From: Halolamina pelagica
Lineage (GTDB): Archaea > Halobacteriota > Halobacteria > Halobacteriales > Haloferacaceae
DNA: 47,649 nt
NCBI RefSeq assembly: GCF_900115675.1
Contig: NZ_FOXI01000016.1
Location: forward strand, 1-47,649
Reading direction: 5' to 3'
Positions 1 through 47,649 of this stretch are shown piece by piece. Below the pieces are notes generated by a model, which made no database searches, was not told the DNA's origin, and was given only the letters and a program-made list of their open reading frames with translations. The translations under genes were made by a program, and so were the position numbers. Positions within the stretch are counted from its first letter, which is position 1; the number at the start of each line of letters is the position of its first letter.

Positions 1-82
1 CCGAACACGGAAGTTAAGCTCACCTACGTGTGGACGAGTACTGGCGTGGGCGACCCGCTGGGAAAGTTGACTCGCCGTCTCT
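1..82 (+). rRNA. rrf: 5S rRNA, 3' portion (cut by window edge)
   Basis: The window opens in the conserved CCGAACACGGAAG segment (loop B/C region) of 5S rRNA and continues through the GAGTACTGG and CTGGGAAA segments to the 3' strand of the terminal stem near CGCCGTCTCTCC. About 40 nt of 5' sequence lie outside the window. It implies a 16S-23S-5S operon to the left. The 3' end is estimated from the usual stem pairing and may be off by one or two bases. Confidence 0.93.
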
Positions 83-102
83 CCATTCATTGCGGCCATT
101 TT

Positions 103-138
103 GAGTCGACGAGCGAGTCGCTTCTCGCTCGTCGACTC
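103..138 (+). terminator. 15-bp perfect hairpin after the 5S gene
   Basis: Positions 103-117 and 124-138 are perfect inverted repeats (GAGTCGACGAGCGAG and its complement) around a 6-nt loop TCGCTT, 20 nt after the 5S end. A T-rich stretch follows at 152-158. It is probably a terminator or 3' processing structure of the rRNA operon; this role is inferred from position. Confidence 0.6.
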
Positions 139-238
139 GGCATTCATCGACGTTATTTCGAGTGGTGAGCAGGTAGTATTTCGCTCATCACACCCGATTT
201 CGATACGCCGCGGGGATGTGCTATCTACCGCGACCCGT

Positions 239-247
239 ATTTTTATA
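239..247 (+). promoter_or_regulatory. TATA-like box before the 274 gene
   Basis: TTTTTATAC lies about 28-34 nt before the ATG at 274, the spacing expected for a haloarchaeal promoter with a leaderless or very short-leader transcript. Confidence 0.55.
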
Positions 248-273
248 CCCGATCAGTTGTTGTAATCGACACG

Positions 274-1110
274 ATGCCCGACGACGCCTCAGACGTACTC
301 GCCTTCGGCGTCGATCGGGCGATGCGCACGCTTCGCGAGCACGCGGGCGGGCAGAACGTCCTCGCGGTTCTGACCGACTCGACGGCCGACGAGTGGCATC
401 GCCGCTGGGAACGCGCCGGCGGCGACGCCGAACAGGTCGGCCTGATCGAGTGTTTCGACCTCGCGCGTGGGGCGGCGGCCGCACAGACGACCGTCGTCTC
501 CGACGACCTCGCCGTCGCGACGGTCGAGCGACCGATCGACGCCAGCCAGCTCCGATCGGTGCTCGAGCGCTTCCTCGACGGCTGGGAGGGGAGCCCGCGC
601 GGGACGGTCGTCTACCTCGAATCGCTCGCCGACCTCCGCGAGGATACCGACCGCGAGACCGTGGGGGGGCTGCTCGAATCTCTCACTGCGCGCACCGACC
701 GGGACGGCGTCGTCGCGGCGGCATCCGACTGCGCCGCACGCGACATCGCGGTGTTCGGCGACACGCTCGACGAAACCGTCGGGGAGCCGTCGTTCGACAC
801 CGACGCGCCGACCGCGGTCCGCCGGCTCCGGACGACCGATCCGACGACGTTCGGCTACTTCCGGAGCTACTGGCGCGAGGCGATCGAGATCCTCGACCGG
901 ACCGACCGCTCCTACGTCCAGGCGGGACAGCTCGCCGACGAGACGGAGCTCTCATCGCGCATGCTGGGTGCGACGCTGTCGGCACTGGCTCGACTGGACG
1001 CACTCGCGCTCCGGGCGGACACCAACGGCCCCAACCGCTACGACTGCCGGAACTACGACCCCGAACGCGCCGCGGAACTGGGGCTCGCGGTCGAGTCGCT
1101 GCCCGAGTAG
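274..1110 (+). CDS. Haloarchaeal protein of unknown function with C-terminal winged helix
   Basis: A 278-residue acidic protein. Residues 1-180 look like an alternating alpha/beta fold with hydrophobic strands (NVLAVLTDS, GTVVYLESL, GVVAAAS), of the kind seen in degenerate RecA/KaiC-like haloarchaeal proteins. No Walker A motif is visible. Residues about 190-265 (TFGYFRSYW, then a helix-rich part with AGQLADETELSSRMLGATL) resemble a winged helix-turn-helix. The ATG at 274 fits the TATA-like box upstream. Its stop codon abuts the stop of the opposing gene (TAGCTA at 1108-1113). It may be a DUF7504-type haloarchaeal protein, a tentative family assignment. No function is claimed. Confidence 0.7.
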   Translation: MPDDASDVLAFGVDRAMRTLREHAGGQNVLAVLTDSTADEWHRRWERAGGDAEQVGLIECFDLARGAAAAQTTVVSDDLAVATVERPIDASQLRSVLERFLDGWEGSPRGTVVYLESLADLREDTDRETVGGLLESLTARTDRDGVVAAASDCAARDIAVFGDTLDETVGEPSFDTDAPTAVRRLRTTDPTTFGYFRSYWREAIEILDRTDRSYVQAGQLADETELSSRMLGATLSALARLDALALRADTNGPNRYDCRNYDPERAAELGLAVESLPE

Positions 1111-1398
1111 CTACGGCGCCGCGAGCGAGCTGTCGACGACGGTCCCGTCCGGCCGGAGCGTCACCGTCCCGAGCATCGCCGTCTCCCCGGGCTCGGTCGA
1201 CGACGCCACGGTCCGGAGCGTCTCCTCGCGGTCGAGTCGCTCCCAGAGCACCTCCTCGACCATCCCCTGGAACGACTCGGGATCGGTCCACCCCGAGTCG
1301 ATCTCCGAGGGGACGCGGACCACGACGCGCAGTTCCGTCTCCGTCACCCCGATCCCGACGCCGAACGTGTCGCCCGCGTCCTCGGCCTCGTCGCTCAT
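1111..1398 (-). CDS. Small conserved haloarchaeal protein of unknown function
   Basis: A 95-residue acidic protein if the ATG at 1398 (MSDEAEDAG) is used; an in-frame ATG two codons earlier at 1404 is the alternative. It has alternating beta-type stretches (VGIGVTETELRVVVRVP, then TVTLRPDGTVVD) and no cysteines or membrane segment. It converges on the 274 gene with abutting stop codons. I do not recognise a named family. Confidence 0.6.
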   Translation of the reverse strand: MSDEAEDAGDTFGVGIGVTETELRVVVRVPSEIDSGWTDPESFQGMVEEVLWERLDREETLRTVASSTEPGETAMLGTVTLRPDGTVVDSSLAAP

Positions 1399-1514
1399 AC
1401 CCACACTCGGTGACCCGCGGGCAAATCCCCTCCGGCTCGTCCGTGTGTGAGGTTCTCAGCCGGTGACGGTCCCGATGGGGGCGTTTTTGTCCGCCAGCCA
1501 CGTCGAACGTTCCA

Positions 1515-2705
1515 ATGAGTTACCGGATCGGTCTCGTCGGCAAGCCCTCCGTGGGGAAGTCGACACTGTTCAACGCGGCGACGATGAACGACGTGCCCGA
1601 GGGCGCGTACCCGTTCACGACGATCGACCCCAGCGTGGGGGAGGCGTACGTGCGGGTCGACTGTGCGGCGCCGGAGTTCGACGAGACGTGCACCCCGAGC
1701 GTCGGCTACTGCGACGACGGCACCCGGTTCGTCCCGGTAAAACTCGTCGACGTGGCGGGACTGATCCCCGGCGCCCACGAGGGGAAGGGGCTGGGGAACA
1801 AGTTCCTCGCCGACCTCAACGAGACGGACGTGCTGGTCCACGTCGTCGACTTCTCGGGCGAGACCGACATCGAGGGGGAGGCGACCGAGAACCACGACCC
1901 CCGCGAGGACATCGCGTTCCTCGAGAACGAGATCGACATGTGGTACCTCGACGTGCTGGAGAAGGGGATCGAGCGCCACCTCTCGGGCTACCACGGCGGC
2001 GACGGCGACGTGGAGGAGGCCCTCGGCGAGCAGATGGACGCGTTCGGGATCGTCGCCGACGAGATCAAGCAGATCATCCTCGGACAGGGGGTCGGCTTCG
2101 ACCCCGAGGCGTGGGACGACGACGAGCGCGAGGCGCTGGCCCGCGAGATCCGCAAGCGCACCAAACCGATCGTCATCGCGGCCAACAAGATGGACACGCC
2201 CGCGGCCCAGGAGAACTGGGCGGAGATCACCGGCGAGGACCAGTACGACCACCTCGACTTCGTCCCCGTGAGCGCCCACGCGGAGAAGTCACTCAAGCAG
2301 GCCAGCGAGGCGGGCGTCGTCGACTACACGCCCGGCGAGGACGACTTCGAGATCGTCGGCGACGTGAGCGCCGAGCAGGTAGAGGGACTCGAACAGATCC
2401 GCGCGTTCGTCGAGGCCTACGGCGGCACCGGCGTCCAGAAAACCCTCGAGACCGCGCTGTTCGACACGCTCGGCTGTATGGGCGTGTTCCCCGGCAGCGC
2501 CAACGGCTCGAAGGACGAGAAGGGCGTGTTCCGTGACTGCTTCATCCTCCCCGGCGGCGGAACCGTCGAGGACTTCGCGTACACCATCCACTCCGACGTG
2601 GGCGACGGCCTCCTCCACGGGATCGACTGCCGCTCGGGCCGCCAGGTCGGCGCCGACCACGAGCTCGGCCACCGCGACGTGATCGAGATCGTCACCACCG
2701 GCTAA
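1515..2705 (+). CDS. ychF: Obg-family GTPase/ATPase YchF (OLA1-like)
   Basis: A 396-residue TRAFAC-class P-loop protein of the Obg/YchF group. The P-loop GKPSVGKST is at residues 9-17, the G3 motif DVAG at 79-82 and the G4 motif NKMD at 224-227. A C-terminal TGS-like domain covers roughly residues 310-394 (ILPGGGTVEDFAYTIHSDVG). Bacterial and eukaryotic members bind ribosomes and often prefer ATP. The archaeal form here keeps the long helical insert between G3 and G4 (about residues 120-200). Length and domain order fit a complete archaeal member. It stands alone on the + strand, 38 nt before the small modifier gene. Confidence 0.95.
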   Translation: MSYRIGLVGKPSVGKSTLFNAATMNDVPEGAYPFTTIDPSVGEAYVRVDCAAPEFDETCTPSVGYCDDGTRFVPVKLVDVAGLIPGAHEGKGLGNKFLADLNETDVLVHVVDFSGETDIEGEATENHDPREDIAFLENEIDMWYLDVLEKGIERHLSGYHGGDGDVEEALGEQMDAFGIVADEIKQIILGQGVGFDPEAWDDDEREALAREIRKRTKPIVIAANKMDTPAAQENWAEITGEDQYDHLDFVPVSAHAEKSLKQASEAGVVDYTPGEDDFEIVGDVSAEQVEGLEQIRAFVEAYGGTGVQKTLETALFDTLGCMGVFPGSANGSKDEKGVFRDCFILPGGGTVEDFAYTIHSDVGDGLLHGIDCRSGRQVGADHELGHRDVIEIVTTG

Positions 2706-2743
2706 CCGCTGGCTACTTCTCTCCTGCGACGCTACGGCCGGGC

Positions 2744-3028
2744 GTGCAAGTCGAGTGCAAACTGTTCGGCCCGTTCCGCGACGACGCCGGCGTCGAGGAC
2801 GTCGGCGGCGAGTACGACCCGGGGACGACCGTGGGGGAGGTTCTACGCGAACTGGAGGCCGAGTACCCGAGTCTCGCGGGGCGCATCGTCGACGAGGAGG
2901 CGGGCGAGACCGAGGGTGCGACGGTCGTCACGATCAACGAGAAGAACGTGAAACACCTCGACGGCCTCGAAACCGAACTCGGCGAGGGCGACACGGTCCG
3001 GATCGTGCCGTCGGTGTACGGCGGGTAG
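2744..3028 (+). CDS. Ubiquitin-like small modifier / MoaD-family protein
   Basis: A 94-residue beta-grasp protein starting at GTG 2744 (MQVECKLFGPFRDDAG) and ending in the diglycine tail VYGG. A free C-terminal GG is the site of adenylation by a UbaA/MoeB-type E1 enzyme, and serves in sulfur transfer (MoaD) or isopeptide conjugation (SAMP). The segment NEKNVKHLDGLETELGEGD with the final VPSVYGG resembles haloarchaeal SAMP3-type or MoaD-like proteins. Its stop lies 12 nt from the stop of the aldehyde:ferredoxin oxidoreductase on the other strand. That pairing suggests a role in the dithiolene sulfur supply of the tungsten/molybdenum cofactor; this is an inference from context. Confidence 0.88.
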   Translation: MQVECKLFGPFRDDAGVEDVGGEYDPGTTVGEVLRELEAEYPSLAGRIVDEEAGETEGATVVTINEKNVKHLDGLETELGEGDTVRIVPSVYGG

Positions 3029-3040
3029 CGGAGCGCGCGG

Positions 3041-4726
3041 TCAGTCGTCGGCGGCCGCAGGCGCGACCGACTCCACGCTCGCGTCGGGGATGGTGCCGTC
3101 GTCGTTCCAGCCACGAGCCTCGTAGTACTCCTGGACCGCCTCGGCGAGGTCCGGGATCTCGTAGGGGAGGTCGTCGTCGGCCACGTCCTTCCCGCGTTTG
3201 TTGTTGAAGTGGCGCTCGCGCTCGACGGCCGCGGCGCCGACTTCCTGCAGCCGTTCGTAGTCGGCGTCGAGCAGCGTCTCCAGGCGCTCGTCGGTCAGGT
3301 AGTCGCCGCCGAAGGCACAGACGACGCCCGAGTCGCGGACGACGTTGTGGTTCTCCAGCCCGACGAGCGTTTCAGCTTTGCCGAGCGTGCCCTCGGGGTC
3401 GACCTCACCCGAGTACTCCAGGCCGAGCATCCCGCCGTACATGTGGTCGGCGCCGCGGTTCGCGACCGCGTAGGAGAGCCCCTGCCCGTGGAGCGTCCGG
3501 CCGTCGTGGGCGGCGAACTCCATCCCCTTGACCGTGTAGTTGTCGACGCCGAGCTCCTCGTGTGCGCGGGCGGTCCCCTCCGCGAGGGTGTCGCCGATCC
3601 CCTCGCGGTAGGCGATCTTCTCGAGGGTCTCGTGGGCCAGGTCGGCGTCGCCGAACGCGTCCTCGCTCTTGAGGTAGGCCGCGACGGTGACGCCGGCGGA
3701 GATGGTGTCCATCCCGAGTTCGTCACACAGCTCGTTCGAGATCATCACGTCGACGATGTCGTCGACGCCCTGGCAGGTGCCGAAGGAGTACACCGTCTCG
3801 AACTCCGGCCCCTCGGTCTCGACCCCGCGCTCCTCGTCCTTCGTGGGGAGCTTGCAGGCGTAGGCACACTGCGAGCAAGCGCCCTTCTTGTACTTCTTCT
3901 CCTCGACGGCGTTGCCGCCGATGTTCGCGATGCTCTCGAACTCGTAGTCGTCGAAGTACCGCGTCGGGATCGAGAAGTTGTCGTTGATGAACTCCGTGTT
4001 GCCCGTCGTCCCCTGTCGGCGCATCAGGTCGTCGCTGGTCGCGGCCTCGCGGTGCACGTCGGAGGCCGGCGGGTCCGCGATCTCGATGTCGGGCGCGGAG
4101 TCGCCCTCGAAGGTGACACACTTGACGTTCTTGCTCCCGAGGACGGCGCCGATGCCGCCGCGGCCGAACGCGCGGGAGTCGAACGTCATCACCGACGCGA
4201 AGCGGACGAGGTTCTCGCCCGCGGGGCCGATGGTGATGCAGTTCTCCGGGCCGAGATCGTGGTGGGTCTCCATGTACGCCGAGACGCGACTCGTCTCGGC
4301 GCCCTCGAGTTCGGGTACTTCCTCGAACTGGACCTCCGGCCCCGCCGGGCCGTCGGTGACGTGGACCGCGAGCAGTTCGTCGCTCTCGCCGACCAGTTCG
4401 AGTACCGAGAGGCCAGCGCCCGCGAAGTTCCGGGAGAGGTACCCCCCGGCGTTCGTGGAGACGAGGCCGTCGGTCAGCGGCGAGAGCCCCGTCATGTTCA
4501 TCCGGCCGGTGAACGACATCTGGCTCATCTGCATCGGGCCCGTAGAGAGGTACGCGCGGTTCTCCGGGCCGAACGGGTCGGCGTCGAACGGGATTCGGTC
4601 GTGGGCCAGTGCGGTCGCCGTCGCGCGGCCGCCGATGGTGCGCTCGAGCACGTCGTCGATGTCGACGGCGTCGGCGCTGCGGTCGCCCACGTCGACGGTG
4701 AGCATCGGCCCTTCTGCGTGAAGCAT
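3041..4726 (-). CDS. aor: Aldehyde:ferredoxin oxidoreductase (tungsten/molybdenum pterin enzyme)
   Basis: A 561-residue member of the AOR family, which oxidises aldehydes to acids and reduces ferredoxin with a bis-pterin W or Mo centre. The N-terminal domain has the family pattern GGRATATALAHDRIP and the pterin-binding region FGRGGIGAVLGSKNVK. The [4Fe-4S] ligands are seen as CSQCAYAC (CX2CX3C) with the fourth Cys in SGVVCAFGG. I chose the ATG at 4726 because a TATA-like element sits about 28 nt upstream, implying a leaderless mRNA; ATG 4705 is possible. An upstream extension to 4801 has no family similarity and crosses the promoter. It faces a MoaD-like gene, and MobA and YqeC lie 10 kb away. 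Confidence 0.93.
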   Translation of the reverse strand: MLHAEGPMLTVDVGDRSADAVDIDDVLERTIGGRATATALAHDRIPFDADPFGPENRAYLSTGPMQMSQMSFTGRMNMTGLSPLTDGLVSTNAGGYLSRNFAGAGLSVLELVGESDELLAVHVTDGPAGPEVQFEEVPELEGAETSRVSAYMETHHDLGPENCITIGPAGENLVRFASVMTFDSRAFGRGGIGAVLGSKNVKCVTFEGDSAPDIEIADPPASDVHREAATSDDLMRRQGTTGNTEFINDNFSIPTRYFDDYEFESIANIGGNAVEEKKYKKGACSQCAYACKLPTKDEERGVETEGPEFETVYSFGTCQGVDDIVDVMISNELCDELGMDTISAGVTVAAYLKSEDAFGDADLAHETLEKIAYREGIGDTLAEGTARAHEELGVDNYTVKGMEFAAHDGRTLHGQGLSYAVANRGADHMYGGMLGLEYSGEVDPEGTLGKAETLVGLENHNVVRDSGVVCAFGGDYLTDERLETLLDADYERLQEVGAAAVERERHFNNKRGKDVADDDLPYEIPDLAEAVQEYYEARGWNDDGTIPDASVESVAPAAADD

Positions 4727-4727
4727 A

Positions 4728-4758
4728 CACACAACGTGTGGTTGCCCAACCTTATTCC
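4728..4758 (-). promoter_or_regulatory. aor promoter with two adjacent small palindromes
   Basis: Just before the aor ATG are CACAC-AAC-GTGTG (4728-4740) and GGTTG-CC-CAACC (4740-4751), two perfect 5-bp-arm inverted repeats that share one base. Beyond them lies an AT-rich box (complement of TTATTCC, 4752-4758) at TATA distance from 4726. The palindromes lie between the box and the start codon, where a repressor could block initiation. The regulator is unknown. Confidence 0.5.
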
Positions 4759-4936
4759 TGTCTCTCGGGGCCACCATCTCCGGGACGACCGCAGTCGACA
4801 CCGCTCCGCGCCCGCGAACACGCCGCCTCGATCCGGCCCACTGGTCGGCGAACTGTCGACTCCACGCTCGCGCGCGCGTGAGCGTTCGAAACCACTAAGG
4901 TCAGAGCGAAGCGAGTGCCCTGTATCAAGGCCGCCG

Positions 4937-5683
4937 ATGATACCTGATTCCACAGCCGCATCCGTGCTCCAGAGCGGGCTCGTTCCCCAGGGGACGCGGG
5001 TGCAAGTGTTCAGCGAGATCTACTGGGTGTTCCTCGGGCTCGGAACACTCGTAGGAGCCGTCGTAATCGGCTACATGTTGTACAATGCGTACAAATACAG
5101 CTACCAGGGCGGTGTCGACGAGGAGGAGCGCCCGAAGCTGGGTGAGGTCCCGACCGGCGGGGGGAAAGGCAAGAAGCTGTTCCTCTCGCTGGGGCTGAGC
5201 GCGATCATCGTCATTTCGCTGATCGCGTGGACCTACGGGACGCTGCTGTTCGTCGAGGGACAGACCGGCGAACAGGGCGTCGACGTCCAGGTCGAGGGGT
5301 ACCAGTTCGGCTGGAACTTCTACTACCTCGACGACGGTGGCGACGACTACACGGGGGTGAACACGACGAACGAGCTTCGCGTCCCCGTGGACACGCAGAT
5401 CAACTTACAGGTGACCTCGGACGACGTGTTCCACAACTTCGGCATCCCGCAGCTCAAGGTGAAGACCGACGCGATCCCGGGTGAGACCACCGAGACGTGG
5501 TTCGAGGCGTCCGACACCGGGAACTACACGGCCCACTGTTACGAGCTGTGCGGACAGGGTCACTCCTACATGGACGCGGAGGTCATCGTGATGGAGGAGG
5601 ACGAGTTCCAGGACTGGTACGACTCCCAGAACGCGTCCACGAACAACGAGTCCGCCGCCAACGTCGCGGCGGCGGGGGTGTAA
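4937..5683 (+). CDS. coxB: Cytochrome c oxidase subunit II
   Basis: A 248-residue protein that takes electrons from a blue copper protein or cytochrome into the oxidase. Two membrane helices (about residues 28-50 and 77-97) precede an extracellular cupredoxin domain. All CuA ligands are present: the His of VFHNFGI, and C201, C205, H209 and M212 in CYELCGQGHSYM, with the bridging Glu at 203. The start at 4937 (MIPDSTAAS) is chosen because it precedes the first helix directly; upstream in-frame sequence crosses the aor promoter and is not protein-like. Subunit I starts 3 nt after its stop, so the two are one operon. Confidence 0.95.
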   Translation: MIPDSTAASVLQSGLVPQGTRVQVFSEIYWVFLGLGTLVGAVVIGYMLYNAYKYSYQGGVDEEERPKLGEVPTGGGKGKKLFLSLGLSAIIVISLIAWTYGTLLFVEGQTGEQGVDVQVEGYQFGWNFYYLDDGGDDYTGVNTTNELRVPVDTQINLQVTSDDVFHNFGIPQLKVKTDAIPGETTETWFEASDTGNYTAHCYELCGQGHSYMDAEVIVMEEDEFQDWYDSQNASTNNESAANVAAAGV

Positions 5684-5686
5684 CGC

Positions 5687-8203
5687 ATGACTGACGACAA
5701 CCAACCACGAACCGACGGCGGCACGGCGACGGCACTGCCGGGTGACAGCCACGACGACGACCACCTCCCGCCGCGGTGGTCGCTGAAGCGCTGGCTCGTC
5801 ACGACCAACCACAAGGACGTGGGGCTGCTCTACCTCGCGACGGCGATGTTCTTCCTCGTCTTCGGCGGGGTGCTGGCGCTGCTGATCCGCGCCCAGATGT
5901 GGAGTCCGCGCGCGCCGGGGACGGGCGTCCTCTCCGCGATGGCGTACAACCAGGCCGTCTCGCTGCACGGCCTGATCATGGTGTTCTGGTTCATCTCGCC
6001 CTTCGCGACGGGCTTCGCCAACTACATCGTCCCGCTCCAGATCGGCGCCGAGGACCTGGCGTTCCCGCGGCTGAACGCCCTCTCCTACTGGCTCTACCTC
6101 GCCTCGGGGATCCTGGTGTTCGCGTCGTTCTTCCAGGGCTCCTCCTTCGCGGGGGGGTGGACGCTGTACGCCCCGCTGAACATCCCGGCGTTCATGCCGA
6201 GCATCGGGGCGACGACGACGGTGTTCGCCATCGTCGTGTTCTGTGCCTCGATCACCGTCGGCGGGGTGAACTTCCTCACGACCATCCACCGTATGCGGGC
6301 GCCCGGGCTGACGATGCGCTCGCTGCCGCTGTTCACGTGGTCGTGGCTGCTGACCGCCTGGATGATGCTGCTCGCCTTCGCGGCGCTGCTGGCGGCAGTC
6401 ATGATCCTGCTTTCGGACCGTATGCTCGGGACGACGTACTTCGCGGCGACGACCGCGGGCGGGTCGGTGCTGTGGACCCACCTGTTCTGGTTCTTCGGCC
6501 ACCCCGAGGTGTACATCGTGTTCTTCCCCGCGCTGGGCGCGATGGCGGAGATCTTCCAGACGTTCTCGGGCAACCGGATCGTCGGCCGCAAGTGGTTCAT
6601 CGTCTCGATGGTGCTGGTGGCGCTCCAGAGCTTCATCGTCTGGATGCACCACATGTTCCTCACCTCGATCAACCTCGAGGTGAAGACGCTGTTCATGGCG
6701 ACCACCATCGGGATCTCGCTGCCGTTCGACCTGATGGTGTTCGCGCTGATCTACACCCTGATCAAGGGACGCATCAGGTGGGACACGCCGATGCTGTACG
6801 CCTTCGGTGCGCTCGTGCTGTTCATCGTCGGCGGCATCACCGGCGTGTTCCTCGGCGCGGTCGTCCTCGACTACGAGTTCCGCGGCACCTACTGGGTCGT
6901 CGCCCACTTCCACTACGTGATGGTCTCGGGGGTGACGGGGCTGATCGCGGGACTGTTCTACTGGTTCCCGAAGATGACCGGGAAGACCTACGACGAGTTC
7001 CTTGGGAAGCTCAGCTTCGCGGTGTACTTCACCGGGTTCAACCTGCTGTACTTCCCGCTGTTCCTCGCGTGGGGCACGCCCCGGCGCGTGTTCGCCTACC
7101 GGCCGGAGTACGTCGGCTGGCACCGACTCGCCTCCGTGGGCGCGGTGATCCTCGGGATCGCGTTCCTGCTGATCATCTACAACCTCGCGAAGAGCATCGT
7201 CGCCGGCGACGACGCCGCGGCGAACCCCTGGCCGTACTCGACGACCGCGGAGTGGGCGGTCGCCTCGCCGCCGCCGATCGAGAACTTCCCCGGCAAACCC
7301 AGCTACGTGAGCGGGAGCCTGGAGTTCCTCGACGACGACGCGACGGCCGCCGCGGCCGCCGACGGCGGCACGGCCGCCACGGACGGCGGCCACGCGGCGC
7401 TCGAGTCGGGCCACGGTGACGACGTCCACGTCGATCACGCCAGCTACTGGCCCGTAACGATCGGCCTGTTCACGCTCGTGACCGCGCTCGGCCTCTCGGG
7501 GCTGCAGGTCGGGAGCTACCCGTCCGGCCTCGAAGGGCTGTTCTACCAGGGCGCCTCGGTGCTGGGCGTCGTCGGCCTGCTCGGCTCCATCACGGCGATG
7601 GGCTACGAGAACTTCACGGCCCACGAGGGCGGCCTCGGCGAAGCGTGGCCGTTCGAGGGCGTCGAGAACACGAAGATGGGGATGTGGGTGTTCCTGGCCT
7701 CCGACGTGGTGCTGTTCGGGGCGTTCATCGGCGCCGCCATCTTCCTGCGTGTGGCCTACGGCTGGACGCAGTGGCACCCGATCCCGCACAACCCGATCCC
7801 GGGCTTGGTCAACACCTACCTGCTGCTGACCAGTTCGTTCACGGTGATCCTGGCGCTGGTGGCCGCCCAGAAGCGCAGTCGGAAGGGCGTCGTCGCCAGC
7901 CTCACCCTGACGTTCCTGCTCGGGCTGGGCTTCCTCGCGAACAAGGCCATCGAGTGGGTCGTCCTGTTCAGCGAGGGCACCGGGCTGGACTCCAGCGTGC
8001 GTGCCTCGACGTACTACCTCACCACGGGCCTGCACATGGGCCACGTGATCGCGGGACTGCTGGTCACGGCCTACCTCATCTGGCGGGCCTGGAACGGCGC
8101 GTACACCGACGGGAACGACGAGACGCTCGAGTACTTCGGGCTGTACTGGCACTTCGTCGACATCGTGTGGCTGTTCCTGTTCCCGCTGTTCTACATCGTC
8201 TAG
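5687..8203 (+). CDS. coxAC: Cytochrome c oxidase subunit I-III fusion
   Basis: An 838-residue fusion. Residues about 40-520 are subunit I. The heme a ligand lies in SLHGLIMVFW, the CuB His and cross-linked Tyr in FGHPEVYIVFFPA, the CuB His pair in WMHHMF, and the heme a3 and heme a His in AHFHYVMVSG. GHPEVY is the signature of the A1 (aa3-type) class. A polar Ala/Gly/Asp linker (about 555-585) joins subunit III, seen as KMGMWVFLASDVVLFGAF, GLHMGHVIAGL and the C-terminal FGLYWHFVDIVWLFLFP. Such I-III fusions are known in haloarchaea and Thermus-type oxidases. It pumps protons while reducing O2 to water and forms an operon with the genes on either side. Confidence 0.95.
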   Translation: MTDDNQPRTDGGTATALPGDSHDDDHLPPRWSLKRWLVTTNHKDVGLLYLATAMFFLVFGGVLALLIRAQMWSPRAPGTGVLSAMAYNQAVSLHGLIMVFWFISPFATGFANYIVPLQIGAEDLAFPRLNALSYWLYLASGILVFASFFQGSSFAGGWTLYAPLNIPAFMPSIGATTTVFAIVVFCASITVGGVNFLTTIHRMRAPGLTMRSLPLFTWSWLLTAWMMLLAFAALLAAVMILLSDRMLGTTYFAATTAGGSVLWTHLFWFFGHPEVYIVFFPALGAMAEIFQTFSGNRIVGRKWFIVSMVLVALQSFIVWMHHMFLTSINLEVKTLFMATTIGISLPFDLMVFALIYTLIKGRIRWDTPMLYAFGALVLFIVGGITGVFLGAVVLDYEFRGTYWVVAHFHYVMVSGVTGLIAGLFYWFPKMTGKTYDEFLGKLSFAVYFTGFNLLYFPLFLAWGTPRRVFAYRPEYVGWHRLASVGAVILGIAFLLIIYNLAKSIVAGDDAAANPWPYSTTAEWAVASPPPIENFPGKPSYVSGSLEFLDDDATAAAAADGGTAATDGGHAALESGHGDDVHVDHASYWPVTIGLFTLVTALGLSGLQVGSYPSGLEGLFYQGASVLGVVGLLGSITAMGYENFTAHEGGLGEAWPFEGVENTKMGMWVFLASDVVLFGAFIGAAIFLRVAYGWTQWHPIPHNPIPGLVNTYLLLTSSFTVILALVAAQKRSRKGVVASLTLTFLLGLGFLANKAIEWVVLFSEGTGLDSSVRASTYYLTTGLHMGHVIAGLLVTAYLIWRAWNGAYTDGNDETLEYFGLYWHFVDIVWLFLFPLFYIV

Positions 8204-8207
8204 ACCA

Positions 8208-8477
8208 ATGGCACGAACAAAACTCTACACCGGAATCTACGTGGCACTGTTCGTCATCGCGACGATGCAGGTCGCTGTCGAGCAGATCGGTCTGCTCGAG
8301 AGTAGCTACATGCTCGCGCTCGGGCTGATCACCGTCTTCTCGCTGGTCAAGGCGGTAGTCGTCGCGGGCTACTTCCAGCACCTCGTCTGGGAGCCCCGTT
8401 CGGTGACGTACGTGATGCTGCTGGGCTTCGTCGGCTTCCTGGCGCTCACGGTCGCGGCGTCGTACTCCATCCTGTAG
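8208..8477 (+). CDS. Cytochrome oxidase subunit IV-like membrane protein
   Basis: An 89-residue protein with three hydrophobic segments (about 8-24, 33-54, 64-86), the layout of the prokaryotic subunit IV (CyoD/CtaF) family. The motif KAVVVAGYFQHLVWE matches the helix-2 pattern (FMH/FQHL) of that family. It starts 4 nt after the subunit I-III stop and is followed by a T8 tract, so it closes the oxidase operon. It most likely aids assembly or stability of the complex, as in other heme-copper oxidases. Confidence 0.88.
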   Translation: MARTKLYTGIYVALFVIATMQVAVEQIGLLESSYMLALGLITVFSLVKAVVVAGYFQHLVWEPRSVTYVMLLGFVGFLALTVAASYSIL

Positions 8478-8496
8478 GGCGACGTCGACGCTGACC

Positions 8497-8504
8497 TTTT
8501 TTTT
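8497..8504 (+). terminator. T8 tract ending the oxidase operon
   Basis: Eight consecutive T residues 19 nt after the last oxidase stop. Archaeal transcription commonly ends at oligo-T runs without an obligatory hairpin. Confidence 0.6.
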
Positions 8505-8617
8505 CGGACCGACCGCCAGCCAGCGACGCGCCTCGACCGTCCGAACCGGCGGACTCCCGATCGGGTCCTGCCCGTCGTGCCAGCGCCCCCGGTTCCCGCC
8601 GTCGATGGCCGATCCGA

Positions 8618-10060
8618 TCAGACGAAGGGAACCTCGACCGTCGGCTGTGCGAGCAGCCACAACGCCGCGATCGAGTACAGCACCATCACGACGACGTAGG
8701 GGAACTGGCTCCGGATGGACCGCTCCCGTCCGGAGAACAGCTCGACTGCGCGGCTGTGGGCGGTCCACACCGCGAGCAGGTGCCCGGTCAGAACTGCGAG
8801 GGGGGCGATCCAGCCGACCCACCCCGGCAGCCCGAGGACCGGCGGCGCGCCCGGCGGCGAGAGCGGGTTCGAGGCGACGACGACCGCCGCGGGCAGTTGA
8901 GTGAGGAGATACGGCAGGTAGTGGGCGAAGTGATAGCCCGCGGCCAGCGGCACCAGCGCGGGCGCGAACGCGGCGGCGATGCGCGAGGTCGACAGGTACG
9001 TCTGCCCGGTCCGTCGAACGCCCCCGGAGGCGAGCCAGTACGCGCCGAACAGGAGCGCGTACCCGCCGAGCATCGCGGCGAAGTACGTCAGCGCCGCGGG
9101 GAGGCCGGCCCGGACGATCGGCGCCGCGAGCGACTGCCAGCCCGGCGTGGCGACGAACCCGTCGAAGGCGGTCACCCACAGCAGCGCGAGCACGAAGCCG
9201 ACCTCGCTGGCTCGGGTGGTCGCGTCGGCGTCGGGCCGGGAGAGCGCCGCCCCGGCTGCAACCAGTACCAACCCGTCGTCGGTGCGCTGGATCGGCGCGA
9301 CGCGCCCGAACAGTTCGAACACGCCCCCGATCGGGTCGATCTGTCGGCGCCACGACTCCCGGCCGAACAGCAGGGTCCCGGCCAGCGTCGCGGCAAGGTA
9401 GGCGGCGACGACGGCAGTGAGCTGTCGCGGGTCCGCGGACACCGCGGTCACGATCTCCAGCCAGACGAGCAGCAGCAAGCCGGCGACCGCCGGCCAGCGC
9501 CCCGCCCAGTCGGGGAGCGAGAAGCGCTCGGCGGTCGGTAACACCGTCGCGAGCCGGCCGAACGGGTCGACTGCGGGCCAGCCGTTCCCCAGGAGGTACG
9601 TGCTCGCGGTGAGGCCGACCCACCAGAGCACCCAGACCAGCAACACCGCCAGGTTCCGGGCAGCTTCGGGGGGGCCGAGCAGCCCGCCCGCGAGCACCCC
9701 GGCGAGGCCGAGCAGGCCGACGGCGCCGCCGACGCGGCCGCCCCACCGGCGGATCGCGGGGCCGGCGGGGACCGACAGCGGACGGTCGTGGTACGCCGCC
9801 AGCAGGGCACGATCGGTGACGACGCTCGTGAGCAGGAGGGAGACGGCGACGACGGCGACACCGGTGAGCAAGAACAGCCACGTCGGCGCGTCGACCTCGC
9901 CGGCCGTGATCCCCGGGCCGCCGTGGGCCCGCGCCGGCGCGGCGAACAGCGTCGCCGCCGCCGGGACTGTCAGCCACCGACCGCCAGCTGATCGAGCGAC
10001 CGCCGCGACTCTCGCGAGTCGATCCCCTCCCGATGCCGCGTGCTGGCGGTGATCGCGCAC
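8618..10060 (-). CDS. Polytopic membrane protein beside oxidase genes
   Basis: A 480-residue protein beginning at GTG 10060; no ATG is available near the N-terminus. A first hydrophobic stretch ending in FAAPARAHGG looks like a signal or anchor, followed by about ten membrane helices. The segments VLWWVGLTASTYLLGNGWPAVDPFG and RQIDPIGGVFELFGRVAPI, each with a loop-type DPFG/DPIGG turn, resemble actinobacterial and haloarchaeal membrane proteins that databases label fenitrothion hydrolase (FedA-like). That label is not a reliable function. Histidines in GYHFAHYLPYLL could bind metal. It lies downstream of, and opposite to, the oxidase operon; a part in copper or oxidase assembly is only a guess. 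Confidence 0.8.
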   Translation of the reverse strand: MRDHRQHAASGGDRLARVAAVARSAGGRWLTVPAAATLFAAPARAHGGPGITAGEVDAPTWLFLLTGVAVVAVSLLLTSVVTDRALLAAYHDRPLSVPAGPAIRRWGGRVGGAVGLLGLAGVLAGGLLGPPEAARNLAVLLVWVLWWVGLTASTYLLGNGWPAVDPFGRLATVLPTAERFSLPDWAGRWPAVAGLLLLVWLEIVTAVSADPRQLTAVVAAYLAATLAGTLLFGRESWRRQIDPIGGVFELFGRVAPIQRTDDGLVLVAAGAALSRPDADATTRASEVGFVLALLWVTAFDGFVATPGWQSLAAPIVRAGLPAALTYFAAMLGGYALLFGAYWLASGGVRRTGQTYLSTSRIAAAFAPALVPLAAGYHFAHYLPYLLTQLPAAVVVASNPLSPPGAPPVLGLPGWVGWIAPLAVLTGHLLAVWTAHSRAVELFSGRERSIRSQFPYVVVMVLYSIAALWLLAQPTVEVPFV

Positions 10061-10109
10061 GTCTCTCGGGACGTCGGGAGGGGAGCTACAGGAACGTTTC
10101 GCAACCGAA

Positions 10110-10538
10110 TCAGCCGGTCAGCAGGTTCACCGTGATCGCGCCGACGACCAGCAGACCCAGCACCCACGAGGCGGCCATCACGGCCGCCGCGCGCCGGTAG
10201 CCGCGGGCCTTCGCGGCCGCGTAGGTGCCGTAGAAGAGGTAGAAGAGGAACGCCGCCGCCAACGCGACGCCGACCGCGGCGCCGCCGGCGCTGACCAGCG
10301 AGCCGGAGAACGCGTCCCCGCTCACGAACAGCGCCGCGCCGCCGCCGACCGCGAGCGCGGCGACGAGGAACACGAGGGTCCAGACCGTCTCGTTGCCGGC
10401 GAGCGCGCTCCAGACCGACTGCTCGTTCCGCAGGCTCGGTGTGTAAGCTTTCCAGTTCCGGCCCACCACTGCCCCGACGACGGCGAGCAGGAGGAGGACC
10501 ATCAGCGCCGCACTCACGAGGTAGATCGTCGATGCCAT
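10110..10538 (-). CDS. Four-helix membrane protein of unknown function
   Basis: A 142-residue hydrophobic protein with segments at about 5-25, 50-72, 82-102 and 118-140, and a cytoplasmic-type basic loop (AAAKARGYRRAA) before the last helix. The ATG at 10538 follows a clear TATA box. Its stop lies 49 nt before the start of the 480-residue membrane protein, so the two may be co-transcribed. I see no catalytic or cofactor motif. Confidence 0.75.
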   Translation of the reverse strand: MASTIYLVSAALMVLLLLAVVGAVVGRNWKAYTPSLRNEQSVWSALAGNETVWTLVFLVAALAVGGGAALFVSGDAFSGSLVSAGGAAVGVALAAAFLFYLFYGTYAAAKARGYRRAAAVMAASWVLGLLVVGAITVNLLTG

Positions 10539-10573
10539 AGTGCGCTCCGTTAGCGAAGAATGGCCGCGGCGAG

Positions 10574-10582
10574 CGTATAAAG
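10574..10582 (-). promoter_or_regulatory. TATA box for the 10538 gene
   Basis: On the minus strand TCTTTATACG lies about 38 nt before the ATG at 10538, implying a short leader of roughly ten bases. Confidence 0.6.
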
Positions 10583-10696
10583 ATTCGTTTCTTCGTCGTG
10601 GGCTCGCCCCCCGGTTCGTGCGTCGACGCGTGTCGCTGTGACGCCGGCTCCCCGATCGCGACGCCGTCGACTCACGACCGTTGTTCGTCGGAGAAA

Positions 10697-10771
10697 TGCT
10701 CCGGCTGGGATTCGAACCCAGGTCATCACCGTGAGAGGGTGATATGATTGGCCGGACTACACCACCAGAGC
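10697..10771 (-). tRNA. trnE: tRNA-Glu (anticodon CTC)
   Basis: On the minus strand the gene runs from GCTCTGG to CCGGAGC plus discriminator A, 75 nt. The acceptor stem is seven pairs with one T-G wobble. The anticodon arm is TCACC-CTCTCAC-GGTGA, giving CTC, which reads GAG. The T arm is CTGGG-TTCGAAT-CCCAG. No CCA is encoded and no intron is present. Confidence 0.96.
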
Positions 10772-10797
10772 GGACGCAATCATCGATAGCGGGGAGA

Positions 10798-10806
10798 TAC
10801 GTAAAA
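10798..10806 (-). promoter_or_regulatory. Promoter of tRNA-Glu
   Basis: The minus strand has TTTTACGTA about 27-35 nt before the 5' end of the tRNA at 10771, a typical archaeal TATA-like position. Confidence 0.55.
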
Positions 10807-10884
10807 CGATTGCGCTTTGCCGTTGCCGTGTGTCGGTTTCGCAGGTCACACGCCGGCCACAGCCTGCCGAACGCCCGTCGGCGA

Positions 10885-12039
10885 CTACCGAACCGGCTCC
10901 CCGCCGAGGTAGACCCGTTCCGGGGACTGCCACGCCTGCACGTCCTCGAGGGGGTTCGACGGCAGCACCAGCAGGTCCGCGCGGTAGCCCGTCTCGATCA
11001 TCCCCGTGTCGTCGAGGCCGAGCAGGTCGGCGGCGTTGACCGTCGCCGCCTCGAGCGCGCCGGCCTCGTCGAGGCCGTACTCGACCATGTACGCGAGCTC
11101 GTGGGCGGCGTCGGCGTGGTCGTTGAACGGCGTCCCCGCGTCGGTCCCCATCGCGATCGGGACGCCGGCGTCGAGCGCGTACTCCCACGCGGCGGCCATC
11201 CGCTGGGCGGCGTCCTTGCCCTTCTCGACGGCCTGCTCGGGGATGCCGGCGTCGCTGTTCTCGACGATCCCCTTCAGGGCCGACAGCGTCGGCACCCAGT
11301 AGGTGTCCCGCTCGACCATCATCTCCGCACCCTCCTCGTCCATGAACGTCCCGTGCTCGACGCTGTCGATCCCGGCCTGCACCGCGTTCTTGATCCCCTT
11401 CGTGCCGTGGCAGTGCGCCGCCGTCGACCGGCCGGCGGTGTGTGCGGTTTCGACGAGCGCCTCCAGCTCCGTCGGCGTGAGTTCGGGGGCGCCGGTCTGG
11501 GCGCCGGTCGTCAGCACGCCGCCGGTGGCCATGCACTTGATCGCGTCGGCGTCGGCTTTGAGCTGTTCGCGCACCGCCTTCCGCACCTCGGCGGGGCCGT
11601 CGGCCTCGCGGCCGAACCAGTGGCCGTGGCCGCCCGTCATCACGACGTTCTGGCCCGCCGCCTGCACGCGCGGGCCGAGGAGTGTCCCGTTCGCGACCGC
11701 GTCGCGGGCGTCGATGGCGACGGTCGCCGGCGCGCCGAGGTCGCGGGTCGCGACGACGCCGGCTTCGGCCTGGTTCCGCAGGTTCTCCGCCGCGCGGTAG
11801 GCCAGCGTCGCCTCGCTGTCGCCCTGCACGCTCTCGGCGTCGGGTCGGGCGTCCATCATCAGGTGGACGTGGGTGTCGATCATCCCCGGAACGACGAACT
11901 GGCCCGACACGTCGACGCGCTCGTCGACGTGCTCGTCGCTCGCGTCGCCAACGACTTCGATCGTCCCCTCGTCGATCAGTACGTCCGCCTCTAGCACGCC
12001 GTCGGCGTCCACGACCGTGCCGCCTTCGAGTAGTCGCAT
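10885..12039 (-). CDS. Metal-dependent amidohydrolase (prolidase/imidazolonepropionase-like)
   Basis: A 384-residue TIM-barrel amidohydrolase. The metal ligands appear in order: HVH in PGMIDTHVHLMM, a probable carboxylated Lys in AIKCMATGG, His residues in AAHCHG and SVEHGT, and the Asp in GTDAGTPF. The N- and C-terminal strands form the usual beta-sandwich (LLEGGTVVDADGVLEADVLIDEG; ADLLVLPSNPLEDV). The order and spacing resemble the group that includes Xaa-Pro/Arg carboxypeptidase-type prolidases rather than true imidazolonepropionase. The substrate cannot be read from the sequence. It stands alone between tRNA-Glu and psmA. Confidence 0.88.
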   Translation of the reverse strand: MRLLEGGTVVDADGVLEADVLIDEGTIEVVGDASDEHVDERVDVSGQFVVPGMIDTHVHLMMDARPDAESVQGDSEATLAYRAAENLRNQAEAGVVATRDLGAPATVAIDARDAVANGTLLGPRVQAAGQNVVMTGGHGHWFGREADGPAEVRKAVREQLKADADAIKCMATGGVLTTGAQTGAPELTPTELEALVETAHTAGRSTAAHCHGTKGIKNAVQAGIDSVEHGTFMDEEGAEMMVERDTYWVPTLSALKGIVENSDAGIPEQAVEKGKDAAQRMAAAWEYALDAGVPIAMGTDAGTPFNDHADAAHELAYMVEYGLDEAGALEAATVNAADLLGLDDTGMIETGYRADLLVLPSNPLEDVQAWQSPERVYLGGEPVR

Positions 12040-12110
12040 GGCTCTCGGTGGTGGCGCCGGCTACCTAAAGCGTCGGGTGGCGGCTATCGCGGCGAGAAGG
12101 TGACGGCGGG

Positions 12111-12848
12111 TTACTCTCCGTCCAGCGCGTCGAGGAGGTCGTCGATCTCCTCGGGCTGGTAGGCCTCGTACCCGTCGTCGACGGTGATCGAGGCGACCGA
12201 GAGCGCGTCGGCCTCGATCTCCTCGTCGTGCTCGCGGAGGCTCCGGAGCACCAGCTTCAGCCCCTCCTCGAGGGTGAGCTCCTCGGACCAGCCGTCCTCG
12301 AGCACGCCCTGGATCTCCTCGCGGCCGCCGCCGATGATCGTGGCCTTCCACTCGTGGGGCGTCCCCGAGGGGTCGGCGCTGAACAGCCGCGGCGTGCCCT
12401 CCTCACCCTCGACGCCGCCCTCGATCCCGCCGATCAGGAGCGCGGCGCCGTAGGGCCGGGTCCCGCCCATCTGGGTGTTCTCCTGGATGTGGTCGGTGAT
12501 GTACTTCGTGAGCGTCTCGACGCCGATGGCCTCGCCGTAGCGCAGGTGGTTGGTCTGGGCCATCCGGCGGGCGAAGTCGATCAGCTGTCGCGCGTCGGCG
12601 ACGTGGCCCGCGGAGGCGGCGCCGATGTGGTCGTCGAGCTTGTGGATCTTCTCGATGCTCTCTGACTCCATCAGCTCCGAGCTCGCCTGCGCCTGCGCGG
12701 CGAGCACGACGCCCTCCTCGGTTCGGACGCCGACGCTGGGCGCGCCACGGGAGACAGCCTCGCGAGCGTACTCCACCTGGTAGATGCGGCCGTCCGGGGA
12801 GAACAGCGACGTACCGCGGTCGTAGGCCTGTTGGTCGTTTCCTCTCAT
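12111..12848 (-). CDS. psmA: 20S proteasome alpha subunit
   Basis: A 245-residue Ntn-fold alpha subunit. The alpha-specific N-terminal helix and signature are intact: YDRGTSLFSPDGRIYQVEYA followed by REAVSRG. Conserved core pieces include GVVLAAQ, KIHKLDDHIGAASAGHVADAR and RPYGAALLIGG. No N-terminal Thr catalytic site is expected in alpha subunits. Alpha subunits form the gated outer rings of the particle; haloarchaea often carry two alpha paralogues. The C-terminal tail is acidic. The start at 12848 overlaps the stop of a 14-codon upstream reading frame (ATGA). Confidence 0.96.
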   Translation of the reverse strand: MRGNDQQAYDRGTSLFSPDGRIYQVEYAREAVSRGAPSVGVRTEEGVVLAAQAQASSELMESESIEKIHKLDDHIGAASAGHVADARQLIDFARRMAQTNHLRYGEAIGVETLTKYITDHIQENTQMGGTRPYGAALLIGGIEGGVEGEEGTPRLFSADPSGTPHEWKATIIGGGREEIQGVLEDGWSEELTLEEGLKLVLRSLREHDEEIEADALSVASITVDDGYEAYQPEEIDDLLDALDGE

Positions 12849-12889
12849 CGGGAACCCTCCGCCGCGGAGACGGCTTCGCTGTCAGTCAT
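12845..12889 (-). CDS. Possible 14-residue leader peptide overlapping psmA
   Basis: ATG at 12889 opens a 14-codon frame (MTDSEAVSAAEGSR) whose TGA overlaps the psmA ATG as ATGA, an arrangement used for translational coupling. If transcription starts near 12900, as the AT-rich palindrome at 12921-12935 suggests, this frame is in the 5' leader of psmA. It may instead be the relic of a longer N-terminus. Low confidence because it is so short. Confidence 0.3.
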   Translation of the reverse strand: MTDSEAVSAAEGSR

Positions 12890-12915
12890 CAGTAGTCGGT
12901 ACGCCCCCCCGACTG

Positions 12916-12940
12916 AAAAACCCTGCTTAAGCGGGATTTT
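12916..12940. promoter_or_regulatory. AT-flanked palindrome between divergent psmA and deacetylase genes
   Basis: AAAAA-CCC(T)GCTTAAGCGGG-ATTTT: an 11-base core palindrome flanked by A and T runs. Both neighbouring genes point away from it, so a terminator is not needed; the TTAA core is at promoter distance for psmA. It may be a promoter with an operator. Confidence 0.4.
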
Positions 12941-13053
12941 ACCACCCCGACCGTTGCTGTCGATATCCCTCGGGGCGACCGGCGGGGCCGGACGCCGGAT
13001 CGTCGCCCGGTTCGTCACGTGAGTTTATCTCCTCGGCGGCCGCTGTGGCCCGT

Positions 13054-13890
13054 ATGGCTCACACCGTCTGTCTCACCGTCGACTTCGACGCCGTCTCGCC
13101 GTGGCTCCACGCCGGCGAGTTCGGCGACTCGCCCGTCCAACGCTCCCGCGGCGTGTTCGGCGCCGAGGTGGGCGCCCCGCGCCTGATCGACCTGTTCGAC
13201 CGGCTCGACGTGCCGACGACGTGGTTCGTGCCGGGGCACACGATCGACTCCTTCCCCGAGCCCTGCGAGCGCGTCGTCGACGCCGGCCACGAGATCGGCC
13301 ACCACGGCTGGAGCCACACGCCCCCCGGCGAGTACGAGAGCCGCGAGGCCGAGCGCGCGGACGTCGCCCGGGGGATCGAGAGCATCGAGCGGCTCACCGG
13401 CTCGGCGCCCGCGGGCTATCGTTCGCCGTCGTGGGACTTCTCGCCCCACACCGTCCCGCTCCTGCAGGAGTTCGGCTTCGAGTACTCCTCCAGCGGGATG
13501 GCCCGGGAGTTCGAGCCCTACGAACTCACCGAGGAGCACGCGCCCGTCGACGGGCCCTACGAGACGGGCGACCCCGTGGGGATCACCGAAGTGCCCGTCT
13601 CGTGGCAGCGCGACGACTACCCGGCGCTCGCGTTCTCGGGCAACCGCGCGTTCTCCGACGAGGGGGCGGTGTTCGACCACTGGCGCCGGCAGTTCGACTG
13701 GATGTCTGAACACGCTGCGGATGGAGTGTACGTCCTGACGCTCCACCCGCAGGTCAGCGGCCGGAGTCCCCGGCCGTCGATGCTCCGGGAGTTGATCGAG
13801 CACATGGCCGCCAAGCCGGGCGTCGAGTTCGCGACGGTGAGTGACGCGCTCGCCGGCACGCGGTCGGCCGGCGAGGGTGAGGAGCACTGA
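13054..13890 (+). CDS. Polysaccharide deacetylase-family (NodB homology) hydrolase
   Basis: A 278-residue protein starting at ATG 13054, about 28 nt after the box TTTATC. It has the NodB-fold motifs: LTVDFDA near the N-terminus (catalytic and metal Asp), HEIGHHGWSH (metal His pair), and GYRSPSWDFS. A C-terminal LTLHPQ motif follows. It lacks a signal peptide, so it is probably cytoplasmic and closer to PuuE-like amidohydrolases or small-substrate deacetylases than to secreted chitin deacetylases. The last 14 residues (ALAGTRSAGEG plus EEH) come from a 32-nt repeat also present in mobA, so the C-terminal tail may be an insertion or extension. Confidence 0.88.
   Translation: MAHTVCLTVDFDAVSPWLHAGEFGDSPVQRSRGVFGAEVGAPRLIDLFDRLDVPTTWFVPGHTIDSFPEPCERVVDAGHEIGHHGWSHTPPGEYESREAERADVARGIESIERLTGSAPAGYRSPSWDFSPHTVPLLQEFGFEYSSSGMAREFEPYELTEEHAPVDGPYETGDPVGITEVPVSWQRDDYPALAFSGNRAFSDEGAVFDHWRRQFDWMSEHAADGVYVLTLHPQVSGRSPRPSMLRELIEHMAAKPGVEFATVSDALAGTRSAGEGEEH
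13846..13877 (+). repeat. 32-nt palindromic repeat, copy 1 (in deacetylase gene)
   Basis: A sequence identical to the complement of 15156-15187. Its core is a perfect 9-bp inverted repeat, CTCGCCGGC (13849-13857) and GCCGGCGAG (13867-13875), around a 9-nt spacer. In frame it encodes ALAGTRSAGEG at the C-terminus of the deacetylase. Confidence 0.85.
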
Positions 13891-13945
13891 CCGCGGCGTC
13901 GCCCCGTCCCGAAACCGTTTGAACCCTCCCGCCCCCAGTCAGGCT

Positions 13946-14677
13946 ATGACCGATCTCGCTGCCGCACTCGACGCCGACGGCATGACCTGCTTCGTCGGCG
14001 CCGGCGGCAAGAAGACCACCATGTACGCGCTGGCGGCCGAGACCGACCGCGCGGTCGTCACCGCGACCGTCCGCATCCCGATCTTCGACCCCCACGTCGC
14101 CCGCGTCGTCGTCACGGAGGACCCGATCTCGACGCTGGTCACCACCGACGAGTTCCCGCTCGGGCTCGTCCCCGAACGGGAGTTCGAGGACCGCTACCGC
14201 GGCTACGAGCCCGACACCGTCACCGAGATCGCCGCGGCCCACGACGGCCCGACGCTCGTCAAGGCCGACGGCGCCCGGATGCGCGACTTCAAGGCGCCCG
14301 GCGAGAACGAGCCCCGCATCCCCGAGACGGCCGACACGGTCGTCCCGATCGCCAGCGCCCACGTCGTCGGCGAACCGCTCGACGAGGAGTTGGTCCACCG
14401 GCCCGAGCGCGTCGCTGTCGTCGCGGGCGTCGACGTGGGCGACGAGATCACGCCCGAAATCGTCGGCCGGGTGCTCGCGAGCCCCGACGGCGGCCTGCGT
14501 GGCGTCCCCGCGGGCGCGACGGCGATCCCGCTGGTGAACAAAGTCGACGACGAGGACGACCTCGACGCCGCACGCGAGATCGCCGACGCGGTGCTCGACC
14601 ACGCCGACCGCTCGGTCGTCCCGCGGGTCGTGCTCGCGCGGATGGCCGACGCCGAGGTCCGCGAGATCCGCGAGTAG
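13946..14677 (+). CDS. yqeC: YqeC-family protein (molybdenum/selenium cofactor accessory)
   Basis: A 243-residue protein with the P-loop-like N-terminus TCFVGAGGKKTTMYALA. The segments TVRIPIF, LVKADGARMRDFKAPGENEP and a C-terminal PLVNKVDD also match the YqeC family. In bacteria YqeC is linked to selenium-dependent molybdenum hydroxylases; archaeal members occur without selenium. ATG 13946 (MTDLAAAL) is the first start preceding the P-loop. Its stop abuts that of mobA on the other strand (TAGCTA, 14675-14680). The pairing supports a role in maturation of a molybdopterin enzyme. This segment lies between the two inverted copies of the 32-nt repeat. Confidence 0.85.
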   Translation: MTDLAAALDADGMTCFVGAGGKKTTMYALAAETDRAVVTATVRIPIFDPHVARVVVTEDPISTLVTTDEFPLGLVPEREFEDRYRGYEPDTVTEIAAAHDGPTLVKADGARMRDFKAPGENEPRIPETADTVVPIASAHVVGEPLDEELVHRPERVAVVAGVDVGDEITPEIVGRVLASPDGGLRGVPAGATAIPLVNKVDDEDDLDAAREIADAVLDHADRSVVPRVVLARMADAEVREIRE

Positions 14678-15364
14678 CTACTCCGAGAGCCGCGCCGCCG
14701 CCTCCTCGAACTCCGCCTGCGTGTTGAGGTTCTCGAACGTGGAGAGGTCGGTCACGGTCGCCAGTTCCGCCTCGCTCACGACCGCGTAGGAGAGGTCTTC
14801 CAGCGGTGCGAGGATCTTCCGATCCCCGCGTTCCAGCGCGGCGTCGCAGGCTTCGGCCATCCTTTCCGGCCGGTAGACCGCCTGCGTCGTCTGGTACCAG
14901 CCGTCGACGAGGCGCGGGACCGCGCCGTCGAACGGGGGCTCACCCTCGTCGTCCGCCTCGGCCGGCGGCGCGATCTCGCCGCTCGCGCGGTCGAAGAGGT
15001 AGTCGATCGCGTCGGGATCGACGAACGGCATGTCGCAGGCGACGACGGCGGCGTACTCGCCCTCAGCAGCCCGACAGCCGTTCCGGATCCCCGCCATCGG
15101 CCCCTGATCGACCTCCGGATCGAGCGCGAAGGCGGTGGGGCGGTCGAGCGCGTCGCCCTCGCCGGCCGACCGCGTGCCGGCGAGCGCTTCCTCGATCGCC
15201 TCGCGCTGGTCCTCCCGACAGTTGACGACCAGTTCGTCGACGACCGGTTCGAGTCGGTCCGCCACGCGGCGGATCATCGGCGTCCCCGCGAGCGGGGCGA
15301 CCGCCTTGTCGTCGTCGCCGAACCGGGTCGAGCGTCCGCCGGCGACGATCACGGCCGAGTGCAT
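14678..15364 (-). CDS. mobA: Molybdenum cofactor guanylyltransferase
   Basis: A 228-residue nucleotidyltransferase. The N-terminal signature IVAGGRSTRFGDDDKAVAPL binds GTP; DQGPMAGI and VVACDMPFVDPD (metal-binding Asp) follow in the usual order. MobA attaches GMP to molybdopterin to make the dinucleotide form. Residues 60-70 (ALAGTRSAGEG) are encoded by the 32-nt repeat shared with the deacetylase. They lie in the loop after the helix EDQREAIEE, where insertion would be tolerated. It converges on yqeC with abutting stops. Confidence 0.92.
   Translation of the reverse strand: MHSAVIVAGGRSTRFGDDDKAVAPLAGTPMIRRVADRLEPVVDELVVNCREDQREAIEEALAGTRSAGEGDALDRPTAFALDPEVDQGPMAGIRNGCRAAEGEYAAVVACDMPFVDPDAIDYLFDRASGEIAPPAEADDEGEPPFDGAVPRLVDGWYQTTQAVYRPERMAEACDAALERGDRKILAPLEDLSYAVVSEAELATVTDLSTFENLNTQAEFEEAAARLSE
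15156..15187 (-). repeat. 32-nt palindromic repeat, copy 2 (in mobA)
   Basis: The exact inverted copy of 13846-13877, in the same reading frame of the host gene (ALAGTRSAGEG). The two copies bracket 1.28 kb holding all of yqeC and the 3' two-thirds of mobA. Confidence 0.85.
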
Positions 15365-15408
15365 GGGCGAGGGTCGGCGCCGTCGCGGAAAGTCGCTTGC
15401 GGTCCGGT

Positions 15409-16431
15409 TCAGCCGTCGTAGGACCGCTCGAGAACCGTCTCACCGCTCGCGTTCCGGACGATCACGGTGTCGCCGTCGTTGTTCCAGACGGGCGACCCCT
15501 CCCCCCAGTAGAGATGGCCGTCACCGTCCTCGCCGCTGCCGGTATGGAGGGTGATCGTCCCGTTCGGGCCGATCTCGGCGCCCTCGGGGAACGTGTACGT
15601 GTGGTCGGCCTCGTCGCTGACTGTCCAGCCCGCGAGGTCGATCGTCTCGTCGCCGGCGTTCCCGAAGGTGACGTACTCGTCGTTGAGGTTCTCGCGGTCG
15701 TCGCCCGCGGCGTCGGGATGGATCGCCTCGATCCGGAGCGGTTCACCGCCGTCGGCGACGGCGAAGGGCGTCTCGGTCGCGGTCTGGGGATCGTCGACGG
15801 CGCAGGCGCCCCAGAGCCCGACGCCGTTGGTTCGCGCCGCGTCCTCGGCGGCCCCGTAGCGATCACGGTACTCGAACCCCGAGTCGTCGTAGCGGCGGGC
15901 GAGCCCTTGCGTGAGCAGGCCGTAGTTGAACGACTCGCCGTCGACGTGGACGTACGCCAGCAGGCGGCCGAAGTAGCCCCGGCGGGGCTCGTTGGCGTCG
16001 AAGGAGAGCGTCACCGTCTTCCCGGCGAGTTCGTCTTTCGCGTGCTCGCTGGCGCGCTCGCCCCAACTCCGGAGACAGTCACGCCCCGCTTCCGTGTCCG
16101 GCACGCCCGGGAACTCCGCGGGATCGTTCTCGGCGTGGACCTCCGGCGTGTCGACGCCGAGCAGGCGGACCGTGTCCTCGCTCCCGTTGGGGAGGCGCAC
16201 GTCGATCGTGTCGCCGTCGACCACGCCGATCACCTCCGCCTCGATCCCGTCGGGGCTGGCCGTCGCGGAGGGCGGCGCGTCGACGGGCGTCGACGGCGTG
16301 GCCGCCGTGGGCGTCGGCGTGTCGGTGTCGAGGGGCATCCGTCCGTCGCCGTCAGTGGGGACGGGGCCGCCGGCACAGCCGGCGAGAACGAGGAGCGTAC
16401 AGAGCGCGACCGCGCGGACGGGAGACTGCAT
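15409..16431 (-). CDS. Secreted thermonuclease-like lipoprotein with lamin-tail domain
   Basis: A 340-residue protein with a lipoprotein signal (LLVLAGCAGG, Cys about residue 19) and a Thr/Pro-rich tether to about residue 60. The staphylococcal-nuclease domain (about 62-210) shows VIGVVDGDTIDVRLPNG, VRLLGVDTPEV, and a catalytic Arg in the PRRGYFGRLLAYVHVDG segment. A C-terminal lamin-tail (LTD) beta domain (about 228-338) contains NDEYVTFGNAGDETIDLAGWTVSD. The combination of SNase and LTD is typical of haloarchaeal secreted nucleases. It probably degrades extracellular DNA as a nutrient, anchored to the cell surface. Downstream mobA is 44 nt away but unrelated. Confidence 0.9.
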   Translation of the reverse strand: MQSPVRAVALCTLLVLAGCAGGPVPTDGDGRMPLDTDTPTPTAATPSTPVDAPPSATASPDGIEAEVIGVVDGDTIDVRLPNGSEDTVRLLGVDTPEVHAENDPAEFPGVPDTEAGRDCLRSWGERASEHAKDELAGKTVTLSFDANEPRRGYFGRLLAYVHVDGESFNYGLLTQGLARRYDDSGFEYRDRYGAAEDAARTNGVGLWGACAVDDPQTATETPFAVADGGEPLRIEAIHPDAAGDDRENLNDEYVTFGNAGDETIDLAGWTVSDEADHTYTFPEGAEIGPNGTITLHTGSGEDGDGHLYWGEGSPVWNNDGDTVIVRNASGETVLERSYDG

Positions 16432-16470
16432 CGGCGGCGTTACGGCGACGAGCGGGAAAGGTGTTGAGGC

Positions 16471-17214
16471 TCAGGGGGCGAGCCGGTTCTTCCGGTGCTT
16501 CATGTGCTCCTCGTAGTACTCGAAGGTCACCGGACACCACTCCGCCGCGTAGTCGAGGACCTCCTCGGTCAGCCCGCGGATCTCCCACTGGGCGTCGGCG
16601 GCCGCGCGCATGTCGGCGACGTGCATCAGCGTCCGGGCGTTCATGCTCATCACGACGTTGACCTCGGTCCCGATCGGGAGGACGAAGCGGGCGTCCTCCG
16701 GGGGCATCCCCAGGTCGAGCAGGCGCTGGTACTCCTCGACGGAGCGCTGGACCGAGTCCCGGAACACTTCCTCGCGTTTCTCGACGGTCTCCTCGTCGAC
16801 GGTCCCGCTCTGCTGGTTGCGGCCGATCCAGTCGGGATCGGTGGCCGATGGCGGCGTGACCACCATCTCGCCGTCGCCGACGGCCTCGGGGTCCACGTCG
16901 TCGAAGGCGACGTAGCGCATGCTCTGGACGTCGAAGGAGACGTGCCGGTGGCGGGTGAGCTGGGCCATACACGAGCGGGACATCCCCTCGATGGCGAAGG
17001 TGGCCTGGGGGTGCTCGAACGGGCCGAAGTGGCCGTGGCTCAGCAGGTGGCCGATCAGCGTCTCCTTCTTCGCCCTGATGCTGTCGCCCTCGACGGTGTC
17101 CATCGTCTCCGCGAACGTCTGGTCGCCGACGAACGCCGACGCGTAGTCGTTGCGCGCGGCCGAACAGATCAGTTCCTCCGGGTCGTCCGTCGCCTCGAGC
17201 AGTTCGACCTCCAT
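16471..17214 (-). CDS. thyX: Flavin-dependent thymidylate synthase
   Basis: A 247-residue ThyX. The signature RHRX7S is present as RHRHVSFDVQS within TRHRHVSFDVQSMRY. Other family pieces are the FGPFEHPQATFAIEG segment and LPIGTEVNVVMSMNARTL. ThyX makes dTMP from dUMP using FAD and methylene-folate. Start ATG 17214 (MEVELLEAT) fits a TATA-like GAGTTATGG on the minus strand near 17240. The in-frame sequence upstream is not conserved-looking and would overlap the S17e promoter. It is divergent from rps17e. Confidence 0.95.
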   Translation of the reverse strand: MEVELLEATDDPEELICSAARNDYASAFVGDQTFAETMDTVEGDSIRAKKETLIGHLLSHGHFGPFEHPQATFAIEGMSRSCMAQLTRHRHVSFDVQSMRYVAFDDVDPEAVGDGEMVVTPPSATDPDWIGRNQQSGTVDEETVEKREEVFRDSVQRSVEEYQRLLDLGMPPEDARFVLPIGTEVNVVMSMNARTLMHVADMRAAADAQWEIRGLTEEVLDYAAEWCPVTFEYYEEHMKHRKNRLAP

Positions 17215-17307
17215 CTTACTACGGCACGGGGCCCGACGGGCCATAACTCTACCTTGTCGGAACTCGGCCCGCGGGACCCCAACGATGCCCCTGGTCCCGG
17301 AACGAAT

Positions 17308-17316
17308 CGCTTTAGT
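17308..17316 (+). promoter_or_regulatory. TATA-like box for rps17e
   Basis: GCTTTAGTG lies about 28 nt before the ATG at 17340, consistent with a leaderless transcript. Confidence 0.5.
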
Positions 17317-17339
17317 GGCTCTCCGCGAAATCTGCCGGT

Positions 17340-17543
17340 ATGGCAATCAAGCCGAAGTACGTCAAACAGCTGGGGAGGATCCTGCTCGAGAAGTATCCCG
17401 AGTCGTTCAACCAGAGCTTCGAGACCAACAAGGAGAGCGTCACCGCGCTCACGAACGTCGAGTCCAAGGAGGTTCGCAACCGCATCGCGGGCTACATCAC
17501 GCGCAAGCAGGCCGGCGCCGCCGCCCAGGCAGCCGAAGCGTAG
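17340..17543 (+). CDS. rps17e: Ribosomal protein S17e
   Basis: A 67-residue basic protein matching archaeal/eukaryotic S17e: MAIKPKYVKQLGRILLEKYP, then FNQSFETNKESV, TNVESKEVRNRIAGYITRK. It is the short archaeal form of this small-subunit protein and ends in an Ala-rich tail. Its basic character contrasts with the acidic neighbours. The stop is 7 nt from the stop of the convergent flavoprotein gene. Confidence 0.96.
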   Translation: MAIKPKYVKQLGRILLEKYPESFNQSFETNKESVTALTNVESKEVRNRIAGYITRKQAGAAAQAAEA

Positions 17544-17550
17544 TTCTCCG

Positions 17551-18924
17551 TCAGTAGCTGTACTCGTCGGCCGTCAGCTGGACGTAGCGGTTCCGGTTCC
17601 GGAACTTGGTCAGCTTGTACTCCCCGAGTAGCTTCGCGCCCCGCAGGCCGGCCCGCGGGCTCCAGGAGAGCATCTCGTTCGCCCCCTCCTCGGCCAGCAT
17701 CGCCTCGCCGACTTGGAACACGCTGTCCCACTTCTCGGGTTTCCACCCTCGAACGAGTTCGGACAGGGAGACGTTCCGTAGCAGCTCCTCGCCGACGGCC
17801 TCGTGCCACTCGTGGTTGTAGTGGCTGAGCCGGCCCTGTGCGGCGAGGCGGCCGGCGATGGCGCCGGTGCGGACCGCGAGGTGGTCGCCGCCCTCGTGGA
17901 ACGCCGACGTGGTCCCCATCGCGCCGCCACAGACGGCGACGCCGGCGTCGACGGGCGAGTCGATCGGCCGCGTCGAGGAGATGGGGTAGGTCTCCGTCCC
18001 GCGGCTCTTCCCTGCGTCCTCGACGATCGGGAAGTCGCTCAGGTCGTACTCGTCGCCGTACTCGCGTTCGAGCAGGCGCTCGATGTACGTCGCGCCCTGC
18101 GGAATGCGGTCGTCCTCGGGGCGCAGGAGCTGGTAGGAGTCACGGTCCTCGACGGCGTCGATGTCCATCCCGATGGGCATCGTCAGCCCGACCCGGCAGA
18201 CCCGGTCCTGGTTCGGGAAGATCCACGGGTAGGCGGTGTGGCCCGGCATCAGCCCCCACCAGAACACGATGGCGTCCTGCACCTGCTCGTAGATCTCCTC
18301 GGGGAACTTCCGGTACTCCTGGTAGGCGATGTGGTTGGCCGTCGGCGGCGAGAGAACCTGGCTCGCGGCGCGGTGGGCCGGGAGCAACTCGTCGAGCACG
18401 TTCATCGTGACGGTTCGCTGGGGCCCGTCACAGAGCAGCAGGTGGTCGGCACCGATCTCCTCGCCGCTCGCGAGGACGAGCCTGTGCCGCGGGTGACCGT
18501 CCCGGTCGGCGTCGACCTCGATCACCGACGCCTCGACGCGGTAGTGGGCGCCGGCGTCCTCCGCACGGGAGCGCAGGAAGTCGTCGAAGCGCGCGCGGTG
18601 GAAGGTGTAGCCGAACTCGTCGTAGGAGGACTCGATTCCCGTCGAGCGGAGGTTGCAGGCGGTGTTCGGGCCGCGGAACTCCGCGCGGTCGAGCACGTTC
18701 TGGACCACCCCGTCGGGCATCTCGTCGGGGTGGATCCCCATGATGTCGACCCAGTAGTCGAGGATGCCGGCGGCGTCGGTGGAGTCGGGGCCGAGCCCCT
18801 CGCGGTCCTCGCGCGGGACTCCCTTCTCCAGTACGAGCGCGTCGGCGCCGTGCTCGGCCGCGGCGTGGGCGGCCGACGTGCCCGCTGGCCCCCCGCCGAC
18901 GATGGCGACGTCTACGCGTTCCAT
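17551..18924 (-). CDS. FAD-dependent oxidoreductase of the geranylgeranyl reductase family
   Basis: A 457-residue flavoprotein. The N-terminal Rossmann motif VAIVGGGPAGTSAAHAAAEHG binds FAD. A second FAD contact is the DAGVAVCGGAMGTTSAFHEGG segment near residue 335. The central part (YRKFPEEIYEQVQDAIVFWWG, PWIFPNQDRVCRVGL) resembles geranylgeranyl reductases, which saturate isoprenoid chains of archaeal lipids. It also resembles ETF:quinone-type dehydrogenases of the same superfamily. The substrate cannot be fixed here. A TATA-like CTTTAACG near 18950-18957 lies about 28 nt before the ATG. Confidence 0.8.
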   Translation of the reverse strand: MERVDVAIVGGGPAGTSAAHAAAEHGADALVLEKGVPREDREGLGPDSTDAAGILDYWVDIMGIHPDEMPDGVVQNVLDRAEFRGPNTACNLRSTGIESSYDEFGYTFHRARFDDFLRSRAEDAGAHYRVEASVIEVDADRDGHPRHRLVLASGEEIGADHLLLCDGPQRTVTMNVLDELLPAHRAASQVLSPPTANHIAYQEYRKFPEEIYEQVQDAIVFWWGLMPGHTAYPWIFPNQDRVCRVGLTMPIGMDIDAVEDRDSYQLLRPEDDRIPQGATYIERLLEREYGDEYDLSDFPIVEDAGKSRGTETYPISSTRPIDSPVDAGVAVCGGAMGTTSAFHEGGDHLAVRTGAIAGRLAAQGRLSHYNHEWHEAVGEELLRNVSLSELVRGWKPEKWDSVFQVGEAMLAEEGANEMLSWSPRAGLRGAKLLGEYKLTKFRNRNRYVQLTADEYSY

Positions 18925-18992
18925 GACTGGATAGGTGCGGACTGGCCGCGTTAAAGTTACTGACTCGCCCCGTCGCCCGTGTCCCGCCCCGT

Positions 18993-19742
18993 CTACATGT
19001 ACATCCGGTCCTCGAACGCCCGCTCGCGCTCCGCTGCGGCCTCGTAGCGCTCGGCGAGCTCGTTGTAGTAGCGCTCGATCTCGTCGGCGAACTCCCGGAG
19101 CGGCTCAGTGTCGACCTCGAGGTCGTACAGGTCAGAGACCGTGTCGATCAGCCGGATCGCGGCGTCGATGTCCGGAATCTGCTCGTGGACCGGCGTGCGG
19201 AACACGCCGACCGCGAGCGGCGAGTCGATCCCCTGCTCGACCAGCGCGCCCGTCACGCCGTCGAGATACCCCCGGGCCATCGGCGGCGTCCCGTCGTAGC
19301 CGTCGAGTCGCCGGTCGTGGTAGTCGTCGGTCGCGACGTAGTAGGTCTGGTGGTCGTCGGGACTGTGGCGCATCGGCACCGCGTCGACGACGACGATCTC
19401 GGCCACGTCGTGGCGTTCGGTCCACTCGAGGATGGCCTCGCCGAAGGGGTCGCTCAGCACGGGCGGGACGAACAGCTCGTTCTTCAGCAGCGTCAGCTCC
19501 AGGTCCGATCGGGAGAACAGTCGCGTGTGGTGGGTCGGCTTCCCGTTCTCGAAGGGCGTGATGCTCGGCATCCCCTCGGCGGTCACGTGGCCGGTCTCGG
19601 TCAGCTCCAGCTGGTCGATGAGGAAGTCGACCGCGGTCAGCCCGGAGAGCCCGTAGCTCGCGAACCCGCAGAGCAGCGTCTGCTTCGGCGCTTCGGTGTC
19701 CTCGACGGCGAACTGCCGGGATCGCTCGGGGGTCGGATCCAT
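18993..19742 (-). CDS. PAC2-family protein (proteasome assembly chaperone-like)
   Basis: A 249-residue protein with the PAC2 core: LLCGFASYGLSGLTAVDFLIDQL, a target loop GMPSITPFENGKPTHHTRLFS, and strands EIVVVDAVP and SPLAVGVFRTP. A helical, charged C-terminal tail (about residues 205-249) ends in a likely coiled coil. Archaeal PAC2 homologues are ATP-grasp-associated or proteasome-chaperone-like proteins whose function is unsettled. It is 24 nt downstream of the DUF447 gene on the same strand, so it may be the last gene of the cofD operon, though a weak promoter-like AT stretch lies in the gap. Confidence 0.85.
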   Translation of the reverse strand: MDPTPERSRQFAVEDTEAPKQTLLCGFASYGLSGLTAVDFLIDQLELTETGHVTAEGMPSITPFENGKPTHHTRLFSRSDLELTLLKNELFVPPVLSDPFGEAILEWTERHDVAEIVVVDAVPMRHSPDDHQTYYVATDDYHDRRLDGYDGTPPMARGYLDGVTGALVEQGIDSPLAVGVFRTPVHEQIPDIDAAIRLIDTVSDLYDLEVDTEPLREFADEIERYYNELAERYEAAAERERAFEDRMYM

Positions 19743-19766
19743 ACCGTATTGTCACCGGCAGTAACC

Positions 19767-20393
19767 TTAGTTCTCCGGGCGCTCCCACTCGCTGGCCGCC
19801 GCGACGCGAGCCATCGCCTCGCGCTCCCGGGCGCCGCCGCAGCGGTCGACCACGTCCGCGAGGGAGTCGAGGCGGGCGCGGAGGTCGGCGTCGTCGAAGC
19901 CCGCCACCCCCAGCCGCGAGGCCGCGACCGTCGCCTCGATCACCGCGCCGAACCCGCGGTTGATCGTCGTCGCGCCCTCCCGAACGACCTCGCCGTCCCC
20001 GGGCCGTAGCTCCCACTCCCGGATCGTGGTTTCCCCCTCCTCCCGCGAACCCACGAACGCGGCCTCGACCTCGACCCACGCGTCGGCGCTCGGCAGGACC
20101 GGATCGTCCGCCTCCCGGATCGTGAGCGCGGCGTCGACGAACGCCCGCGGGTCGGCGACGAACTGGACCACCCCGCCCCCGCGGCGCTCGAAGTTCCGGC
20201 GGGTCCGGGTGTTCCCGTAGGTCTCCGCGGTCACGGGATCGCCGGCGTGGAGGCCGAGCGCGGCGACGTTCCACAGCCCGTTGGGGCCCTTCGTCGCGAT
20301 CACCGATTCGGTGACGCCCCGCAGCGGCACCGGCCAGCCGTCGGGCGCGGCGTCCTCCGGCTCCCACTCCCCGCCCGCCGGTCCGGCAGTCAT
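19767..20393 (-). CDS. DUF447 family protein
   Basis: A 208-residue protein with a split-barrel flavin-reductase-like look: TESVIATKGPNGLWNVAALGL, GNTRTRRNFERRG and VVQFVADPRAF, ending in a helical domain. This matches the archaeal DUF447 family. Its ATG overlaps the stop of the CitG-like gene (ATGA at 20390-20393), showing tight coupling. From memory, DUF447 proteins also occur among tetrahydromethanopterin-linked genes of methylotrophic bacteria. Haloarchaea are thought to use folates instead, so its substrate here is open. The FMN-binding idea rests on fold resemblance only. Confidence 0.85.
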   Translation of the reverse strand: MTAGPAGGEWEPEDAAPDGWPVPLRGVTESVIATKGPNGLWNVAALGLHAGDPVTAETYGNTRTRRNFERRGGGVVQFVADPRAFVDAALTIREADDPVLPSADAWVEVEAAFVGSREEGETTIREWELRPGDGEVVREGATTINRGFGAVIEATVAASRLGVAGFDDADLRARLDSLADVVDRCGGAREREAMARVAAASEWERPEN

Positions 20394-21268
20394 ACCTCCA
20401 GCCCCCGTTCGAGCGCGACGAACAGCGCCCCGGCCACGCGATCGGCGGTCGTCCCGGGGTTGATCCCCTCGGCGACGAACGCCTCGGCCAGCTCCTCGGC
20501 GGGGTCGAGCGAGCCGGTCCGCTCGACCGCGGCGAGCGTCGACGCCGCGCGCTCGCGGACCGACTCGGCCACCGACTCGCCGTGGGTGGTCGCGACCAGC
20601 GTGTCCGGCTCCGTGGCCAACTGCCGGAGGAACGACCGCGCCGCGCGGTCGAGTACGGGGCCGTCGTCGGCCAGTATCGCCTCGGCGGCGTCGAACGTCC
20701 GCGGGAACCCCTCGACCCACTCCGCGGCGTTCGTGTCGGGCGTGCCGCCGTCTGGATCCGCGGAGAGTTCCATCACGTCCCAGAGCGTCGTCCCGCGCTC
20801 CCGGAGCGCCGGCACGGCGTCGCTCCCGCGGCGCGCGTCGAGGGCGTCGGCGCACTCGGGCGGGTCGCCGACGGCCACGTCGACGTGTTCGAACGCGCGG
20901 TAGAACGCCGCGGCGTCGTCGACGGTCGTCGCTCGACAGCGCTCGCGGACCGCCTCGCGGGTGAGTTCGCCCACCCCCGCCGCGCTCACGAGCGGCGTGA
21001 GCAGGAGGAGGCAGCCGAACTGGGTGTTGCCGCCGGACTGGCGGCTCATCCCGCGAACCGCGCGCTCGAACGCCTCGCCCAGCGGCGCGCCGTCGGCGGC
21101 ATCCCGGAGCCCGGCTGCGCTCCCGACGCTCCCGGCGAGGAACTGCTCGAACCGCAGGTCGTCGAGGTCGCGGTGGCGGTCCACGTTGCCCGGTTTGGGC
21201 GTCCCGGCCACCTCCAGCAGGAGCGCGAGTTCGCCGTTCTCCGCCGGGGTTCGGGGGCACTCGCTCAC
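20390..21268 (-). CDS. CitG-like (triphosphoribosyl-dephospho-CoA synthase family) protein
   Basis: A 292-residue helical protein. The N-terminal motif ALLLEVAGTPKPGNVDRHRDLDD and the central RQSGGNTQFGCLLLLTPL match the CitG/MdcB family, whose bacterial members make the prosthetic group of citrate lyase. No citrate lyase genes are in the window, so a different nucleotide or phosphoribosyl substrate is more likely in this archaeal subgroup. GTG 21268 is chosen because it overlaps the upstream stop (GTGA). A start at 21310 would give an unconserved Arg-rich extension. It is the third gene of the cofD operon. Confidence 0.82.
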   Translation of the reverse strand: MSECPRTPAENGELALLLEVAGTPKPGNVDRHRDLDDLRFEQFLAGSVGSAAGLRDAADGAPLGEAFERAVRGMSRQSGGNTQFGCLLLLTPLVSAAGVGELTREAVRERCRATTVDDAAAFYRAFEHVDVAVGDPPECADALDARRGSDAVPALRERGTTLWDVMELSADPDGGTPDTNAAEWVEGFPRTFDAAEAILADDGPVLDRAARSFLRQLATEPDTLVATTHGESVAESVRERAASTLAAVERTGSLDPAEELAEAFVAEGINPGTTADRVAGALFVALERGLEV

Positions 21269-22032
21269 GGTTCGACCCCAACTGACTCGGCCTCCTGCTC
21301 GGCGCCCCACTCGTCGACGGCCGCGGCGACCCGTCGGAGCACGTCGGGGTCGTCGCTCGGCCGGCCGACGCTGACCGCGTCGGCGCCGTAGTCGAGGTAC
21401 TCGCGGACGCTCTCACGCCCGCGGACGCCGTTGTTGGCGACCAGGAACAGGTCAGTCGCGTCGGCGACCTCGGCGACGACGGACTCGCTGTCCATCGCGT
21501 CGACGTGGAGCGCGTCGGCGCCCGCGGCCTCGACGCGCCGAGCAACGCCGACGAGGTCGACGCCGTCGAGCTCCGTCCGCACTTTCACGCTCACGTCGGC
21601 GTCCGACGACGCGGCCGCCCCGACCAGGTCGACGAGTCGGTCGGGCTCCCGGAGCAGCGTCTCGCCCGCGCCCACCGCGCAGAGTTCGTCCTGCCGGCAG
21701 TGGGCGTTGAGTTCGAGGACGGCGTCGTGTTCAGCGGCCACCTCGGCGACCTCGCGGACGGGGTCGGTCGCCGTCGACCGGACGTTGATCCCCGGCCGCA
21801 CGTCGACGCCGTCGAGCGCCGAGAGCTGGTCCTGGACGAACGCGATCGGGTCGTCGGGGAGGAACTCGGACCGGTCGCGGTCGGCGACCATCTCGCGGGC
21901 CGCCTCGCGGGTCGGCTCGTCGAGACAGACGCCGCCGAGGAACGCCGCGCCGGCCCACTCGGCGCCGTGTTCGGCCCACTCGGCGTCGGACTCGCCCGAG
22001 AGGGACGACAGCGCGAGGCGCGGATCGAACAC
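21265..22032 (-). CDS. Dihydrouridine synthase-like TIM-barrel protein
   Basis: A 255-residue protein starting at GTG 22032, directly after the cofD stop. The second half carries the flavin/phosphate-binding pattern of Dus/DHOD-type barrels: VLELNAHCRQDELCAVGAGE, VSVKVRTELDG, ADALHVDAMD, LFLVANNGVRGRES, and GADAVSVGRPS. NAHCRQ replaces the catalytic NxGCP of true dihydrouridine synthases. It also lacks their C-terminal RNA-binding helical domain, being about 60-80 residues shorter than a full Dus. It is therefore probably a small-molecule enzyme of this fold, linked by operon to CofD. Confidence 0.8.
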   Translation of the reverse strand: MFDPRLALSSLSGESDAEWAEHGAEWAGAAFLGGVCLDEPTREAAREMVADRDRSEFLPDDPIAFVQDQLSALDGVDVRPGINVRSTATDPVREVAEVAAEHDAVLELNAHCRQDELCAVGAGETLLREPDRLVDLVGAAASSDADVSVKVRTELDGVDLVGVARRVEAAGADALHVDAMDSESVVAEVADATDLFLVANNGVRGRESVREYLDYGADAVSVGRPSDDPDVLRRVAAAVDEWGAEQEAESVGVEP

Positions 22033-23124
22033 CTACTGCTCACCCCCGAGTCCGGGCACGTCGCCGGTGTCGATGTCGTCGCCGTCCAGTTCGGCGGGAT
22101 CGTCGACGGCGAGGCCGAGGTCAACCGGGGATGCGCCGGCGGCCACGAGCGCGAGCGCGCAGGCTCGAGCGACGCGCTCGGCGTCCGCGGGGCCGTCGAT
22201 CTCCGTGTCGGTGCGGACGACCGGGCGGTCCAGTTCGGTGCCGTCCGCGGCGTCGAGGACGAACGCGTCCGCGAAGTCGTAGCTCTCGGCGACGCCCGCA
22301 GTCGACGGCTCGCGACCGGTCCCAGCCATCAGGTCGGCGACGGGGCCGGAGAACGCCTCGTCCTCACAGAACGGGGAGACGGCGACGACCGGCGTGCGGT
22401 CGAGCGCGCGGTCGACGCCCGGCAGCGCCCGGATCGGGCCCACGGAGGTGACGGGGTTCGAGGGGCCGACGATCACGGGCGCTTCGAGCGCCGACTCGAC
22501 TGCGGGCGTCGGTTCGGCTCGGTCGGCGCCGCGGAACTCAACCTCCTCGACGGGCGGGTCGGCGCGGTTCGCGACCCAGTACTCCTGGAAGTGCATCTCG
22601 CCATCGGGCGTGTGGACGATGGTAGCGACGGGGTCGTCGCTCATCGGCAGCAGGTCGATCTCGAGGTCGAACGCGTCGGCGAGCGTGCGGGTCGCCTCGG
22701 TGAGCGTGTGCCCCTCGTCGAGGAGCGAGGTCCGGGTGACGTGGACTGCGCGGTCCCGGTCGCCGATCGTCATGAACTCCGCGATCCCCGAGAACCGCCG
22801 CCAGCGGGCGATCTCCCGGCCCGCAGTCTGGGCGTCGCCGGGGAGGTAGCGCGGCCCGGTTTCGAGGCCGGCGGCGTCGGCGATCCGGAACAGTTCGTCG
22901 TTCGTCTCGTGGGTGTCGCCGTCGATCCCCCACCACGTCTCGCGGTCGAGGACGCCGCCGCCGTCGAACAGCACGGTGTCGACGTCCGGCGAGACCAGCA
23001 GGCCGCCGAGTTCCACGTCGTCGCCGGTGTTGCCGACGACGGTGACGGCGTCGCGGGCGAACACCGGCTCGTCGCCCGAGAGCAGTTTGGGGGTCCCGGT
23101 ACCCCCGGCGAGGAACGTGACCAT
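22033..23124 (-). CDS. cofD: 2-phospho-L-lactate transferase (F420 biosynthesis)
   Basis: A 363-residue CofD. The N-terminal GGTGTPKLL motif, [19 protein letters not shown], and [17 protein letters not shown] are family hallmarks. CofD joins a lactyl-2-diphospho-5'-guanosine-type donor to the deazaflavin FO to give F420-0. The start at 23124 places the nucleotide-binding loop at the N-terminus as in characterised CofD proteins; the upstream in-frame extension runs into the divergent HD gene promoter. It is the first gene of a leftward operon with zero or overlapping spacings: cofD, TIM barrel, CitG-like, DUF447. Confidence 0.95.
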
Positions 23125-23209
23125 GGCCGGCCTTTCGGGCGTGTGGGGTTGAAGCTTCCTCTCCCGCGGACACCGGGGCGACTTTGGGGCTCGCCCCCGG
23201 GGACCCCGT

Positions 23210-24382
23210 ATGAACGCGATCAAGGACTCCGTCCACGACTGGATCACCCTCTCTCCGGTCGCGGCGGACCTGCTGGACACGCCGGCGTTCCAGCGGCTCC
23301 GGCACATCAAGCAGCTCTCGACGATCCGGCTGGTCTACCCCTCGGCCTCCCACACGCGCTTCGAGCACTCCCTCGGGGTGTACCACCTCGCCAGCGAGGC
23401 GCTCTCGCACCTGCGCGTCGACGGCGAGCGCGCCGCCCACGTCCGCGCGGCGGCGCTGCTGCACGACGTCGGCCACGGCCCCTACGGCCACCAGACCGAG
23501 GAGATCATCATGCGCCACGCCGGCCGCCACCACGACGAGATCGCCGGCGTCGTCGAGGAGACGGGCATCGCCGACACCCTCCGCGACCACGACCTCTCGC
23601 CGGACCGCGTCGCCGCGCTCGTCCGCGGCGAGGGCGAACTCGGCCAACTCGTCTCGGGCGAACTCGACGTGGACCGGATGGACTACCTCGTGCGGGACGC
23701 CCACCACACCGGCGTCCCCTACGGCTCGATCGACCACGGGCGGCTCGTGCGCTCGCTGCGCTACCGCGACGGCGAACTCGTGCTGGCCGCGGGCAACGTC
23801 CGCACCGCGGAGTCGCTGCTGCTCGCCCGGGGGCTGATGAACGGGATCGTCTACCGCCACCACGTCTCCCGGATCGCGGGGTCGATGCTCGAACGCGCCA
23901 GCGAGCGCCTGCTCGCCGGCGAGAACGGCGTGGGGATCGAGCAGTTCGCCCGGATGGCCGACCACGACCTGCTGGTCGCGCTGGGCGAGCACGTCCCCGA
24001 CCTCGGGGGGCGGATCGAGCGCCGCGACCTGTTCAAGCGGACGGTCTGGGCGGGGCTCTCGGACACGCCGGCCCATCTGCTGGAACTCGACCACGAGGAC
24101 GAGCGCGTCGCCGAGCGCGACATCGCCGAGCGCGCCGGCGTCGACGAGTCGTCGGTGATCGTCGACGTCCCCCGGCGGCCGTCGATGAAGGAGTCCAACG
24201 CCCGGGTCGTCGTCGACGGCGTCGTCCAGCGACTCGAGGAGGCGTCGGGACTGGTCGGCGCGATTCGAGAGGCCCAGCGCGACGGCTGGCGGCTGGGGGT
24301 CTACGCGCCCGAGGCCGACCGCGAGGCGGTCGCGTCGGCGGCCGTCGACGTGCTGGGGCTCCCCGAGCACGTACAGCGCTGA
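23210..24382 (+). CDS. HD-domain phosphohydrolase (SAMHD1/dGTPase-like)
   Basis: A 390-residue protein. The HD metal motifs are seen in order: R/H in [16 protein letters not shown] in [17 protein letters not shown], and the distal Asp in [20 protein letters not shown]. The N-terminal [33 protein letters not shown] is the standard entry sequence of the SAMHD1-like group. Those enzymes hydrolyse dNTPs or other nucleotides, and many archaeal members are uncharacterised. It is divergent from cofD with 85 bp between the starts. Confidence 0.9.
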
Positions 24383-24543
24383 GCGAGCGCTATCGGCGTC
24401 GCTCGGTGGGTAGAACGGGCGGCTCGGGAGAATCCATCGTCACAAGGGGCTCTGTGGGGGTAACCCTCGTCACTGCCGCCCGGCGGGGATTGGGTGCGGG
24501 GCCGTATCAGTCGTTCGTTGTTCGGCGTCGGCCGCGACAGGGT

Positions 24544-25407
24544 TCAGTCCAGAACCAGCCACGGCACCTCGATCAGCGGCGGGATGGGGGTCTCGATGTG
24601 GTGCTCCCAGACCCCCTCCTCGCCGAACGCCTCGCCGTGGTCGGCGGTGACGACGACCCGGCCGTCGAGCTCGTCGACGAACTCGGCGACGTCCTCCAGC
24701 ACGATCCGGAGGTTCTCCTCGTACAGCCCGAGTGCGGCCTCCTGCGTCCCGTTCTTCATCACGTCGGCGGGATCGAGTTCGAGCCAGAGCCCGGCCTTCT
24801 GGGCGAGTTCGCTGCCGTCGAGCACGCTCTCGACGTTGGTCCGGAGCCGGTCGCTCATCGAGGCGAGCGTGCCGCCGTCCGCTTCCGCGTCGCCGTTCTC
24901 CGCCTCCTCCTGTTTCCGGATCCCCTTCTGGATCTGTTTGAGCTTCTGTCCCTTCCCCCGGGAGAGGTAGGGGGCGTGGGGCTGCATGTAGTGGAGGACG
25001 GTCCGCTCGGCGCGCTCGACGGCGTCACGGTTGTTCCGGAACGCCTCGGTTATCCCCTCGGGGGGGACCGTTCCGAGCTCCTCGTTCCAGCCCGACTTCC
25101 AGACGTCGAACACCTCGCTGATGTGGTCCGAGGCGGTCCACTCGTAGTCACAGCTCGCGCCCCACTTGAGCTCGTTCAGCGGGATCCCGAGATCGTTGAT
25201 GAACGGGTTCCCGGAGAAGTACGCGATGTCGTGCTGGCCCGTGAAGTTGCGGTAGGCCCACTCCGGCGTCGACGACCCGACGCTGCGGCGCTTCTCCAGG
25301 CGCCCGTCCAGATACTCGTCGTAGATCTCGTTGAACACGTCGAACCGGCAGGCGTCGAGCACCAAGCAGTAGTCCCACTCGGACTCGAGGAAGTCCTGAT
25401 CCCGCAT
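24544..25407 (-). CDS. Alkaline phosphatase/sulfatase-superfamily protein
   Basis: A 287-residue protein from ATG 25407 (MRDQDF). The metal-site elements are CLVLDACRFDVF near the N-terminus and VVVTADHGEAFGEEGVWEHH near the C-terminus. A PEWAYRNF loop and HYMQPHAPYL lie between them. These fit the alkaline phosphatase superfamily that includes sulfatases and phosphoglycerol transferases. The protein is short for a sulfatase (usually over 400 residues). It has no signal peptide. Similar haloarchaeal proteins sit near surface-polysaccharide genes, but no such genes adjoin it here. A charged helical insert (about 150-190) is present. Confidence 0.82.
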   Translation of the reverse strand: MRDQDFLESEWDYCLVLDACRFDVFNEIYDEYLDGRLEKRRSVGSSTPEWAYRNFTGQHDIAYFSGNPFINDLGIPLNELKWGASCDYEWTASDHISEVFDVWKSGWNEELGTVPPEGITEAFRNNRDAVERAERTVLHYMQPHAPYLSRGKGQKLKQIQKGIRKQEEAENGDAEADGGTLASMSDRLRTNVESVLDGSELAQKAGLWLELDPADVMKNGTQEAALGLYEENLRIVLEDVAEFVDELDGRVVVTADHGEAFGEEGVWEHHIETPIPPLIEVPWLVLD

Positions 25408-25521
25408 CAATTACCCGGGCCTTCACAGCCGTTCTACCTATTCCTGTTGCTTTCTCGAAGCGGCGAAAGAACCGGTTCGCGCCTTCAACACGACTTTGTG
25501 GTACGCCCCACAGTACGCGGT

Positions 25522-26280
25522 ATGGAACTGTTCGCCGTACCGGAGTTACCGGAGATCCGCGAGGGCGACGATCTGGCGGCGATGATCGCCGACCGGGTGG
25601 ACCTCCGCCCCGACGACGTGGTCTGTGTGGCCTCGACGGTCGTCTCGAAGGCCGAGGGGCGAGCCGCCGACCTCGAAGATTTCCCCGCCGCCCCGCGGGC
25701 CAAGGAGATCGCCCGGAACCTCGAGGATATCTCGGGCGAGGAGAAGGACCCTCGCTTCGCCCAGGCCGTACTGGAGGAGAGCACCGACGTGGTGATGGAG
25801 GCGCCGTTCATCCTCACCGAGACGCGCTTCGGCCACGTCGGCGTCAACGCGGGGATCGACCGCTCGAACGTGCCCGAGCACGACCTCCTGCTGCTCCCCA
25901 AGCGCCCCGGGGAGTCCGCCGAGCGAATCCACGAGTCTCTCCCCGAGTCGCCGCCGGTGATCGTCTCCGACACGTCCGGACGCTCGTTCCGGCACGGCCA
26001 GCGCGCCGTCGCGATCGGCTGGGCCGGCATGCCCGCCTCGCGGGACTGGCGCGGCGAGACCGACCGCGACGGCCACGAACTGCAGGTCACCGTCGAGAGC
26101 GTCGTCGACGAGCTCGCGGGCGCCGCCAACCTCGTCTCCGGCGAGGGCGACGACGGCACGCCCGTCGTGATCGTCCGGGACTGGGAGTTCGGCGACCACG
26201 GCGGCAGCGACAACATGTTCCGCGAGATGCGCGGGGACTTCGTGCGCCAAGCGCTGCGGGACTGGGAGTACGAGGGCTGA
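25522..26280 (+). CDS. cofE: Coenzyme F420-0:L-glutamate ligase
   Basis: A 252-residue CofE. Family features are VVCVASTVVSKAEGRAADL, the metal and phosphate region VLEESTDVVMEAPFILTETRFGHV, NAGIDRSNVP, and VIVSDTSGRSFRHGQRAVAIG. CofE adds glutamates to F420-0 in a GTP-dependent reaction, following CofD. ATG 25522 lies 22 nt after a plausible start-proximal AT-rich stretch, and upstream in-frame sequence belongs to the other strand's genes. A Mer-like F420 enzyme begins 3 nt after its stop, so cofactor synthesis and use are co-transcribed. Confidence 0.95.
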   Translation: MELFAVPELPEIREGDDLAAMIADRVDLRPDDVVCVASTVVSKAEGRAADLEDFPAAPRAKEIARNLEDISGEEKDPRFAQAVLEESTDVVMEAPFILTETRFGHVGVNAGIDRSNVPEHDLLLLPKRPGESAERIHESLPESPPVIVSDTSGRSFRHGQRAVAIGWAGMPASRDWRGETDRDGHELQVTVESVVDELAGAANLVSGEGDDGTPVVIVRDWEFGDHGGSDNMFREMRGDFVRQALRDWEYEG

Positions 26281-26283
26281 GCG

Positions 26284-27294
26284 ATGCAGGACGGTTCACC
26301 CATCCGGCGCGGGATCGAACTCACGCCCGAACACCCCGTCTCCCGACTCGTTGACCTCGGGGAGACCGCCGAGAGCGCGGGCTTCGACGCCGTGTTCGCG
26401 TCGTCACACTACAACAACCGCGACCCGTTCCAGACGCTCGCCGCCGTCGCCGCCCAGACCGACTCGATCCGGCTCGGCCCCGGCGTCGCCAACCCCCACG
26501 AGAGCCACCCCGTCGCGCTGGCCTCTCGGATGGCGACGCTCGACGAGCACTCCGGCGGGCGCGGCGTATTCGGCATCGGCCCGGGCGACCCCTCGACGCT
26601 CCGGAACCTGGGCGTCGACGGCGACGACCGCGGCCTGCGCTCGGTGCTGGAGGCGTTCAAGGTCGCCGAGCGACTCTGGACCGGCGAGCGCGTCGACCAC
26701 GACGGCACCTTCGTCGCCGAGGACGCCGGCCTGAACTACGAGCCGCCCGGTGGGATCCCCGTGTACGTCGGCGGCGAGGGACCGCACATGTGCCGGATGG
26801 CCGCGAAACACGCCGACGGGCTGCTGTTCAACGGCTCGCACCCGCGTGATCTCGCGTGGGCCGGGGACCGCGTCGCGGAGGGCCTGGAGGAGCGGCCGGA
26901 TCACCGCGGCTCGTTCGACTTCCTCGCGTACGCGAGCGTGAGCGTGGCCAGCGAGCGCGAGGTCGCCCGCGAGGCTGCGCGCCCGCCGGTGGCGTTCATC
27001 GCCGCCGGGGCGCCGGATCCGGTCCTCTCACGACACGACGTCGACCCCGAGCGCGCCGCCGCTGTGGGAGAGCGGATCAGCGAGGGCGACTTCACCGGGG
27101 CGTTCGAGCGGGTCTCACCCGGGATGATCGACGCCTTCGCGGCCGCGGGGACCGTCGACGACGTTGCCGACCGGCTCGCCGCCGTCCTCGAACACGCCGA
27201 CGGGGTCGTCTGTGGCTCGCCGCTGGGGCCGGAGCTCGACGAGGCCGTCGAACTGGCGAGTGAGGCGCTGGAACTGGCCGAAGAACGCGTCTGA
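26284..27294 (+). CDS. F420-dependent oxidoreductase, Mer-like (luciferase-like fold)
   Basis: A 336-residue luciferase-like TIM-barrel protein resembling methylene-H4MPT reductase (Mer). Characteristic parts are RGIELTPEHPVSRLVDLGETAE, GFDAVFASSHYNNRDPF, SIRLGPGVANPHESHPVALAS, GVFGIGPGDPSTL and PVYVGGEGPHMCRMAAKHADG. These belong to the F420-binding subgroup. Haloarchaea probably do not make H4MPT, so reduction of methylene-tetrahydrofolate with F420H2 is a reasonable inference. The gene follows cofE by 3 nt, in keeping with F420 use. Confidence 0.88.
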   Translation: MQDGSPIRRGIELTPEHPVSRLVDLGETAESAGFDAVFASSHYNNRDPFQTLAAVAAQTDSIRLGPGVANPHESHPVALASRMATLDEHSGGRGVFGIGPGDPSTLRNLGVDGDDRGLRSVLEAFKVAERLWTGERVDHDGTFVAEDAGLNYEPPGGIPVYVGGEGPHMCRMAAKHADGLLFNGSHPRDLAWAGDRVAEGLEERPDHRGSFDFLAYASVSVASEREVAREAARPPVAFIAAGAPDPVLSRHDVDPERAAAVGERISEGDFTGAFERVSPGMIDAFAAAGTVDDVADRLAAVLEHADGVVCGSPLGPELDEAVELASEALELAEERV

Positions 27295-27299
27295 ACCGA

Positions 27300-27506
27300 C
27301 TACCGCGTCGAACCCGCGCCGAGCAGGTCGAGCAGGCCGCCGAAGGCCAGATACGCCAGCGCGCCGCTGGCGGCGAGCACGAACAGCGCCCCCATCGCGG
27401 CCGAGACGGCCGAGAGCGGGTCCTGGGTGACGACGCCCTCGAACAGCCGTCCCATCTCGGGCAGGTCGGTGACGATGCGGGTCGCGAACTCCTGCAGCGT
27501 GGCCAT
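27300..27506 (-). CDS. Small one-helix membrane protein
   Basis: A 68-residue protein from ATG 27506. A polar N-terminus (MATLQEFATRIVTDLPEMG) is followed by a hydrophobic segment (SAVSAAMGALFVLAASGALA and onward to about residue 60). The 101-residue reading from 27605 would enter the nurA start and is unlikely. Function unknown; it converges on the Mer-like gene with 5 nt between stops. Confidence 0.65.
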   Translation of the reverse strand: MATLQEFATRIVTDLPEMGRLFEGVVTQDPLSAVSAAMGALFVLAASGALAYLAFGGLLDLLGAGSTR

Positions 27507-27588
27507 GGCTGATCGTTGCGCCGGGGGCCACTTCGCTTTTCCGAGTACAGCCGAGGGAGTTTTGGGGGCGCCCGCCGTCGCCCTCCCC

Positions 27589-28863
27589 GTGACGCTCGAC
27601 CCCATTCACGTCGACACCATCGCCCGCATCGCCGCCTCCATCGCGGGCACCGTCGACGACTCCGACCACGACGACCACGCCGCGCGGGCGTGGGAGCTGC
27701 TCGACCCCTTGCGCGAGGACGGCCGGGTCGTGGTCGACCCGCTCGACGAGCCGTCGCTCCGGGCCGCGGCGATCGACGACGTGGCGCTCGCGGACCGGCC
27801 GTTCGCCACGACCCACGGGCTCGACGCCGGCACGCTCAACCCGACCGGGTTCAAGAACGGCCTGCTGCTCGACGTGGCCCAGGCCGCGATGGCCGCGGCG
27901 CCGACGGATCTGGAACTCCACCGCTCGCGCTCGCTGGTCGCGACCGTCCACGCCAACGACGCGACCCGGGAGTACGGGACCGACTGGCAGCGCTACGACG
28001 ACGGCTACAGCCGCCAGCGGGTGCTGCAGGTCCCCGAGGTCGCGGAGTTCGCCGACGAGGTGACCCACGAACTCGCGCTCTACCTCGCCGAGTCCTCCCA
28101 CGCGCTCGAACACGCCGACGCCGTCGAGGAGCTCCTCCTGCTCGACGGCCCGCTCTACCCCAAGCGGCTGTTCAACTGGGAGTCCCGCGATCCCGCGCTG
28201 GCGGAGGCGACCAAGGAGGCCGCCCCCCAGAACATCATGGAGAACTACGTCCGCCTCGTCGAGGGGTTCGTCGAGCGCGGGATCCCGATCGCGGGGTTCG
28301 TGAAGAACCCGACCTCCCGCTTCATCGTCCGCACGCTGTCGGACCGCACGCCGACGCCGTGGGCCGACGACGCCGCGCTGTTCACCCGCCTGCTCGAGTG
28401 TCGCGAGGAGGGGGGTCGGGAGGACGAGAACGGGCGCGACGGCGACCCGGCGGCCGCCCGGGACGAGTCGGATCTCACCTTCACCTCGTGGTTCCGCTCG
28501 CGTGGCTCCTCGGACGAGCCGATGTCCGACGACGGCGACGCGATGGGGATCCAGCGCCGCCTCGACCCCGAGGCGTACGAGGTGACGTTCTGCTACCTCT
28601 ACGACCCCCGGACCGACGTGACGTACAAGATCGAGGCGCCCTACGCCGTCACGCGCGACCCCGAGACGCGCGCGGCGCTGACGACCCAACTGCTGAGCGA
28701 GGTCGCGACCGAGCGCGGCCCGCCGGAGGCGATTGGGAAGGCCGACGAACTCGCGAAGATCGGCGCCGGCGAGAAGGGGGCGATCCGCCGGAGGTTCGAG
28801 GAGACGTTCGGCAGCGAGTCGCGGTCGACGTACGACCGGTTGCGCTGGGGCGAGGAGGAGTAG
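27589..28863 (+). CDS. nurA: NurA-domain nuclease
   Basis: A 424-residue protein starting at GTG 27589 (MTLDPIHVDTI). The NurA core is recognisable in RSRSLVATVHANDATREYG, ELLLLDGPLYPKRLF (conserved DGPLYP), GFVKNPTSRFIV, and a C-terminal YKIEAPYAVTR. NurA is the 5'-3' nuclease that works with the HerA pump in DNA end resection. The archaeal form here has an acidic, Arg-rich low-complexity insert near residues 275-310. HerA lies 425 nt downstream on the same strand, separated by one small opposing gene, consistent with the usual linkage. Confidence 0.88.
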   Translation: MTLDPIHVDTIARIAASIAGTVDDSDHDDHAARAWELLDPLREDGRVVVDPLDEPSLRAAAIDDVALADRPFATTHGLDAGTLNPTGFKNGLLLDVAQAAMAAAPTDLELHRSRSLVATVHANDATREYGTDWQRYDDGYSRQRVLQVPEVAEFADEVTHELALYLAESSHALEHADAVEELLLLDGPLYPKRLFNWESRDPALAEATKEAAPQNIMENYVRLVEGFVERGIPIAGFVKNPTSRFIVRTLSDRTPTPWADDAALFTRLLECREEGGREDENGRDGDPAAARDESDLTFTSWFRSRGSSDEPMSDDGDAMGIQRRLDPEAYEVTFCYLYDPRTDVTYKIEAPYAVTRDPETRAALTTQLLSEVATERGPPEAIGKADELAKIGAGEKGAIRRRFEETFGSESRSTYDRLRWGEEE

Positions 28864-28870
28864 CGACCGA

Positions 28871-29200
28871 TCAGGCCGGCGTCTCCTTCTCCACGTCGAC
28901 CGTCACGTCGTCGACGCCGATGCGGGCGAACTGCGTGCGGATGTGCTCGCGTGCGGCCTCGATCGCCTGCTCGCGCGTGTCGAACCCGCGGGGCATCGGC
29001 GACTCGAACGCGACCCGGATCTCCTCGCCGTCGATCTCGATGGCCGAGCCGCCGCTCTCGACCTGGTAGAACTCGTCGCAGACCCAGACGTAGGCGGCGT
29101 CCTCGTCGGGGGCGCCCTTGTAGGAGGGGGGCTCCTCGCCGCGCTCGAAGACGGTGCCGGTGAGCGTCGTGCCCCCGCCGTGGCCGCTGACGTGAATCAT
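28871..29200 (-). CDS. Small conserved haloarchaeal protein
   Basis: A 109-residue acidic protein (MIHVSGHGGGTTLTGTVFERG) with beta-type strands and a C-terminal helix (EQAIEAAREHIRTQFARIG). It resembles a haloarchaea-specific family that I recall only as DUF7113-like. It sits between nurA and herA on the other strand, 7 nt from the nurA stop, and shares an 88-bp upstream region with herA. No motif points to a function. Confidence 0.7.
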   Translation of the reverse strand: MIHVSGHGGGTTLTGTVFERGEEPPSYKGAPDEDAAYVWVCDEFYQVESGGSAIEIDGEEIRVAFESPMPRGFDTREQAIEAAREHIRTQFARIGVDDVTVDVEKETPA

Positions 29201-29288
29201 ACCCGAGCTAGTCGGTCGGCACTCTTAGGGGTGGTGCCCGCGGCGCCGCAGGGAAAGGTGTATGCCGGGAGCCCCCCACGTCCGGCGC

Positions 29289-31112
29289 ATGAGCGATTCG
29301 GGCGATCTTGGCGATTTCACCGACTACGTGGGCGACGACGACGCCTCCGCCGCCGACGCGAGCGACGACGCCCCGGCCGACGACGCCCGCGCTGACGAGG
29401 CCGAGTTCGAGCGCTACGGCACGGAGCCGGCGGGCGCCGACCAGGGACTGGGGACCGTCTCGGTCTCGCAGGGGCTGCGCGTCTCGCAGGACGGCGACGA
29501 GACGCGGCTGCGGGCGTTCATCACCACCGGGAACCGCGACTCGGTCCGGCTGGGGAGCTACCTGCTGGTCCCCTACCCCGACGACGAGACGCTCTTCTGC
29601 TCCATCGCCGCGCTGGAGTACGCCCAGGAGTTCCAGTCCGACGACGCCACCGAGATCCACGCCCGCCGACAGATGCGCCGTGAGGAGTTCGAGGAGCGGG
29701 ACTACAAGTTCATGGCCGAGTTGGAGCCCGTGGCGGTCATCTATGAGGAGGGCGGCGAACTCAAACGGCGGATGACCGACCGCGTCCCCAAGCCGGGCGC
29801 GCTGGCCCGCGAGGCCGCCGACGAGGAGCAGATCAAGACCGGGCTGAAGATCCCCGGCGACGGCGTCTTCCTCGGCCACCTCTCCGTCGGCGGCGAGAAG
29901 GTCCGCACCGCCGCCGAACCGCCGACGGTCGACTACCGCGTGAAGGACGAGTACGCCGACGGCGACCCCCTCGTCTTCCGGCACACGCTCGTGGCCGGCG
30001 GCACCGGGTCGGGGAAGACCCACGCCTCGAAGAACGTGCTGCGGCAGTATCTCGATTCGGACCGGAGCTACCCCATGGACGACGGCCGCGACGTGTCGCC
30101 CGCCGTGGTCCAGTTCGACCCGCAGGACGAGTACGCCCAGATGCACGACGACAACCCCGATATGGACGACGAGTTCGCCCGCAAGCTCGACCGGGAGGGG
30201 ATCGCCCACGGCGGCCACGACGACACGGTCGCGCTGGTGCCCGTCGAGGACGGCGTCACCTACGGCGGCGAGAACCACCGCGCCGAGCAGGTGCGGTTCA
30301 CCATCCCGTTCTCGGTCGTCGACGAGTACGACATGCCGTGGCTCGTCGCCGGCGGCGGGCTGAACGACAACCAGTACCCGGCGCTGCTCACGCTCCTCAA
30401 CCGGTTCTTCAGCGATTACGGGAGCAACGGCACCTACGAGGAGTTCTTGACCTACCTCGACGACCCGGGCCTGCAGGAGGAGCTCCACGAGTCCGGGCGC
30501 GTCCACGAGGCGACGTTCGACGCCGTCAAGCGCCGCGTTCGCGGGATCCCCAACGGGATCTTCGATCAGGACGCGCGGCCGATCACGGAACTGGACCACG
30601 AGCTCGTCCGCCCGGGCGGGCTGACGGTCGTGCCGACCTACCACCTCTCGACCTCGCGGGCGAAGGAGATGTTCGTCCTCGCGGTCTCGTCGCTGCTCGT
30701 CGACGACAAGCTCTCGAACTCCCCGCAGAGCCAGCGCATCAAGGAGACGCCGCTGGTGCTGGGGATGGACGAGGCCCACAACTTCCTCTCGGAGGCCGAC
30801 ACCGTGCAGGCCCGGAAGGTCGTTCAGAAGTTCACCGAGGCCGCCAAGCAGGGTCGGAAGGAGCGACTGGGGCTGTTCCTGATCACCCAGGACCCCCAGG
30901 ACATCGCGGAGCCGGTGTTCAAGCAGGTGAACACGAAGGTCGTGCTGAACCTCGGGGACGAGGACGCGATCTCGTCGGTGAACATCCCGAGCGAGTTGGC
31001 CCGGAAGGTCCCCTACATGGAGAAGGGACAGATGGTGGTCTACTCGCCCGACAACTCCGAGCCGGTGGAGCTGATCGGGCTGAGCGAGTGTGTCACTCGC
31101 CACGGCGAGTGA
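29289..31112 (+). CDS. herA: HerA-family ATPase/DNA translocase
   Basis: A 607-residue protein starting at ATG 29289. A low-complexity acidic N-terminus (1-50) is followed by a HAS-type beta-barrel (about 55-200) and a FtsK/HerA RecA-like core. Walker A is AGGTGSGKTH, Walker B is LVLGMDEAHNFLSEAD, and FLITQDPQDIAEPVFKQVNTK matches the sensor/arginine-finger region. The hexamer pumps DNA to NurA in strand resection. The last five codons and the stop lie in the left half of the first unit of repeat block A, so the end of HerA may have been shaped by that repeat. Confidence 0.93.
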   Translation: MSDSGDLGDFTDYVGDDDASAADASDDAPADDARADEAEFERYGTEPAGADQGLGTVSVSQGLRVSQDGDETRLRAFITTGNRDSVRLGSYLLVPYPDDETLFCSIAALEYAQEFQSDDATEIHARRQMRREEFEERDYKFMAELEPVAVIYEEGGELKRRMTDRVPKPGALAREAADEEQIKTGLKIPGDGVFLGHLSVGGEKVRTAAEPPTVDYRVKDEYADGDPLVFRHTLVAGGTGSGKTHASKNVLRQYLDSDRSYPMDDGRDVSPAVVQFDPQDEYAQMHDDNPDMDDEFARKLDREGIAHGGHDDTVALVPVEDGVTYGGENHRAEQVRFTIPFSVVDEYDMPWLVAGGGLNDNQYPALLTLLNRFFSDYGSNGTYEEFLTYLDDPGLQEELHESGRVHEATFDAVKRRVRGIPNGIFDQDARPITELDHELVRPGGLTVVPTYHLSTSRAKEMFVLAVSSLLVDDKLSNSPQSQRIKETPLVLGMDEAHNFLSEADTVQARKVVQKFTEAAKQGRKERLGLFLITQDPQDIAEPVFKQVNTKVVLNLGDEDAISSVNIPSELARKVPYMEKGQMVVYSPDNSEPVELIGLSECVTRHGE

Positions 31113-31380
31113 TCGACGACGACCTCCGCGTCGTCGTGACGCGTGGCGATGTGTTACCAGACACGGCGAGTAACACCAGTCTCCGCTCGAGACCGACCGC
31201 GACCTGCGTGTCGCGGTCACGGAGCGTGTTGCCGTGACTGTGTCGAACCAGTCACGGCGTGCGACCAGCGGCGATCTCCGGATCGGCGCCCGGAACCGAT
31301 GCCGTGACTGTGTCGAACCGGTCACGGCGTATGACCAGCGACGATCTCCGGATCGTTGCACGGAGCGTGTTGCCGTGACC
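31097..31380 (+). repeat. Structured tandem repeat block A (4 units)
   Basis: Four units: 31097-31149, 31162-31236, 31250-31309 and 31320-31380. Each has an outer stem enclosing an inner hairpin. Outer arms are TCGCCACG/CGTGGCGA, CACGGC/GCCGTG, AGTCACGGC/GCCGTGACT and GGTCACGGC/GCCGTGACC. Inner stems include ACGACGAC/GTCGTCGT and ACCGCGAC/GTCGCGGT around 6-nt loops. Units are joined by GTGT-NN(N)-ACC. The first unit overlaps the end of herA. The 31381-31476 remainder is the uspA upstream region. Confidence 0.85.
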
Positions 31381-31476
31381 GTGTATGGCCAAACGTCTCG
31401 CGACCGACCGCACCCGCCGCGCCTCGGCGGCGAATCCGCCACCCCGCTTTTCACGGATGCCCTCGAACCCCCAGCC

Positions 31477-31917
31477 ATGACCGACCGCATACTCGTCGCG
31501 TACGACGGCACGCCGCAGGCCGAGGACGCCCTCGAGTTCGCCGTCGAGGAGTGGGCCGACCACGATCTCACGCTGCTGTACGTCATCAACCCCGTCGAGG
31601 CCGGCTACAGCGCCGGCGTCGGCATCCCCAGCGGCGGCGAGGAGTGGTTCGAGCAGGCCAAGGCCGACGCCGAGGAACTGTTCGCGGACGCGGACGAGGA
31701 GTACGAGACCGAGTTCCGGACCGAGACCGCGGTCGGGCGGCCGCCCCAGGCCATCGTCAACGTCGCCCGCGGCGAGAGCGACGACGTCGACGCCCCCGGG
31801 TACGACCACCTCGTGATCGGGAGTCACGGCCGCACCGGCGTCTCACGCATGCTGCTCGGGAGCGTCGCCGAGAAGGTGGTCCGCGAGTCGCCCGTTCCGG
31901 TCACTGTCGTCCGGTAG
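31477..31917 (+). CDS. Universal stress protein (UspA family)
   Basis: A 146-residue single-domain Usp. It starts MTDRILVAYDGTPQAEDAL and ends with the ATP-binding GSHGRTGVSRMLLGSVAEKVV segment (G2xG9xG(S/T) pattern) and PVPVTVVR. Single Usp proteins typically bind ATP/AMP and act in stress signalling. The start at 31477 lies about 28 nt after a weak CTTTTC box. It follows repeat block A. Confidence 0.93.
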   Translation: MTDRILVAYDGTPQAEDALEFAVEEWADHDLTLLYVINPVEAGYSAGVGIPSGGEEWFEQAKADAEELFADADEEYETEFRTETAVGRPPQAIVNVARGESDDVDAPGYDHLVIGSHGRTGVSRMLLGSVAEKVVRESPVPVTVVR

Positions 31918-31988
31918 CGGCGACGACACGACGGTGACGCGGGAGTTACCTATAGCCCCGAGGTGACCTAATTACGCGCTATACGACA

Positions 31989-31998
31989 GGCATTAAAC
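31989..31998 (+). promoter_or_regulatory. TATA-like box before the nitroreductase reading frame
   Basis: GGCATTAAAC lies about 25-30 nt before ATG 32020, so the promoter of the interrupted gene still looks intact. Confidence 0.5.
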
Positions 31999-32019
31999 CC
32001 CGAGCCGCCTCGATCGGAC

Positions 32020-32706
32020 ATGGAGTTCGACGAGGCGGTCCTCACCCGACGCAGCGTCCACGAGTACAGCGACGAGCCGGTCGACGACGACACCATCGCG
32101 GCCGTCTTCGACCAAGTTCGGTACAGCCCCTCCAGTTACAACCTCCAGCCGTGGGAGTTCCTGGTGCTGACCGAGGACCCGAACCGCGAGCGACTCAAGG
32201 AGGTCGCCTACGGCCAGGAACACGTCACCGACGCGCCCGTGGCCGTCGCGGTGCTGGGCAACACCGACCCCAGCGCCCACGCCGAGGCCGTCGCCGAGGA
32301 CCAGCTCCGGAAGGGGTAGCTCCCCAACGAGGCGGCCAAGGAAGACCTGCTCGAGACCATCGATGGGATGGCCGAACGGGACGAGTCGGAGAACCGGCTT
32401 TGGGCCACCCGCAGCACCGCGCTGGCGGGGATGACGCTGATGCACGCCGCCCGCGCCGAGGGGCTGGCGACCTGTCCGGTCGGCGGCTTCGACGGCGAGG
32501 CGCTGCGCGGGGAGTTCGACATCGGCGACGGGTACGAGCCGGTGATGCTGGTGACGATGGGACACGCCGCCGCCAACGCCCGGGACACGAACACGCCCCG
32601 GAAGTTCCGCCGCTCAGTCGACGATATCGTCCATCGCGAGGAGTTCGAGCCGGCGGAGGCCGAACTCGACGACGGGGTCGTGGCCGAGAGCTACGCGACG
32701 CAGTAA
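32020..32706 (+). pseudogene. Nitroreductase-family flavoprotein with an in-frame TAG
   Basis: The frame from 32020 to 32706 encodes a full nitroreductase of 227 residues but is cut by TAG at 32317-32319. Before it are EAVLTRRSVHEYSDEPVDDD and YSPSSYNLQPWEFLV (FMN contacts). After it the same frame continues with LPNEAAKEDLLETIDG, STALAGMTLMHAARAEGLATCP and the GYEPVMLVTMGH ending. There is no frameshift. The stop lies where TAC (Tyr, in KGYLPNE-like sequence) would be natural, so a single C-to-G change explains it. Possibilities are a recent pseudogene, a sequencing error, or readthrough. A split two-subunit protein is unlikely as no start or RBS follows closely. Confidence 0.75.
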
Positions 32707-32709
32707 GTC

Positions 32710-32842
32710 GACCACGGCGCGCGACCTGCAGCGACCTCCGTGTCGCTGCCACGGAGCGTGATGCCGTGGTCGTGTAGTAGCCACCCACGGCGCGTTAACC
32801 TGTCGCGGGCTCCGTTCCGTGACGACGGAGCGTGTCGCCGTG
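32710..32842 (+). repeat. Structured tandem repeat block B (2 units plus a half unit)
   Basis: Unit 1 (32710-32771) has outer arms GACCACGGC/GCCGTGGTC and inner arms CAGCGAC/GTCGCTG. Unit 2 (32786-32842) has CACGGC/GCCGTG and a weaker inner stem (GTCGCGG/CCGTGAC). A half unit (about 32851-32870, ACCATCACTCACGGCTAGCG) follows without its right arm. The block starts 3 nt after the nitroreductase stop. The same CGGAGCGTG linker as in blocks A and C precedes the right arm. Confidence 0.82.
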
Positions 32843-32938
32843 ATCGTGTCACCATCACTCACGGCTAGCGGACTCGACGTCGGCCGGCCCACGGGTCAGT
32901 ACGAACAGAACTTTGCTCTACCGCCATCGTCCCCACTC

Positions 32939-33196
32939 ATGGTCGTGCCCGGACAACTCGCGTTCGGCGGCTTCCTCGTCTCCGGCGGGGTACTGCTCGC
33001 GATCGACCACCCGGCCGTCGATCGACTCAACCGCCACCTGAAAGCCTCGGGAACGAGCCAACGGCCGTCGGAGATCGAGACGGACGGGAACGCTGAACTG
33101 GTCGGACGCGCCGTCGGCGTCCTCACCCTCGTGACGGGGCTGTTGATCGCCGTCGACGCGATCGCCCGATCGCGCCGCGGATCGTCAGCCGGTTAG
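32939..33196 (+). CDS. Small two-helix membrane protein
   Basis: An 85-residue protein from ATG 32939. Hydrophobic segments (about 5-22, QLAFGGFLVSGGVLLAI, and 56-75, VGVLTLVTGLLIAVDA) flank a polar loop. A longer frame from 32819 starts inside repeat block B and is not favoured. Its stop overlaps the opposing gene's stop (TTAG at 33193-33196). Function unknown. Confidence 0.6.
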   Translation: MVVPGQLAFGGFLVSGGVLLAIDHPAVDRLNRHLKASGTSQRPSEIETDGNAELVGRAVGVLTLVTGLLIAVDAIARSRRGSSAG

Positions 33197-33552
33197 ACGC
33201 CCGGGATACCGAGCGCCGACAACTCGACGAGGTTCGCCAGCGAGAGGACCCACAGTAGCACGATCGCCGCCAGCCACGCGGCGAAGCCGATCCCCGCGGC
33301 GCGGATCCAGCCGCCCGGGTAGCGCCAGTTCACGATGCCGATCCACAGGACCAGCAGCAGCACCGGGCCGACGACCGGGATCCCGCCGATAAAGCCGAGC
33401 AGCGCGTAGGCCAGCGCCCCCACGGCGGCGGCGACGACGGCGTCCCCGAACGCGGGATCCTTCCGTAGCACGATCTTCGCGCCGATGTGGATCGCGAGCG
33501 CGCCCACGAGCAGGCTGACGACTCCGACGATGAGTCCGTCTATCGGGGCCAT
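33193..33552 (-). CDS. Multi-helix membrane protein of unknown function
   Basis: A 119-residue hydrophobic protein from ATG 33552 (MAPIDGLIVGVVSLLVGALA). Four membrane segments are likely, with a conserved-looking GGIPVVGPVLLLVLWIGIVNW. No charged catalytic motif. It overlaps the end of the previous gene by four bases on the opposite strand. Confidence 0.7.
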   Translation of the reverse strand: MAPIDGLIVGVVSLLVGALAIHIGAKIVLRKDPAFGDAVVAAAVGALAYALLGFIGGIPVVGPVLLLVLWIGIVNWRYPGGWIRAAGIGFAAWLAAIVLLWVLSLANLVELSALGIPGV

Positions 33553-33672
33553 ACGTGTCCAGTCGCGGCGCACGAGGGAAAGCGTGGTGGGCGTCGTGAC
33601 AGCTGCCGAGAACGATCCCGGCGCCCCCGTGGCCGAAGGCTTTAGCGGGAGTCACCGCGTTGGTGCGCACGA

Positions 33673-34839
33673 ATGGACGAGTCGGACCTGCGGATGGACC
33701 AGCGCGTCCGGAAGTCGACGCGGGAGACGCTCCGTGAGTCGTTCGTTACGGGGCTGGCGGTCGTCGTGCCGATGCTGGTCACGGTCATCGTGCTGGCGAT
33801 CGCGTTCCAGTACGTCTACAACACGCTCACGGTTCTCGCGCAGGGGATCATCGACGCCGGGAACCTGGTGAACATCCCGGTGTACGGCGATATCCCGGTC
33901 GGGATCGTCGTCGTCCAACTCGCGACGCCGGTGATCCTGCTGGTCGTCATCATGGTGGTCGGCGTCTTCACCAACACCACCGAGTGGGGCGAGCGCGCGG
34001 TGAACTACTTCGACTACTTCATCTCCCAGATCCCGGCCGTCGGCGGCGTCTACGAGTCGTTCCGGCAGATGAGCAACGTGATGCTGGAGTCGGACACCCA
34101 GAGCTTCCGCGAGGTGAAACTCGTCGAGTTCCCCCACGAGGGCGCGTACACGCTGGGGTTCGTCACCACCGAGACGCCGGACGCGCTCGCCGAACCGGCG
34201 GGCCACCCCGAGATGCTCACGCTGTTTCTCCCGCTCGCACCGAACCCTGTGATGGGCGGCCACCTGGTTCACATGCCCGCCGACCGCGTGATGGACGTGG
34301 ACATGACCGTCGAGGAGGGGATCCGCGCCATCGTCACCAGCGGCGTCGCCGTCGCCGGCGGCACCCGGACCGGCGACGGCGGCCTGTCGGCGGCGGCGAT
34401 GCGGGATCTCGCGGGCGTTGAGTACGCCGACCAGCAGTTCACCCCCGGACGGGACTCGCCCGGAGTCAGGCGGTCGGAATCGGCCGACACCGACCGCTCG
34501 GAAACCTACGACGAGTCGGTCAACCCCGAGCGGTCGACGACGCCCGACGACATCGCCCGCCGTGAGCGCTCCGAGGCCGACGCCGACGCGGGGACGGCGC
34601 GATCCGACGCCCGGCGAGCGAACGTCACGCCCGCCGAGGAGGCGGGCCGGTACGCCAACGAGGCCGACGGGACCGATCAGCCCCCCGCGGCCGCTGCCGA
34701 CCGGGAAGCCGAGGCGCGTGACCGGACCGACGAGCCCCCGGCAGCGGCGGCCGGCCGGGAGCCGGCGGAGGGGGACGCGGCCGACGACGGGGAGACGACC
34801 GACGACGCTTCCCCGGCGGAGTCCGGCGAGGGGAACTGA
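33673..34839 (+). CDS. DUF502-family membrane protein with long acidic tail
   Basis: A 388-residue protein. The N-terminal half has two membrane helices (about 27-48 and 79-101) and DUF502 pieces: SFVTGLAVVVPMLVTVIVL, GVYESFRQMSNVMLES, FREVKLVEFPHEGAYTLGFVT and LAPNPVMGGHLVHMPADRV. From about residue 245 it becomes a disordered, Asp/Arg/Ala-rich tail with an imperfect duplication of PPAAAADRE / PPAAAAGRE. DUF502 function is unknown. Its TGA overlaps the archease start by one base (TGATG), so the two are translationally coupled. Confidence 0.88.
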   Translation: MDESDLRMDQRVRKSTRETLRESFVTGLAVVVPMLVTVIVLAIAFQYVYNTLTVLAQGIIDAGNLVNIPVYGDIPVGIVVVQLATPVILLVVIMVVGVFTNTTEWGERAVNYFDYFISQIPAVGGVYESFRQMSNVMLESDTQSFREVKLVEFPHEGAYTLGFVTTETPDALAEPAGHPEMLTLFLPLAPNPVMGGHLVHMPADRVMDVDMTVEEGIRAIVTSGVAVAGGTRTGDGGLSAAAMRDLAGVEYADQQFTPGRDSPGVRRSESADTDRSETYDESVNPERSTTPDDIARRERSEADADAGTARSDARRANVTPAEEAGRYANEADGTDQPPAAAADREAEARDRTDEPPAAAAGREPAEGDAADDGETTDDASPAESGEGN

Positions 34840-35264
34840 TGGGGGAGTTCACGCTGCGGGAGCACACCGCCGACGTGGCCGTCGAAGCGACCGGCGACGA
34901 CGTCGGCGCGACGTTCGCGGCCGTCGCCGACGGGCTCGCGGCGGCGATGTGCGACGACTGGCCGGCGCCCGACGCCGCCGACGGCGGCGAGCGCGCCGAC
35001 CTCCGGGTCGTCGCCGAGAACCCGGAGGCGGCGCTGTACGACTACCTGGACGAGCTGATCTACGAACGCGACGTACGGGCGGTGCTCCCCGTCGACAACG
35101 AGGCCCGCGTCGAGGGGAACGGCGAGTGGTCGGTCGACGCCAGCTACCGGGGTGTGCCGCTCTCGGCGGTCGTCGCCCGGGAGGTGAAGGCGGTGACCTA
35201 CTCGGAGATGGACCTCCGGCGCGTCGACGGGGGGTGGGAGGCGTACGTCGTGTTCGACGTGTAA
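34839..35264 (+). CDS. Archease (RtcB activator)
   Basis: A 141-residue archease: FTLREHTADVAVEATGDD at the N-terminus, then EAALYDYLDELIYERDVRAV and the C-terminal REVKAVTYSEMDLRRVDGG. Conserved acidic residues near the N-terminus (HTADV) and the C-terminal metal region are intact. Archease speeds guanylylation and turnover of the RNA ligase RtcB, whose gene begins 1.7 kb downstream on the same strand. The two are separated by repeat block C, a zinc-ribbon gene and a DoxX-like gene. Confidence 0.95.
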   Translation: MGEFTLREHTADVAVEATGDDVGATFAAVADGLAAAMCDDWPAPDAADGGERADLRVVAENPEAALYDYLDELIYERDVRAVLPVDNEARVEGNGEWSVDASYRGVPLSAVVAREVKAVTYSEMDLRRVDGGWEAYVVFDV

Positions 35265-35266
35265 CC

Positions 35267-35470
35267 GATCACGGCTCGCGAACCGCCGCGACCGCCGTGT
35301 CGCGGCCGCGGAGCGTGTTGCCGTGATCGTGTGTTACCGACCGTGGCTCGCGAACCGCCGCGACCGCCGTGTCGCGGCCGCGGAGCGTGTTGCCGTGATC
35401 GTGTAAACCGATCACGGTTCGTGACCGCTCGCGGACTCCGTTCCGCGACGATGGAGCCACTACCGTGATC
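35267..35470 (+). repeat. Structured tandem repeat block C (3 units)
   Basis: Units 35267-35328, 35339-35400 and 35410-35470. Units 1 and 2 share a perfect 60-nt direct repeat (35273-35332 and 35345-35404, period 72). The outer stem of unit 1 is GATCACGGC/GCCGTGATC and of unit 3 GATCACGGT/ACCGTGATC, a compensatory change. The inner stem of units 1 and 2 is GCCGCGAC/GTCGCGGC around CGCCGT. The block starts 2 nt after the archease stop. Only 31 nt separate it from the convergent zinc-ribbon gene. Confidence 0.87.
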
Positions 35471-35501
35471 GTGTCCGGATATTCTCACGACGGCGTCGGC
35501 G

Positions 35502-35702
35502 CTACGTGTCCACGTACTGCCGGACGAGCCCGCACTCCGGACAGACGTACGTCGTCGGCTTCAGTTTCTCCTTCGCGCCGAGGCTCCCCAGGAGTCCTTC
35601 CTTGGGCTCGTCGGTCACGAGGTGGAGTTCGAACCCGTCCGAGGTCCGCGTCGTCGTCTCCTCCATCGTTACGCCGCAGTCCGGGCAGCGTCTGGTCGCC
35701 AT
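35502..35702 (-). CDS. Small zinc-ribbon protein
   Basis: A 66-residue protein from ATG 35702 (MATRRCPDCGVTMEE). Two CxxC pairs, CPDCG (residues 6-10) and CPECG near residue 54, flank a beta-strand core (DGFELHLVTDEPKEG, KLKPTTYVCPECG). This is a typical single zinc ribbon. A longer upstream frame overlaps the DoxX-like gene and is not supported. Function unknown; nucleic-acid or protein binding is usual for such folds. Confidence 0.82.
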   Translation of the reverse strand: MATRRCPDCGVTMEETTTRTSDGFELHLVTDEPKEGLLGSLGAKEKLKPTTYVCPECGLVRQYVDT

Positions 35703-35777
35703 GGCCGGTGCTGTGGCTGCCGCCGATATAGTGCTACGGGGGAACGACCTTTCCCGTTCCCGGACACAGCAGGTGGT

Positions 35778-36896
35778 ATGACGCGCCACACCGCGATCGC
35801 GCCGCTGACGCTCGCTGTACTGCTCGCCGCGATCCCGGGGCGGGCGCTGGCACACGTCCGGTACGTGACTCCCAGCGATGGTGGGGAACGGGCCGCCGAA
35901 CTGCTCGCCGCCATCGCGGCGGACCCCCTCGCGCTCGCGCTGCTCGGGGGCGGGGGCGTCGGGACCGTCGCCGCCGGCGCCGGCTGGCTCCGGTTCCGAC
36001 CGTTCCGGGCCGACCTCGCCGTCCTGAGGACCACGCTCCGGAGCTACGACGACCTGCTGCCGTGGCTCGCCCGGCTCGCGATCGGGCTCCCGATGGTCGG
36101 CGCGGGCTTCACCGGCTACCTCTTCTCGCCGGCCGCGACCGCCGACCTGCTCGGCCTGCCGGGGCCGCTGATCCGGCTGTACGGCATCAGCGTCGGGTTC
36201 CTGCTCGTGTTCGGCTTCGCGACCCGGATCGCGGCGCTCGCGGGACTCCTCGGCTACGTGGTGGGGCTGGCGTTCAGCCCCGCGCTGTTGCTGGCCCTGG
36301 AGTACGTTCCGGGCTTCCTCGTGATCCTCCTGCTCGGGGGTGGCCGCCCCAGCGCCGACCACGTGTTCTCCCGGCTCTCGGCCGCCGAGGGCACGGTGTA
36401 CCAGCGGTTCGACCCGGTCCGGGAGACCCTCGCGCCGATCGGCGAGCGCCTCGCGGCTCGGACGGATCTCGTCCCGGTTATCGTCCGGGTCGGGCTGGGG
36501 GCGTCGTTCGTCTACCTCGGGATCGTCCAGAAGCTGTTCATGCCCGGCCAGGCGCTGGCCGTCGTCGCGAAGTACGACCTGACTTCGGTCGTCCCCGTCT
36601 CGCCGGAACTCTGGGTCGTCGGCGCCGCGCTCACGGAGATGGCGCTGGGGATCGCGCTCGCGCTGGGCCTGTTCACCCGGGCCGGCTGTGGCGTGGCGAT
36701 CCTGATGTTCACCACCACGCTGTTCGGGCTGCCGGACGACCCCGTGATGGCGCACGTCTCGCTGTTCGGACTGGTGTCGGTGCTAGTGATCACCGGCGGC
36801 GGCGCGTACTCGCTGGATCGCTGGCTGGCCGAGCGGTTCGGGAGCGACGCCCGCGTCGAGCGGGCCGGCGGGGACGCGGCGCCGACGGCCGACTGA
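35778..36896 (+). CDS. DoxX-like membrane protein
   Basis: A 372-residue polytopic protein. A signal-type N-terminus (LTLAVLLAAIPGRALAHVRY) precedes about nine hydrophobic segments. Two DoxX-type four-helix modules seem present: about residues 95-195 (LARLAIGLPMVGAGFTGYLFS) and 235-350 (VIVRVGLGASFVYLGIVQKL). This matches the DoxX superfamily found in quinone-reducing and sulfur-oxidising systems; many members have unknown roles. It starts 75 nt from the zinc-ribbon start on the other strand and lies 39 nt before rtcB. Confidence 0.82.
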   Translation: MTRHTAIAPLTLAVLLAAIPGRALAHVRYVTPSDGGERAAELLAAIAADPLALALLGGGGVGTVAAGAGWLRFRPFRADLAVLRTTLRSYDDLLPWLARLAIGLPMVGAGFTGYLFSPAATADLLGLPGPLIRLYGISVGFLLVFGFATRIAALAGLLGYVVGLAFSPALLLALEYVPGFLVILLLGGGRPSADHVFSRLSAAEGTVYQRFDPVRETLAPIGERLAARTDLVPVIVRVGLGASFVYLGIVQKLFMPGQALAVVAKYDLTSVVPVSPELWVVGAALTEMALGIALALGLFTRAGCGVAILMFTTTLFGLPDDPVMAHVSLFGLVSVLVITGGGAYSLDRWLAERFGSDARVERAGGDAAPTAD

Positions 36897-36935
36897 CACG
36901 GAACGGTCTTTCCGCTTCGGGCCCCACGGTCGGGT

Positions 36936-38393
36936 ATGACTACGAGGGAGTTCGACGACGTCACGCTCGAACGCGTCCGGGAGCACGTCTGGGAGATCCC
37001 CCAGGAGGGCGGGATGGAGGTCCCCGCCCGCGTGCTCGCGAGCGAGGCGCTGCTCGAGGAGATCGGCGAGGACGACAGCCTCCGACAGCTGAAAAACGCC
37101 GCCCACCTCCCCGGGATGACGAAGCACGCCCTCGCGATGCCGGACGCCCACCAGGGCTACGGCTTCCCCGTCGGCGGCGTCGGCGCCGTCGACGCCGAGA
37201 ACGGCTGTATCTCGCCCGGAGCTGTAGGCTTCGACATCAACTGCGGCGTCCGGATGCTCCGCACGCCGCTCACCTACGACGACGTGCGCGGCCGAGAGGA
37301 GGAACTGGTCGACGAACTCTTCGAGGCGATCCCCTCCGGGCTCGGTGGCGGCGGCGTCGTCGAGGGGAGCCGCGACGCCGTCGAAGGGGCGCTCGAACGC
37401 GGCGTCGAGTGGGCCGTCGAGCAGGGGTACGCGACCGAGGCCGACCTCGCCCACTGTGAGGACGAGGGGCGGCGGCCCGACGCGCAGCCCGAGTTCGTCT
37501 CGAAGAAGGCGAAGGACCGCGGGATGAACCAGATGGGGAGTCTCGGCTCGGGGAACCACTTCCTCGAGCTCCAGCGCGTGACCGACACGTTCGACGACGC
37601 GGTCGCCGACGCCTACGGGCTGCGCGAGGGCGAGATCGTCGTCCTCATTCACTGTGGCAGCCGCGGGCTGGGTCACCAGATCTGCTCGAACTACGTCCGG
37701 CGCATCGAGCAGGAACACGGCGACCTGCTCGACCGACTCCCGGACAAGGACCTCGCGGCCGCGCCCGCCGGCTCCGAGTTGGCCGAGGAGTACTACGGCG
37801 CCATGTGCGCCGCGGTCAACTTCGCGTGGGTGAACCGCCAGCTCATCACCCACCGGACGCGGGAGACGCTCGCCGAGGTCTTCGACGCCGTCGACGCCGC
37901 CGACGTGGAACTGCTGTACGACGTGGCCCACAACATCGCCAAGCGCGAGACGCACGACGTGGACGGGGAGGCGCGGGAGCTGTTCGTCCACCGAAAGGGC
38001 GCGACGCGGGCGTTCCCGGCCGGGCGCGCGGAGGTGCCCGACGCCTACCGCGACGTGGGCCAGCCGGTGATCATTCCCGGCTCGATGGGGGCGGGGAGCT
38101 ACGTGCTGAAAGGCGGCGACCGCTCGCTCGAGGAGACGTTCGGCTCGACCGCCCACGGCGCCGGGCGGCTGATGTCCCGCACGCAGGCCAAACAGGAGTT
38201 CTGGGGCGGCGACGTCCAGGACGACCTCGCCGAGCAGGACCACATCTACGTGAAGGCCAACTCCGGCGCGACGATCGCCGAGGAGGCACCTGGGGTGTAC
38301 AAGGACGTGGACGAGGTGGTCCGGGTCAGCGACGAACTGGGTATCGGGGACAGGGTGGCACGGACGTTCCCGGTCTGCAACATCAAGGGCTGA
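36936..38393 (+). CDS. rtcB: RNA ligase RtcB (tRNA-splicing ligase)
   Basis: A 485-residue RtcB without intein. Metal and nucleotide residues are in MPDAHQGYGFPVGG, GFDINCGVRML (Cys103), GSLGSGNHFLE, VLIHCGSRGLGHQ and LYDVAHNIAK. The STAHGAGR motif near residue 410 contains the His that is guanylylated in characterised RtcB. It joins tRNA exon halves with 2',3'-cyclic phosphate ends, and repairs other RNA. Archease is nearby. The TGA is followed by a short gap to the convergent glutamate dehydrogenase gene. Confidence 0.97.
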   Translation: MTTREFDDVTLERVREHVWEIPQEGGMEVPARVLASEALLEEIGEDDSLRQLKNAAHLPGMTKHALAMPDAHQGYGFPVGGVGAVDAENGCISPGAVGFDINCGVRMLRTPLTYDDVRGREEELVDELFEAIPSGLGGGGVVEGSRDAVEGALERGVEWAVEQGYATEADLAHCEDEGRRPDAQPEFVSKKAKDRGMNQMGSLGSGNHFLELQRVTDTFDDAVADAYGLREGEIVVLIHCGSRGLGHQICSNYVRRIEQEHGDLLDRLPDKDLAAAPAGSELAEEYYGAMCAAVNFAWVNRQLITHRTRETLAEVFDAVDAADVELLYDVAHNIAKRETHDVDGEARELFVHRKGATRAFPAGRAEVPDAYRDVGQPVIIPGSMGAGSYVLKGGDRSLEETFGSTAHGAGRLMSRTQAKQEFWGGDVQDDLAEQDHIYVKANSGATIAEEAPGVYKDVDEVVRVSDELGIGDRVARTFPVCNIKG

Positions 38394-38447
38394 GTCCCGT
38401 CCCCCCGGCGCCTCAGCGGGGGACGATCGACGATCTCCCCGCCGCGA

Positions 38448-39743
38448 TCAGGGCCACAGCCCACGGGCGTCGTGGGCCTCGGCGACGCGGGAGAGCGCGA
38501 CGATGTAGGCGGCGTCGCGCCAGGTCACGTCGCGGCTTTCGAACTCCTCGCGAACGTCGTTCCACGCCGCGAGCATCTCGGTCTCGAGTTCGTCGTTGAC
38601 GCGCTCCAGCGACCACGCGCGGCGGTTGATGTCCTGGAGCCACTCGAAGTAGCTCACGGTCACGCCGCCGGCGTTGGCGATGATGTCCGGGATCACCGGG
38701 ATGTCGCGCTCGGCGAAGATCTCGCTGGCCGCCGTCGTCGTGGGACCGTTCGCCCCCTCGACGACGAGGTCGGCGTCGACCGCGTCGGCGTTGTCGGCGG
38801 TCAGCACGTTGCCGATGGCTGCCGGGATCAGCACGTCCACGTCGAGTTCGAGCAGTTCCTCGTTGGAGACCGTCTCGGGGGCGTCGTGGGTCATCACCGC
38901 TTCCGGCTCCTCGTGGTGGGTCGGGATCGAGTGCGTGTCGAGCCCGTTCGTGTCGTAGATGCCGCCGTTCACGTCGCTGAGCGCGACGACGTTGGCGCCC
39001 CACTCGTCGAGCAGGCGGGCGGCGTTGGCGCCGACGCTGCCGTACCCCTGGACCGCGACAGAGGTCTGCTGGATGTCCATGTCGTAGTAGTCGATCGCCT
39101 CGCGGGCGATGATGGCGACGCTGCGGCCGGGCGCGCTGTCGCGGCCCTTGCTACCGCCGACGACCGGCGGCTTCCCGGTGACGACGCCCGGGATCGTCTC
39201 GCCTTCCTGCATCGAGTAGGCGTCCATCAGCCACGCCATCGTCTGCGGGTCGGTCCCCATGTCGGGCGCGGGGATGTCGACCGTCGGCCCGATCACGTCA
39301 CGGAGCTCCTCGGTGAACCGACGCGTCAACTGCTCCTTCTCGCGATCGCTCAGCTCCTTCGGGTTGACGGAGATCCCGCCCTTGGCGCCGCCGAAGGGGA
39401 GGTCCATCACCGCGCACTTCCAGGTCATCCACATGCCGAGGCCCACACACTCGTCGCGCGTGACCTCGGGGTGGTAGCGCAGGCCGCCCTTGTGGGGGCC
39501 GCGGACGCTGTCGTGCTGGGCTCGGTAGCCCGTGAACACGTCGACGCCGCCGTCGTCGCGCTCGATCGGGACCGTGACCTCGTGGACGCTCTTGGGGTGT
39601 TTGAGCCGCTCGACGATGTTCGGGTCGATGTCGAGGTGGTCGGCGGCGTGCTGGAGCTGGCGACGCGCGGTCTGCAGCGCCGATTCGTGCTCGGTCGGCT
39701 CCTCCGGGGGCTGCTCGGTCTCTGTTGTGGATGTGGATGCCAT
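38448..39743 (-). CDS. gdhA: Glutamate dehydrogenase (Glu/Leu/Phe/Val family)
   Basis: A 431-residue enzyme of the hexameric family. [39 protein letters not shown] includes the substrate-binding Lys and the catalytic Lys. The Rossmann motif is [15 protein letters not shown], and [13 protein letters not shown] follows. Start ATG 39743 gives the usual short Thr/Glu-rich N-terminus. It converts 2-oxoglutarate and ammonia to glutamate or the reverse; the NAD or NADP preference cannot be read with certainty. It is 2 nt downstream of a small zinc-ribbon gene, so the pair is one transcript. Confidence 0.95.
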
Positions 39744-39745
39744 GA

Positions 39746-39889
39746 TTACTCGATCGGCGTCCGTCGATTCCGCATCGAACCGGCGCAGTCCGGACACTGC
39801 CCGGGGTTGTCTTCGGCGACGATCACGTTGCCGCACTGGAAACACTCGTAGGGCGTCTCCTCGTTCGGGTTCTGGTCGACGTCTCTCAT
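39746..39889 (-). CDS. 47-residue rubrerythrin-like zinc-ribbon protein
   Basis: From ATG 39889: a polar N-terminus, then [24 protein letters not shown] with two CxxC pairs (CFQC, CPDC) spaced as in the rubredoxin-like domain of rubrerythrin, but with no diiron domain. Such mini-proteins recur in haloarchaea. It is directly upstream of gdhA with only 2 nt between them, so co-expression is certain if transcribed from the upstream promoter. A role as metal sensor or as a GDH partner is a guess. Confidence 0.82.
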
Positions 39890-40060
39890 AGTGACGAGTC
39901 CCGACAGCCAGTGACGGGTACTCGCCCTCACTAACGGGGGGACCGGGGAGTATTCCCTCGTTGACTACCGAACGGCTCCGAAACGGGTGGGTTGATCATT
40001 CAACGGTGTGCCGAACCCACACGATCCGGCAGAACGGACGGGAGCGCGCCGCTCACTCCC

Positions 40061-42934
40061 TCAATCGGCGTGTGCGGTCGTGACCGGCGCGTGGTCGTCG
40101 ATCAGGGCGGCGAACAGCTTGCGCTGGACGGTCCGGACGTGCTGGTAGAACCCCTGCGGCGAGATGTCCAGCGACTCGGCCACCTCCTCGCCGGTGAGGC
40201 GCCTGGGCGTCTCGAAGAAGCCGCTGTAGTACGCCGTCTCCAACACCTCCAGTTGGCGGTCGGTCAGGCGCTCGAGCACCGAGGCGTAGAACCCGTGTTC
40301 GGAGGCCTGCTCTCTGGTCTGTTTGGCGGTGAGCTCCACCTCGCCGAAGCGCTCGCGCAGGAACTGGCTGACGTGTCTGGTGTCGACGCTGCCGGGCACG
40401 TCGATGGTGAGCTCCGTCCCGGACCCGGTCGCCGCGGCGGTCTGGAGGATGGCGCCGTGGTCGGCCAGTTCGGTCGCGAGAAACGGCTTCGAGAGCTGGA
40501 GCCGGACCACGCCGCCGGTCTCGCCGCCGCGGATCTCCTGGACGTCGTCGACCAACACGAGCCCCGCCGCGGCGTCGACGACGCTGTCGACGGGTGCGTC
40601 CTCGACGGTGACGAACACGTAGTTCCCGTTCGCCGTCTGCTGGACGCCGCCCTCGTAGCTGAGCGTGCAGTCCGCGGCGCCGGCCAACTGCGTGAGGACG
40701 AACGAGCGGTCGGACACCGCGTAGTCGACGCGGGTCATCGACGTGGTGAGCAGCGCGCGCTTGCGCTCGCTGGCGCTGATGGCCGACGCGATGGTCTCCC
40801 CGAGTTCGCCGAGCACCGTCCGAACGGGGTCGTCGAACGCGTCCGGGGTCTCGGCGTACACCGTCAGGACGCCGTAGGTGAGATCGTTGTACACCAGCGG
40901 AATGCTCAGCACCGAGAGGAAGTCCCGGGAGATGGCGGCCTTCCGCCACGGCGCCGCCCGGAGGTCGGCGGCGACGTTCGACACCAGCGTCACCTCCCCG
41001 GTCGCGGCGGCTCGGCCCGCCGGCTCGACGCCGTCGGCAGCGACCGGGAACGACTGGCTGTCGATGTACCCCTCCTCGGCGCCGGCCCACGTCGCCGGGT
41101 TGACGGTCTCGGTCGCCGCGTCGACGGTGCCGATCCACGCGAACCGGAAGCGGTCCTCGGCGGTCAGCCGCTCGCAGACGGTGTGGTCGATCTCCTCCCT
41201 GGTCTCCGAGCGGACGAGCGCCCCGTCGATCTCCCGGATCGTCTCGTTGATGCGGTTGAGTGTGGTGAGCTGCTCGTTCCGGTGTTGGAGCTCGCGGTCC
41301 TGCTCGCGGAGCTGGGACTCGCGGCTGACGCGGTCGAGCGCGGCCTCGGCCGTCGCGGCCAGCAGGTCCGCCAGTTCGCGGGTCACGTCGTCGAACGCGC
41401 CGACCTCGGTGGTGCCGGCGATGAACACGCCGTGGTTGCCGAGCGGGATGTACGCCGCGCTCCGGAGGTCGGTCGCGGGGTTCTGGAGCCGATCGTCGGC
41501 GTGCACGTCGTCGAAGAAGAGCGCCTCGTCCTCAACGAAGCTGTGGCTCGTCAGGTCGCGCCCGTCGGCGTGGACGGTCGGCAGGGGGCCGTTGGCTTCC
41601 CGCATCCCCGGTGACTGGGCGGCGGGCTGGAGGTGGTTGTCGTCGGCGTCGAACAGGTAGACGGCGCCCGCGTCGAGATCGAGCACCGACGCCGTGTCGT
41701 CGACGACGTGCTGGGCGATCTCCTGGTGGGTCTCGGCGTAGAGGAAGTCCCGGGCGGTCTCTTGGAGCGTGGCCAGCGCCTGCTCGCGCTGCTTGCGCTT
41801 GGTGATGTCGCGACAGCTGTACAGCAGCGTCCCGTCCTGAATCGACACCTCGCGGACGTTGACCAGCAGCGTGTGTTCACGGCCGGCCTTGTCGGTCGCG
41901 GTGATCTCGATGTTCTTCAGCACGCCCGTCTCGGCGAGCGCCTCGCGGTCGAACAGGTCGTCGCCGAGCAGTTCGTCGATCGTCCCCAGCTCCCGGATCT
42001 CGTCGGCGGTGTAGCCGAAGATGAAGTGGACGTTCGGACAGACGTACGTGTACTCGCCGTCCTCGTCGGTCATGAGGACGGTGTCGGTCATGTTGTTGAG
42101 CGTGACGCGGTGGAGCTCCTCGGACTGCCGGAGCTCGCGTTCGAGGTCGACGCGGTCGCCGATGTCCATCCCGTCGACCACGATGGAGACCAGCCGCCCC
42201 CGCTCGTCCTTCACGGGGCGGACCGAGAGCTCGAACACGCGGTCGCCTGTGACGCCGTCGCGGGTGACGACCGCCTGGCCGAACTCGCCGTTCCTGGCCG
42301 TCTCGACGAGCCGTCGAACGTCGGCCGCGGCGGTGTCGTCGTCGGGCCACCACGGGAGCGTCCAGAACGGTTGCCCGACGACGGCGTCGGTGTCCGCGTC
42401 GACCATCTCCCGGGCGACCCCGTTGACCCGCGTGAGCGTCCCGTCCGGGTCGAGTACCCAGGTCGCGGTTCGGGCGTCGTCGAACGTGGCGTCGAACTGG
42501 CGGGCGCGGTCGCGCCGGGTCCGCTTGCGCTGGGCGGCGCGAATCGCCTCCTCGGTTCGCCCGAGCGTGTCCTCGACGACCTCGTCGAGCGGGCCGTCGA
42601 CGACCACGTAGTCGGTGACGCCCGCCTCGATCGCCTCGCTGGCGAGCGATTCGCTGCCCGCGGCGGTCCCGAGGAGGACGGGGAGCGTCGTCGTCGTGTC
42701 GCGGATCCCGCGGACGAGGTCGATCCCGGTCGAGTCCCCGACCTCCCGGGCGGTGAGGACGGCGTCGACGGCGTCCGTCCGAACGAGTTCGAGTGCGGCC
42801 GGGGCCGTGTCGACGGCGTCGACAGTGCTGTCCGTCCGGCTCCGCAGCGCGTCGGCGACGGCGGTCGTCCAGTCGGTCTCGCCGACCACGGCGACCCGCG
42901 AGTCGTCGAGGACGGTGTCGGATAGCGAGGGCAT
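40061..42934 (-). CDS. Bat-type sensor/transcription regulator (receiver-PAS-PAS-GAF-GAF-HTH10)
   Basis: A 957-residue protein from ATG 42934 (MPSLSDTVL). Domains: a receiver-like module (about 10-125), PAS 145-275, PAS 278-390, GAF 390-540, GAF 560-720, a Bat-specific region 725-880, and an HTH_10 at 888-945 (RQLEVLETAYYSGFFETPRR with LTGEEVAESLDISPQGFYQH). The receiver lacks the phosphoacceptor: the expected Asp after the third strand (VDAVLTAREV) is Ala62. It is therefore probably not phosphorylated, and input likely comes through the PAS/GAF domains. Haloarchaeal relatives include Bat, which senses light and oxygen. Targets here are unknown; gdhA and the acetate genes are the nearest candidates. 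Confidence 0.92.
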   Translation of the reverse strand: MPSLSDTVLDDSRVAVVGETDWTTAVADALRSRTDSTVDAVDTAPAALELVRTDAVDAVLTAREVGDSTGIDLVRGIRDTTTTLPVLLGTAAGSESLASEAIEAGVTDYVVVDGPLDEVVEDTLGRTEEAIRAAQRKRTRRDRARQFDATFDDARTATWVLDPDGTLTRVNGVAREMVDADTDAVVGQPFWTLPWWPDDDTAAADVRRLVETARNGEFGQAVVTRDGVTGDRVFELSVRPVKDERGRLVSIVVDGMDIGDRVDLERELRQSEELHRVTLNNMTDTVLMTDEDGEYTYVCPNVHFIFGYTADEIRELGTIDELLGDDLFDREALAETGVLKNIEITATDKAGREHTLLVNVREVSIQDGTLLYSCRDITKRKQREQALATLQETARDFLYAETHQEIAQHVVDDTASVLDLDAGAVYLFDADDNHLQPAAQSPGMREANGPLPTVHADGRDLTSHSFVEDEALFFDDVHADDRLQNPATDLRSAAYIPLGNHGVFIAGTTEVGAFDDVTRELADLLAATAEAALDRVSRESQLREQDRELQHRNEQLTTLNRINETIREIDGALVRSETREEIDHTVCERLTAEDRFRFAWIGTVDAATETVNPATWAGAEEGYIDSQSFPVAADGVEPAGRAAATGEVTLVSNVAADLRAAPWRKAAISRDFLSVLSIPLVYNDLTYGVLTVYAETPDAFDDPVRTVLGELGETIASAISASERKRALLTTSMTRVDYAVSDRSFVLTQLAGAADCTLSYEGGVQQTANGNYVFVTVEDAPVDSVVDAAAGLVLVDDVQEIRGGETGGVVRLQLSKPFLATELADHGAILQTAAATGSGTELTIDVPGSVDTRHVSQFLRERFGEVELTAKQTREQASEHGFYASVLERLTDRQLEVLETAYYSGFFETPRRLTGEEVAESLDISPQGFYQHVRTVQRKLFAALIDDHAPVTTAHAD

Positions 42935-43128
42935 GTTGGGGGTTCGACGCCGCCGGTGACGGCTCGGCGGCCGTGTGTTCCCGACGGTAGTCGCCCGGCG
43001 ATGAAAACGTCGTTGTTTAACTATCAACCTTCGTGATCGACCGTTCTTTCGATACCAACGTGTCCCCTGCGACCATACCTCACACGGCGACCGGAGACAT
43101 TTACCCCCGCCCGGGCGCTACACCGCGT

Positions 43129-43326
43129 ATGCTCGACACCCGGCGCGGTCGGTTCGTCCTCCTCGCCCTCGGGATCACCACGGTCGCGTTCCCGTTGGCG
43201 ATCCTGTTCACGCCGCCGGACCCGTACACGCAACTGGTCGTCGCCGGCGGCGTGGTGGCGATCGCGCTCACGGCGGCGAACCTCCTCAGCCACCCGACGG
43301 TGTACGGATGGTTCCAGAAGGAGTGA
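43129..43326 (+). CDS. Small two-helix membrane protein
   Basis: A 65-residue protein from ATG 43129 (MLDTRRGRFVLLALGITTVA). Two hydrophobic segments (about 9-27 and 35-52), with PPDPYTQ between them. It is divergent from the Bat-type regulator with 194 bp between the starts. That region has an AT-rich box (complement GTTAAACAAC, about 43011-43020) that may serve the regulator. Function unknown. Confidence 0.68.
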   Translation: MLDTRRGRFVLLALGITTVAFPLAILFTPPDPYTQLVVAGGVVAIALTAANLLSHPTVYGWFQKE

Positions 43327-43344
43327 GCGGTCGGCCGCGGGGGC

Positions 43345-43743
43345 TCAGTCGTCGTGGGGGCCGGCCGGCCCGCCCGGCTCGTCCGGTCCGCGTGGGCCGT
43401 GGGTGCCGAGGCCGATCGTGACGCGGTCGCCCTCCGGCTCCGGCTCGATCTCGACCCCGTCCTCGAACCGGACGAAGGAGAGGTAGAACGGCTCGCCACA
43501 GCCCTCGTCGGGGGCGTCTGCGCCCGCCGGGAGGTCGTCCCCGGAGAGCAGTAGCTCCCCGTCGCCGCAGACGATCCGGACGCCGTCGATGCCCGCCGCG
43601 TCCTCGAACGGCTCGTCCGGGTCGACGTAGTTCCATCCGGAAAGCGGGTAGGGCGTGACGCTCTTGTCCGCGAGATACCCCTCGCGCTCGAGTTCGTGGA
43701 CTGCGCCACAGCACGGGCAGTAGTAGGTGACGGGGTAGGACAT
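43345..43743 (-). CDS. Haloarchaeal protein with N-terminal zinc-binding CPCCG motif
   Basis: A 132-residue acidic protein. MSYPVTYYCPCCGAVHELERE gives a CxxC-type knuckle, and a further Cys pair lies at IVCGDGELLLSG and DEGCGEPFYL, which could complete a zinc site. The tail is Gly/Pro/Asp-rich. Function unknown. It is convergent with the 43129 gene (18 nt between stops) and begins 60 nt from the UspA stop. Confidence 0.72.
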   Translation of the reverse strand: MSYPVTYYCPCCGAVHELEREGYLADKSVTPYPLSGWNYVDPDEPFEDAAGIDGVRIVCGDGELLLSGDDLPAGADAPDEGCGEPFYLSFVRFEDGVEIEPEPEGDRVTIGLGTHGPRGPDEPGGPAGPHDD

Positions 43744-43803
43744 ACGCGGAACGAGGCGCGCGAGGGGGACGTGCCTTTCGGCGGCGTCACCCCCCGGCCG
43801 GAC

Positions 43804-44265
43804 TCACTCCTCCCCTCGCGCGTCGACGACCAACACGGGGATCTGCGTCTTCCGGAGGACCTGCTCGGCGACGCTGCCGAGCAGCGCCCGGGAGATCCCC
43901 GAGCGGCCGTGGCTCCCCATCACGACCAGGTCGGCGCCGAGTTCGTCGATGGCGTTGCGGATGGCCCGTGCCGGCTGGCCGGCGCGGACGTGCTCCTCGG
44001 CGGGCACCCCCGCGGATTCGGCGGCGTCGGCAACGTAGCCCGTCGCCTCGTCGGCGGCCTGTTTCACCTCGGGCATGTCGTCGAGGTGGCCCTGCCGGAT
44101 GCGGTCGACCTGCTCGGTGCCCAGCGAGTAGTTCACCGCGTCCACGTCGATGACGTAGAGCGCGTGGACGGTGGCGTCGTACTTCGCGGCGAGGTCGACC
44201 GCGCGGTCCACGGCGGCCTCGGCGGTGTCGCTTCCGTCGGTCGGAACGAGGATGTTGTCGTACAT
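43804..44265 (-). CDS. Universal stress protein (UspA family) in the acetate operon
   Basis: A 153-residue Usp: MYDNILVPTDGSDTAEAAVD at the N-terminus and VMGSHGRSGISRALLGSVAEQVL with PVLVVDARG at the end, giving the complete ATP-binding G2xG9xG pattern. It starts 3 nt after the symporter stop and ends the operon acs-DUF4212-symporter-usp. Usp genes next to transporters are thought to tune uptake to energy state; that role here is inference. Confidence 0.92.
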   Translation of the reverse strand: MYDNILVPTDGSDTAEAAVDRAVDLAAKYDATVHALYVIDVDAVNYSLGTEQVDRIRQGHLDDMPEVKQAADEATGYVADAAESAGVPAEEHVRAGQPARAIRNAIDELGADLVVMGSHGRSGISRALLGSVAEQVLRKTQIPVLVVDARGEE

Positions 44266-44268
44266 GGA

Positions 44269-45918
44269 TCAGTCGTCCGCGGGGGTCTCGCCCCCGTCGG
44301 TCGCGACGTCTTCGGCGCTCTCCTGGCGGGACATCGGCTCGGGGCTGTGACACTGCCGGACCATGCGTTTGGTGTCCTCGGGCGGCTCCTCGGTGAGCCG
44401 GGAGACGACGATGGTGATCGCGAACACCAGCGGCGTCCCCACGAGCGCGGCGCCGATGGCCGGGAACACCTGTCCGTAGAGGTCACTGAACGGCACGATC
44501 AGGTCGTTGACCACCGCGGCGATCCAGACCAGCAGGCCGACGCTCATGCCCGCGAGCGCGCCCTGTCGGTTGGTCTTCTCCCACCAGAGCCCGAGGAAGA
44601 ACATCGGGAACAGCACGATCGCCGCGAGCGAGAACGCCAGCGCGACCAGTTCGCCGACCAGCGCGGGCGGGTCGAGCGCGGTGAGCGTGACGATCGCCCC
44701 GAGGACGACGATGGTCCCCCGGCCGACCAGCACCTGTTCGCGCTGGGTCGCGTCGGGGTTGATGATGTTGGTGTAGATGTCGTGTGAGACCGCCGAGGAG
44801 GCCGTGATGAACAGGCCCGCGGTCGTCGCGATGGCGGCGGCGATCCCGCCGGCGGCGACGAGGCCGACGAACCACGTCGGAAGGTTCGAGAGCTGGGCGG
44901 CCAGCACGACGATCAGGTCACCCTCGCCGCCGGACATCCCGCCCTCGGCGGCGTAGGTCGGGCCGTACTGGGAGGCGTCGTAGAGGTCGACGCCGAACGC
45001 CGCCAGCGCGGGCGCGCCCCAGTACAGCAGCATGATGAAGAACAGCCCCCAGACCGTCGAGTGGCGGGCGGTCCTCTCGTTCTCGACGGTGTAGAACCGC
45101 ACGAGCACGTGCGGGAGGCCGCAGGTTCCGAACACCAGCGAGAACGCGGTGGCGACCCAGAGGAAGAACGACGAGTTCGCGAACGGTTCGGAGAACTCGC
45201 TGTTGAGGTCGTTGATCAGCGCCCCGTACTCGATCTGGGGCAGGACGGTCGAGTAGTCGCCGGTGAAGCCGACGACGTACACCGCCGCGAGGAAGGCGAC
45301 GATGAGGATGACGTACTGCACGGCCATGTTCTTGGTCGCGCCCATCATCCCCGAGAGGCTCAGGTACGCGACGGTGATCGCCATCATGATGACCACCATC
45401 GTCACGTAGTCGGTGCCGAACACGTAGAGGCCGACCAGCCCCATCCCGCGGGCCTGCCCGACCGAGTAGACGAAGCCGATCAGGATCGTCGTCAGCGCGC
45501 CCATCGCGCGGGCGGTGTCGGAGTTGAAGCGGTCGCCGACGAAGTCCGGCGCGGTGTACTTCCCGAACCGCCGCATCTGGGCGGCGAGGAAGATGAGCAA
45601 CACGAAGTAGCCTGCGGTCCAGCCGATGATGAACGCCAGCCCGTAGAACCCGGAGAGGGCGACCAGCCCGGCCAGGCCGAGGAAGGAGGCGGCGGACATC
45701 CAGTTGGCGCCGATCGCCATCCCGTTCTCCACGTTGCCGATCGAGCGCCCGGCGACCCACATCCCCTCGGTGTCGGCCACCTTGAACAGGTAGCCGACGA
45801 CGAGGAACAGCGCCAGCATCGCGATCACCAGCACCGCCGGGATCGGCTTGAACGAGATGTCCAGCGCCTCCGGCAGGAGTTCGCTCGACTGCAGCGCCGC
45901 CGCGGCGAGCGCGTTCAT
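44269..45918 (-). CDS. actP: Sodium:solute symporter, acetate permease (ActP)-like
   Basis: A 549-residue SSS-family protein with about 13-14 membrane helices. Helix-1 region AIGANWMSAASFLGLAGLVALSG, the pattern FGTCGLPHVLVRFYTV, and AAIATTAGLFITASSAVSHDIY match the cation/acetate symporter group. The C-terminus is soluble and acidic. Its ATG overlaps the TGA of the DUF4212 gene (ATGA at 45915-45918), as is usual for these two-subunit symporters. With acetyl-CoA synthetase upstream, acetate (or a related short acid) is the likely substrate. Confidence 0.93.
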   Translation of the reverse strand: MNALAAAALQSSELLPEALDISFKPIPAVLVIAMLALFLVVGYLFKVADTEGMWVAGRSIGNVENGMAIGANWMSAASFLGLAGLVALSGFYGLAFIIGWTAGYFVLLIFLAAQMRRFGKYTAPDFVGDRFNSDTARAMGALTTILIGFVYSVGQARGMGLVGLYVFGTDYVTMVVIMMAITVAYLSLSGMMGATKNMAVQYVILIVAFLAAVYVVGFTGDYSTVLPQIEYGALINDLNSEFSEPFANSSFFLWVATAFSLVFGTCGLPHVLVRFYTVENERTARHSTVWGLFFIMLLYWGAPALAAFGVDLYDASQYGPTYAAEGGMSGGEGDLIVVLAAQLSNLPTWFVGLVAAGGIAAAIATTAGLFITASSAVSHDIYTNIINPDATQREQVLVGRGTIVVLGAIVTLTALDPPALVGELVALAFSLAAIVLFPMFFLGLWWEKTNRQGALAGMSVGLLVWIAAVVNDLIVPFSDLYGQVFPAIGAALVGTPLVFAITIVVSRLTEEPPEDTKRMVRQCHSPEPMSRQESAEDVATDGGETPADD

Positions 45919-46439
45919 ACGTCCTCACCCCCGTCGGCGGCGACGCTCTCGTCGGGCTCCGACCCGCCGCCGGAGCCGGCGTCGACGGTCTCGGAGTGGT
46001 CGATGCCGTACTTCTCGTCGAGTCTGTCCCGCCGCCGCGAGTAGATGAACGCCAGCACGAGCGAACTCGTCGGCGCGACGAACGCGACCGTGAAGTAGTG
46101 CGCCGGGAACTGGATGACGGGTATCTCCTGGGTCATCAGTTCCGGCGCCAGGTAGGTCGCAACCACCGGCCCCCAAGTGAGCACCGTCCACGCGAGAAAG
46201 CCCGCCCACACCAGCTTCAGGTGGTCCCGCATGAACGGCGTGTTGGGACTCAGGATGTTGATCTCGGTCTCGAGGTAGTCCACCTCCGCCTCGCGCTCGG
46301 CGACGCCGCCGTGGGTCTCGTCGGACGGCGGCGACGGTCGGCCGCCGTCGGTCCCGCCGGCCGGCGGCGACGATCGGCCGCCGTCGGTGGCGAGGTCGTC
46401 GGTGTCGTCGTCCGGTTCGTGTGAGGTATTGTGTGTCAT
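45915..46439 (-). CDS. DUF4212 small subunit of sodium symporter
   Basis: A 174-residue protein. The N-terminal 60 residues are disordered, with an imperfect tandem repeat (TDGGRSSPP, TDGGRPSPP). The DUF4212 core has two membrane helices (about 83-104 and 113-140, LVWAGFLAWTVLTWGPVVAT, HYFTVAFVAPTSSLVLAFIY) and the amphipathic YLETEINILSPNTPFMRDHL. It pairs with the SSS subunit encoded next, with overlapping codons. It is 56 nt downstream of acs. Confidence 0.9.
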   Translation of the reverse strand: MTHNTSHEPDDDTDDLATDGGRSSPPAGGTDGGRPSPPSDETHGGVAEREAEVDYLETEINILSPNTPFMRDHLKLVWAGFLAWTVLTWGPVVATYLAPELMTQEIPVIQFPAHYFTVAFVAPTSSLVLAFIYSRRRDRLDEKYGIDHSETVDAGSGGGSEPDESVAADGGEDV

Positions 46440-46495
46440 AGATCGTGCGTGTGTCGGTCGTGGTCCGTTCGTGTTCGAAAAACGGTGCGTCGGGG

Positions 46496-47649
46496 TTACT
46501 GCTGTACGCTGTCCCGGATCTCCTCGACGATCTCGGGGTTGCGCAGGGTGGAGGTGTCGCCGAGTTCCTCGCCGTTGGCGATGTCCTCGAGCAGTCGGCG
46601 CATGATCTTCCCCGAGCGCGTCTTGGGCAGTTCGGGCGTGAAGATCACCTGTTCGGGGCGGGCGATCGGGCCGATCGCGTCCTCGACGCCCTGAACGATC
46701 GCCTCTCGGAGCTGTTCGGTCTCGTCGTAGCCGTCCTCGGTGATGACGTAGGCGTAGACGGCCTCGCCTTTCACGTCGTGATCGCCGCCCACCACGGCGG
46801 CCTCGGCGACGCCCTCGACGCCGACGATCGCCGACTCGATCTCCATCGTCCCGAGCCGATGCCCGGAGACGTTGAGCACGTCGTCCACGCGGCCCAGCAC
46901 CGTGATGTAGTCGTCCTCGTCGATCTTCGCCCCGTCCTCCGGGAAGTAGGTCCAGTCCTCGGGGTCGTCGCTCTCGATGTCGGAGTACTCGCGCCAGTAC
47001 TCGTCGATAAAGCGCTCGTCGTTCTGGTAGAGGGTCCGGAGCATCCCCGGCCAGGGCTTCTGGATCGTCAGATAGCCCGCCCGTCCGGGGTCGACCTCCT
47101 CACCGGTCGTGTCGAGGATCTCGGCATCGACGCCCGGGAGCGCCGGACCCGCGGAACCGGGCTTCATGTCCTTGACCCCTGGCAGCGTGGTGACCATCAT
47201 CCCGCCCGTCTCGGTCTGCCACCACGTGTCCACGACCGGGCAGGACTCGTCGCCGATGTGCTTGTAGTACCACTTCCAGGCGCGGGGGTTGATCGGCTCG
47301 CCCACGGTACCCAAGAGGCGCAGACTCGACAGATCGTGCGCGTCGGGGTACTCCGTCCCCCACTTCATGAACGCCCGGATCGCCGTCGGTGCCGTGTAGA
47401 GTTGCGTGGCCTCGTACTCCTCGACGATCTCCCAGAGACGGTCGCGCTCGGGGTAATCCGGGGTTCCCTCGTACATCATCGTCGTCGTCCCGAGCGCGAG
47501 CGGGCCGTAGACGATGTAGGAGTGGCCGGTGATCCAGCCGATGTCGGCCGAACAGAAGTACGTGTCCTCGGGCTTGATGTCCAGTACCGCGTGAGAAGTC
47601 CACGCCGCCCACGAGAGGTAGCCCCCCGTCGTGTGTTTGACGCCTTTCG
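46496..47649 (-). CDS. acs: Acetyl-CoA synthetase, C-terminal part (cut by window edge)
   Basis: About 383 residues are visible; the start lies to the right of the window. Motifs of AMP-forming acetyl-CoA synthetase appear in order: KGVKHTTGGYLSWAAWT, DIGWITGHSYIVYGPL, TVGEPINP, VDTWWQTETGG, WPGMLRTLY, DDVLNVSGHRLGTMEIESA, and PKTRSGKIMRRLL with the Lys acetylated in bacterial enzymes. It makes acetyl-CoA from acetate, ATP and CoA. The following symporter genes on the same strand make an uptake-plus-activation operon. Confidence 0.96.
   Translation of the reverse strand, partial: KGVKHTTGGYLSWAAWTSHAVLDIKPEDTYFCSADIGWITGHSYIVYGPLALGTTTMMYEGTPDYPERDRLWEIVEEYEATQLYTAPTAIRAFMKWGTEYPDAHDLSSLRLLGTVGEPINPRAWKWYYKHIGDESCPVVDTWWQTETGGMMVTTLPGVKDMKPGSAGPALPGVDAEILDTTGEEVDPGRAGYLTIQKPWPGMLRTLYQNDERFIDEYWREYSDIESDDPEDWTYFPEDGAKIDEDDYITVLGRVDDVLNVSGHRLGTMEIESAIVGVEGVAEAAVVGGDHDVKGEAVYAYVITEDGYDETEQLREAIVQGVEDAIGPIARPEQVIFTPELPKTRSGKIMRRLLEDIANGEELGDTSTLRNPEIVEEIRDSVQQ

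Follow-up and report, generated by a model that had tools for sequence, protein, structure and literature searches.

The 47,649-nt stretch of DNA analysed here (the window) contains a polysaccharide deacetylase gene and a mobA-like nucleotidyltransferase gene which converge on each other, with yqeC lying between them (Table 1). The two host genes are unrelated, one encoding a Polysacc_deac_1 domain and the other an NTP_transf_3/MobA-like domain, and each carries one copy of a perfect 32-nt inverted repeat that extends to 43 nt at 91% identity. Both copies encode ALAGTRSAGEG in the identical frame, and the C-terminal extension of the deacetylase, ALAGTRSAGEGEEH, is the product of the hairpin element. 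Among inverted exact repeats of the window this pair is the longest, the maximum in 30 third-order Markov simulations being 23 nt, and its two copies are the sole exact 32-nt matches in the genome which holds the window (G000; relatives are numbered G001 to G006). Folded as DNA, the repeat forms a hairpin of -15.4 kcal/mol (z = -3.9), and none of the shuffled sequences folded as well. The original prediction had described an identical 32-nt sequence in a common frame of two unrelated genes, with a 9-bp inverted repeat around a 9-nt loop at its core, and it was accurate on each of these points.

Table 1. Features of the window that bear on the hairpin units, in order of position
Feature	Position	Strand	Remarks
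Polysaccharide deacetylase gene	13054..13890	+	PF01522; ATG at 13054 assumed
36-nt hairpin unit, in frame at the deacetylase C-terminus	13846..13881	+	exact repeat 13846-13877
Parts of the deacetylase unit	5' arm 13849-13857, loop 13858-13866, 3' arm 13867-13875	+	
yqeC, between both copies	13949..14677	+	PF19842
mobA-like nucleotidyltransferase gene with in-frame unit	14678..15364	-	PF12804; site empty in relatives
Right direct repeat GACGCGCTCG flanking the mobA unit	15145..15154	-	36 nt from left copy
36-nt hairpin unit, in frame within mobA	15152..15187	-	exact repeat 15156-15187 (reverse complement)
Left direct repeat GAAGCGCTCG flanking the mobA unit	15181..15190	-	overlaps the 5' arm of the unit; 1 mismatch to right copy
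DUF4212 membrane-protein gene	45915..46439	-	PF13937; N-terminal tail TDGGRSSPPAGGTDGGRPSPPS encoded by two diverged units
Diverged weaker unit, loop GACGGTCG, antisense in frame in the DUF4212 N-terminal tail	46321..46355	+	26.5 bits
Second diverged tandem unit	46357..46391	+	22.4 bits; 36 nt downstream of first

The core of the repeat is found at three further loci of the G000 genome, in other genes and in the same reading frame as in the deacetylase and mobA. These loci lie in genes for an NAD-dependent epimerase family protein (C14:184018, LAGAQSAGEG), a GDSL hydrolase (C14:109358, VAGTRSAVDG) and an oligopeptide ABC ATPase (C22:318342, LAGTQSGGV), which have 0, 1 and 2 mismatches, respectively, to a degenerate 25-nt core. 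The G005 genome has a mobA orthologue with the same unit and a 37-nt tandem array of the unit. Within the window, the diverged pair in the DUF4212 gene is reported by TRF with a period of 36; the scores of these two units overlap the noise in control genomes, and it is chiefly their regular spacing of 36 nt that supports them.

Two covariance models, R1 built from 15 copies and R2 from 76, were used to define the family and its taxonomic range. The unit is about 36-37 nt long and consists of a 9-bp covarying stem with the core CGGC-ACGCNGTCA-GCCG, followed by GGNCGAC. The loop, ACGCNGTCA, is conserved, its commonest forms being ACGCGGTCA and ACGCTGTCA. Across 67 distinct units the stem covariation score was 0.536, compared with 0.120 +/- 0.014 after shuffling and no more than 0.100 when partners were slid; these counts lean towards a hairpin because the alignment was fitted to a hairpin model. 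A hand-collected set (A1) gave the same trend, with 0.279 versus 0.092. The outer five stem pairs vary freely with compensation and the inner pairs are nearly constant; one stem subtype, TCGCCGG, occurs at 30 of the loci fetched. Head-to-tail arrays are frequent, and their units are mostly spaced at 37 nt, in 20 cases, or at 36 nt, in 11.

Matches to R2 at E<=0.05 number 14, 8, 12, 15, 29, 29 and 42 in the seven Halolamina-group genomes, 149 in total, and 14 across 33 genomes of other genera, where none falls below 0.001. Since the models derive from genus copies and their E-values are rough, contrasting the genomes is a better guide than the values themselves. Control genomes indicate that weak matches, below about 30 bits, are partly false, and weak coding matches such as VTLGDAQSVDEVERD in G002 and G003 may be due to chance and carry no weight in the argument. 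Among 293 genomes of the order, R1 at E<=1e-4 matched genus members only, and no member was detected at strict thresholds in the wider family and order. A strict array pattern picked out eight stretches in 84,980 species genomes, one of which (Halolamina pelagica) fits the family; the other seven, from unrelated bacteria, look like chance matches. One scan of viral contigs with a strict array pattern gave 0 matches. The only Rfam matches in the window are a tRNA gene (10697-10771) and a 5S rRNA (1-83, cut by the window start), and no Rfam family corresponds to the hairpins. Taken together, the two 32-nt copies are probably members of a genus-restricted Halolamina family of short palindromic repeats which behaves like REPs or RPEs.

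The original prediction had proposed a small mobile coding element. The element is indeed small and palindromic and can lie in a coding-compatible frame, but it is not mainly coding, as its largest class lies on stop codons. There, the stop codon of the upstream gene marks the start of 34 of the 85 loci examined, all in the sense direction, and in 30 of these 34 the stop codon occupies the identical base of the unit (T|GATC). All stop-codon arrays are sense-oriented, and orthologous genes of several species carry arrays with differing stems and unit numbers on the same stop codon; genes with a hairpin number at most a few dozen per genome. Another 29 of the 85 loci are uninterrupted in-frame copies within genes, 17 of them sense and 12 antisense. 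These copies use two of the three phases in each orientation and leave the arginine-rich phases unused, a bias that may reflect purifying selection in an acidic proteome.

A related in-frame hairpin of 33-34 nt has the same TCGCCGGC arms and a shorter loop, such as ACAGGGA (L112, L137, L139, L148, L150, L222 and L243). It encodes inserts of the SPAxGAGEDD type, for example in a G004 protein (KLPVIVANGEKGSPAQGAGEDEDGPTLWITGG). Orthologues in G005, G004 and G002 (L105, L149 and L153) have C-terminal tails of degenerate 12-residue DLAGTQSGGEGE repeats. Elsewhere, a single locus in four species (L102, L115, L122 and L143) has arrays beside the gene start (AAAACGGCGGCGGCA...) with different units in each.

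Comparison with orthologues identifies empty sites. The mobA site is filled in two of six orthologues (G000 and G005) and empty in G002, G003, G004 and G006. The G005 insert is 36 nt long and has GACGCGCTCG direct repeats on either side, as judged from its flanks; assignment of the direct repeats at mobA in the window is based on the window sequence together with the orthologue comparison. MobA of G004 (L075), which has no palindromic insert, contains a separate lineage-specific insertion, DDGSSSPSSAIADDE, further along. The full deacetylase unit is present in G000 only: the deacetylases of G002 to G005 lack it and end near VGxVV* or SDVV*, and those of G001 and G006 have an SDALA tail and no unit. 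At one site in tmcA, exactly 12 additional residues are present in G006 and absent from the other species, and at a second site 12 extra residues occur in G004 and G003 and nowhere else, MAFFT placing them a few residues apart. Many further copies and differences in orthologue length at the insertion site thus uphold the earlier claim that DNA was copied, and AGTRSAGEG is not an ancestral motif since the unit is absent from the mobA and deacetylase orthologues of relatives.

At the stop-codon loci, the far side of the first unit repeats the last two codons together with the stop. Over nine bases, direct-repeat identity within 18 non-redundant loci was 7.56, compared with 7.00 +/- 0.12 for shuffled pairs, and 0 of 5000 shuffles reached as high a value (p<0.001). 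These repeats suggest that roughly 8-10 nt of the target were duplicated; at the deacetylase copy, no clean direct repeat is present. Current mobility of the family may be low since orthologous positions are often common to several species.

A further part of the original prediction, that recombination between the two copies would invert 1.3 kb and exchange the C-termini of MobA and the deacetylase in frame, found no support. The two genes are convergent, in identical order and orientation, in G000 and in G002 to G006, the relatives in which both were found, and neither an inverted form nor a hybrid gene was seen in these genomes. A polyploid population could hide the inverted form.

The family resembles bacterial REPs in several respects. 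REPs are imperfect palindromes of 20-40 nt with many copies per genome, as are the units described here, which number 8 to 42 per genome at E<=0.05; REPs usually exceed 100 copies (PMC2817692), so that the Halolamina family has fewer. Sub-families with alternative complementary stem residues are common to both, as are single, dimeric and grouped copies and placement near the 3' ends of genes, which is represented here by the loci that begin at a stop codon. In bacteria, REPs often supply the stop codon of nearby genes, and some lie entirely inside ORFs (PMC3733652). The Halolamina family differs in being archaeal and in its arrays, where units follow one another head to tail every 36-37 nt; GTAG families, by contrast, rarely have head-tail dimers. 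The units have a 5' foot of TGATC or GACGCGC and a 3' end of GGNCGAC, and no constant GTAG or CGTC tag was seen at one end of the stem; GTCGTCC, the reverse complement in part of the units, contains CGTC, though not constantly. No dedicated RAYT (TnpA_REP) or Y1 transposase flanked by the repeat was found in the seven genomes. IS200-type Y1 transposases occur in five of the seven, with none in G001 or G002 (the latter 79% complete), and the flanks of 19 Y1 loci contained no good unit, the best match scoring 19 bits. Archaeal Y1 proteins in one survey belonged to the typical IS200 subclass only (PMC6006769), and CGTC families are likewise without a dedicated transposase (PMC3733652). As the units have neither a GTAG or CGTC tag that is constant nor a Y1 transposase flanked by the repeat, the family is best termed REP/RPE-like rather than REP by descent.

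The family also resembles the RPEs of Rickettsia, palindromes that lie in frame within ORFs whose proteins are apparently functional (PMC3733652). Both kinds of element form in-frame insertions which are missing from orthologues, as at mobA, tmcA and the in-frame loci here. They differ in that the Halolamina unit is 36 nt (12 residues) and has stop-codon arrays as its larger class; several Rickettsia palindromic elements are longer than 36 nt. The likeness would be one of behaviour, with no claim of descent. MITEs, too, are small non-coding inverted-repeat elements with short direct repeats at the insertion site, which appear to be present here as well, but they measure 70-300 bp (quoted in PMC3733652), compared with 36-37 nt for the Halolamina units, whose inverted repeats vary among copies instead of forming a fixed transposase site and for which no partner transposase was found. 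The end hairpins of IS200/IS605 and PATE-like elements share hairpin DNA with the family, and Y1 transposases are present in most genomes of the genus; IS200/IS605 elements differ in being described as leaving no larger target duplication (PMC2817692).

Species comparison shows that the units copy to new places and expand as head-to-tail arrays. At several loci they have entered sites ending in GAC-TGA or a GAC-GCGCTC-like sequence and left short direct repeats, presumably by target duplication. Copies would persist mostly where they are harmless, either on a stop codon, where the unit begins TGATC, or in frame. In-frame survivors add 12 residues in a low-arginine frame, a distribution which selection may have shaped. 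The stop-codon hairpins are probably transcribed and, as judged from REPs, may affect translation termination or mRNA 3' ends. It is possible, if tentative, that these features define an archaeal palindromic system independent of RAYT which inserts into stop codons and into sites resembling GACGCGCTC, with duplications of 8-10 nt, adds 12-residue peptides to conserved enzymes, and rewrites its stems but keeps its loop. The mobA and deacetylase units of G000 are the most alike pair in the genome. Judging from the sequences, the deacetylase copy was most likely derived from the mobA copy 1.3 kb away, anchored on GACGCGCTCGC, a possible anchor already present in the deacetylases of G001 and G006. 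The unit occupies mobA in both G000 and G005, and the deacetylase has it in full in G000 only; the simplest order runs from mobA to the deacetylase.

Alternatively, the stop-codon hairpins could be a conserved structured RNA, that is, regulatory 3' elements selected for ribosome stalling, mRNA protection or termination, with the coding copies as by-products. This is a serious possibility, though short of an even one. It would account for the strong stem covariation, the different stems on the same stop codon in orthologous genes of several species and the sense orientation of every stop-codon array, and in E. coli, ribosomes reportedly stall at REPs that lie within 15 nt of a stop codon (PMC12306157). 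Against it, no more than a few dozen genes per genome have a hairpin, unit number differs between orthologues, in-frame and antisense coding copies would have no such role, no Rfam family matches, and mutational repair of palindromes can also yield covariation.

Local origins for the hairpins are improbable. In a template-switch mutation, the host half-palindrome GACGCGCTCGCCGGC would have folded back and been copied, such that hairpins arose anew at each place with no mobile element; two empty mobA alleles, those of G003 and G006, and the G001 deacetylase indeed contain the arm GCGCTCGCYGGC already. A local fold-back, however, cannot give a loop and 3' flank (ACGCNGTCA, GGNCGAC) common to unlinked loci, and at the stop-codon loci the stem arms match the host flank no better than chance (p about 0.25). 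Slightly less probable still is gene conversion or homologous exchange confined to mobA and the deacetylase, with the wider family unrelated. In its favour, the sole exact 32-nt matches in the genome lie 1.3 kb apart. For the family as a whole it is contradicted by the epimerase, GDSL hydrolase, ABC ATPase and TmcA genes, which carry the same core in an identical frame; it may hold for the final step of copying. Haloarchaeal proteins commonly have acidic loops rich in alanine and glycine, which might have favoured protein-level convergence or an AGTRSAGEG motif ancestral to both families, but identity at silent sites and the missing motif in the orthologues of relatives refute this explanation.

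Rickettsia and some bacteria rich in REPs had already provided examples of in-frame palindromes. The literature searched yielded no account of an archaeal equivalent in such detail; that intergenic regions of archaea contain REP-like palindromes has been predicted in general terms (PMC12306157). Because relatives offer empty sites, it becomes testable how such an element moves without RAYT and what inserts of 12 residues do to enzymes such as MobA and TmcA. For annotation, repeats may be the source of loops and C-terminal tails that are specific to a species in these genomes. Apart from the hairpin units, the window has tandem arrays at 31218-31384 and 35259-35433, which are 4 kb apart, have 70- and 72-nt units, respectively, and share CGGAGCGTGTTGCCGTGA; a 60-nt direct repeat (35273/35345) is part of the second.
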